From contig QBUV01000094.1 in the NCBI GenBank assembly GCA_013572355.1, positions 1 to 34,601 of the forward strand: a stretch of DNA of 34,601 nt, in the 5' to 3' direction. This stretch comes from Candidatus Methanogaster sp. (GTDB lineage: Archaea > Halobacteriota > Methanosarcinia > Methanosarcinales > Methanogasteraceae). The position numbers were made by a program, and so were the translations under genes. This document shows, in pieces, positions 1 through 34,601 of the stretch (position 1 is its first letter; every line of letters starts with the position of its first letter). Under the pieces are notes generated by a model. The model saw only the letters and a list, made by a program, of their open reading frames with translations. It had not been told where the DNA came from and ran no database searches.

Positions 1-301
1 AACAGTTAGCCAACGACTGATGGTTAATAAGTGAGTAACCATACATAAACATTTCTCTATGTGAACGCAAACATCACGACTATTATTTTTCAAAAATATG
101 TTGTCTGCGGCTTGTATTGATGTCCGCTTCACCCCACAAATCGCATCATCCACGCGGGCCATCCCGACCTCCATTCACTATGCCAGCTTCACGAAGTCAC
201 CAAACCCCTGACTTAAGTGCGGAGACTGTACACCCGCGTTATCACATCCAGTTTGCCTTCATCGCTGCTCCACACTTCGCAGTTACTCCGGATGCGCCAT
301 C
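1..301. other. no supportable gene; AT-rich flank downstream of comE
   Basis: I see no recognisable gene here. The stretch holds a perfect 7-1-7 inverted repeat at 84-98 (TATTTTT, C, AAAAATA) in an AT-rich patch. A minus-strand frame is open from an ATG at 162 to the window edge (54 codons), with a GGAGGT at 167-172. The product is cysteine-rich, resembles nothing I know and has no further support. No comD (the usual partner of comE) is present. Confidence 0.5.
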
Positions 302-844
302 TCAAACCCCCGCCACCTCCCGCATAAATCTCCTCTTGATCTCCACCGGCTCCATATCGATGATCGGCACGTCAGCATTCCCTGGATCGACCGTTACCAC
401 GAGCATGCCCGAGCCATGCACACCAGATCGCACCTCTTCAATTGTCGATGCTCTCCGCACATCGCGCACCCCCGCCCCAGTTGCGATCGCTGCCAGATCA
501 GCCGCACGCGATGTGGCGGTCAACTGGCATCCTGTCGAGCCGTAGCACTGGTTATCGAGAACCACGAGCAGATAGTTATCCGGAGCATGGTTTGCGATGG
601 TCGCAAGCGAGCCCAAGTTCATCAGAAGCGAGCCGTCGCCATCGAGGACCACGACCTTGCGCGGCTGCGCCAGCGCCAGCCCAAGCCCGATCGATGATGC
701 AAGCCCCATCGAACCGAGCATGTAAAAATGCGTCACCTTATCCTTTAGCGCATACAGTTCCCTGCTCGGGTAACCGAGATTGCAGATCACAAGCTCATCT
801 GCCAGTTCCAGAGCGATCGCCTCGATTGCAGATACGCGCTTCAT
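302..844 (-). CDS. comE: sulfopyruvate decarboxylase, beta subunit
   Basis: This 180-residue protein matches the thiamine-diphosphate-binding half of sulfopyruvate decarboxylase, which turns sulfopyruvate into sulfoacetaldehyde on the way to coenzyme M. The TPP motif begins with GDGS at 69-72 and ends at N98; the LGSMGLASSIGLGLA stretch before it (43-57) is typical of the family. Length agrees with stand-alone ComE of about 180-190 residues. In known methanogens the alpha subunit ComD is adjacent or fused; here neither side carries it. Upstream is a divergent DUF1464 gene. The start codon lies 37 nt from a palindromic TATA box, so the transcript is probably almost leaderless. Phosphonopyruvate decarboxylase beta is the main alternative, but the archaeal context favours ComE. 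Confidence 0.85.
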   Translation of the reverse strand: MKRVSAIEAIALELADELVICNLGYPSRELYALKDKVTHFYMLGSMGLASSIGLGLALAQPRKVVVLDGDGSLLMNLGSLATIANHAPDNYLLVVLDNQCYGSTGCQLTATSRAADLAAIATGAGVRDVRRASTIEEVRSGVHGSGMLVVTVDPGNADVPIIDMEPVEIKRRFMREVAGV

Positions 845-868
845 CTGATGATATCAACGGTTTCAGGG

Positions 869-881
869 TATAAAGTTTATA
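869..881. promoter_or_regulatory. palindromic TATA box shared by comE and DUF1464 gene
   Basis: The sequence TATAAAGTTTATA is a perfect inverted repeat (6-1-6) in the 61-nt gap between two divergent genes. Its outer edges are exactly 37 nt from each start codon (844 on the minus strand, 906 on the plus strand). From its centre at 875, the usual archaeal distance of about 27 nt puts both transcription starts a few bases before the ATGs. I infer a symmetric bidirectional promoter with nearly leaderless mRNAs. Confidence 0.6.
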
Positions 882-905
882 CGTCCGGGCAGCCATCCCA
901 ACATT

Positions 906-1940
906 ATGACACGCGTCATCGGAATCGATCCGGGCACAAAGAGTTTCGACTTCTTTGGACTGGACGGCGAGAAGGTCACCCTCGATCTATCGATACCAAC
1001 GAAGGAGATCGCGTCCGACCCGGAATCGGTCATCGATCTGCTAAAAACGACCGAGCCCGAACTTATCATCGGACCCTCAGGGTACGGGATTCCTATCAAA
1101 AAAATCTCTGATATAACGCGGCGCGACATTTTCCTGATGTCGCTTCGCCGGAGTGACGATAACAGGTCGATACTCGGAATGCGCAGGTTCATCGAGACGT
1201 TAAAAGAGCATAATCTGCCGGTATATGCAATCCCAGGGGTCATACACCTGCCAACGGTCCCCTCCTATCGAAAGGTCAACAGGATCGACATGGGCACTCC
1301 TGACAAGTTGTGCTCGTGCGCGCTTGCAGTGCGGGATCAGGCGGCAAGCTCTGGCATCGACTATGACCGGACATCGTTTATACTGCTGGAGGTCGGATTC
1401 GCACACACCGCCGCCATCGCTGTCGATTCCGGAAGGGTTGTGGACGGCATCGGCGGAAGCAGCGGTGGCATCGGATTTCTTTCGATGGGTGCGATCGACG
1501 GCGAACTTGCATACCTCCTCGGCAGGTTCGGAAAGGAGTTTATGATCAGCCGGGGCGCGCGTTTCCTAACCGGAAGCGAGATTGCGCCAGAGGACCTTGC
1601 CATGCATGATGATGCACGTAGCGCGCTTATCGAGGGTGCGGTCAAGAACGTTCTCGCACTCACAGCCGCTCTGGCGCCGGACGAGGTGCTGCTATCAGGC
1701 AGACTATCAAGGATTCCGGAAATTTGGACTGAGTTGATGGAGCGGTTGGATACGGTTGCCCCTGTTCGATCGTTAAAAGGATTTTCCGGTGCTAAAATTG
1801 CAAAAGAATCCGCACAAGGCGGCGCGGTGATAGCGGATGGGCTTTTGCAGGGGCGGTACGCTGGCATCGTTGCGACGATGAGGATTAAAGAGGCGTGTGG
1901 TACGGTTCTCGACTACGTGCCGCCGATTTCGGATGGGTGA
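906..1940 (+). CDS. DUF1464 family protein, predicted ASKHA-fold kinase (butyrate-kinase-like)
   Basis: This 344-residue protein belongs to the archaeal DUF1464 family, often annotated as predicted butyrate kinase. The N terminus, GIDPGTKSFDFFGLD (6-20), is the phosphate-1 loop typical of the acetokinase/Hsp70/actin fold. A second glycine-rich stretch, GIGGSSGGIG (about 180-190), and LLSGRLSRIPE near 255-265 fit the remaining nucleotide-binding elements. The substrate is not established for the family. It is a single gene, divergent from comE and sharing its palindromic promoter, which hints at common control rather than a proven shared pathway. The ATG at 906 follows the TATA box at the expected spacing. 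Nothing suggests damage. Confidence 0.8.
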   Translation: MTRVIGIDPGTKSFDFFGLDGEKVTLDLSIPTKEIASDPESVIDLLKTTEPELIIGPSGYGIPIKKISDITRRDIFLMSLRRSDDNRSILGMRRFIETLKEHNLPVYAIPGVIHLPTVPSYRKVNRIDMGTPDKLCSCALAVRDQAASSGIDYDRTSFILLEVGFAHTAAIAVDSGRVVDGIGGSSGGIGFLSMGAIDGELAYLLGRFGKEFMISRGARFLTGSEIAPEDLAMHDDARSALIEGAVKNVLALTAALAPDEVLLSGRLSRIPEIWTELMERLDTVAPVRSLKGFSGAKIAKESAQGGAVIADGLLQGRYAGIVATMRIKEACGTVLDYVPPISDG

Positions 1941-2228
1941 TCCGGAATTCTCACAATTTCGTTAGCAGTCAAGCAGTAGTACGATCATAGTATGATAGTG
2001 ACACTGTTGTGGTACTCATCCCACAACGATGTATATACCAATGTCACCCCAATGCAGCTTTTACAGTAAGTCTTTCTAAGAAATCCGTTCGTGTGGGTTT
2101 TGCACTGGGGTCATATAAACGTGTACGCAGCCCAAACCTCTGGGCTGCGACATTTTTCGTTGAACGAAAGGTATCTTTGGGTAATGTTTGTGCAGCCAGA
2201 GTTTCGGGCGTTCTGGTTCTGGGACTGC
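1941..2228. repeat. palindrome-rich gap between convergent genes
   Basis: This 288-nt gap between two convergent 3' ends contains no supportable gene but several inverted repeats: 1984-1996 (ATCATA/TATGAT, 1-nt centre), 2006-2027 (GTTGTGG/CCACAAC, 8-nt loop), 2073-2083 (TTTCT/AGAAA), 2126-2149 (CGCAGCCC/GGGCTGCG, 8-nt loop) and 2155-2169 (TTTCGTT/AACGAAA). Two TATA-like sites (GTATATACC near 2031, CATATAAAC near 2112) are also present. It may hold a small RNA, or only terminators. Confidence 0.4.
2126..2157 (+). terminator. hairpin terminator, plus strand
   Basis: A perfect 8-bp stem (CGCAGCCC at 2126-2133, GGGCTGCG at 2142-2149) with an 8-nt loop is followed by ACATTTTT. The T run lies only on the plus-strand side, so the hairpin would end a rightward transcript, either read-through from the DUF1464 gene or a short RNA started in the gap. 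Confidence 0.45.
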
Positions 2229-3539
2229 TCATCTTGCAAACTCCCCCCGCCGCACGCACCCGATACCGGAAAGAACCGCCTCGATCCCGCCCTCGACACC
2301 GTCCGGGTCACAGTCGCCAAGAATCTCGATCCGGAAAGTTGCGCTCTGTCTCGGCTCGTACCGGTCGATGACATCTGCACGTACCGCGCCATCGCATCTC
2401 GATATCACATCACAGATCACGAAAGGGTCTGCGCGGTCAGGCAGTATGACCGAGATATCCCGCGTAAACCTGCGCAGATTTTCAAGTTTCCAGTCCTGCA
2501 ACTCTGCCTGGCTGAGCAGTCTTATGTTTTCGATCTTTAATTCAACAGATTTCCGACCCTCTTCCATCACAATGGTTCTCGGGGCGACCTTTGTGATGAC
2601 GCCTGTATGCATAACCCCGGAACGGAGGTGCAACACGCCGCTCTCTCGCCCTATCGACCTGACCAGTTCCTCAAACTCTGTGATCTTCGTATTGATCAGT
2701 TTATCGGACCGTCTCAGAGCGGATTCCGTATCCCCGAAGTGGGATGCCGCATTCTTCATCAGATCTGTGAAATCGTCCACGGAACCGTCCCTGACAATCT
2801 CCGAAAGCCCCGTACACTCGGCGATGAACGCCTCATGCACCTCCGCGATCCTTGGATTGTTCATCTGGATCATCGCGTACAGGTGCGGGTTCTGACCGAG
2901 TATCCGCCCGACGAAATCGAGCATGATCTCGTACACAGGGCTCATGAACCTTCTCGACAGGGAGACCTCGAAGTCGAGGCTCCGAAGCGTGGATCCGATG
3001 CTTAAGTATGCGAAATGCGTGAGCCCCTGCACCACTGCCATGACTCGGTCGTGCGTGTCGGCATCAACGATCTCGACGTTCGCACCCTCGCGCTCGAAGA
3101 GATCGGTCAATATCGGAAGCCACCGTTCGCATCTGCTTGACGGCGTGATCATCACAGCCTGCCCGCTGATGTCAGGGATGCTCGGACCGAACATCGGATG
3201 CGTCCCAATCACCTCGACGCCAGCAGGTGCACACTTCTCCATCGCAGCAAGCGGTATCTTCTTTATCGAGGTCATATCCATGAGAAGGCTTCCACGACTC
3301 ATCTTCGGCGCAATCTCTTCGATCGTATCCTCTGTCACATCGATGGGAACCGAGATCACAACGATATCGCTCTCGTGGATTGCGGCATCCAGATCGTGCG
3401 CATACGTTGCGCCCAACGCTTCGGCGATCTCGACCTTGCCGCTTTTGCCCCAGACCACAACCGTATGGTGGAGGCGCTGGAAGAATCTCGTAAACCACTG
3501 TCCGAGTTCGCCGGTTCCGCCAATGATCAGGATCTTCAT
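2229..3539 (-). CDS. tyrA: prephenate dehydrogenase, archaeal long form
   Basis: The 436-residue protein oxidatively decarboxylates prephenate to 4-hydroxyphenylpyruvate in tyrosine synthesis. The N terminus carries a Rossmann motif, GGTGELG (7-13), and the family signature HPMFGPSIPDISGQ (114-127). Residues 140-300 are the helical dimerisation domain. The last 75 or so residues (RDISVILPDRADPF and on) look like a ferredoxin-like fold resembling the anticodon-binding FDX-ACB domain of PheRS beta; this is my inference from pattern. Methanogen TyrA proteins of about 440 residues are known, so the length is normal for archaea. An AAGGAG ribosome site lies 6 nt before the ATG. A TATA box (GATATATATG near 3580) would start the mRNA about 14 nt upstream. 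Confidence 0.88.
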   Translation of the reverse strand: MKILIIGGTGELGQWFTRFFQRLHHTVVVWGKSGKVEIAEALGATYAHDLDAAIHESDIVVISVPIDVTEDTIEEIAPKMSRGSLLMDMTSIKKIPLAAMEKCAPAGVEVIGTHPMFGPSIPDISGQAVMITPSSRCERWLPILTDLFEREGANVEIVDADTHDRVMAVVQGLTHFAYLSIGSTLRSLDFEVSLSRRFMSPVYEIMLDFVGRILGQNPHLYAMIQMNNPRIAEVHEAFIAECTGLSEIVRDGSVDDFTDLMKNAASHFGDTESALRRSDKLINTKITEFEELVRSIGRESGVLHLRSGVMHTGVITKVAPRTIVMEEGRKSVELKIENIRLLSQAELQDWKLENLRRFTRDISVILPDRADPFVICDVISRCDGAVRADVIDRYEPRQSATFRIEILGDCDPDGVEGGIEAVLSGIGCVRRGEFAR

Positions 3540-3575
3540 GGGTACTCCTTTTTATATTGTAATTTCATGTATTTC

Positions 3576-3627
3576 ATATATATCAAAAAGTTTTTGCGAG
3601 TGGGCTATCGCACAAATCCTTATAAGC
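3576..3627. promoter_or_regulatory. divergent promoters of tyrA and the slipin operon
   Basis: Two TATA boxes face away from each other in the 119-nt gap. On the minus strand GATATATATG near 3580 serves tyrA, leaving a short leader that contains AAGGAG. On the plus strand CCTTATAAG (3618-3626) lies about 36 nt before the slipin ATG, whose start is preceded by GGGTGAT (3649-3655). Confidence 0.5.
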
Positions 3628-3658
3628 CGCAAAAGCCATTTTTCAACCGGGTGATATT

Positions 3659-4411
3659 ATGGAACAATATTTGATACCAATAGTGATTGTAGTGCTGTTT
3701 GTGCTTGCAAGCGCTGTAAAGATCGTTCAGGAGTACGAGCGTGGCGTGATATTCCGGCTCGGGCGACTGGTCGGTGCAAGAGGACCAGGACTATTCTTCA
3801 TAATCCCGATACTCGAGACGATGAAGAAGATCGATCTCAGGACGATCGTGCTCGATATCCCGCCGCAGGAGGTTATCACAAGGGATAACGTGACTGCCCG
3901 GGTGAATGCTGTGGTGTACTACCGGGTGATGGATCCGAGCAAGGCAGTCGTGCAGGTTGAGCACTATCCGACAGCAACCGCGCAGATGGCGCTCACTACG
4001 CTTCGGGGCGTTGTTGGGCAGGTGGAACTTGATGAGGTTCTTTCCGAGCGGGATAAGATCAACAAGCGGCTGCAGGAGATCATCGATGAGTCGACTGACC
4101 CATGGGGGATCAAGGTTTCGGCTGTCGAGATCAAGGATGTCGAACTGCCAGAGTCGATGCAGCGTGCGATGGCTTCGCAGGCAGAGGCAGAGAGGAACCG
4201 GAGGGCACGGATCATCAACGCAGAAGGAGAGATGCAGGCATCAATCAAACTTGCGGATGCTGCGAAGGTGCTGAACGAACAACCGGGAGCACTCTACATC
4301 CGGACGCTCCAGACGATCAAGGATGCGACCGAGGAGAAGGCGACGACGGTTGTGATTCCGCTGCCGATAGAACTCATGGGCGCACTCGGACTCAATAAAG
4401 AGAATAAGTAA
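3659..4411 (+). CDS. slipin (stomatin-like SPFH membrane protein)
   Basis: This 250-residue protein has one N-terminal membrane segment (about 5-20) followed by an SPFH/Band 7 domain. Signatures seen are [39 protein letters not shown] and the charged helix [22 protein letters not shown]. Archaeal slipins such as PH1511 of Pyrococcus are cleaved at the C terminus by the neighbouring NfeD protease, and the hydrophobic C-terminal tail [15 protein letters not shown] resembles that target region. The next gene is NfeD, 10-28 nt downstream on the same strand, so the pair forms the usual operon for membrane microdomain assembly or quality control. The start is supported by GGGTGAT 3 nt before the ATG. 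Confidence 0.92.
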
Positions 4412-4439
4412 AGAGAGATGAGTGGAAAATGGGATTGAG

Positions 4440-5732
4440 ATGAAACGTATCCCAATCCTTCTAACGCTCCTGCTGCTGGCGCTTCCCCTTATCGTGGCGC
4501 CGGCATGTAGCGCGTCAGAACCAGTGATCTATGTGATCGAGGTGGACGACATGATCACAGCAGGCACTGAGATGGAGATCGCCCGCGGCATCGATCACGC
4601 AACCGATATCGGTGCTGCCGCGGTGTTGATCGAAATAAACACGCCTGGCGGGCTTGTTGACTCGATGGAGGGGATCGTATCTGATATCGAGCGTTCGGAG
4701 GTGCCTGTGATCACGTTTGTGCCGCAGGGTGAGCGAGCGTTCTCTGCCGGTGCATTCATTCTTTTATCAGGGCATATCGCTGCAATGGCTCCCGGTACAG
4801 CCACAGGAGCGGCAACACCGATTGCGATAACGCCAACAGGCACGACGCCGGTTGAGAACAAGACTGTTAATGCGTACGCAGCCAGGATGCGCGGGATCGC
4901 GGAGAACCGGAACCGATCTACAGAGGTCGCGGAGAAGTTCGTGACAGAGGGGTTATCACTGACTGCGGAGGAAGCGCTGGAGCAGGATGTGATCGATGTA
5001 GTCGCGTCCGGCAGGCACGATCTTGCCGCTGCCATCGATAACAGAACCGTAAACGTGAGCAGGGAATCGGTGACACTCCGCACGAAGGGTGCAATCTTCA
5101 TCACACAGGAACCGCAGTTTGCTGCATCGATCGTCGCCCTACTGAGCAACCCCCAGATCGCGTTCGTACTCTTCTTAATCGGGATCTATGGGATCATCTA
5201 CGGTCTCAAAGCTCCTGGGACGTACGTTCCTGAGATGGTCGGCGCGATAGCGATAATACTTGCGCTGTACGGCATGGGAATGTTCTCGGTAAGCACATTC
5301 GGCGTGCTATTGATCGTAGCCGGGATAATATTGCTCATAGCAGAGGTTCTCACGCCGACATTCGGGGTACTGACGATCGGCGGCGCGATCTGCCTGGTTC
5401 TCGGTGCCATCATGTTTCCACAGGAGCCGTTCATGCCGGCTGAATGGATTAGCGACTTCAGACAGACCGTCTTCGCACTCGTGATCCTCTCTGTCGTGAT
5501 CATCGTGGCAGGTCTCGGTTTTGTTATGAAGACGAGGCTTACGAAACCGACGACTGGGCGGGATGAACTGATCGGAGAGGTTGTCAGGGCAGAGACCGAC
5601 ATCGCACCGGTTGGCACTGTGCACATTCACGGTGAGATATGGCGGGCATCCGCAACAGAGCCGGTGCGGAGAGGAGAGGACGTGGTGATCCAGGATGTGG
5701 ACGGGCTCACGCTGGTTGTTGAGAAGAAGTAG
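4440..5732 (+). CDS. nfeD: NfeD-family membrane serine protease (1510-N type)
   Basis: The protein has a ClpP-class serine protease domain, four or five membrane segments and a C-terminal OB-fold NfeD domain. Counting from the ATG at 4440 (430 residues), residues 1-25 form a signal peptide. The likely catalytic dyad is Ser102 in FSAGAF and Lys141 in ENK, matching the Ser-Lys arrangement of Pyrococcus PH1510. Membrane helices lie around 200-350, and the OB-like domain (GRDELIGEVVRAETD and on) closes the protein. A GTG at 4422 would add MENGIE in front; I prefer the ATG because it gives a clean basic signal-peptide start. It follows the slipin gene, its expected substrate. Confidence 0.88.
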   Translation: MKRIPILLTLLLLALPLIVAPACSASEPVIYVIEVDDMITAGTEMEIARGIDHATDIGAAAVLIEINTPGGLVDSMEGIVSDIERSEVPVITFVPQGERAFSAGAFILLSGHIAAMAPGTATGAATPIAITPTGTTPVENKTVNAYAARMRGIAENRNRSTEVAEKFVTEGLSLTAEEALEQDVIDVVASGRHDLAAAIDNRTVNVSRESVTLRTKGAIFITQEPQFAASIVALLSNPQIAFVLFLIGIYGIIYGLKAPGTYVPEMVGAIAIILALYGMGMFSVSTFGVLLIVAGIILLIAEVLTPTFGVLTIGGAICLVLGAIMFPQEPFMPAEWISDFRQTVFALVILSVVIIVAGLGFVMKTRLTKPTTGRDELIGEVVRAETDIAPVGTVHIHGEIWRASATEPVRRGEDVVIQDVDGLTLVVEKK

Positions 5733-5790
5733 AGAGTCCATGAACCCGCCCGGAGGCAACCCCTGAATCGAATCATCGAAATCGTAGATC

Positions 5791-6438
5791 TTATCCCTTC
5801 GCATCGATTAGACGCTTTGGGTTCGTCCTGACCGCGGCTACGCAATCGCGCTCAGTCAGTCCTGCCCCCATCGCCACCGTAAGCGCCATCTCTTCAGTGA
5901 TCAGATCGTCTGGTGCGTGCGCATCTGTGTTCACGATGAGATCGCATCCGATCTCGCACGCAATCCGAGCAACATACCCGTTCGTCCGGTTGTGTCCGCA
6001 TCTTGCCGTGATCTCGAGCAGTACGCCATTTTCGCGTGCGCATTCGACCTCATCGGTGGTGATCAGTCCGGGATGCGCCAGAATGTCGATGTCCGACCGA
6101 AGTGCAGCAGCATTCGTGCCCGGAGCCACAGGTTCTGACGTGGTCTCGCCGTGCACCACGATGATATCAGCGCCAAGCGACCTTGCTTTATCTGCAAGCC
6201 GCGCAATCTTTCCGGGCGGAACATGCGTCAGTTCCACACCAGTTAGGACTCTGATACCCCATTCCTCCTCCAGAAACGAAGTCTTTTTCATTGCGTCCAG
6301 CACAAATTCGATGTTCGTAAAATCGACGTGATCCGTGATCGCAATCGCAGAATAGCCATGCACCACTGCACGGCGGACGAGTTCGCTCGGTATCAGTTCG
6401 CCGTCGCTGAATATAGAGTGGGTGTGCAGGTCGATCAT
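5791..6438 (-). CDS. PHP-domain metal-dependent phosphoesterase (histidinol-phosphatase-like)
   Basis: The 215-residue protein begins with the PHP signature MIDLHTHS (metal ligands H5 and H7). It continues with ITDH (34-37), GVEL (67-70), a central HPGLI and a closing NTDAHAPDD, so all four PHP motifs are present. PHP proteins hydrolyse phosphate esters using a trinuclear metal site; the exact substrate cannot be told, and histidinol phosphate is only one option. The frame is open to an ATG at 6477, but a TATA box (TGCTTATAGG, 6461-6470) lies inside that extension, centred 27 nt before the ATG at 6438. I therefore place the start at 6438 and infer a leaderless mRNA. It lies downstream of SRP19 on the same strand with a hairpin between them. 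Confidence 0.82.
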   Translation of the reverse strand: MIDLHTHSIFSDGELIPSELVRRAVVHGYSAIAITDHVDFTNIEFVLDAMKKTSFLEEEWGIRVLTGVELTHVPPGKIARLADKARSLGADIIVVHGETTSEPVAPGTNAAALRSDIDILAHPGLITTDEVECARENGVLLEITARCGHNRTNGYVARIACEIGCDLIVNTDAHAPDDLITEEMALTVAMGAGLTERDCVAAVRTNPKRLIDAKG

Positions 6439-6460
6439 CACAGATATCTGGGGTGCGAGA

Positions 6461-6470
6461 CCTATAAGCA
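6461..6470 (-). promoter_or_regulatory. TATA box of the PHP gene
   Basis: On the minus strand TGCTTATAGG is centred about 27 nt before the ATG at 6438. This predicts initiation at or next to the start codon and decides against the longer start at 6477. Confidence 0.5.
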
Positions 6471-6511
6471 TTCCCATAAGCGCAGGTTGGTCAGCAGACC
6501 GGAAACGTCAA

Positions 6512-6533
6512 AATCGCCACCCGTTGGGGGTGG
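6512..6533 (-). terminator. weak terminator after SRP19
   Basis: On the minus strand CCACCC and GGGTGG (6-bp stem, 5-nt loop, 6517-6533) are followed by CGATTTTG. It sits just past the SRP19 stop and before the PHP promoter, so it may separate the two transcripts. The T run is short. Confidence 0.4.
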
Positions 6534-6548
6534 ATAACTTAAAGATCC

Positions 6549-6842
6549 TTAATTAGCGGATCGTAGCTCCTTCATCTTCGAGCAAACCTCATAGAGAATC
6601 GAGGATTTTGGAGCGTCTGTCTTCTTTACGAGCACCCGTCCCTGTTTCTCCCACCATGCCGCAGGATGCGCCTTCGTATCTTCGACAGCGCAATCGAGAT
6701 TGAGCATTCTGGCTGCTTCTGCGATCTCATCGAGCCGCGGCGACTTCACAGCACTCCGCCTCGAGACCCTGCGCCCACCGTTTCTCGATATCCTGCTGTC
6801 GAAATAGATGGGCCAGATAACGATCCTGTCTGTTTCTGGCAT
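6549..6842 (-). CDS. srp19: signal recognition particle 19 kDa protein
   Basis: This 97-residue protein matches archaeal SRP19, which binds the tips of helices 6 and 8 of 7S RNA so that SRP54 can join. Family landmarks are IVIWPIYFDSRISRNGGRRV (about 8-27), the following SRRSAVKSPRLDEIAEAA, and HPAAWWEKQGRVLV in the second half. The length is typical for archaea (90-100). Its ATG lies only 4 nt after the 3' end of tRNA-Tyr on the same strand, leaving no room for a promoter or a ribosome site. The gene is therefore probably co-transcribed with the tRNA and freed by tRNA 3' processing, or it is read from an mRNA starting within the tRNA. Confidence 0.9.
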   Translation of the reverse strand: MPETDRIVIWPIYFDSRISRNGGRRVSRRSAVKSPRLDEIAEAARMLNLDCAVEDTKAHPAAWWEKQGRVLVKKTDAPKSSILYEVCSKMKELRSAN

Positions 6843-6846
6843 AAAA

Positions 6847-6957
6847 TCCCGCCTCCCGGAATCGAACCGGGGACATCGCGGTCTCTGCGCGGTAATGTGT
6901 GCTTTCGCACATGATCATACTACAGCCGCGCACTCTACCAGGCTGAGTTAAAGCGGG
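6847..6957 (-). tRNA. tRNA-Tyr (GTA) with a 37-nt intron
   Basis: The 111-nt gene folds as a tRNA: acceptor CCCGCTT/AGGCGGG with discriminator A, D stem ACTC/GAGT, anticodon stem CGCGG/CCGCG, a 5-nt variable loop, and T arm CCCGG-TTCGATT-CCGGG. The anticodon is GTA, and the C1-G72 pair is the archaeal tyrosine identity element. An intron of 37 nt (6883-6919) lies after G37. Its ends form a bulge-helix-bulge: CTGT (6922-6925) pairs with GCAG (6885-6888), flanked by 3-nt bulges AG|T and AG|A that are cut at the standard position. Removal gives a 74-nt tRNA. No CCA is encoded. The intron carries a GTGC-GAAA-GCAC tetraloop hairpin. Confidence 0.93.
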
Positions 6958-7101
6958 TTATATAGAGTGGTGCCGCGGCCTTTATCAATCTTTTGTTTCT
7001 GGCAGTATCTCCGAATCAGCATGAATCCGCAAAAATATTGGAACACATGAGTTGTGTCAGCGAGGAGTTTTCCATGCACCGCAGCACTGGAGTTCGCAAA
7101 A

Positions 7102-7722
7102 TCAGACGCTTTGCCCAAGCATGATACGCTCGCACCGCTTGAGGTCCTGAACCGTGTTCACATTCAGCGCAACTTCAGTTTCAGGGAGAATCAGGTTATA
7201 ATCGGGCTGCTCCTCCTCGATCAGACCACCATCGAGGATGTTAACGCCGCACGGGACGATCAACTCATCGTTGCGATTGAAGACCGCGGTCGGGTGCTGC
7301 CCAAGTTCCGTACAGACGGAAAGCGGCGTGTGAACAGAGAGCGCAGGTTCGCAGCGCTTGTTGTAGATCGAAACAACCCTATCGATCATCTCAGGGGTTA
7401 CAAGCGGGAGATCAGACATTACAACGAGTACCGGCTCCTTGATTCCCGCTGCCTTGATCCCGTGAACCATGTCGCCGACGTAACCGAGACCGGGCGCGGG
7501 AATGATATCGACATCCCCCTGCGTCCCAAGATATTCCTGTGTCTGCGGAACGCTTGGTGAGGTCACGACAAAGATGCTGCCTATCGACCTGCTGCGCCTG
7601 AGCGTATCGATCACGTACATGATAAGCGGTCTTCCGCAAAGTTCGACCATCGGCTTTTCGCCAGTCCAGTCCCCTGTGAAGAACCTGCTCCCGACCCCGC
7701 CAGCCATCACTACCGCATCCAT
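7102..7722 (-). CDS. cobY: adenosylcobinamide-phosphate guanylyltransferase
   Basis: CobY is the archaeal, non-CobU enzyme that transfers GMP to adenosylcobinamide phosphate in B12 synthesis or salvage. The N terminus MDAVVMAGGVGSRF holds the nucleotidyltransferase signature (GGxGxR), and GEKPMVELCGRPLI, VVMSDLPLVTPEMID and ALNVNTVQDL follow as in the family. From the ATG at 7722 the protein has 206 residues, close to MJ1117-type CobY. A GTG at 7731 overlaps the stop of the upstream aldolase by 4 nt (GTGA) and would add three residues; I choose the ATG because homologues begin with MDA/MxA, though coupled initiation at the GTG is possible. The corrinoid product suits the CODH/ACS subunit encoded at 19.4 kb. 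Confidence 0.85.
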   Translation of the reverse strand: MDAVVMAGGVGSRFFTGDWTGEKPMVELCGRPLIMYVIDTLRRSRSIGSIFVVTSPSVPQTQEYLGTQGDVDIIPAPGLGYVGDMVHGIKAAGIKEPVLVVMSDLPLVTPEMIDRVVSIYNKRCEPALSVHTPLSVCTELGQHPTAVFNRNDELIVPCGVNILDGGLIEEEQPDYNLILPETEVALNVNTVQDLKRCERIMLGQSV

Positions 7723-7727
7723 GCGAA

Positions 7728-8309
7728 TCACCTTCCGCTCCCGCGCCCTTCCCGCCCGCTAACGAGATCAAGATGGTACTTCACCATGCAACTGTGTTCG
7801 ATCTGGGTTGTCACCACGTACGCCTCCTCAAGAAGCATCCCGGTGGCGATCGTGCCGTGCCCGCGTATGATCACGCCTTTGTGCTCGCGCAAAAATGAGG
7901 CGGCATTCTCTGCAAGTTCCGAGGTTCCGATGCCGCCTGTAACGATCGGGATCTCGTGCAGGAAGTATATTCCCTCGCTATCGACCGGCACGACCCGGGA
8001 ATCCTCGATCAAGGACTCGATCACCGAAAAAGGGCAGTGTGCATGGATGATTGCGAGCGCTGAAGTGTTCTTGTAGATGGCGCGATGCACGATCGCCTCT
8101 GATGATGCGATCATGTCCATGCTTGAGGTTCCCTCGACACTGATCTCTACAACGGAATCCCGGTCGATCTCGTCCAGTGCGGATCCGCTTCTCGTGATCA
8201 GCATTCCTCCGCCGGTGCGGACGCTGATATTGCCGAAATGCGACTCAACAAGACCGTACTCAACAAGTTTCTTTCCGAATCGTGAAATCTCTCGCCACAT
8301 GGTTCTCAT
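7728..8309 (-). CDS. fucA: class II aldolase, L-fuculose-phosphate aldolase type
   Basis: This 193-residue zinc aldolase shows the family landmarks: SHFGNISVR (23-31), TRSGSALDEI, the catalytic Glu71 in SSEAIVHRAIY, and zinc ligands H89, H91 (HAHCPF) and H151 (RGHG). In Methanocaldococcus the homologue MJ1418 makes lactaldehyde, which feeds lactate for coenzyme F420; that role is plausible here but not shown by sequence. The stop overlaps the GTG option for cobY, so the two are translationally linked and both serve cofactor synthesis. The start could be the ATG at 8309 or the one three codons later. The gene is divergent from gatA. Confidence 0.82.
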   Translation of the reverse strand: MRTMWREISRFGKKLVEYGLVESHFGNISVRTGGGMLITRSGSALDEIDRDSVVEISVEGTSSMDMIASSEAIVHRAIYKNTSALAIIHAHCPFSVIESLIEDSRVVPVDSEGIYFLHEIPIVTGGIGTSELAENAASFLREHKGVIIRGHGTIATGMLLEEAYVVTTQIEHSCMVKYHLDLVSGREGRGSGR

Positions 8310-8418
8310 ATCAATTGTCGTTGGTCTATCTCTACCAATCTTTAGTATTTGCTCCGGATGGAACTGATGACGCTGGCATACAACTTAAGTAGAATCTACA
8401 CAATACAAAGCGTGAACC

Positions 8419-9813
8419 ATGATGAGTATCACTGATGTACTGCGGCGTGTCGAGGAGGCATCTGCCGAGGACGTGGTCGCCGAACATCTCGAGCAGATCC
8501 GCAAGAGCAAGTTTAACACATTCATAACAGTAGCAGAAGATCAATCACTCGAGCGTGCCCGCTTGATCGATTCAGGAGAATTAAAATCAGGCGGCAGACT
8601 CGCAGGCGTCCCGATAGCGATCAAGGACAACATGTCGACGACGGGCATCCTGACGACCTGCGCATCGCATATTCTCGATGGCTACATCCCGCCCTACGAC
8701 GCAACCGTCGTTGAGCGTCTCTATAACGAAGGCGCAATCGTAATCGGGAAGACAAACATGGATGAGTTTGCGATGGGCACATCCACAGAGTCCAGCTACT
8801 ACGGACCGACAAGGAATCCGCACAACCCGGATTGCGTTCCGGGCGGCTCATCTGGAGGGAGTGCTGCCACTGTTGCAGCAGGAGAGGTGGCAATCTCGCT
8901 TGGCTCTGACACAGGCGGCTCTGTCCGGTGTCCTGCGTCCTTCTGCGGCGTTGTCGGGTTAAAGCCGACTTATGGCGCGGTATCCAGATACGGACTTATC
9001 TCGTATGCAAACTCGCTCGAACAGATCGGACCGATCGCATCGAACGTGGAGGACGTCGCGTTCCTCTACTCGATCATCGCTGGCTACGATCCAAAGGATT
9101 CGACGTCTGTGGAGGTCGATACAGAGATCGGCATCGATTGCGACGTCAAGGGGCTTACGATCGGCGTTCCCGCTCAGTACTTTGGTGAGGGGATCGATCC
9201 CGCGGTCGAAAGCGCAGTCTGGGACGGGATACACCGTCTTGAGGGCGAGGGCGCAACATACAGCGAGGTCGATATGCCGCATACCGATTATGCGCTTGCC
9301 GCCTACTACATCATCGCAATGAGCGAGGCGTCCTCGAATCTGGCGAGGTTCGATGGCATGAGGTACGGTCTCCGGACCGAGGATAAGGACTGGAGCACCA
9401 CGTACTCAGAGATCCGTGCACTCGGGTTCGGAGAGGAGGTCAAGCGGAGGATAATTCTCGGCACGTTCTCGCTGTCGACTGGATATCACGACAAATACTA
9501 CTTAAAAGCGCTTCAGGTGCGGACGCTCGTCAAACAGGACTTTGATCGGGCATTCAAGGATGTTGACGTCCTGATTGCGCCGACGATGCCGATGCCTGCG
9601 TTTCGGATTGGGGAACTCGTGGATCCGCTCTCGCAGTACCTTGCCGATGTGAACACCGTTCCGATCAACCTCGCAGGCGTGCCATCGGTATCGGTGCCGT
9701 GCGGGAGCACGGATGGGCTTCCGATCGGGATGCAGATCATTGGGCGGTACTTCGATGAACCAAGGATTCTCGGTGTGGCAGCGGCTGTGGAGCGGTCATT
9801 GCAATACTCGTAA
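8419..9813 (+). CDS. gatA: Asp/Glu-tRNA(Asn/Gln) amidotransferase subunit A
   Basis: GatA releases ammonia from glutamine or asparagine for the GatCAB complex, which converts misacylated Asp-tRNA(Asn) or Glu-tRNA(Gln). The 464-residue protein has the amidase Ser-cisSer-Lys triad: Lys69 in PIAIKDN, Ser144 in PGGSSGGSAA, and nucleophile Ser168 in GSDTGGSVRCPASFCG, with spacing equal to that of known GatA. Neither gatB nor gatC lies in the window, so the complex is encoded at more than one locus. Two ATGs in a row (8419, 8422) could serve as start. A TATA-like CAACTTAAGTAG near 8386 predicts a short leader. The gene is flanked by an oppositely oriented gene on each side, so it is probably monocistronic. 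Confidence 0.93.
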   Translation: MMSITDVLRRVEEASAEDVVAEHLEQIRKSKFNTFITVAEDQSLERARLIDSGELKSGGRLAGVPIAIKDNMSTTGILTTCASHILDGYIPPYDATVVERLYNEGAIVIGKTNMDEFAMGTSTESSYYGPTRNPHNPDCVPGGSSGGSAATVAAGEVAISLGSDTGGSVRCPASFCGVVGLKPTYGAVSRYGLISYANSLEQIGPIASNVEDVAFLYSIIAGYDPKDSTSVEVDTEIGIDCDVKGLTIGVPAQYFGEGIDPAVESAVWDGIHRLEGEGATYSEVDMPHTDYALAAYYIIAMSEASSNLARFDGMRYGLRTEDKDWSTTYSEIRALGFGEEVKRRIILGTFSLSTGYHDKYYLKALQVRTLVKQDFDRAFKDVDVLIAPTMPMPAFRIGELVDPLSQYLADVNTVPINLAGVPSVSVPCGSTDGLPIGMQIIGRYFDEPRILGVAAAVERSLQYS

Positions 9814-9851
9814 CGTAGCTGTTCTGCTTCACTTAGCACTTTTAGGGCGAA

Positions 9852-10766
9852 TCAGAAAGTTTCTCGCACAACAACCCCGTCCTCACTTGCCTTCGTCATG
9901 ATCGCACGCCCCCCGGCGTCGTTGATCGCCGAAGCAACCGCGTCGGCAACCGCGTCGCTGGTAAGCGCAACGATGCACCCACCACCGCCAGCGCCGGTGA
10001 TCTTCGCACCATACGCGCCCGCGTCCCTGGCAGCGTACACGAGTCGCGAGAGTTTCGCACTTCCCGCGCCGATCGCATCCAGAAGCCCGTGATCGATGTT
10101 CATCAGTTCCCCGACCGACCTGTAATCGCGTCCCTCGATTAAGGGCACGCCGATCTCTGACAGGTTGTCTATTGTATCGAATATCGAGTCCATGATTCCG
10201 GGATAGTCCTCATGCAGGATTCTGACGTTTCCCACAAGTTCTTTTGTGGAAGAGAACTCTTCTGTGTCCCCGATCACGATATCGCACTCGAGCAGCCGCA
10301 GTCTCGATGATGATACTCCGGGTTTTATCATCATGGTTCCGCCCATCGTCGAGACTGCGGTGTCGGTCGGCGATGCCGTGCCCTGGACATCCCGCTCGAT
10401 CCGGTGCCCCACCTCTGCAAGCGTGGCGCTGTCCATCATGAGCCGGAACTCGGCATTGAGCGCGCCAAGCGTTGCGATCACCGCAGCAGCCGACGATCCG
10501 AGTCCTGATCCGACCGGAATCTCCGAATTGATCCGAACCGAGACCGCAGGGACGGCGAGCGATTCGATGCACCGCGAGATGTAGGGGTGCACCATGTAAT
10601 CGATGCCTGTCGTGCCGAGAAGGGACGAGATCGTCGTCTGGTCAGATTCCGAGACCGTTGCGGTGGTGCGGAGGTTGATTGCGGATGCGATCGCACGCTT
10701 GCCGTAGACTACCGCGTGTTCGCCGAAGAGATATATTTTTCCGGGTGCAGAGCAAGTTGTGGTCAT
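9852..10766 (-). CDS. mvk: mevalonate kinase
   Basis: The 304-residue GHMP kinase phosphorylates mevalonate in isoprenoid (archaeal lipid) synthesis. All three GHMP motifs are visible: APGKIYLFGEHAVVYG (7-22), PVGSGLGSSAAAV (84-96) and AKITGAGGGGCIVAL near 255-268. SPTDTAVSTMGG carries the conserved Asp that acts as base. Length matches archaeal mevalonate kinases (300-315). It lies 69 nt downstream of the toxin gene on the same strand, so some read-through is possible. Its 3' end faces gatA across a 38-nt gap with no clear terminator. Confidence 0.92.
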   Translation of the reverse strand: MTTTCSAPGKIYLFGEHAVVYGKRAIASAINLRTTATVSESDQTTISSLLGTTGIDYMVHPYISRCIESLAVPAVSVRINSEIPVGSGLGSSAAAVIATLGALNAEFRLMMDSATLAEVGHRIERDVQGTASPTDTAVSTMGGTMMIKPGVSSSRLRLLECDIVIGDTEEFSSTKELVGNVRILHEDYPGIMDSIFDTIDNLSEIGVPLIEGRDYRSVGELMNIDHGLLDAIGAGSAKLSRLVYAARDAGAYGAKITGAGGGGCIVALTSDAVADAVASAINDAGGRAIMTKASEDGVVVRETF

Positions 10767-10835
10767 GTTATCGCGTGTCTCTCATTTTCTATGGGGTGGT
10801 ATGTTCATTTCTTTCGTTTCAGATAATCTACGAGC

Positions 10836-11198
10836 TCAAAGTCCCAATGCGATCCGCAATCGCTCTTCTATTTCATTCATCAGATCCCTGTCCAGTTCCC
10901 CCAAAACACGCAATACAAGCGACCTATCGAGTAACGCCAACTTGTGCGTCCTGAATACCGAGCGATATTTCAAACCCGCCCCCGGAAAGGAAGAATGTCC
11001 TGGTTCAAGGATGAAATCAGTCGGGAGTAATTCTGCGGGCATCGATGATGAGACGAAAAGACAGAGAACGTCATCAAATCTTCGCATCAGGTGGTCAGGC
11101 GTAAGCACCACCGCTGGACGGACTTTTGTGTTGGTAAGGTCAGTAAACGGGTAGCGAACGAGAACTATACTACCTCGCCTTACGATTCGCTGAGCCAT
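10836..11198 (-). CDS. MazF/PemK-like toxin (type II toxin-antitoxin)
   Basis: The 120-residue protein resembles the PemK/MazF/Kid endoribonuclease fold: RRGSIVLVRYPFTDLTNTKVRPAVVLTP (about 7-34) holds the beta1 Arg and RPAVVL strand. SFPGAGLKYRSVFRTHKLALLDRS supplies the Ser/Thr and hydrophobic strand seen near the active site, and a C-terminal helix ends it. Such toxins cut single-stranded RNA; the site preference cannot be read from sequence. The start overlaps the upstream antitoxin gene by 19 nt, the usual order (antitoxin then toxin). I am fairly sure of the fold class, less so of present activity. Confidence 0.75.
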   Translation of the reverse strand: MAQRIVRRGSIVLVRYPFTDLTNTKVRPAVVLTPDHLMRRFDDVLCLFVSSSMPAELLPTDFILEPGHSSFPGAGLKYRSVFRTHKLALLDRSLVLRVLGELDRDLMNEIEERLRIALGL

Positions 11199-11437
11199 TT
11201 GACTGCCTCACCATCCTCACTGGAGTAAACATCCTCGCAACTGGCATCCAGCCAGTCGAAACTCCCGGATTCCATGACGAGCTGCATAAGTTCTTGAGTT
11301 GAGATCTCGTCAGTCAGAACCGAGAAATTCTGCAAACTCCGCCGTGCTATCACGAAAGCCGCAAAGATCTCGACTTCTGCACGTTCCTGAGGTGCCATAT
11401 TATCAAGTAATTGTGAGAGTTTTTTTGATACAGGCAT
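11180..11437 (-). CDS. probable antitoxin partner of the MazF-like toxin
   Basis: This 85-residue acidic protein precedes and overlaps the toxin gene by 19 nt. I do not recognise a DNA-binding fold with certainty; the N-terminal half (KLSQLLDNMAPQERAEVEIFAAFVIARR) is helical and the C-terminal half is acidic, rich in D/E/S, as expected for a segment that wraps a basic toxin. Similar short proteins beginning with a KxxxLLDxMxPxExxEVExFAxF pattern accompany MazF-type toxins in archaea and bacteria. A GAGAGGTGA ribosome site lies 3 nt before the ATG. The promoter region holds a perfect inverted repeat suited to self-repression. Confidence 0.65.
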   Translation of the reverse strand: MPVSKKLSQLLDNMAPQERAEVEIFAAFVIARRSLQNFSVLTDEISTQELMQLVMESGSFDWLDASCEDVYSSEDGEAVKWLSES

Positions 11438-11453
11438 AATTCACCTCTCTATC

Positions 11454-11503
11454 ATTATTTCCTAAATAATTTACCTTTACGCCACAATGGTTTAAATAAT
11501 AAA
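11454..11503 (-). promoter_or_regulatory. toxin-antitoxin promoter and candidate operator
   Basis: A perfect 7-3-7 inverted repeat (ATTATTT, 3 nt, AAATAAT; 11454-11470) sits 17 nt before the antitoxin start. A TATA-like TTTATTATTTAAAC (near 11490-11503, minus strand) would place the transcription start on the repeat, so a protein bound there would block initiation. Autoregulation by the antitoxin or the complex is inferred from this layout. Confidence 0.45.
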
Positions 11504-11533
11504 TTTGCCTGCCCGACTATACCGCACACAAAA

Positions 11534-13255
11534 TCAACCCCCGCCTTTCGCGACCCCGATCAGCTGTTTCGTGTACGGGTGCTCAGGATTTGCGATGACA
11601 CGGTGTGCTGGCGCGTTCTCCACGATCTTGCCACCATGCAGCACCGCGATCCGGTCGCTCACCTTGCGTGCAACCCCGATGTCGTGCGTCACAAAGAGCA
11701 TGGAGATGCCACGCTCGTTCTGCAGGTCGAGGAGGAGCCTCAGAACCTTTGCCTGGACGCTCGAGTCAAGGAAGGACGTCGATTCATCCGCGATGAGTAG
11801 ATGTGGCTTCATTATCAGCGCACGTGCTATAGCCACCCGCTGCAACTCACCTCCGCTTAATTCATGCGGATATTTCTGCAGAAAATACTCATCAACCGGC
11901 AGTTGCACCTCTCGAAGCGCGCTTTCAATCCTATCCCCGGATTCGTCATCGAATTCTCCGTGTATGTGCAGGGGCTCTGCAATCGCCTCAGACACCGTGA
12001 ACCTGTGACTGATCGAGTCCCTTGGTGACTGGTAGACGATCCCAACCGTTTTTGCAAACTCTTTCCGGTCGATATCTGAAACCCCCCTCCCTCGAAAGAG
12101 AATCTCCCCGCTATCCGGCTTGATCGTGCCTGCGATCAGGTATGCAAGCGTGGTCTTCCCGGAGCCGGTCTCGCCCACGAGTGCGAGTATCTCACCCTCG
12201 TCAAGCGTAAGAGAGATGTCGCTTAAGACCCGGAGGTCTTTGTATGACTTCGAGACGTCTTTCACAGATACCATGGTCGCTATGCCGCCGCGGTGGCAGA
12301 CGACATAACCATAGTCCTCCTTTACACTACTATCCCCCCTCGGCACCGCCTGCGGTTCTTTCTGCGAGCAGACACCGATCGACTGCGTACATCTCGGCTG
12401 GAAGATGCAACAGCTACGCTCGCTGGATCGGGAAAACATGGATGGCGGAACTCCCCTCACACCTGCAAGGTCTTTAGCACGCTCCATCATAGGAAACGAC
12501 CGGACAAGCGCACGGGTGTACGGATGGCGTGGCGCATCCAGGAGTTCATGGGATGGCAGGGATTCGAGAATGCTCCCGAAATAGAGCACCTCGCAGCGAT
12601 CAGAGCAGATGGGCACAAAGGAGAGGTCATGGGTTATCAGAAGCACCGCCTTACCTGCATCCACCTGTTCGTTTATCACCTCGGCAAGGTACGATTTCGT
12701 GATCGCATCGACAGATGCAACAGGTTCGTCGAGCACGAGGATTCCCGGGTCTGTGATCAGCGCCATCGCCATCAGGACCCGCTGGCGTTCGCCGGCACTG
12801 ATCTGGTGCGGGTACAGGATATCGCGCCCCGCTTTTATCTTTAAGTAATCAAGCATCCTTTCGGACCGCTCCCGTGCAATACTCCGGGATTCCCCGTTCT
12901 TGATCAGCGGTTCGGCGACCTGATCGATGATCCGGTGAACCGGGTTTAGCACGTCCCCGTAATTCTGGAACACGATAGCGATCTCATTCCACCTGATCGT
13001 TTCCATCTCCGAATCGGAAAGACCGGATACATCGGTGCCGCCCACCAGAACCTGCCCCGTCATCACAGCGTTTGGTGCCAGGAGTTTCATGGAAGCGAGT
13101 GCGAGCGTCGACTTTCCGGAACCGGACTCCCCGACCACGGAAACGCACTCTCCCTCATTTATTTTAATAGATATGTTGTCCAGGGCAGTAATGTGGTCAT
13201 CAGGCGAACCTGATACACCGTACCGCACATTCAGATTCTTAAATTGGAGTGACAT
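11534..13255 (-). CDS. fused double ATPase of a peptide/nickel-type ABC importer (DppD-DppF fusion)
   Basis: The 573-residue protein contains two ABC ATPase domains. Domain 1 has Walker A GESGSGKST (42-50), signature ISAGE (152-156), Walker B ILVLDEP (172-178) and the cysteine-containing oligopeptide-family tail (HPYTRALVRSFP and on to about 300). Domain 2 starts near 328 and has Walker A GETGSGKTT (361-369), signature LSGGE (466-470), Walker B LLIADES and H-loop FVTHD. In most dipeptide or nickel systems these are two proteins (DppD/DppF, NikD/NikE); fused forms exist, as in YejF. The first signature lacks the usual LSGG, a common asymmetry. It overlaps the upstream permease gene by 17 nt and is the last gene of the operon. 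Confidence 0.9.
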   Translation of the reverse strand: MSLQFKNLNVRYGVSGSPDDHITALDNISIKINEGECVSVVGESGSGKSTLALASMKLLAPNAVMTGQVLVGGTDVSGLSDSEMETIRWNEIAIVFQNYGDVLNPVHRIIDQVAEPLIKNGESRSIARERSERMLDYLKIKAGRDILYPHQISAGERQRVLMAMALITDPGILVLDEPVASVDAITKSYLAEVINEQVDAGKAVLLITHDLSFVPICSDRCEVLYFGSILESLPSHELLDAPRHPYTRALVRSFPMMERAKDLAGVRGVPPSMFSRSSERSCCIFQPRCTQSIGVCSQKEPQAVPRGDSSVKEDYGYVVCHRGGIATMVSVKDVSKSYKDLRVLSDISLTLDEGEILALVGETGSGKTTLAYLIAGTIKPDSGEILFRGRGVSDIDRKEFAKTVGIVYQSPRDSISHRFTVSEAIAEPLHIHGEFDDESGDRIESALREVQLPVDEYFLQKYPHELSGGELQRVAIARALIMKPHLLIADESTSFLDSSVQAKVLRLLLDLQNERGISMLFVTHDIGVARKVSDRIAVLHGGKIVENAPAHRVIANPEHPYTKQLIGVAKGGG

Positions 13256-14102
13256 TGTTCCTCCGCAGTCTCGGATCGAATATCTCCTCTATCGCGTAAG
13301 ATATGAGTCCGAGCGAGATGATAAGCAGTGAAAGTGCGACAACTGGCGGAAGCAGCCAGTTGAACCAGACGCCGAAACACGGATCTAGGTAGCGCATCGC
13401 ATAACTCATCATGATCCCGAGACTCTTTGTGGTCGGATCGAATATTCCGAGGAATGATAAGCCTGCTTCCATGAAGACCGCGATCCGGGCTTTTGTGACA
13501 AAACCCATAGCATACAGCGGAAAGAGTTCTGGCATGATGTGCTTGTACATGATATAGCTCGTCGGTGCGCCCGTGTTCTTTGCAGCTTTTACATACAGCT
13601 TCGTCTTAAGCGAGAGCGTTTGTGCCCGCATCCCTCTTGCTATGGTCTGCCACAGCACAAGCGAGAGTGCAATTATCAGAACGGTGGTGGACGGCTTGAA
13701 GTACGCTGCAATCAGTATCAGTACCATGATCGTTGGTATCGCAAGCAGGGCATCAGCGAGCCTCATGACGATCATGTCATACATCCCGCCGATCAACGCG
13801 GCAGAGACGCCGAGTACGATCCCGATCGTGCAGGTGATGGTTGCAACCGCTATTCCGAAGAGAATCGAGGTTCGAAGTGCCCACAGAAGCTCGCTGAATA
13901 TGTCATAGCCGATATCATTGGTTCCGAGAAGGTGTTCCCTCGATGGCGGCTGGAACGCTGAGGCTGAGTAATCCCATGGATCGTGTGGTGCGATTACCGG
14001 GGCAAGGATCGCTGTTGTGAATAAGAATAAGATTAGCACGAGTCCGGCGACACCGATTTTATCCTTTGCAAACTCTTGGAATGGTTTAATATGCATATCC
14101 AA
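13239..14102 (-). CDS. ABC transporter permease, DppC/NikC type
   Basis: This 287-residue membrane protein has about six hydrophobic segments and the DppC-type N terminus (a first helix near 17-40, then DPWDYSASAFQPPSREHLLGTND near 55-80). The permease EAA-like loop (ARGMRAQTLSLKTKLYVKAAKNTGA, about 152-176) contacts the ATPase. Together with the DppB-type partner it forms the membrane channel of a peptide/nickel-family importer. It overlaps its neighbours by 17 nt on both sides, so subunit production is tightly coupled. Confidence 0.9.
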   Translation of the reverse strand: MDMHIKPFQEFAKDKIGVAGLVLILFLFTTAILAPVIAPHDPWDYSASAFQPPSREHLLGTNDIGYDIFSELLWALRTSILFGIAVATITCTIGIVLGVSAALIGGMYDMIVMRLADALLAIPTIMVLILIAAYFKPSTTVLIIALSLVLWQTIARGMRAQTLSLKTKLYVKAAKNTGAPTSYIMYKHIMPELFPLYAMGFVTKARIAVFMEAGLSFLGIFDPTTKSLGIMMSYAMRYLDPCFGVWFNWLLPPVVALSLLIISLGLISYAIEEIFDPRLRRNNVTPI

Positions 14103-15060
14103 CCCTCGGATCGATCTTTTTATACATCAGGTCAACAACAATGTTAATCAGGAGTACCAGAATCACTGATACCGTGAGAATCCCCTGCATCAGTGGCAGA
14201 TCACGGTTCGATATCGCATGATACGTCAGAAGCCCGAGTCCAGGGTATGCAAAGATAGTTTCGATGAAAAGCGCGCCCGTTATGAGGTATGCGATCCTGA
14301 TACCGATCCTTGTTGCGAACGGGAGTATCGCATTCCTTGCAGCGTGAAGATACTTTATCCTGCGATTTTTGATGCCCTTCGCACGGGCTGTGAGCACGTA
14401 GGGCTCGCGAATCGTGAGCAGCATGCTGTTCCTGATCAGGAGATAGTCGCCAGGGATCATGGAGAGCGTGAGCGTTGCAAGCGGCAGCACCAGGTGCCAG
14501 AGGACGTCTTTGATATACTCGATGCCCTCTGCACCCGAGTACGGTGTCATTGCGCCTGTACTCGGAAACCATCCGAAGTACAGGCAGAATACCGTAAGCG
14601 ATGTGATGCCGATTGCGAGAGACGGGATGCCGTCGAGTAGCAGCATGAACGTGAGGAGCGTTTTGTCGAACCGTCCGCCGCGCCGCCACGAACTCTCAAC
14701 GCCCAGCACGATTCCCGCAACGGCTGACAGAATAAACGAGGTTCCCACAAGAAGCAGCGTCCACGGCAGCGCACCCATTATGAGATCCGCAGTGGATGCG
14801 TGGCAGATGTATGAATATCCAAGATCTCCGTGTGCGAGCTCTGTGAGGTATATAAAGAACTGTTCGTGAAGCGGCAGGTCGAGCCCGTGCATCCTGACGA
14901 GTTCCGCATACATCTCTTCAGTCATCAACGTCTCGTGACCGCTGTACATCGCAAGTATTGCGTCACCTGGCAGAAGCCGCGGTAACAGGAAATTGAGGAA
15001 AAGGAGGATAAAGATGGTTAGTAGATAGGCTACTACCATCTTCATCGTCCTGTTTCGCAT
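14086..15060 (-). CDS. ABC transporter permease, DppB/NikB type
   Basis: The 324-residue protein has the DppB layout: an N-terminal helix (about 7-27), the periplasmic-facing RMHGLDLPLHEQFFIYLTELAHGDLGYSY region (53-81) and five further helices. The EAA loop is YVLTARAKGIKNRRIKYLHAARNA near 223-246. It begins 1 nt after the stop of the solute-binding protein gene and overlaps the DppC-type gene by 17 nt. Substrate cannot be assigned from the permease alone. Confidence 0.9.
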   Translation of the reverse strand: MRNRTMKMVVAYLLTIFILLFLNFLLPRLLPGDAILAMYSGHETLMTEEMYAELVRMHGLDLPLHEQFFIYLTELAHGDLGYSYICHASTADLIMGALPWTLLLVGTSFILSAVAGIVLGVESSWRRGGRFDKTLLTFMLLLDGIPSLAIGITSLTVFCLYFGWFPSTGAMTPYSGAEGIEYIKDVLWHLVLPLATLTLSMIPGDYLLIRNSMLLTIREPYVLTARAKGIKNRRIKYLHAARNAILPFATRIGIRIAYLITGALFIETIFAYPGLGLLTYHAISNRDLPLMQGILTVSVILVLLINIVVDLMYKKIDPRVGYAY

Positions 15061-15061
15061 G

Positions 15062-16816
15062 TTATGGCTTCCTGTTAGAGCGTTTCATCTGCACGATCGC
15101 GAATGCTGTCAGAATTGCGATCACCGCTAAACCCGGCGCGATCGGGGTCGCCTCTGCAGCAGTCCCGGTTTCTGTGGCTGTTGTTTCTGTTGCTTCTGCT
15201 ATTTCACCTGACATAGCGCCATCCCCTATCAGAGCGATCTTGTTCTGCGGGATCGGGATTCCTTTGGCGATTCCTCCGGTCGTGTAGAACCATTCGACTC
15301 CGGCGTCCGGACTGTATGCGTAATACCATGTCGGGTAATACAGCGAGATCGCGGGAAGTTCCCGTGCATATACGTTCTGGGATTCATGGACCGCAGCAAG
15401 CCTCTTTTCGGGATCCATCTCGTGCATCAGATCGTCCAGAAGTTCGTTTAACTCCTCGCTCTTGTTATATCTGGCAGTATTCGGACTTGTCTTGGCTCCC
15501 GGAACCTGCACGACCTTCTCGTAGAGAATCTTTGGATCGCCGCCGATGCCACCGTGTCCTGAGATTGCGAGATCAAAGTCCCAGTTGATCACTTTTGTAT
15601 CGACCACCTTTGTGTCAAGGGAGGTAAGATCGATCCGTATTCCAACTTTTTCGAGCTGGTTTTTGAGGATCTCCCCGTCCCGGTCAGGCGTGGGCTGTCC
15701 ACCGACACCGATCATCGAGACGAGCACCTGAAGTTGCAGGGGCTTACCGTCCTTTGTGAAAACGCCATCCTCCCAGACGTAGCCGAGCGTTGAGATCATT
15801 TCCTTCGCCTTATCGGGATTGTACGGGTAGTCAGGAACGTTCGGGCTTGCCCACACGCTCTCAGATGAGATCAGTCCATAACTTGCAGGCTTTCCGTGCC
15901 CTCTCAAAGATTTATCCACAAACTCACTCTGGTTGATCGCATAACAAAGAGCCTGCCTGAATACGATATTATCAAGCGGCTCCCTGTTGTGGTTGATCAT
16001 CAGGTTCTTGTTCCAGTAATGCGGACCCTCTATCACGACAAATCCAAGCCCTCCAATAGTATCTGCCATATCAGGTTTCACATCAGCAAAATCGACCTCG
16101 CCGTGCTGAAGCGCCATCTGTGGGTCGCCTGCCTTCACATAGATCAGCCGGTCAATGATCGGTCTTCCGAGATAATATTCGTCGAATGCCTCGTACCGGT
16201 ATGTTCCGTGCTCCTTACTGAAATCGGCGTACTTGAAAGGACCGCATCCGATGAAGGCACCCGCCTCCACAAAGTCCATCGGGTTTGCAACGTCTTTCCA
16301 GATATGTTCTGGCAGAATCGGCATCGTGCCGCCGATATCCTCCATAAACGGCGCATACGGGCCGCTCATGTATATCTTAACCGTGTGCGGACCTATCACT
16401 TCTGCCCTGTCAACGCTATCGAGAACTGTCCAGCCATAAGGATGCTCCTTCATGTACGCTATGGTGAAGGCGACATCATCGGCAGTCACTGGCTCACCGT
16501 CGTGCCACTTTGCATTCTCTGCCAGATTAAAGACGTAAACATCTTCTTCGGGAGAGTATTCCCAGTCTTCTGCCAGCAAGGGAATCGGACCCGTGGTCTC
16601 ATTCTTCCACACAAGCGTATCAAAGATGAAATGCATCCTCACGTATCCAGGTCCCCGTGAATAAGCCAGATACGGGGACGGATTTCCCCAATCGCCTGCT
16701 TTATCTGCGATCCTGACCTCTCGCTCCGCAGCAGCACTGATTGCGGGCGTGAGCAGACAGAGGCAGATTATTGCGGATGCGATCAGTATCAATGATGCGA
16801 TCAGTATCCGCCTCAT
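15062..16816 (-). CDS. extracellular solute-binding protein, peptide/nickel family (SBP_bac_5)
   Basis: This 584-residue protein has a signal peptide (about 1-28, ending near PAISAAA), a long family-5 solute-binding domain (LAEDWEYSPEEDVYVFNLAENAKWHDGEPVTADDVAFT around 80-115 is the hallmark) and a Thr/Ala/Glu-rich linker. A C-terminal hydrophobic helix with a basic end (PGLAVIAILTAFAIVQMKRSNRKP in pattern) would anchor it to the membrane. I choose the ATG at 16816 because its ATGA overlaps the fmdE-like stop; an upstream ATG at 16837 adds seven residues before the signal peptide. Family members bind oligopeptides, nickel complexes or other small ligands. The FmdE-like first gene makes a metal-linked substrate worth considering. 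Confidence 0.9.
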   Translation of the reverse strand: MRRILIASLILIASAIICLCLLTPAISAAAEREVRIADKAGDWGNPSPYLAYSRGPGYVRMHFIFDTLVWKNETTGPIPLLAEDWEYSPEEDVYVFNLAENAKWHDGEPVTADDVAFTIAYMKEHPYGWTVLDSVDRAEVIGPHTVKIYMSGPYAPFMEDIGGTMPILPEHIWKDVANPMDFVEAGAFIGCGPFKYADFSKEHGTYRYEAFDEYYLGRPIIDRLIYVKAGDPQMALQHGEVDFADVKPDMADTIGGLGFVVIEGPHYWNKNLMINHNREPLDNIVFRQALCYAINQSEFVDKSLRGHGKPASYGLISSESVWASPNVPDYPYNPDKAKEMISTLGYVWEDGVFTKDGKPLQLQVLVSMIGVGGQPTPDRDGEILKNQLEKVGIRIDLTSLDTKVVDTKVINWDFDLAISGHGGIGGDPKILYEKVVQVPGAKTSPNTARYNKSEELNELLDDLMHEMDPEKRLAAVHESQNVYARELPAISLYYPTWYYAYSPDAGVEWFYTTGGIAKGIPIPQNKIALIGDGAMSGEIAEATETTATETGTAAEATPIAPGLAVIAILTAFAIVQMKRSNRKP

Positions 16817-17418
16817 TTCATCAACTCCTCGAAACACGGGATGCAGTGTGGTGCACCGTCCAGAAGCCGGATCCGCGTCTCCATCACAGGTTCGCCGCAG
16901 CTATCGCAGCATATCGATTCGTGGATATGCGCCATCGGTAGCGGTTCCGGAGTGATCACCTCTATGCTCAGAAGATCCGCTTCCGGGAGATCCAGTAGCG
17001 CATTACTTTTTTCGATGTGTAACCGCTTGAACTCCTCCATTTCAGCAGGAGTTGCTGTTTTCTCTTTGACTTTGGCGAAGAGGTCCAGATGATGTTTGTC
17101 CGTTATGACTGCCCCTTCCTTGACGGAAATCCTAATTGCCTTCTGGTTTTCACGGTTCATGAACGTATAGACGTATTTACCATAATCCTTGAAGATCAGG
17201 TTTCCTTTGCCAAACGTACAGCCAGTCAGCACCTGGATGGCATCCACGCCGCAGGAGCTGTTCTCGACGATTGCGACCATCTCCTCGTCCTTAGCAGGCT
17301 TCCCCAGTTCTCTCAACGCAACCAGAGAGACCCGTAGCCCCATCGCAAGTCCGGGGCACTGGTGTCCGTGAAACCGGATAGCAGTCTCGAGTATGGATTT
17401 AGTATCAGTAGAGTCCAT
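16813..17418 (-). CDS. FmdE-family protein with C-terminal zinc ribbon
   Basis: The 201-residue protein has the FmdE domain signature FHGHQCPGLAMG (16-27), a second conserved stretch NSSCGVDAIQVLTGCTFGKGNL (53-74), and a C-terminal CxxC...CxxC zinc ribbon (CDSC, CIPC, about 169-195). FmdE was named from the molybdenum formylmethanofuran dehydrogenase operon, but many members stand alone and their function is not settled; they are not catalytic subunits of that enzyme. It is the first gene of an operon with a peptide/nickel-type importer and overlaps the solute-binding gene by 4 nt. A TATA box (ACTTTTAATA, 17441-17450) is centred 27 nt before the ATG, so the operon mRNA is probably leaderless. 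Confidence 0.85.
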   Translation of the reverse strand: MDSTDTKSILETAIRFHGHQCPGLAMGLRVSLVALRELGKPAKDEEMVAIVENSSCGVDAIQVLTGCTFGKGNLIFKDYGKYVYTFMNRENQKAIRISVKEGAVITDKHHLDLFAKVKEKTATPAEMEEFKRLHIEKSNALLDLPEADLLSIEVITPEPLPMAHIHESICCDSCGEPVMETRIRLLDGAPHCIPCFEELMK

Positions 17419-17440
17419 GTCCTACGCTACTTATTGATAC

Positions 17441-17450
17441 TATTAAAAGT
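17441..17450 (-). promoter_or_regulatory. TATA box of the fmdE-ABC operon
   Basis: ACTTTTAATA on the minus strand is centred about 27 nt from the ATG at 17418, which places the transcription start at the start codon. All five downstream genes are spaced by 1 nt or overlap, so this is probably the promoter for the whole unit. Confidence 0.5.
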
Positions 17451-17484
17451 TTTTGTTGAATGATTTATCAGGAGTCGGCGAAAG

Positions 17485-17561
17485 TTTTATATGACATGAA
17501 ATTATTGTGTTTTGGAAGTAGCAGCAATAACTACTATATATGTAACAAAAGCGTATGAGGT
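17485..17561 (+). promoter_or_regulatory. promoter region of the S-layer-type gene
   Basis: Two TATA-like boxes are present, TTTTATATG (17485-17493) and ACTATATATG (17533-17542), plus a GAGGT ribosome site (17557-17561) 9 nt before the ATG. The first box leaves a leader of about 55 nt that includes the ribosome site; the second would start beyond it. Two alternating promoters are possible. Confidence 0.45.
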
Positions 17562-17570
17562 ATAAATAAA

Positions 17571-18761
17571 ATGGACAGAAATAACACTTTAAAATCGATA
17601 ACTATCAGCATAATGCTGGTGCTATCGATCGTAGCGCTATGTACCGGCACCGTATCTGCAAAACCGATAGAGATACGGGCTATGCCGGGATCGATCACAA
17701 CCGGTTCTGATATGATTCTCGATGGGTTTAATTTCTCGGCGTTGCAGTATTCTATTAAGAAGCCGCTCCCCAACGCCACTGTAGAATTCCTCGACCTCCA
17801 CTTCGCCAGTAACGGGACGATCAAAGAAGACGATGCGGTTTACACGACAAATACGTGCAAGGGCCCTACTATGCGGTTTATCTGGTTCATGGGCTGCGAA
17901 TACCGCTCGCTCGATCCGGATAAGGCGAATCTCTTGAGTAAGATACTGATCTGTTTCGACAAATATGATGCGCCGGAGGAGGGCAATACAAAGAAGACCC
18001 TGGCAACCGGCGAGATCTGGGAGCTTAAGGAAGGGTACAGTCTTGTGGCATCGCAGGTTGATCTCAAAGGTAATAAAGTGTATCTAAATATTTATAAAAA
18101 TGGTGAAGCTGTGTACGATGAGGTTCTCCAACCAGGGGACTATTTCGTGTACAACGAGACCATCGACGATGTGGAGGACATTACCCTCTTCACGTGCCAC
18201 GTTGATTCGGCGTTCCGCGGAACCGATTCCAATGTCGTGATACTGAGTGTGGTGAGACAGTACTCGGATAATCCGAAGAAGATTGAGATCGGCGATGAGT
18301 ACGGGGACTTTGAGGTGAAAGAGATCACAGGTACGATGATCCAACTCAGGAACGCCAACACGATATCCTTTTCGCGCTTTGAACGAGCGGAACTGCTTGG
18401 CGATTGGATTAAGTTTAGGGTTTCTGAGAATGGATGGTGGGGCTATGCATATACCGAAAAAGAGTGCGCAGCTCCGGAAGTTAAGGGATCTACCGGAAAC
18501 CCGGAGTCATCACCAGTCGAGACTGTGGTAGCAGACAGCACCCCAGCCACCACGCCAACCAGTGTGGCAGATACAGATACCGGCGGCGACACTTCCGAAG
18601 ACGCGCCCGCCGCACCCCCTGATGATACCAGTGCAACGGAAAACAATCCTGCGACGGAGACTGGAACTGATGCCGCGCATCCGGAATCTGTTCCGGGTTT
18701 CGGGGTTCTCTCTGTTATCGCTGGACTTTTTGCAGTTGCCTGCATTAGACGGCTGAAGTGA
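17571..18761 (+). CDS. S-layer-domain surface protein with PGF-CTERM anchor
   Basis: This 396-residue secreted protein has a signal peptide (about 8-28), an S-layer duplication-type domain of the Methanosarcina kind (about 28-310; WELKEGYSLVASQVDLKGNKVYL and KIEIGDEYGDFEVKEITGTMIQLRN are typical), and a Thr/Asp/Pro-rich stalk (about 312-370). It ends in a PGF-CTERM tail, with PGF at about 374-376, a hydrophobic helix and terminal RRLK. PGF-CTERM proteins are cut and lipid-linked by archaeosortase A, which I infer here. Only one S-layer domain copy is present, whereas the main S-layer proteins of Methanosarcina have two, so this is probably an accessory surface protein. A strong terminator follows. 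Confidence 0.8.
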   Translation: MDRNNTLKSITISIMLVLSIVALCTGTVSAKPIEIRAMPGSITTGSDMILDGFNFSALQYSIKKPLPNATVEFLDLHFASNGTIKEDDAVYTTNTCKGPTMRFIWFMGCEYRSLDPDKANLLSKILICFDKYDAPEEGNTKKTLATGEIWELKEGYSLVASQVDLKGNKVYLNIYKNGEAVYDEVLQPGDYFVYNETIDDVEDITLFTCHVDSAFRGTDSNVVILSVVRQYSDNPKKIEIGDEYGDFEVKEITGTMIQLRNANTISFSRFERAELLGDWIKFRVSENGWWGYAYTEKECAAPEVKGSTGNPESSPVETVVADSTPATTPTSVADTDTGGDTSEDAPAAPPDDTSATENNPATETGTDAAHPESVPGFGVLSVIAGLFAVACIRRLK

Positions 18762-18787
18762 AAGAGGTGGATACCACAGACTCTTGC

Positions 18788-18825
18788 AAGACCTGTGACA
18801 GATGTTCTACAGGTCTTTTTTACTT
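18788..18825 (+). terminator. terminator of the S-layer-type gene
   Basis: A perfect 9-bp stem (AAGACCTGT at 18788-18796, ACAGGTCTT at 18809-18817) with a 12-nt loop runs straight into TTTTTACTTT. It lies 27 nt after the stop codon and resembles an intrinsic terminator. Confidence 0.7.
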
Positions 18826-18936
18826 TATCGAAGGCAGAGGGCAGATGTGCCAGATGCATCCCGAGCAGAATCAGCCGACGGGGTGGGAACTGTGATCGGT
18901 TATGGGCGGCGGCAGCAGCTCTGTAAACCGAATAGG

Positions 18937-18981
18937 TTAATATAGAAGGATGTTATAGATTAACATAATTACACAGGTGAT
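18937..18981 (+). promoter_or_regulatory. promoter and ribosome site of sepF-cdhE
   Basis: TTAATATA (18937-18944) predicts a start near 18968, and AGGTGAT (18975-18981) lies 3 nt before the sepF ATG at 18985. Because cdhE follows sepF by 1 nt, this promoter should serve both genes. Confidence 0.5.
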
Positions 18982-18984
18982 TTC

Positions 18985-19380
18985 ATGGCCAATAGAAATA
19001 TTATAGAAAGGATACTTGGTCCGCCGATGCCGAAAAAATCTGTAGACCCTGATAAGTATCACAATATCAGTCTCGATGACTACGATGAGGTCATAGAAGA
19101 TGCGCCGGCGGAGACGTACATACGTGTTGCGGAACTGAGCAATCTCGATGGAATTCCCGATCTAAGAAAGGAGATATACGACGGAAATATCGTGATTGTC
19201 GATATCTCGCTGATAAAGCGGGACAAGATGATACTCGAACGCGCGCTTCGTGACCTGCGTGATGTGGTAAGTGATGTTCATGGGGATATTGCAGGACTCG
19301 GCGAGGATATGGTGATCACGACTCCGACAGGCATCAAGATCGATCGTACACGGCTTGGTGGGCAGACAACGGCATATTGA
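18985..19380 (+). CDS. sepF: cell division protein SepF (archaeal)
   Basis: The 131-residue protein matches archaeal SepF (formerly DUF552), the membrane anchor of FtsZ. The N-terminal segment MANRNIIERILGP may form the amphipathic membrane helix, and residues 48-131 form the SepF core (YIRVAELSNLDGIPDLRKEIYDG, VIVDISLIKRD, LRDVVSDVHGDIAGLGEDMVITTPTGIKIDR). Length and ending are normal. It is immediately followed by cdhE, separated by a single base from its preferred ATG. That link between a division gene and an acetyl-CoA synthase subunit is unusual. Confidence 0.88.
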   Translation: MANRNIIERILGPPMPKKSVDPDKYHNISLDDYDEVIEDAPAETYIRVAELSNLDGIPDLRKEIYDGNIVIVDISLIKRDKMILERALRDLRDVVSDVHGDIAGLGEDMVITTPTGIKIDRTRLGGQTTAY

Positions 19381-19381
19381 T

Positions 19382-20776
19382 ATGAAGATCAACAGCCCTC
19401 TGCAGGCTTACGAATACCTGCCGAAGACGAACTGCGGGGACTGTGGGGAACCGACATGCATGGCGTTTGCCTCGCATCTGATCGATCGGTCGATGAAGGC
19501 AGAGGAGTGCCCGCCCCTGCTCGGTGAAGAATATAACGATAATTATAACACGCTCGTCGATCTGCTTGCGCCTGAGATACGCGAGGTCGTAATCGGAACC
19601 GGCGACCATGCGATCACCATCGGCGGGGATGATGTGCTGTATCGGCACAAGCTGACCTTCTTTAATAAAACCGCCTTCGCTTATGACGTGTGGGACACGA
19701 TGAGCGAAGAAGAACTGGTGGGGCGTGTCAACGATATCCAGAACTACAAAAAATTTTATATCGGCGAATTCCTGACGCTTGACGCGGTTGCGATCAGATG
19801 CACGTCCGGTGATGCGGATCAGTTCGCGCAAACGACCGCGAAGGTGATGGAAACGACCGAACTGCCGCTCCTACTCTGCTCGCTTGATCCGGAGATTCTC
19901 GGTGCAGGACTTGCCGTTGCCGCCGATCGAAAGCCGCTGATCTATGCTGCGACCACAGAGAACTGGCGCGATGTTGCAGAGCTTGCACTCACACATAACG
20001 TCCCTGTGGTGCTCTCTGCGCCAAACGATCCGGATGCCTTGAAATCGCTTGCACTGACGTTTGCGTCGGCGGGCATCACCGATCTCGTGCTCGATCCGGG
20101 GACGTTTCCGACAGACGGGCTGCGGGACTCCTTTGAGAACTTCCTGAAGATCAGGCGTGCAGGGATCGATGGGCAGACCGATATCGCATATCCGCTGATG
20201 GCGGTTCCCATGACGGTGTGGGAACGTTCCGATGGCATAAGTGCGGCATACTGGGAGAGCGTGCTTGCATCGATCTTCACGGTCAGGTACGGGGACATCA
20301 TGATCATGCACAGCATCGAGCCGTACTCGCTTCTTCCCGAACTGCATATCAGGGACACGGTCTACACCGACCCGAGAAAGCCGGTGATGGTCGATGCAGG
20401 TGTCTTTGAGGTCGGATCGCCTGACCGGAAGTCGCCTGTCTTCGTAACAGCGAACTTTGCGCTGACATATTACACGGTGGAGAGCGATCTGGCGTCCAAT
20501 GACATCGACTGCTATCTCTGCGTGGTGGACACCGACGGCATCGGCGTCGAGGCTGCGGTAGCGGGCGGACAGCTCACTGCGGCAAAGATCAAGGCTATGT
20601 TCGATTCGGCCGGTTTTGATGTGAAGGAGAAGACCGACCACGGCACAATGATCCTTCCGGGACTTGCTGCACGGCTGCAAGGGGATGTTGAGGATGAAAC
20701 CGGGCTTACCGTGATGATCGGACCTCCTGATTCAGGGCAGATCCCGCGGTGGATGGAATCGAAGTGGGAGTCGTAA
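19382..20776 (+). CDS. cdhE: acetyl-CoA decarbonylase/synthase gamma subunit (corrinoid Fe-S protein, large)
   Basis: CdhE, with CdhD, carries the corrinoid methyl group between tetrahydromethanopterin and the acetyl-CoA synthase site. From the ATG at 19382 it has 464 residues. The N-terminal [4Fe-4S] motif is C18-x2-C21-x4-C26 and C43 (KTNCGDCGEPTC, EECPPL). A TIM-barrel core follows, and the C-terminal corrinoid-binding region includes MIMHSIEPYSLLPELHIRDTVYTDP in pattern. A GTG at 19355 overlapping sepF is a poorer start. The other cdh subunits are not in the window, so the complex is encoded at dispersed loci. CobY at 7.1 kb could help supply its corrinoid. Confidence 0.93.
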   Translation: MKINSPLQAYEYLPKTNCGDCGEPTCMAFASHLIDRSMKAEECPPLLGEEYNDNYNTLVDLLAPEIREVVIGTGDHAITIGGDDVLYRHKLTFFNKTAFAYDVWDTMSEEELVGRVNDIQNYKKFYIGEFLTLDAVAIRCTSGDADQFAQTTAKVMETTELPLLLCSLDPEILGAGLAVAADRKPLIYAATTENWRDVAELALTHNVPVVLSAPNDPDALKSLALTFASAGITDLVLDPGTFPTDGLRDSFENFLKIRRAGIDGQTDIAYPLMAVPMTVWERSDGISAAYWESVLASIFTVRYGDIMIMHSIEPYSLLPELHIRDTVYTDPRKPVMVDAGVFEVGSPDRKSPVFVTANFALTYYTVESDLASNDIDCYLCVVDTDGIGVEAAVAGGQLTAAKIKAMFDSAGFDVKEKTDHGTMILPGLAARLQGDVEDETGLTVMIGPPDSGQIPRWMESKWES

Positions 20777-20781
20777 GAAGA

Positions 20782-20800
20782 TTTCACTTTCACCCCGCTC
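20782..20800 (+). repeat. 19-bp element, copy 1 (before the uvrC leader)
   Basis: TTTCACTTTCACCCCGCTC occurs here and, exactly, at 23231-23249. This copy ends 12 nt before a TATA box (20813-20820); the other ends 11 nt before the radA TATA box. The element contains a tandem TTTCAC. A shared regulatory site is inferred. Confidence 0.5.
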
Positions 20801-20812
20801 TTGGATTACTGA

Positions 20813-20820
20813 TTTATATA
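20813..20820 (+). promoter_or_regulatory. TATA box in the cdhE-uvrC gap
   Basis: TTTATATA lies 12 nt after the 19-bp element and predicts initiation near 20843. It would drive either a short RNA ending at the T run near 20893-20915 or a long leader for uvrC. Confidence 0.45.
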
Positions 20821-20842
20821 TGTGGGCTGATGTACATATCAA

Positions 20843-20915
20843 GGACTTGCACAGCCCTACACGATTCTGGGCGGACCTGCAGATTCGTCCCCTCTTTTTC
20901 TTTTTTTATTTTTTT
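20843..20915 (+). ncRNA. candidate small RNA or uvrC leader
   Basis: The segment from the predicted start to the long T tract forms a short transcript of 60-70 nt. GCCC (20854-20857) can pair with GGGC (20869-20872), competing with the terminal hairpin (20869-20891). The two exclusive folds resemble an attenuator, although no reading frame or known family is recognised. It could equally be no more than the 3' end of sepF-cdhE mRNA. Confidence 0.25.
20869..20915 (+). terminator. strong terminator between cdhE and uvrC
   Basis: A stem formed by GGGCGGA (20869-20875) and TTCGTCCC (20884-20891), with one bulged T and an 8-nt loop, is followed by two long T tracts broken by single C and A bases (20893-20915). 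It would end the sepF-cdhE transcript and any short RNA started at 20843. Confidence 0.65.
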
Positions 20916-21010
20916 AACAACCTCAGCCAGACCCCTGATCCGTAAGATTCATTGCTAATCCCGCTCGCAGTATATCTACCAGACCGCGTGTAAGCGACTC
21001 TGAAAGAAAC

Positions 21011-22561
21011 ATGATCGATCCATCAGGACTCCCGGAAGACCCGGGATGCTATCTCTTCAAAGATGCCGCTGATAACATAATCTACGTGGGGAAAGCAAAG
21101 AATCTCAAAAAACGCGTCCATAGTTACTTCCAGAGACGCGAGCGCGACCCAAAGACCGAGGTCCTCGTAGAAAAAGCAGATTCTGTCGATTTCATCGTAA
21201 CGGACAGTGAACTTGAGGCGCTGATCCTTGAAAACACCCTCATTAAGCGACACCAGCCGAGATACAACATCGACCTTAAGGATGCTAAGAGTTACGCATA
21301 TATCCATATCACGGACGAGGAATTTCCGCGTATCGGGATTGCACGGAGGTTGGGCGGAAGCGGCAGTTTCTTTGGTCCGTTTGTCACTGCAAAGGAGCGC
21401 GACTATATCCTTTCGGTCGTTAAGAAGACGTTTAAGCTGCGGTCATGTCGCAGACTCACGAAACGGGCGTGTCTCAGGTACCATATCGGGTCGTGCAGCG
21501 CGCCGTGCATCGGAAAGATCAGCACCGAAGAGTACCACAAGCAGGCCTCCCGGGCGCAGTCGCATCTCCGCGGGAATACGAGCGACCTGATCCGGTCTTT
21601 ATCGCAGGAGATGGCAGAAAAATCGACGGAACAGGAATTTGAGCGGGCGTTAGAACTTAGAAACCAGATCGCTGCCATCGAACACCTTTCCGAGCGCCAG
21701 TATGTGGATCGGCAGAAGAAGTACGATGAGGATGTCGTCAACTACGTGAAAAGCGATTGTAAGGTCTATCTCATGCTCTTCAACGTGTACAAGGGCATGC
21801 TCGCAGACAAGCAGGAGTTCGTCTTCGATGAGCGCGAGGAGGTGATCGACGAGTTCCTTGTGCAGTACTACTCAGAGCACGACCCGCCGCCCGAACTGAT
21901 CCTGCCCTCGCAGGTAAGTGATGTGATCCCGGATTTCCTATCCGAAAGAAGCGGGCGGCGGGTCAGGATCACGGTCCCGAAGCGGGGGGAGAAGAAGAAG
22001 CTGCTTGATCTTGTCGGGAAGAATATCGAGATTTCATTCTTTGGCGGGCAGATCAAACTTGAGGCGCTGAAGAACCTTCTCGGGCTTTCCCGCGTCCCCT
22101 CTGTCATCGAGTGCTTTGACATCTCCCACCTCTCAGGCACGTCGATGGTCGCATCGATGGTGCAGTACAGGTCAGGAAAGCCGGATAAACGGAATTACAG
22201 GCGGTTCAAGATCAGGACGGTCGAGAAGATCGACGATTTCGCTGCCATCGCGGAGGTCGTGCGGAGGCGGTACTCACGCCTGAAAAGGGAAGCTGGCGAA
22301 TTCCCGGATCTGGTAATCATCGATGGCGGGAAGGGGCAGCTATCGGCAGCCCGCGGGGAGGTTGGAAGACTCGGACTCAGGATTCCAATCATCTCCATCG
22401 CCAAACGTGAGGAAGAGATCTATGTGCCGGGTCTCACCCATCCCCTGCCTGCTGACCGGAAAGACAAAGCATCGCTCTTTGTTCAGGAGATCCGGGATGA
22501 GGCGCACCGGTTCGCAGTCGCGTACCACCGGCTGCTCAGGCGAAAAGCGGTGGTGTCATGA
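21011..22561 (+). CDS. uvrC: UvrABC nuclease subunit C, short form
   Basis: UvrC makes both incisions in nucleotide excision repair together with UvrA and UvrB. The 516-residue protein has an N-terminal GIY-YIG nuclease (GCYLF 12-16, IYVGKAKNLKKRV 24-36, Glu74), then four cysteines C146, C154, C162 and C166 that bind a [4Fe-4S] cluster in bacterial UvrC. A UVR motif lies near 195-230 and an RNase H-like nuclease at about 355-500 (ECFDISHLSGT, IDGGKGQLSAA). It stops without the C-terminal tandem helix-hairpin-helix present in most 600-residue bacterial UvrC. UvrABC in archaea is known to be of bacterial origin by transfer. A TATATCT at 20971-20977 gives a near-leaderless proximal promoter. uvrA and uvrB are not in the window. 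Confidence 0.93.
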   Translation: MIDPSGLPEDPGCYLFKDAADNIIYVGKAKNLKKRVHSYFQRRERDPKTEVLVEKADSVDFIVTDSELEALILENTLIKRHQPRYNIDLKDAKSYAYIHITDEEFPRIGIARRLGGSGSFFGPFVTAKERDYILSVVKKTFKLRSCRRLTKRACLRYHIGSCSAPCIGKISTEEYHKQASRAQSHLRGNTSDLIRSLSQEMAEKSTEQEFERALELRNQIAAIEHLSERQYVDRQKKYDEDVVNYVKSDCKVYLMLFNVYKGMLADKQEFVFDEREEVIDEFLVQYYSEHDPPPELILPSQVSDVIPDFLSERSGRRVRITVPKRGEKKKLLDLVGKNIEISFFGGQIKLEALKNLLGLSRVPSVIECFDISHLSGTSMVASMVQYRSGKPDKRNYRRFKIRTVEKIDDFAAIAEVVRRRYSRLKREAGEFPDLVIIDGGKGQLSAARGEVGRLGLRIPIISIAKREEEIYVPGLTHPLPADRKDKASLFVQEIRDEAHRFAVAYHRLLRRKAVVS

Positions 22562-22632
22562 TCTTTCGCGGTTTATAGTGTGACGTTTATAGCCGTTGAA
22601 ACCGAACAACCCTTCTGAAGTTCAGACTGACC

Positions 22633-23286
22633 ATGTTAGAACACTCAACCCACCCCGGCTACCAGATCCACCTCGCAGATACCGTCTACGAACCGGCAGA
22701 GGACTCGTACCTCTTGATCGATGCCGCACTAAACGAGATCGCGGGATCGAATCGGCGCCTGCGCATCATCGAGATCGGCACCGGATCAGGGATCGTGACA
22801 GCGGCTATGATGCGAGATGCGCCGGAACACCGATACGCAGCAACCGACATCAGCCCCCACGCGGTAACCTGCGCCAGGGCAAACCGTGTGCCGGTTGTTC
22901 GTGCGGATCTCTTCAGAGGGATCGGGGGCAGATTTGATCTGATCATCTTCAATCCGCCGTATCTCCCAACCACACCAGCCGAGCGGGTCGATGGCTGGCT
23001 CGATCGTGCATGGAACGGCGGGGCTGATGGGCGGGCGGTCATCAACCGGTTCCTCAAACATGCGCCAGCATTTCTCGCAGACCGCGGAAGCATCCTGCTC
23101 TTGCTCTCGTCACTGACCGGCATCGAGGCGGTGCGTGAGCGCATGGCGTCGGTGGGTCTTCTGGTGTACGAGGTGGCGAGCATCCGATGCCCGGGCGAGC
23201 GGCTTGTGGTGCTGCGTGGTTCACATCCACTTTCACTTTCACCCCGCTCATGCCAAACGGTTAATACTCCCCCAAAAACAGTTTGA
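22633..23286 (+). CDS. HemK/PrmC-like N5-glutamine methyltransferase (archaeal, Mtq2 type)
   Basis: The 217-residue SAM-dependent methyltransferase has motif I IEIGTGSGIV (46-55), the acidic post-I D72, and the substrate-site NPPY (107-110) that marks methylation of an amide nitrogen. Short archaeal members group with eukaryotic Mtq2, which methylates the GGQ glutamine of release factor aRF1; I infer that target. The conserved domain ends near VVLRG (residue about 196). The last 20 residues run over the 19-bp element and the radA TATA box, so the radA promoter is embedded in the 3' end of this gene. TATA-like GGTTTATAG and CGTTTATAG precede the start by 40-65 nt. Confidence 0.85.
   Translation: MLEHSTHPGYQIHLADTVYEPAEDSYLLIDAALNEIAGSNRRLRIIEIGTGSGIVTAAMMRDAPEHRYAATDISPHAVTCARANRVPVVRADLFRGIGGRFDLIIFNPPYLPTTPAERVDGWLDRAWNGGADGRAVINRFLKHAPAFLADRGSILLLLSSLTGIEAVRERMASVGLLVYEVASIRCPGERLVVLRGSHPLSLSPRSCQTVNTPPKTV
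23231..23249 (+). repeat. 19-bp element, copy 2 (before radA)
   Basis: This is an exact copy of TTTCACTTTCACCCCGCTC at 20782-20800, lying in the 3' end of the methyltransferase gene and 11 nt before the radA TATA box. Here the repeat region is extended upstream by a further CCAC. Confidence 0.5.
23261..23267 (+). promoter_or_regulatory. TATA box of radA
   Basis: TTAATAC, 37 nt before the radA ATG, predicts initiation near 23291 and a leader of only a few bases. It follows the 19-bp element by 11 nt. Confidence 0.45.
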
Positions 23287-23297
23287 TCTAGATTATC

Positions 23298-24275
23298 ATG
23301 AACGAAATATCCATAGAGGAACTTCCGGGCGTTGGTCCTGCGACCGCTGAGAAACTGAAGGATGCGGGATTCAATTCAATCGAGGCGATTGCTGTTGCGT
23401 CGCCTTCAGAACTTGCAGCAACCGCGGAAATCGGGGAATCGACCGCGGTCAAGATCATCGCAGCAGCACGAACCTCTGCCGATGTCGGCGGATTCGAGAC
23501 CGGAGATGCCATCCTCGAGCGCAGGAAGGAGATCGGCAAACTCAAGCTCGGATGCACCGAGGTTGACAACATGATGGGCGGGGGATTTGAAACACAGGCG
23601 ATTACAGAGGTGTATGGCGAGTTTGGTTCCGGAAAGACGCAGATAGCACATCAAATTGCAGTAAATGTGCAGCTGCCGGTTGGCTTGGGTGGACTGAACG
23701 GATCTGTAATCCTCATCGACACAGAGAACACATTTCGACCGGATCGGATCGCAAGCATGGTGGAAGGGGCGGCAAAGAGATACGAAACCGAGTATGATCC
23801 CGAGGAATTCCTGAAAAACATCCATGTTGCCCGTGCATACAACTCCAACCATCAGGTCCTTCTCGTGGACACCGCATCCGAACTTGCAGATTCGCTCCGG
23901 GATACCGATAAGCCAGTACGCCTCTTGATTGTGGATTCGCTGACAGCGCACTTCCGGGCAGAGTATGTCGGCAGGGGCACGCTTGCTGATAGGCAGCAGA
24001 AATTAAACAAGCATCTGCACGCCCTCATGCGATTTGGCGACCTGAACAATGCGATGGTCTTTATAACCAATCAGGTGATGTCAAAGCCGGATGCGTTCTT
24101 CGGCGATCCGACAAAGCCGATCGGCGGGCACATTCTCGGGCACACCTCGACATTCCGGCTATATCTGCGGAAATCGAAAGGTGACAAGCGGGTTGCAAAA
24201 CTGGTCGACTCACCCAACCTTCCGGACGGCGAGGCACTATACACAGTGACACCAGAGGGGCTATTCGATATATGA
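23298..24275 (+). CDS. radA: DNA repair and recombination protein RadA
   Basis: RadA is the archaeal RecA/Rad51 strand-exchange protein. The 325-residue product has an N-terminal helix-hairpin-helix domain ([25 protein letters not shown] in pattern, 8-33), the polymerisation motif GGFETGD (64-70), Walker [10 protein letters not shown] (107-115), Walker [13 protein letters not shown] near 210, and the L2-region motif [16 protein letters not shown] near 270-285. Length is exactly typical. It overlaps the next gene by 4 nt (ATGA). Its TATA box is preceded by the 19-bp element also found upstream of the uvrC leader. Confidence 0.97.
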
Positions 24276-24943
24276 TCAAGGCTATTGCGATCGATATCGA
24301 TGGCACGCTGACGCACAATGACCGGAGCATCGACTGCCGCGCAGTGGAGTGCCTTCGCTCGCTCGATATCCCGATCGTGCTTGCTACTGGTAACGTGCTC
24401 TGCTTTGCAAGGGCGGCAGCAAAACTGATCGGAACCGGCGGGCAGATTATAGCAGAGAACGGCGGCGTAATCTCGCTTGAATATGATGGCAAGGAGTACT
24501 ACGGTGGCGATATCGATGCGTGTGAGCGTGCGTTTGATGCATTGACAAAACATCTCGGTGCACATATCCAAAAACTCGATTCAGAGTACAGGAAGACCGA
24601 GATAGCTCTTCGGAGGAACTTTGATGCCGCGGATGCGCGGCAGATCATTGGTGAGGACATCGAGGTTGTGGATTCCGGTTACGCCATCCATCTAAAGAGC
24701 AAGAATGTGGACAAGGGAACCGGACTCTTCCGGATAGCTGGTCTCATGGGTATCGATGCAAGCGACTTTGCTGCCATCGGGGACTCTGAAAACGATCTGC
24801 AACTGCTTGCCGCGGCTGGATTTGGGGTTGCTGTCGGAAATGCGCATCCTGCGCTTGCGGCTGCTGCCGATCTCGTGACCGCTGGCAAGTATGGCGCAGG
24901 CGTTGTCGAGGCGATCCGGTATCTGGCATCTTGCAAGATCTGA
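24272..24943 (+). CDS. pgp: phosphoglycolate phosphatase, archaeal HAD type
   Basis: This 223-residue HAD phosphatase resembles Thermoplasma TA0175, which hydrolyses 2-phosphoglycolate. Motif I is DIDGTLT (8-14), motif II lies near ATGN (36-39), motif III uses the Lys in KNVDKGTGL (about 149), and motif IV is [11 protein letters not shown] (about 170-180). The cap is of the C2 type between motifs II and III. Phosphoglycolate arises from oxidative 3'-phosphoglycolate DNA ends, so coupling to radA by a 4-nt ATGA overlap is sensible for repair, although this overlap could be mere packing. Its 3' end faces the FAD/Fe-S oxidoreductase gene across 28 nt. Confidence 0.88.
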
Positions 24944-24971
24944 CCCACACCGCAGTCAGCCGACGTAAATC

Positions 24972-27686
24972 TCAAACCCTGTTCTCATCGTAATACCGGT
25001 CCAGAATCTCGACAATATTCCGCACCTCACAGTCCACCCCGTTCCTCTCGAGACCGTGCCTGAACTGGAGTTCGCAACTCGGGCAGGTGGTGACAACCAC
25101 ATCAGGATCGATCTTTCGGATGTCGTCAAGTTTCCGCTCGAATATCCTCATAGAGATGTCCGAATGCAAAAAACCGTATGTGCCAGCTCCGCCGCAGCAC
25201 CCATCCCCGAGTTCGACAAACTCTGATACAACCTTCGCAAGTATCCCACCCCCGTTCCCAATGCCAGCAGCGGCGAGATGACAGGGGTTGTGATAGGCTG
25301 CACGGATATCAAGTTTCTTTCCCGACAACATGCCGTCGTCAAGATGCTTTGCAAGAAACTCGCCGATATCATAAGTGATCGATGATACTCTCGCCGCGGC
25401 GTCGCCCAGTTCGTCCCCTTTTAGCAGTTCCCCGAATCGCTTGAGCATCATGGTGCAGGAGGCGCAGGAGGTCACGATGGCATCATACCTCTCGTCGGCG
25501 AATGCGGCGACGTTCTTCCTTGCAGTCTCCTTTACCAGATCGTACATCCCTTCCTCGATCATCGGAAGCCCGCAGCACTGCTGCTCCGGGATGAAAACAT
25601 TGAATCCGCTCTTTGCAAGCACCCGGATCATCGAGCAGGCGACCTGATCGTCGAAGAGCGCTGATGCACACCCCACAAACACCGCGACGTTCATCGCATC
25701 CGGATTCTGTTCCTGCACACACTCATCGAGTACCAGCGGTGCTCTCCTGATCTTCGGAAGATCCCTCCCAAGGAGCGTTTCTGCCGCAGGAGTTCCGATC
25801 CTCCCAAAGAACCGCGCATACCGCTCGAATCGGTTGTAATTAGATGCCCATGTACGCATCGCCTGTCTGGTATAAAGGGGCGGGCTTTTCTGGGAAAAGA
25901 GCAGTTCTCCAATACTCGCATGGCTCGGGCATCTGGTCGCGCACCTTAAGCAGCCGAGACAGGTATCAAGCATCTTTCCTGCACTGTGTGACTCGCCATG
26001 CCCGGGATTTTCGAGTTTTCGGAACCTTGCAAGCTGTAGAAACGACCTCGAACCTGATTCCCCTTTCAATGTGATCGATATCGGGCAGACCGATTTGCAG
26101 TATCCGCAGTTGATGCACTTTTTTTCAAATTTGTTTATATATTCTGTTGGGTATTTTATATCATCCGTGATCTGCCTGTCGCTGAAGATTACATCAGGAT
26201 TCAGGAGGTCATCAGGGTCGAAAATCTCCTTTATCTGCTGCATATAACCGTATATCCTCGCCCCCCACTCTTTTTTGAGGAACATCGTCCTGAGCCGCCC
26301 CATCCCGTGCTCGCCGGTCATGGTGCCGTTGTACTTGAATACGACATCGTATACCCGGTTCACCAGTTCAGGCAGCAGATCGATGTTTTTTGTGTCGTTT
26401 AAGTTTAGCATCGGTCTGATATGCAGATTCCCTGATCCTGCGTGTCCGTAGACTGCCGAAGTTATGCCATACCCCTCGAATATCTTATGTAGATCGCATA
26501 TCAGCGGTGCAAGATCGGATACATTGACAGCAACGTCATCGATGAACGCATCCGGCTTCATATCCTCATCATAGTTTGTCAGGATCGGGACGAGCGCTTT
26601 CCTGACAGCCCATATCCTTTCCTGAACTTCTTCGTCCTCTGATTCGGAAAAAATTAAACAGACATCATACCGTTCATGAATCATCCGCTCAAGCTCAGCT
26701 ATCTTCGATTTCCGGTCGTCGCCCTCGAATTCAACGAAGAGCGCGCGTGCATTCGCAGGTATACCCATATCGGGATGCTCTGCCCGGACGATTGCAAGAG
26801 AAGTCGAGTCCATCATCTCGATCTTTACGGGACCGAGTTTCTTGATGTGCTGGACTGCATCGCCGGCATCGTATAACTTTTTGAAGTATATCGCACTGAT
26901 AGCCGTCCCCGATACGACCGGGAGAACCTTCAGCCGTATTCGTGTGAAGATTCCAAGTGTTCCGACACTTCCGGACATCAGATGTGCGATCATCCCGCCG
27001 ATATGGCTATTATCAAGCATCGCCCTGATATTGTACCCGCTTGCAGTCTTTACGTCCCTCTTCGATTCGAGACGTGTGATTGTGTCGGTGTCAGCAAGTA
27101 TCTGCTTTTTTAGATCGAGTAATCCGCCTGATATCCTGTCCGGGATGGTCTCTGCTCTGGCGGTGTCGATGATCTCGCCGTCTGCTGATACGAACTCCAC
27201 ATCGGTCACGTAATCATCGGTGGTTCCGTACTTCACAGACGTAGCTCCGCTCGCCTTCGTCCCGATATTACCGCCTACCATGCAGATCTCAGAACTCGAC
27301 GGGTCTGACGGGAGAAATAACCCTGTCTCGCCGAGATATTCCTGAAGATCATTTATTACGACTCCTGGCTCCACATCCACAAAGAACTCCCCATCCTTCT
27401 CCACAGTGCCGAGAATCCGGTTCATCTTCTTTGAGACATCCAGAACGATCCCCCTGCCAAGGCAGCTTCCTGCGAGATTGGTCCCGGCAGCCCTTGCTGT
27501 GACAGGAATTCCAAGTTCCTTTGCAGCCTTCACACAAACGCTAACGTCTTCTGCATCTACCGGACAGACCACGGCAGACGGAATGACCTGATAGATGCTC
27601 GCATCGGTTGAATAGCAGTACAGCGTCGCAAGATCGGTGTACACATCACCTCTGACGTTTTGGAGTGCTTTTTTGGTGTGGTTCAT
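24972..27686 (-). CDS. FAD/Fe-S fusion oxidoreductase (GlcD-GlcF / lactate dehydrogenase and HdrD-like)
   Basis: The 904-residue protein joins a flavin oxidase to an electron-transfer module. Residues 30-200 form the FAD_binding_4 domain (PVTARAAGTNLAGSCLGRGIVLD is the FAD loop) and 210-440 the FAD-oxidase C domain. Two [4Fe-4S] motifs follow, CINCGYCKSVCP and CLGCLRCATRCP (about 530-600), then two CCG domains (CCGLP with CASC; CCGGA with CPSC; about 680-890), as in GlcF, GlpC and HdrB/D. It should oxidise a 2-hydroxyacid or take electrons from a flavoprotein such as ETF, passing them to Fe-S carriers or a heterodisulfide-type site; the substrate is unknown. A GGAGG lies 5 nt before the ATG. 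The frame stays open upstream of the ATG (see findings). Confidence 0.85.
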   Translation of the reverse strand: MNHTKKALQNVRGDVYTDLATLYCYSTDASIYQVIPSAVVCPVDAEDVSVCVKAAKELGIPVTARAAGTNLAGSCLGRGIVLDVSKKMNRILGTVEKDGEFFVDVEPGVVINDLQEYLGETGLFLPSDPSSSEICMVGGNIGTKASGATSVKYGTTDDYVTDVEFVSADGEIIDTARAETIPDRISGGLLDLKKQILADTDTITRLESKRDVKTASGYNIRAMLDNSHIGGMIAHLMSGSVGTLGIFTRIRLKVLPVVSGTAISAIYFKKLYDAGDAVQHIKKLGPVKIEMMDSTSLAIVRAEHPDMGIPANARALFVEFEGDDRKSKIAELERMIHERYDVCLIFSESEDEEVQERIWAVRKALVPILTNYDEDMKPDAFIDDVAVNVSDLAPLICDLHKIFEGYGITSAVYGHAGSGNLHIRPMLNLNDTKNIDLLPELVNRVYDVVFKYNGTMTGEHGMGRLRTMFLKKEWGARIYGYMQQIKEIFDPDDLLNPDVIFSDRQITDDIKYPTEYINKFEKKCINCGYCKSVCPISITLKGESGSRSFLQLARFRKLENPGHGESHSAGKMLDTCLGCLRCATRCPSHASIGELLFSQKSPPLYTRQAMRTWASNYNRFERYARFFGRIGTPAAETLLGRDLPKIRRAPLVLDECVQEQNPDAMNVAVFVGCASALFDDQVACSMIRVLAKSGFNVFIPEQQCCGLPMIEEGMYDLVKETARKNVAAFADERYDAIVTSCASCTMMLKRFGELLKGDELGDAAARVSSITYDIGEFLAKHLDDGMLSGKKLDIRAAYHNPCHLAAAGIGNGGGILAKVVSEFVELGDGCCGGAGTYGFLHSDISMRIFERKLDDIRKIDPDVVVTTCPSCELQFRHGLERNGVDCEVRNIVEILDRYYDENRV

Positions 27687-27839
27687 CCTATCCTCCGGAT
27701 CGAAGACAACGTATCCATGATCTCTGAAATCTCTGAACTCCTCACTAACATCAATCTTTCTGGCGACTGTTCCATAATACTCTTCTCTATTTTTGTTCCC
27801 TATCCCACCAACCCATGCCTTCAGAGCCCTTAAAATGCA

Positions 27840-27851
27840 AAGATTATAAGT
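27840..27851. promoter_or_regulatory. shared TATA region, oxidoreductase (-) and bactofilin (+)
   Basis: AGATTATAAGTT contains the palindrome TTATAA and can serve both directions. Rightward, its centre near 27846 predicts initiation near 27873, a few bases before the ATG at 27879. Leftward it predicts initiation near 27819, about 130 nt before the oxidoreductase ATG at 27686. Confidence 0.4.
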
Positions 27852-27878
27852 TCATAAAGCGCATACATCGAGGCATAC

Positions 27879-28955
27879 ATGTTCGATCCACAAACACTCG
27901 TCGTCCCTGACGGCACCAGGATGGAGGAGCGTACCATTGTGGTTGACGGCGGTGCGATCATCGGTGGCGGTACCAGCATCGAATACGGCATCATCGCAGA
28001 TGAGATCACGATCGGTGAGAACGTGAAGATCTATGGCGAGGTCTCTGCACGTTCGGATGTTTACATCGACCGCAGGTCTGAGATCGGAGGCACGGTGCGT
28101 GCGAATGGCGACGCCCATCTTGGTGAGTTTACGAAGATCGATGGCAAACTCGCTGTTGCAGGCAATCTTGACATCGGGGATCATGTATCGATCAAGGACG
28201 GGTTCGAGGCGAGGGGCTGGATCACGATCAGAAACCCGATACCGCTCATCATCTTCCTGTATCTGTACCTGAGTGAGCTGATACGCAGCGGCAAGGACGA
28301 AGAGGTGGAAAGAGCATTGGATGATCTATTTTCCGATGATTCGGATAGTGCCGATACTCCGATGATGGTACTGCCTGCAAAATCCAGAATAACGCTCAGC
28401 GCGATCGAAACAGGCAAGCCCGCATATATCGGAGACGACTGCCGGCTGCAAGGCAATATCCGTGCAGAATCGGTAGCTATGGGCAGCAACACAACCTTAT
28501 TCGGGAGCATAAGGGCTAAAAACGTCACGATCCGTGAAAATTGTACTGTTCATGGGAATATCGATGCGAGTGGTAACATCAGCATCGGCAGTGGCAACCA
28601 CGTACTTGGCGATCTCCATGCACGGGCTATCAATATCCATCGCAGCGCGGTAGTGGACGGCACGATGGACGCACCCCGCGGCATCGTTGTTGAGGAGACT
28701 GCGAGCGAGGTGGAAGAAGCAAGAAAGCCGAGAGAGGTTGAAAAGCCAAAAGAGATAGGAAGTCTGGAAACAGAAGCAAAAGCAAAAGTAGGGGCAAAGA
28801 GATCGAAGGATAAGAAACATGCAATATCCGGCAGAAATAGAGGGCGAAAGCAGTTTGCAAGACCGCGAAGCAGGAGAGACAAACACAGTAGGGGGGAGCG
28901 GTATGGGCATGGGCAGAGATATTACGTACGAAGACGTGGCGCAGAGCGTCGTTGA
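27879..28955 (+). CDS. bactofilin-like polymer-forming cytoskeletal protein (archaeal)
   Basis: The 358-residue protein is built of short hydrophobic repeats with a G-x-hydrophobic rhythm (IGENVKIYGEVSARSDVYIDR; IGGTVRANGDAHLGEFTKIDG), a right-handed beta-helix as in bactofilins. The solenoid occupies about 15-120 and resumes at about 170-270. Between them is a hydrophobic helix and acidic loop (RNPIPLIIFLYLYLSELIR, about 115-133), an insert typical of the archaeal family and possibly membrane-associated. The tail (about 275-358) is highly charged, ending in an Arg/Lys-rich stretch that overlaps the start of fumA by 53 nt in another frame. Role in cell shape or envelope is assumed from bacterial relatives. 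TATA spacing supports this start. Confidence 0.78.
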   Translation: MFDPQTLVVPDGTRMEERTIVVDGGAIIGGGTSIEYGIIADEITIGENVKIYGEVSARSDVYIDRRSEIGGTVRANGDAHLGEFTKIDGKLAVAGNLDIGDHVSIKDGFEARGWITIRNPIPLIIFLYLYLSELIRSGKDEEVERALDDLFSDDSDSADTPMMVLPAKSRITLSAIETGKPAYIGDDCRLQGNIRAESVAMGSNTTLFGSIRAKNVTIRENCTVHGNIDASGNISIGSGNHVLGDLHARAINIHRSAVVDGTMDAPRGIVVEETASEVEEARKPREVEKPKEIGSLETEAKAKVGAKRSKDKKHAISGRNRGRKQFARPRSRRDKHSRGERYGHGQRYYVRRRGAERR

Positions 28956-29793
28956 CCTGCTGTTGAGGGCTGAGACCCGGCTTCCCGACGACGTGACGGC
29001 AGCACTAACGGATGCGCATGGGCGCGAGACCGATCCCACTGCAAGAGCGCAGATCGAGGCGATTCTTGAGAACATCGAACTCGCAGCGATGCGGAAGGTT
29101 CCGATCTGTCAGGATACCGGGATATTGATATTCTTTGTCGAAATCGGAAGGGATTGCACGATTAATTTTGACATCAAAGATGCGATACGGGACGGCGTCG
29201 CAAAAGCTACCGAGATCGTACCGCTCCGACCAAACGCGGTGCATCCGGTCACGAGAGAAGCATCCGGAAACGTTGGAATCGGACTTCCCGACATCATTCT
29301 CGATATCAACGAGGGAGACCGCATAAGAATTACTGTGCTGCCGAAAGGTGCCGGAAGTGAGAATGTGAGCCGGCTTGCGATGCTTAACCCCTCGCAGGTA
29401 GCGGATATCAAGCGGTTCGTCCTCGAGACAGTCGCAGATGCCGGAGGAAAGCCGTGCCCCCCTGTTATTGTTGGCGTCGGGATCGGCGGATCCTTTGACA
29501 AGGCAGCCCGTCTTGCAAAGAAGGCGTTACTGCGTGAAATCTGCAATAACGCCTCCGGCATCGACGCTTGCGTTAACGGCTCTGCCGTCGATGCTTGCGT
29601 TATGGGTGAATTCGAGCGGGAGATGCTCGATGCGATCAATTCACTCGGCATCGGCACGATGGGGCTTGGCGGAGATATCACCGCGCTTGCCGTGCATATC
29701 GAGTATGCGCACTGCCACACCGCATCGCTTCCTGTTGCTGTGAACATCCAGTGCTGGGCGAACCGGAGAGCGAGCGTGGAACTCGGCGGGTGA
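28903..29793 (+). CDS. fumA: fumarate hydratase class I, alpha subunit
   Basis: The 296-residue protein is the N-terminal (alpha) part of the two-subunit, [4Fe-4S] fumarase, which interconverts fumarate and malate. Landmarks are PICQDTGILIFFVEIG (about 67-82), GSENVSRLAMLNPS (152-165) and PPVIVGVGIGGSFDKAARLAKKALLR (about 187-212); the three cluster cysteines lie in CQDTG, in MGEFE-proximal and in HCHTASLP-type segments by family knowledge, not all equally clear here. I place the start at 28903 because GGGGGGAG (28891-28898) precedes it by 4 nt; the frame is open back to 28819. It overlaps the bactofilin gene by 53 nt. The beta subunit is not adjacent. Confidence 0.88.
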   Translation: MGMGRDITYEDVAQSVVDLLLRAETRLPDDVTAALTDAHGRETDPTARAQIEAILENIELAAMRKVPICQDTGILIFFVEIGRDCTINFDIKDAIRDGVAKATEIVPLRPNAVHPVTREASGNVGIGLPDIILDINEGDRIRITVLPKGAGSENVSRLAMLNPSQVADIKRFVLETVADAGGKPCPPVIVGVGIGGSFDKAARLAKKALLREICNNASGIDACVNGSAVDACVMGEFEREMLDAINSLGIGTMGLGGDITALAVHIEYAHCHTASLPVAVNIQCWANRRASVELGG

Positions 29794-29902
29794 TCTGGCG
29801 TCTCGTGGTTTCATTATGCCGCTTCGCAATCCCTGACCGGCAAACAACTCCCATAACCCCACGCGACCGTTAAGATGCAACCACGATGATACAGATGCAC
29901 AA

Positions 29903-31519
29903 ATGTTCGAACCAGCCTGCCGCGAGATTCTTGATCAGATCCTGAATCACGAGATAGTGAGCGAGCGTGAGCTTGATGCCGCCAAGAAGCGGGTCAGCGC
30001 AAAGTACAAACTCCCGAGCCTCCCAAAGAATTCGGAGATCCTTATGCTCTGCTCTGCGGATGAGCGTGCCCGCGCGATCCTTCTGCTGCAACGAAAGTCG
30101 GTCCGCACGATATCAGGCGTTGCCGTGGTTGCTGTGATGACCTCGCCGTACCCGTGCCCGCATGGCGCATGCATCCCGTGCCCGGGCGGTCCCGCATCCG
30201 TATTCCGGACACCGCAGAGTTACATGGGACGGGAGCCGGCCACGATGCGTGCGATCCAGTGCGGATACGACCCGTACAAGCAGGTGGCAGTCCGGCTGCG
30301 GCAGTTGTATAGCATCGGGCATCCGGTCGACAAGGTTGAACTGATCGTGATGGGCGGGACGTTCACAGCCCGCCCGCCGGATTACCAGCAGTGGTTCGTC
30401 GGGAGGTCGCTTTCGGCTATGAATGATTTCGGCGGCGCGGGCGCGGCGGATCAGGATATCGATCTCGATACTGATCTCAATACCGAATCCGTAATCGCCA
30501 CAAACGAGACTGCCGCGGTCAGGAATATCGGGATCACCTTTGAAACCCGCCCTGACTATCTGTCCACAGTGGAGATCGACCGCCTGCTCGAGATGGGCGC
30601 AACGAAGGTGGAAGTAGGGGTTCAGAGCATTTATGACCGCGTGCTCGAGAAGATCAACCGCGGGCATACCGTGCAGGACGCAATCGCTGCCAACAAGCGT
30701 TTGCGTGACAGCGGGCTTAAGGTCGGATTCCATATAATGGTCGGGCTTCCCGGATCTGATGCCGACGACGATCTCAACATGTTTAAGACGCTCTTCAGCG
30801 ATCCTTTATTCTGCCCTGACCACCTGAAGATCTATCCCACGCTCGTCACCGAGGGAACCGTGCTCCACCGGTGGTGGAAGGATGGGAGCTACCACTCGCT
30901 TGATAACGTTTCAGCAACCGAGCTGCTCGCAGATATCAAGAGTGTGCTTCCGAAATGGGTGCGGCTGCAGCGGATCCAGCGGGACATTCCCGCGCAGCAG
31001 ATCGCGGCAGGCGTCACAAAGAGCAACATCCGCCAGCTTGCAGAAGAGCAGCTTCGGTCGATGGGGGGGTCATGCAGGTGCATCAGGTGCCGCGAGGTCG
31101 GACATGCATCGCTGCGCGGAAGAGTGCCTGAGAAGATCGAACTGTTGATCGAGACGTACAGTGCATGTGGCGGAACCGAGCACTTCATATCGTTTGAAGA
31201 CGTGGGAAACGACATCCTGATCGGTTTTCTGCGGCTGCGGTTTCCGGATTCTCCGCACCGGATAGAACTTGCGAACGCTGCTCTCGTGCGTGAACTGGTG
31301 GTGTATGGGCGGATGGTGCCCTTGGATGCAGAATCCCGTCCTCACAGGGACCAGTGGCAGCATAGGGGGTACGGGCGCGAACTGCTAGCTTTCGCAGAGG
31401 ATCTTGCGTCCAAGCACGGATTTTCAAAAATCGCTGTTACAAGTGGTATCGGCGTGCGTGAGTATTACAGGAAGCGCGGTTATGTGCGCGAGGGCGCATA
31501 CATGGTGAAGTACCTTTAA
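29903..31519 (+). CDS. elp3: tRNA uridine-34 carboxymethyl-type modification enzyme Elp3
   Basis: Archaeal Elp3 is a stand-alone radical SAM/acetyltransferase that installs the cm5U-type modification at wobble uridine 34. The 538-residue protein has a tRNA-binding N-terminal region, radical-SAM cysteines C85-x4-C90-x2-C93 (PCPHGACIPCPGG), a conserved TFETRPDY (about 212-219) and GATKVEVGVQS. A zinc-binding CRCIRCREVGH segment and a C-terminal GNAT domain (about 400-538, ending in YYRKRGYVREGAYMVKYL) follow. Length is typical. Its TAA overlaps the TAA of the opposite-strand Sec61 beta gene. Confidence 0.95.
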   Translation: MFEPACREILDQILNHEIVSERELDAAKKRVSAKYKLPSLPKNSEILMLCSADERARAILLLQRKSVRTISGVAVVAVMTSPYPCPHGACIPCPGGPASVFRTPQSYMGREPATMRAIQCGYDPYKQVAVRLRQLYSIGHPVDKVELIVMGGTFTARPPDYQQWFVGRSLSAMNDFGGAGAADQDIDLDTDLNTESVIATNETAAVRNIGITFETRPDYLSTVEIDRLLEMGATKVEVGVQSIYDRVLEKINRGHTVQDAIAANKRLRDSGLKVGFHIMVGLPGSDADDDLNMFKTLFSDPLFCPDHLKIYPTLVTEGTVLHRWWKDGSYHSLDNVSATELLADIKSVLPKWVRLQRIQRDIPAQQIAAGVTKSNIRQLAEEQLRSMGGSCRCIRCREVGHASLRGRVPEKIELLIETYSACGGTEHFISFEDVGNDILIGFLRLRFPDSPHRIELANAALVRELVVYGRMVPLDAESRPHRDQWQHRGYGRELLAFAEDLASKHGFSKIAVTSGIGVREYYRKRGYVREGAYMVKYL

Positions 31520-31692
31520 CCGGGCCAGGTTCCGTACTGAAACCCAAGAGCGATCGCGAATATGCCAGCGACAGCAGCGATTATAACCACAGTCTTTGGA
31601 TTGATGCGTATCGCGGTCTCGTCTGCATCGTAATATCTCATCAGACCCGCAGAAGACATGAGTCCGCTGCCACTTGCTTTCTTTTTAGCCAT
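31516..31692 (-). CDS. secG: preprotein translocase subunit Sec61 beta (SecG-type)
   Basis: The 58-residue protein is archaeal Sec61 beta: a basic, glycine/serine-rich cytoplasmic start (MAKKKASGSGLMSSAGLMRYYD), the conserved IRINPKTVV, and one membrane helix (about 33-50), ending near FQYGTWPG. It joins SecY and SecE in the export channel. I choose the ATG at 31692 since homologues begin MAKK and a TATA box (CGTTTATGTG, 31717-31726) is centred about 29 nt upstream; a start at 31719 would lie within that box. Its stop codon is interlocked with that of elp3 in the sequence TTAA. Confidence 0.88.
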   Translation of the reverse strand: MAKKKASGSGLMSSAGLMRYYDADETAIRINPKTVVIIAAVAGIFAIALGFQYGTWPG

Positions 31693-31786
31693 TGACGTCA
31701 TTATCTCTGGCGATGTCACATAAACGTTTCTATCATTGGATGAAGGGTTACTTTATTATGTATCTGCTACAGAATGTATCTATTAC

Positions 31787-32164
31787 ATGAGTGTAAGGAT
31801 TATGGCTGTGGACGATGAACCGGATACGGTAGACCTGATCACACTGGTGCTTGAAAATGAGGGTTATGAGGTACTGCCAGCTTACAGCGGCAGAGATGCG
31901 CTGGACATGCTCAAAGATACAAAACCCGATCTGATCCTGCTGGATATTATGATGGAAGATATCGATGGCTGGGGGGTGTACGAATCAATCCGTAAAAATG
32001 AGGAAACGAAGGATATTCCAGTGGTGATGCTCACAGCAAAGGCGCAGTCCATCGATAAGATGATCGGTCTGCATGTTGTCGGTGTCGATGAATACATCAC
32101 CAAGCCATTCGGTCACAGAGAGTTGATCGATGGCATAAAGAAGCACCTGCCAGTGACCGGATGA
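31787..32164 (+). CDS. receiver-only response regulator
   Basis: This 125-residue CheY-like protein has the acidic pair D9-D10, phospho-acceptor D53 (LILLDIMM), T83 (MLTAK) and K106 (ITKPFG), so it should be phosphorylated. It has no output domain. A partner histidine kinase is not in the window. The ATG at 31787 (MSVRIMAVDDE) is the family-like start; a TATA-like CTTTATTAT (31751-31759) predicts a nearly leaderless transcript. The frame is open to 31736 but that extension is unlike receiver domains. Seven nt downstream begins a PPC-domain gene, then an unknown gene, forming a three-gene operon. Confidence 0.9.
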   Translation: MSVRIMAVDDEPDTVDLITLVLENEGYEVLPAYSGRDALDMLKDTKPDLILLDIMMEDIDGWGVYESIRKNEETKDIPVVMLTAKAQSIDKMIGLHVVGVDEYITKPFGHRELIDGIKKHLPVTG

Positions 32165-32171
32165 GGATGAG

Positions 32172-32606
32172 ATGGACTACACAGCGGGCGCGATTGGCAG
32201 AGTGTTCATCGCACGCATCGATCATGATGAAGATCTGCTCGACGAACTCGTCAAACTCGCAAGATCAGAAGAGATCAAGCAGGCATTCTTCATGCTGATA
32301 GGGGCTGTTAAGAATATGCAGGTCGTGACCGGACCGAAGGAGGACACTGTCCCGCCGGATCCGATGTGGCACTCGATCGCGGGCGCTTGCGAGATACTCG
32401 GTATCGGAAACATCCTCTGGAAGGACGGGGACCCGAGCATCCATCTCCATGCAGCGCTTGGCAAGGGCGATGACGTGACTGTCGGCTGTCTGCGCGATAG
32501 CGTCGATACGTACCTCACCACCGAAGCTATCATATTCGAGATATCAGGCATCGCTGCAGAACGGGTGTACGATGATATGTACGGGATCGCACGGATGGTG
32601 TTATGA
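32172..32606 (+). CDS. PPC/DUF296-domain protein
   Basis: The 144-residue protein is a single PPC domain (plants and prokaryotes conserved, DUF296), a trimer-forming fold found fused to AT-hooks in plants and alone in prokaryotes. Visible landmarks are GRVFIARIDHDEDLLDELVKLA (about 8-29), FFMLIGAVKNM (36-46), and SIHLHAALGKGDDVTVGCL (about 92-110), the metal/histidine strand. The biochemical role of prokaryotic members is unknown; DNA or nucleotide binding has been proposed. It lies between a receiver protein and an unknown protein, with a 7-nt gap before and a 4-nt ATGA overlap after. Confidence 0.85.
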   Translation: MDYTAGAIGRVFIARIDHDEDLLDELVKLARSEEIKQAFFMLIGAVKNMQVVTGPKEDTVPPDPMWHSIAGACEILGIGNILWKDGDPSIHLHAALGKGDDVTVGCLRDSVDTYLTTEAIIFEISGIAAERVYDDMYGIARMVL

Positions 32607-33769
32607 TGAAATATCTATATCAGGACTCTGTAAAACTCCCCTCGAAGCGTGATTTCATTCACGATCTGGAGGCTCTACTGGACGTGACCGCGGCGGTCGT
32701 TCCGCTTGAAGACGAGATCATCTCGGCTAATAACGAAGTGGAAGAGAGCCACCATGCGAAGGATAGGAAAATTTCCGGGCTGAGAACGTTCGAAAGCGAG
32801 GTGACGAGGCAGATGAACGAGATCGTCAGGGATGGCGGCACCGATGAGATGCAGGTCTGCAAGAATGCGGTCATAGATGTGTGTGCATCCTGCGTGGATC
32901 AACAGAAGGCAAAGATCGATTCCGAGTCTGGTGCATCACTAACTGATCTGGCTGAGAAGATCGACCTCAACGCGGAGCGTATCTGCAAGATAGTCAGTCC
33001 GTTTCTCGAATTCGGAGTATATGGCGCCAGATTTGCATATTCGCTCGAATCGGAGGGGAAAAAGGGACTCCACGGCGAGTTCAAAGCAGATCTGGGCGAG
33101 CTATCATTCGCTTATGAACTGCGGTTTAAGGATGCGGTCACTGTGAAGCAGCTGGTAGGTTCGTTCGCAATTCCGGTACCGAGAAAGGCAGGGATATTCC
33201 ACAGTGAAGAAACTGTGAAGATGCTGGACATGTCGCATCACCGTTTGGCTGATGTCACCTACTCGAATAACCAGGTAACCGCAGAATTTAAAGACAGAAG
33301 GGGAGCAAAAATGGTCCGCATCGAGATGAAAACTGCCACCGATGATTATTCGATAGTGTATGAAGGTGCAGAGCCGGTCAATCTGACAAGAGACGAATTG
33401 GTCTCAAAAGAGATCGATAGCGATGGTGCCACCGGTCTCATGCACGCGGTGATCGGTTATGTGTTGGATACAGAAAAACGCGAGGTTGCGACGCTTGTGA
33501 GACTGACGTTTAATGGCATGAATGTGATCAGAGAGCCGCTCGCCTCTGATGCGCTGAAGGTCATGCTCGCGGAATACGGCAGATTCGCAAACGAATGTAT
33601 CGCACACGGGGCGGCAAAGGACGAATTCGTGATAAAGATCGAATCGGACGACGGCACAAGGACTGAGAAATACATGTCGATCTCGACGGTCAAGGAGCGT
33701 CTGCTCGGGATCGGGGAAGCGGGCGCGGAACTGGCGGATGCATTTGGACTGGGGACGAGCGCGTCATGA
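32603..33769 (+). CDS. unrecognised 388-residue protein, operon partner of receiver and PPC proteins
   Basis: I do not recognise this protein. It has no signal peptide or membrane helix. Residues 20-120 are polar and mostly helical (EVEESHHAKDRKISGLRTFESEV) and may form a coiled coil, with two cysteine-bearing turns (VCKNAVIDVCASC, about 84-96). Residues 130-300 look beta-rich with alternating patterns (HGEFKADLGELSFAYELRFKD; VTYSNNQVTAEFKDRRGAKMVRIEMKT), and the end (about 300-388) is mixed alpha/beta. It overlaps the PPC gene by 4 nt, so it is made together with that protein and the response regulator. It could be the effector or scaffold of a signalling unit; this is inference from position only. 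Confidence 0.75.
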   Translation: MMKYLYQDSVKLPSKRDFIHDLEALLDVTAAVVPLEDEIISANNEVEESHHAKDRKISGLRTFESEVTRQMNEIVRDGGTDEMQVCKNAVIDVCASCVDQQKAKIDSESGASLTDLAEKIDLNAERICKIVSPFLEFGVYGARFAYSLESEGKKGLHGEFKADLGELSFAYELRFKDAVTVKQLVGSFAIPVPRKAGIFHSEETVKMLDMSHHRLADVTYSNNQVTAEFKDRRGAKMVRIEMKTATDDYSIVYEGAEPVNLTRDELVSKEIDSDGATGLMHAVIGYVLDTEKREVATLVRLTFNGMNVIREPLASDALKVMLAEYGRFANECIAHGAAKDEFVIKIESDDGTRTEKYMSISTVKERLLGIGEAGAELADAFGLGTSAS

Positions 33770-33797
33770 CAATGTGTAGGAACTGCCGTGCCTTATG

Positions 33798-33849
33798 GGC
33801 TCGCCACGAGCCGTATAGTACACTCCCAAGTATAATACTTATGAGTGTA
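33798..33849. repeat. tandem hairpins before the NYN gene
   Basis: Two inverted repeats lie 14 nt apart: GGCTCG-CCA-CGAGCC (33798-33812) and a nested one at 33819-33849, outer TACACTC/GAGTGTA and inner AAGTAT-A-ATACTT. The first may terminate the upstream operon although no T run follows. The second is DNA-symmetric and could be a protein site or an element end. Confidence 0.5.
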
Positions 33850-33941
33850 TTCATAGACCGGGGGCGGGAATTGTCACTCCTCAAAGTTATTGGAAGAATG
33901 TTTTTAAATTTATTGAGCGGTAATAGGAGAGTGATCCAAAT

Positions 33942-34601
33942 ATGATTGACCAATTTAATGATACCAATAAGATAAAAATTGCTTTGCTGATAGATGGAGA
34001 TAATGCACAAGCGACTCTAATTGAAAAAATCTTAGCTGAAACGGGTAAACACGGACCAATTACGATAAGACGTATTTATGGCGACTGGACTACACCAAAT
34101 ATGAATAGGTGGAAAGAGACTTTGAATAATCTTGCAATTCAACCAATCCAACAATTCCGTTATACTGTTGGCAAGAACGCCACAGATAGTGCTATGATTA
34201 TTGATGCAATGGATATCCTTCATGACGGTTCAGTAGAAGGTTTTTGTATCGTTTCCAGTGACAGTGATTATACAAGACTTGCAACTAGAATCCGTGAAAG
34301 TGGCATTCTTGTGATGGGGATTGGTAAAAGCACAACACCAAAGGCATTCGTAAAGGCATGCAACATATTCATTTATACTGAAAATCTAACACCTAAAGAT
34401 TCCATCCGGGGAAATGAAACGGAATTAAAGAGTTCATTAACAACCGATGAAAAAGCGAAAATATCGGATCCGATCCCATTACTCAAAGAAGCTTTTGAAA
34501 TGGCTTTAGGAGAGGATAGTTGGGCACATTTGAGTACGATGGGAAATTGTTTACTCCAGTTAGATCCGGGGTTTGATCCAAGGTCTTATGGATACAAACA
34601 A
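33942..34601 (+). CDS. NYN-domain nuclease with OST-HTH/LOTUS domain (3' end beyond window)
   Basis: At least 220 residues are encoded and the frame is open at the window edge. Residues 10-145 form a NYN (PIN-like, LabA/DUF88) domain: acidic residues in LIDGDNAQ (15-22), NATDSAMIIDAMD (about 68-80) and SSDSDYTRLA (about 94-103) fit the metal-dependent RNase site. Residues 178-220 (PIPLLKEAFEMALGEDSWAHL and on) begin an OST-HTH/LOTUS domain, the usual RNA-binding companion. AGGAGAGTGAT precedes the ATG by about 6 nt. The gene is visibly richer in A+T, with codons ending in A/T, unlike the genes before it, suggesting transfer. Such proteins occur in RNA turnover and near mobile or defence genes. 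Confidence 0.85.
   Translation, partial: MIDQFNDTNKIKIALLIDGDNAQATLIEKILAETGKHGPITIRRIYGDWTTPNMNRWKETLNNLAIQPIQQFRYTVGKNATDSAMIIDAMDILHDGSVEGFCIVSSDSDYTRLATRIRESGILVMGIGKSTTPKAFVKACNIFIYTENLTPKDSIRGNETELKSSLTTDEKAKISDPIPLLKEAFEMALGEDSWAHLSTMGNCLLQLDPGFDPRSYGYKQ

Follow-up and report, generated by a model that had tools for sequence, protein, structure and literature searches.

In the methane-oxidising archaeal family Methanogasteraceae (ANME-2c), a number of protein-coding genes, that of the secretion protein SRP19 among them, begin within a few nucleotides of the 3' end of a tRNA gene. These genes are probably expressed from dicistronic RNAs driven by the tRNA promoter and cut by RNase Z after the discriminator base, which would leave near-leaderless mRNAs at seven or more junctions specific to the family. 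The anatomy of the loci, their conservation, the promoter position, the family-specific excess of junctions and the presence of an RNase Z gene together point to co-transcription, in vivo cleavage and leaderless translation.

The tRNA-Tyr/SRP19 pair described here lies on a stretch of 34,601 nt of Candidatus Methanogaster sp. (contig QBUV01000094.1), referred to as the window; the assembly to which it belongs is called the window genome. The coordinates of the features are collected in Table 1.

The tRNA-Tyr/SRP19 Locus

An earlier note on this DNA had placed the SRP19 start codon 4 nt after the 3' end of tRNA-Tyr, and the sequence, ARAGORN and Pfam bear out both the coordinates and the reading. 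With introns allowed, ARAGORN reports tRNA-Tyr(gta) at c[6847,6957]; the gene has the cloverleaf, the GUA anticodon and the C1-G72 pair that identify a tRNA-Tyr, its mature product measures 74 nt and CCA is not encoded. It was recovered neither by the default ARAGORN scan nor by Rfam at the gathering cut-off because of the intron, which is conserved in the orthologues of Methanogasteraceae, GoM-Arc1 and Methanoperedens. The intron placement by ARAGORN differs from that in Table 1, being 26 nt long and reached via pairing with an intron copy of CCGCG. Read 5' to 3' on the minus strand, the acceptor strand AGGCGGG is followed by the discriminator A (6847), TTTT (6846-6843) and ATG (6842-6840).

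The start of SRP19 is well supported, since no in-frame ATG, GTG or TTG occurs 5' of this ATG before a stop codon is met and no alternative in-frame start occurs 3' of it ahead of the conserved IWP motif. Residues 8-91 of the protein match positions 1-93 of the Pfam profile PF01922 (87.7 bits, cut-off 25) and residue 3 is aligned to position 5 of NCBIfam PRK00754; the score of 103.7 lies under the stricter NCBIfam equivalog cut-off of 112. The PHP-domain gene on the 3' side of SRP19 was considered as RNase P subunit p30 and this assignment was rejected, the protein being a histidinol-phosphatase-like PHP according to NCBIfam.

Table 1. Features of the tRNA-Tyr/SRP19 locus (positions in the window) and tRNA-gene junctions of the window genome
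Feature	Position or junction	Strand	Basis or remark
PHP-domain gene (histidinol phosphate phosphatase-like), 3' of SRP19	5791..6477	(-)	NCBIfam PRK06361, E = 8e-95
SRP19 coding sequence, 97 aa	6549..6842	(-)	PF01922, E = 9.5e-25
Spacer TTTT, 4 nt; SRP19 mRNA 5' end predicted at 6846	6843..6846	(-)	Sequence
Pre-tRNA-Tyr(GUA)	6847..6957	(-)	ARAGORN with introns; sister-family orthologues with near-identical intron
GGAGG, Shine-Dalgarno-like, in T-stem/acceptor strand of tRNA-Tyr, 9 nt before ATG	6852..6856	(-)	Base-paired in predicted precursor fold
tRNA-Tyr intron, 37 nt, 3' of position 37	6883..6919	(-)	Boundaries deduced from mature cloverleaf
Candidate BRE/TATA-type promoter of the tRNA-Tyr/SRP19 unit, CAAAAGATTGATAA	6982..6995	(-)	Motif score and conservation
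tRNA-Ala(TGC) - 3-dehydroquinate synthase II (DHQ synthase II)	2-7 nt junction		Window genome
tRNA-Gly(GCC) - ArgH	2-7 nt junction		Window genome
tRNA-Met(CAT) - nucleotidyltransferase-like protein	2-7 nt junction		Named by reading sequence, no NCBIfam match
tRNA-Arg(TCT) - JAB/Mov34-like protein	2-7 nt junction		Named by reading sequence, no NCBIfam match
tRNA-Cys - RIO kinase	2-7 nt junction		Window genome
tRNA-Gln(CTG) - glutamyl-tRNA synthetase (GluRS, gltX)	4 nt junction		G000:C205
tRNA-Tyr - SRP19	4 nt junction		Window

Conservation and Origin of the Junction

Conservation of the tRNA-Tyr/SRP19 order had been proposed as a check on the arrangement, and it holds in 13 of the 13 Methanogasteraceae genomes in which both genes were found. 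The SRP19 ATG lies 4-5 nt 3' of tRNA-Tyr in all of them, with the spacers TTTT (n = 5), TTTA (n = 6), TTATA (n = 1) and CTATA (n = 1). Four further genomes of the family without an SRP19 match are also without the 3' end of tRNA-Tyr, as expected if one locus has been lost from incomplete assemblies, which the Methanogasteraceae genomes compared are. Outside the family no tRNA was found 5' of SRP19 at about 54 SRP19 loci inspected (some records counted twice). A scan of 394 genomes across the phylum for the pattern T-arm..ATG..TGGCC gave no clear second SRP19 junction among the matches listed, most of them chance matches, the pattern being too loose to exclude one. On the upstream side, CobY-like and aldolase genes are conserved in the window's genus and were not found adjoining SRP19 in the other genera of the family tested, though the tRNA-SRP19 junction is kept there. 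Judged by this distribution, the junction is not due to chance.

The simplest history of the junction is a single origin in the ancestor of Methanogasteraceae, since the orthologous tRNA-Tyr genes of GoM-Arc1 and Methanoperedens share the acceptor strand and carry an almost identical intron, with SRP19 located elsewhere; in Methanoperedens a T-run follows the tRNA. The SRP19-PHP order is also found in the Methanothrix, Alkanophaga and Methanoperedens loci and, on this comparison, predates the junction, the origin of which would have brought tRNA-Tyr next to an old SRP19-PHP pair in the family ancestor.

A Family-Specific Set of tRNA-ATG Junctions

The junction pattern extends beyond the pair to which the earlier note was confined and is genome-wide. 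Seven of the 41 tRNA genes found in the window genome are followed, after 2-7 nt and on the same strand, by the start codon ATG of a real gene (Table 1). The starts of DHQ synthase II, ArgH and GluRS are real, since their NCBIfam matches begin at profile residues 2-3. tRNA-Leu(CAA), with an ATG at +2, was dropped from the set, the reading frame being 74 aa long and having no family match.

An ATG-initiated reading frame lies 0-10 nt 3' of the tRNA in 7/41, 6/38 and 4/32 cases in three Methanogasteraceae genomes, and in 0/40, 0/46, 0/42 and 1/43 cases (1/171 in total) in the four genomes that make up the tRNA-level comparison with sister families. Comparing the window genome with the four sister genomes, Fisher's exact test gives p = 4.5e-5; with the three family genomes pooled, where orthologues are counted more than once, the value is 7e-7. 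On these counts the tRNA-ATG junctions are a family-specific set with at least seven members in Methanogasteraceae. The sole case in the sister families is a tRNA-Ser(GGA) of Methanoperedens (G056), located 6 nt before a 185-aa membrane-protein-like reading frame.

The spacing is also maintained at individual junctions. It is exactly 4 nt between tRNA-Gln and GluRS (TTTT, TTCG, TTTG) in 15/15 family genomes with a readable N-terminus, and 2-5 nt between tRNA-Ala and DHQ synthase II in 14/14 family genomes, while in most sister genomes inspected DHQ synthase II lies directly 3' of another reading frame instead. In one family genome (G016:C18) the tRNA-Ala before DHQ synthase II carries an insertion, probably an intron, and the junction is kept. 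Archaeal GluRS charges tRNA-Gln with glutamate, so the enzyme and its substrate tRNA would share one transcript.

Ordinary compaction of the genome would give a different account of these loci: the tRNA terminator was lost, the next gene came close by chance and its mRNA arises by read-through, with nothing special in the spacing or the processing. In keeping with this, genes often lie 11-80 nt after tRNAs in Methanogasteraceae too, and a T5 run is found downstream of few tRNAs of the window genome (4/41). However, a sister family is equally poor in T5 runs (5/46), yet it is without the junction pattern; starts in the three family genomes cluster at 0-10 nt after tRNAs (7, 6 and 4) and not at 11-20 nt (1, 1 and 3); and spacers hold at 2-5 nt over four genera while their letters change. 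Compaction on its own is therefore an unlikely explanation.

Proposed Formation of the mRNA 5' End by tRNA Processing

The window genome encodes a full RNase Z (G000:C11:274-1161, 367 bits). The enzyme from Methanolobus psychrophilus, which belongs to the same order, cuts CCA-less pre-tRNA 100% at the bond just 3' of the discriminator; it tolerates introns, requires the 5' end to be mature and was assayed with trailers of up to 150 nt, cleavage being reduced at 150 nt (PMC7479834). According to the preferred explanation, tRNA-Tyr and SRP19 would constitute one transcription unit driven by the tRNA promoter, in which RNase P would trim the 5' end of the tRNA first and RNase Z would then cut 3' of the discriminator base 6847. 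CCA could then be added to the freed tRNA-Tyr, and the SRP19 mRNA would begin with a 5'-monophosphate and a leader of 4 nt (p-UUUUAUG) and would be translated as a leaderless message. Across at least seven junctions, tRNA 3' processing would thus be the step that forms the mRNA 5' end, with leaders of 2-7 nt.

The earlier note had suggested that RNase Z creates a leaderless SRP19 mRNA, and the suggestion has gained in substance: the product to be expected is an mRNA whose leader measures 4 nt, since the RNase Z gene is present and the enzyme of a relative cuts after the discriminator, co-transcription and cleavage being the parts deduced from the genomes. tRNA-Tyr abuts the reading frame, so that a tRNA cut would form the mRNA end. 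If the cut falls at 6847/6846, the SRP19 start is 4 nt from the predicted 5' end, within the leaderless limit of 8 nt or less, and the UUUU leader holds no Shine-Dalgarno sequence. The fold predicted for the processed 5' end leaves the leader unpaired, along with the A and the U of the start codon, whose G is paired. An mRNA with a 5'-monophosphate end may be unstable, which would be a point against this explanation.

The 3' strand of tRNA-Tyr contains the word GGAGG, which the earlier note did not mention and which could in principle support translation of the uncut RNA. The dicistronic transcript would then be translated as such, with GGAGG (6856-6852), at a workable spacing from the ATG, serving as Shine-Dalgarno sequence; opening of the acceptor/T-stem would be a precondition for SRP19 synthesis, and folding of the tRNA would compete with translation. 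However, GGGAGGCGGGA is identical in the tRNA-Tyr of GoM-Arc1 and Methanoperedens, where SRP19 is not downstream, which suggests that GGAGG was inherited and not selected; since it is, in addition, base-paired in the predicted fold, it is probably incidental. Nor does any Shine-Dalgarno match longer than 3 nt precede the ATG in six of the seven tRNA-gene pairs, tRNA-Tyr being the exception, and translation of the uncut RNA is considered very unlikely. Among 50 unambiguous Methanogasteraceae starts sampled, about a quarter (13) have a Shine-Dalgarno word; leaderless translation may be common in the family but not universal.

The earlier note had also raised the idea that regulated processing of tRNA-Tyr sets the output of SRP19, which would be an addition to RNase Z cleavage and not an exclusive alternative to it. 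The leaderless end cannot form unless the RNA is cut, and in archaea RNase P has to act before RNase Z (PMC7479834). Against such control, unrelated partner genes (ArgH, DHQ synthase II, RIO kinase) stand behind other tRNAs in the same way. As a rule, tRNAs are also processed constitutively. A controlling role of tRNA maturation in SRP19 synthesis, although possible, is not implied by the anatomy, which co-transcription behind a tRNA promoter explains without invoking control, and it is simpler to suppose that genes able to cope with leaderless translation have captured a strong promoter; regulation of this kind is very unlikely.

Promoter Position

The regions 5' of 103 tRNAs in three family genomes yielded a promoter motif, CGAAAccTTTATAT, which mostly lies 38-52 nt before the tRNA. 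Its match at tRNA-Tyr scores 12.2 bits, in the top quartile, and is located 38 nt 5' of the tRNA in a region where an AAA..TTGATAA block is conserved across Methanogasteraceae. Within tRNA-Tyr the best score is -0.5 bits, below the mean of shuffled sequence. At the sequence level the locus has a single promoter 5' of tRNA-Tyr and none for SRP19, as in a dicistronic unit, which agrees with the earlier claim that neither a promoter nor a ribosome site fits between the tRNA and the ATG. A promoter of SRP19's own inside the tRNA gene or its intron, which would leave the adjacency without a functional role, is very unlikely: archaeal promoters are short and archaeal transcriptomes often show internal starts (PMC4247193), but motif scores inside the tRNA of the window genome are below those of shuffled sequence and the other tRNA junctions would require seven independent hidden promoters.

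In a small sample of 50 unambiguous Methanogasteraceae ATGs, TATA-like matches peak 31-35 nt before the start codon, as would be expected where messages are leaderless. Abutting the 5' end of tRNA-Tyr, the window genome has another AT-rich word, CTCTATATAA (6958-6967), which is not conserved in the family; the conserved promoter lies further upstream.

Relation to Known Systems

A close parallel is the tRNA punctuation of animal mitochondria (Ojala, Montoya and Attardi, 1981, cited in PMC10941002). As outlined in the latter source, tRNAs abut reading frames there as they do here, and cuts by RNase P and RNase Z set the ends of mRNAs that are leaderless or nearly so, as proposed for Methanogasteraceae. 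Set against that outline, the junctions described here differ in that they lie on a normal archaeal chromosome, with one promoter per tRNA unit, and concern a minority of tRNAs; the mRNA is on the 3' side of the tRNA only and there is no polycistronic whole-genome transcript.

Among archaea, RNA-seq of Thermococcus kodakarensis indicates apparent co-transcription of a tRNA-Lys located in the 159-nt 5' UTR of TK0306, a long leader without an abutting start codon or a family-wide set (PMC4247193). In Nanoarchaeum equitans a cut by RNase Z after a tRNA gives the RNA that follows its 5' end, as in the present proposal, and a tRNA half is fused to an mRNA before valyl-tRNA synthetase; in contrast to the junctions described here, a C/D sRNA is released or the tRNA half is kept as 5' UTR, and no leaderless mRNAs result (PMC3491384). 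Leaderless mRNAs with their own promoters, as in Haloferax volcanii (PMC4983044) and T. kodakarensis (PMC4247193), have the start codon 0-8 nt from the 5' end, as proposed here, but that end is the transcription start, whereas in Methanogasteraceae it would be a monophosphate processing end. Plant dicistronic transcripts also unite a tRNA and an mRNA in one RNA; they are eukaryotic and their proposed role is RNA mobility, not the formation of leaderless 5' ends (PMC8166872). In the open-access literature no report was found of a family-wide set of tRNA-ATG junctions in an archaeon, nor of the arrangement in ANME.

If confirmed, tRNA punctuation, usually seen as mitochondrial, would operate on a normal archaeal chromosome, and leaderless mRNAs would have a second route of formation, by an endonuclease cut that leaves a monophosphate end instead of by transcription start. 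RNase P and RNase Z would then be required for the expression of essential genes, GluRS and SRP19 among them, and the way in which gene starts are called and promoters predicted in ANME genomes would be affected too. The proposal makes a sharp prediction, a 5'-monophosphate end at one base (6846). More tentatively, cutting at tRNA 3' ends might have become a standard means by which Methanogasteraceae form mRNA 5' ends (SRP19, GluRS, DHQ synthase II, ArgH, RIO kinase and others), the flux of tRNA synthesis or processing helping to set expression; this would amount to mitochondrial-style tRNA punctuation in free-living archaea.

Other Genes Downstream of tRNAs

Apparent tRNA-maturation genes also sit close 3' of tRNAs in the window genome. 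A Trm56-like protein is encoded 54 nt 3' of tRNA-Ser(CGA) and a Cgi121-like (KEOPS) protein 33 nt 3' of tRNA-Ser(GGA), both named by eye, and an ATG-initiated reading frame begins 118 nt 3' of tRNA-Thr(CGT), on the same contig as the RNase Z gene.
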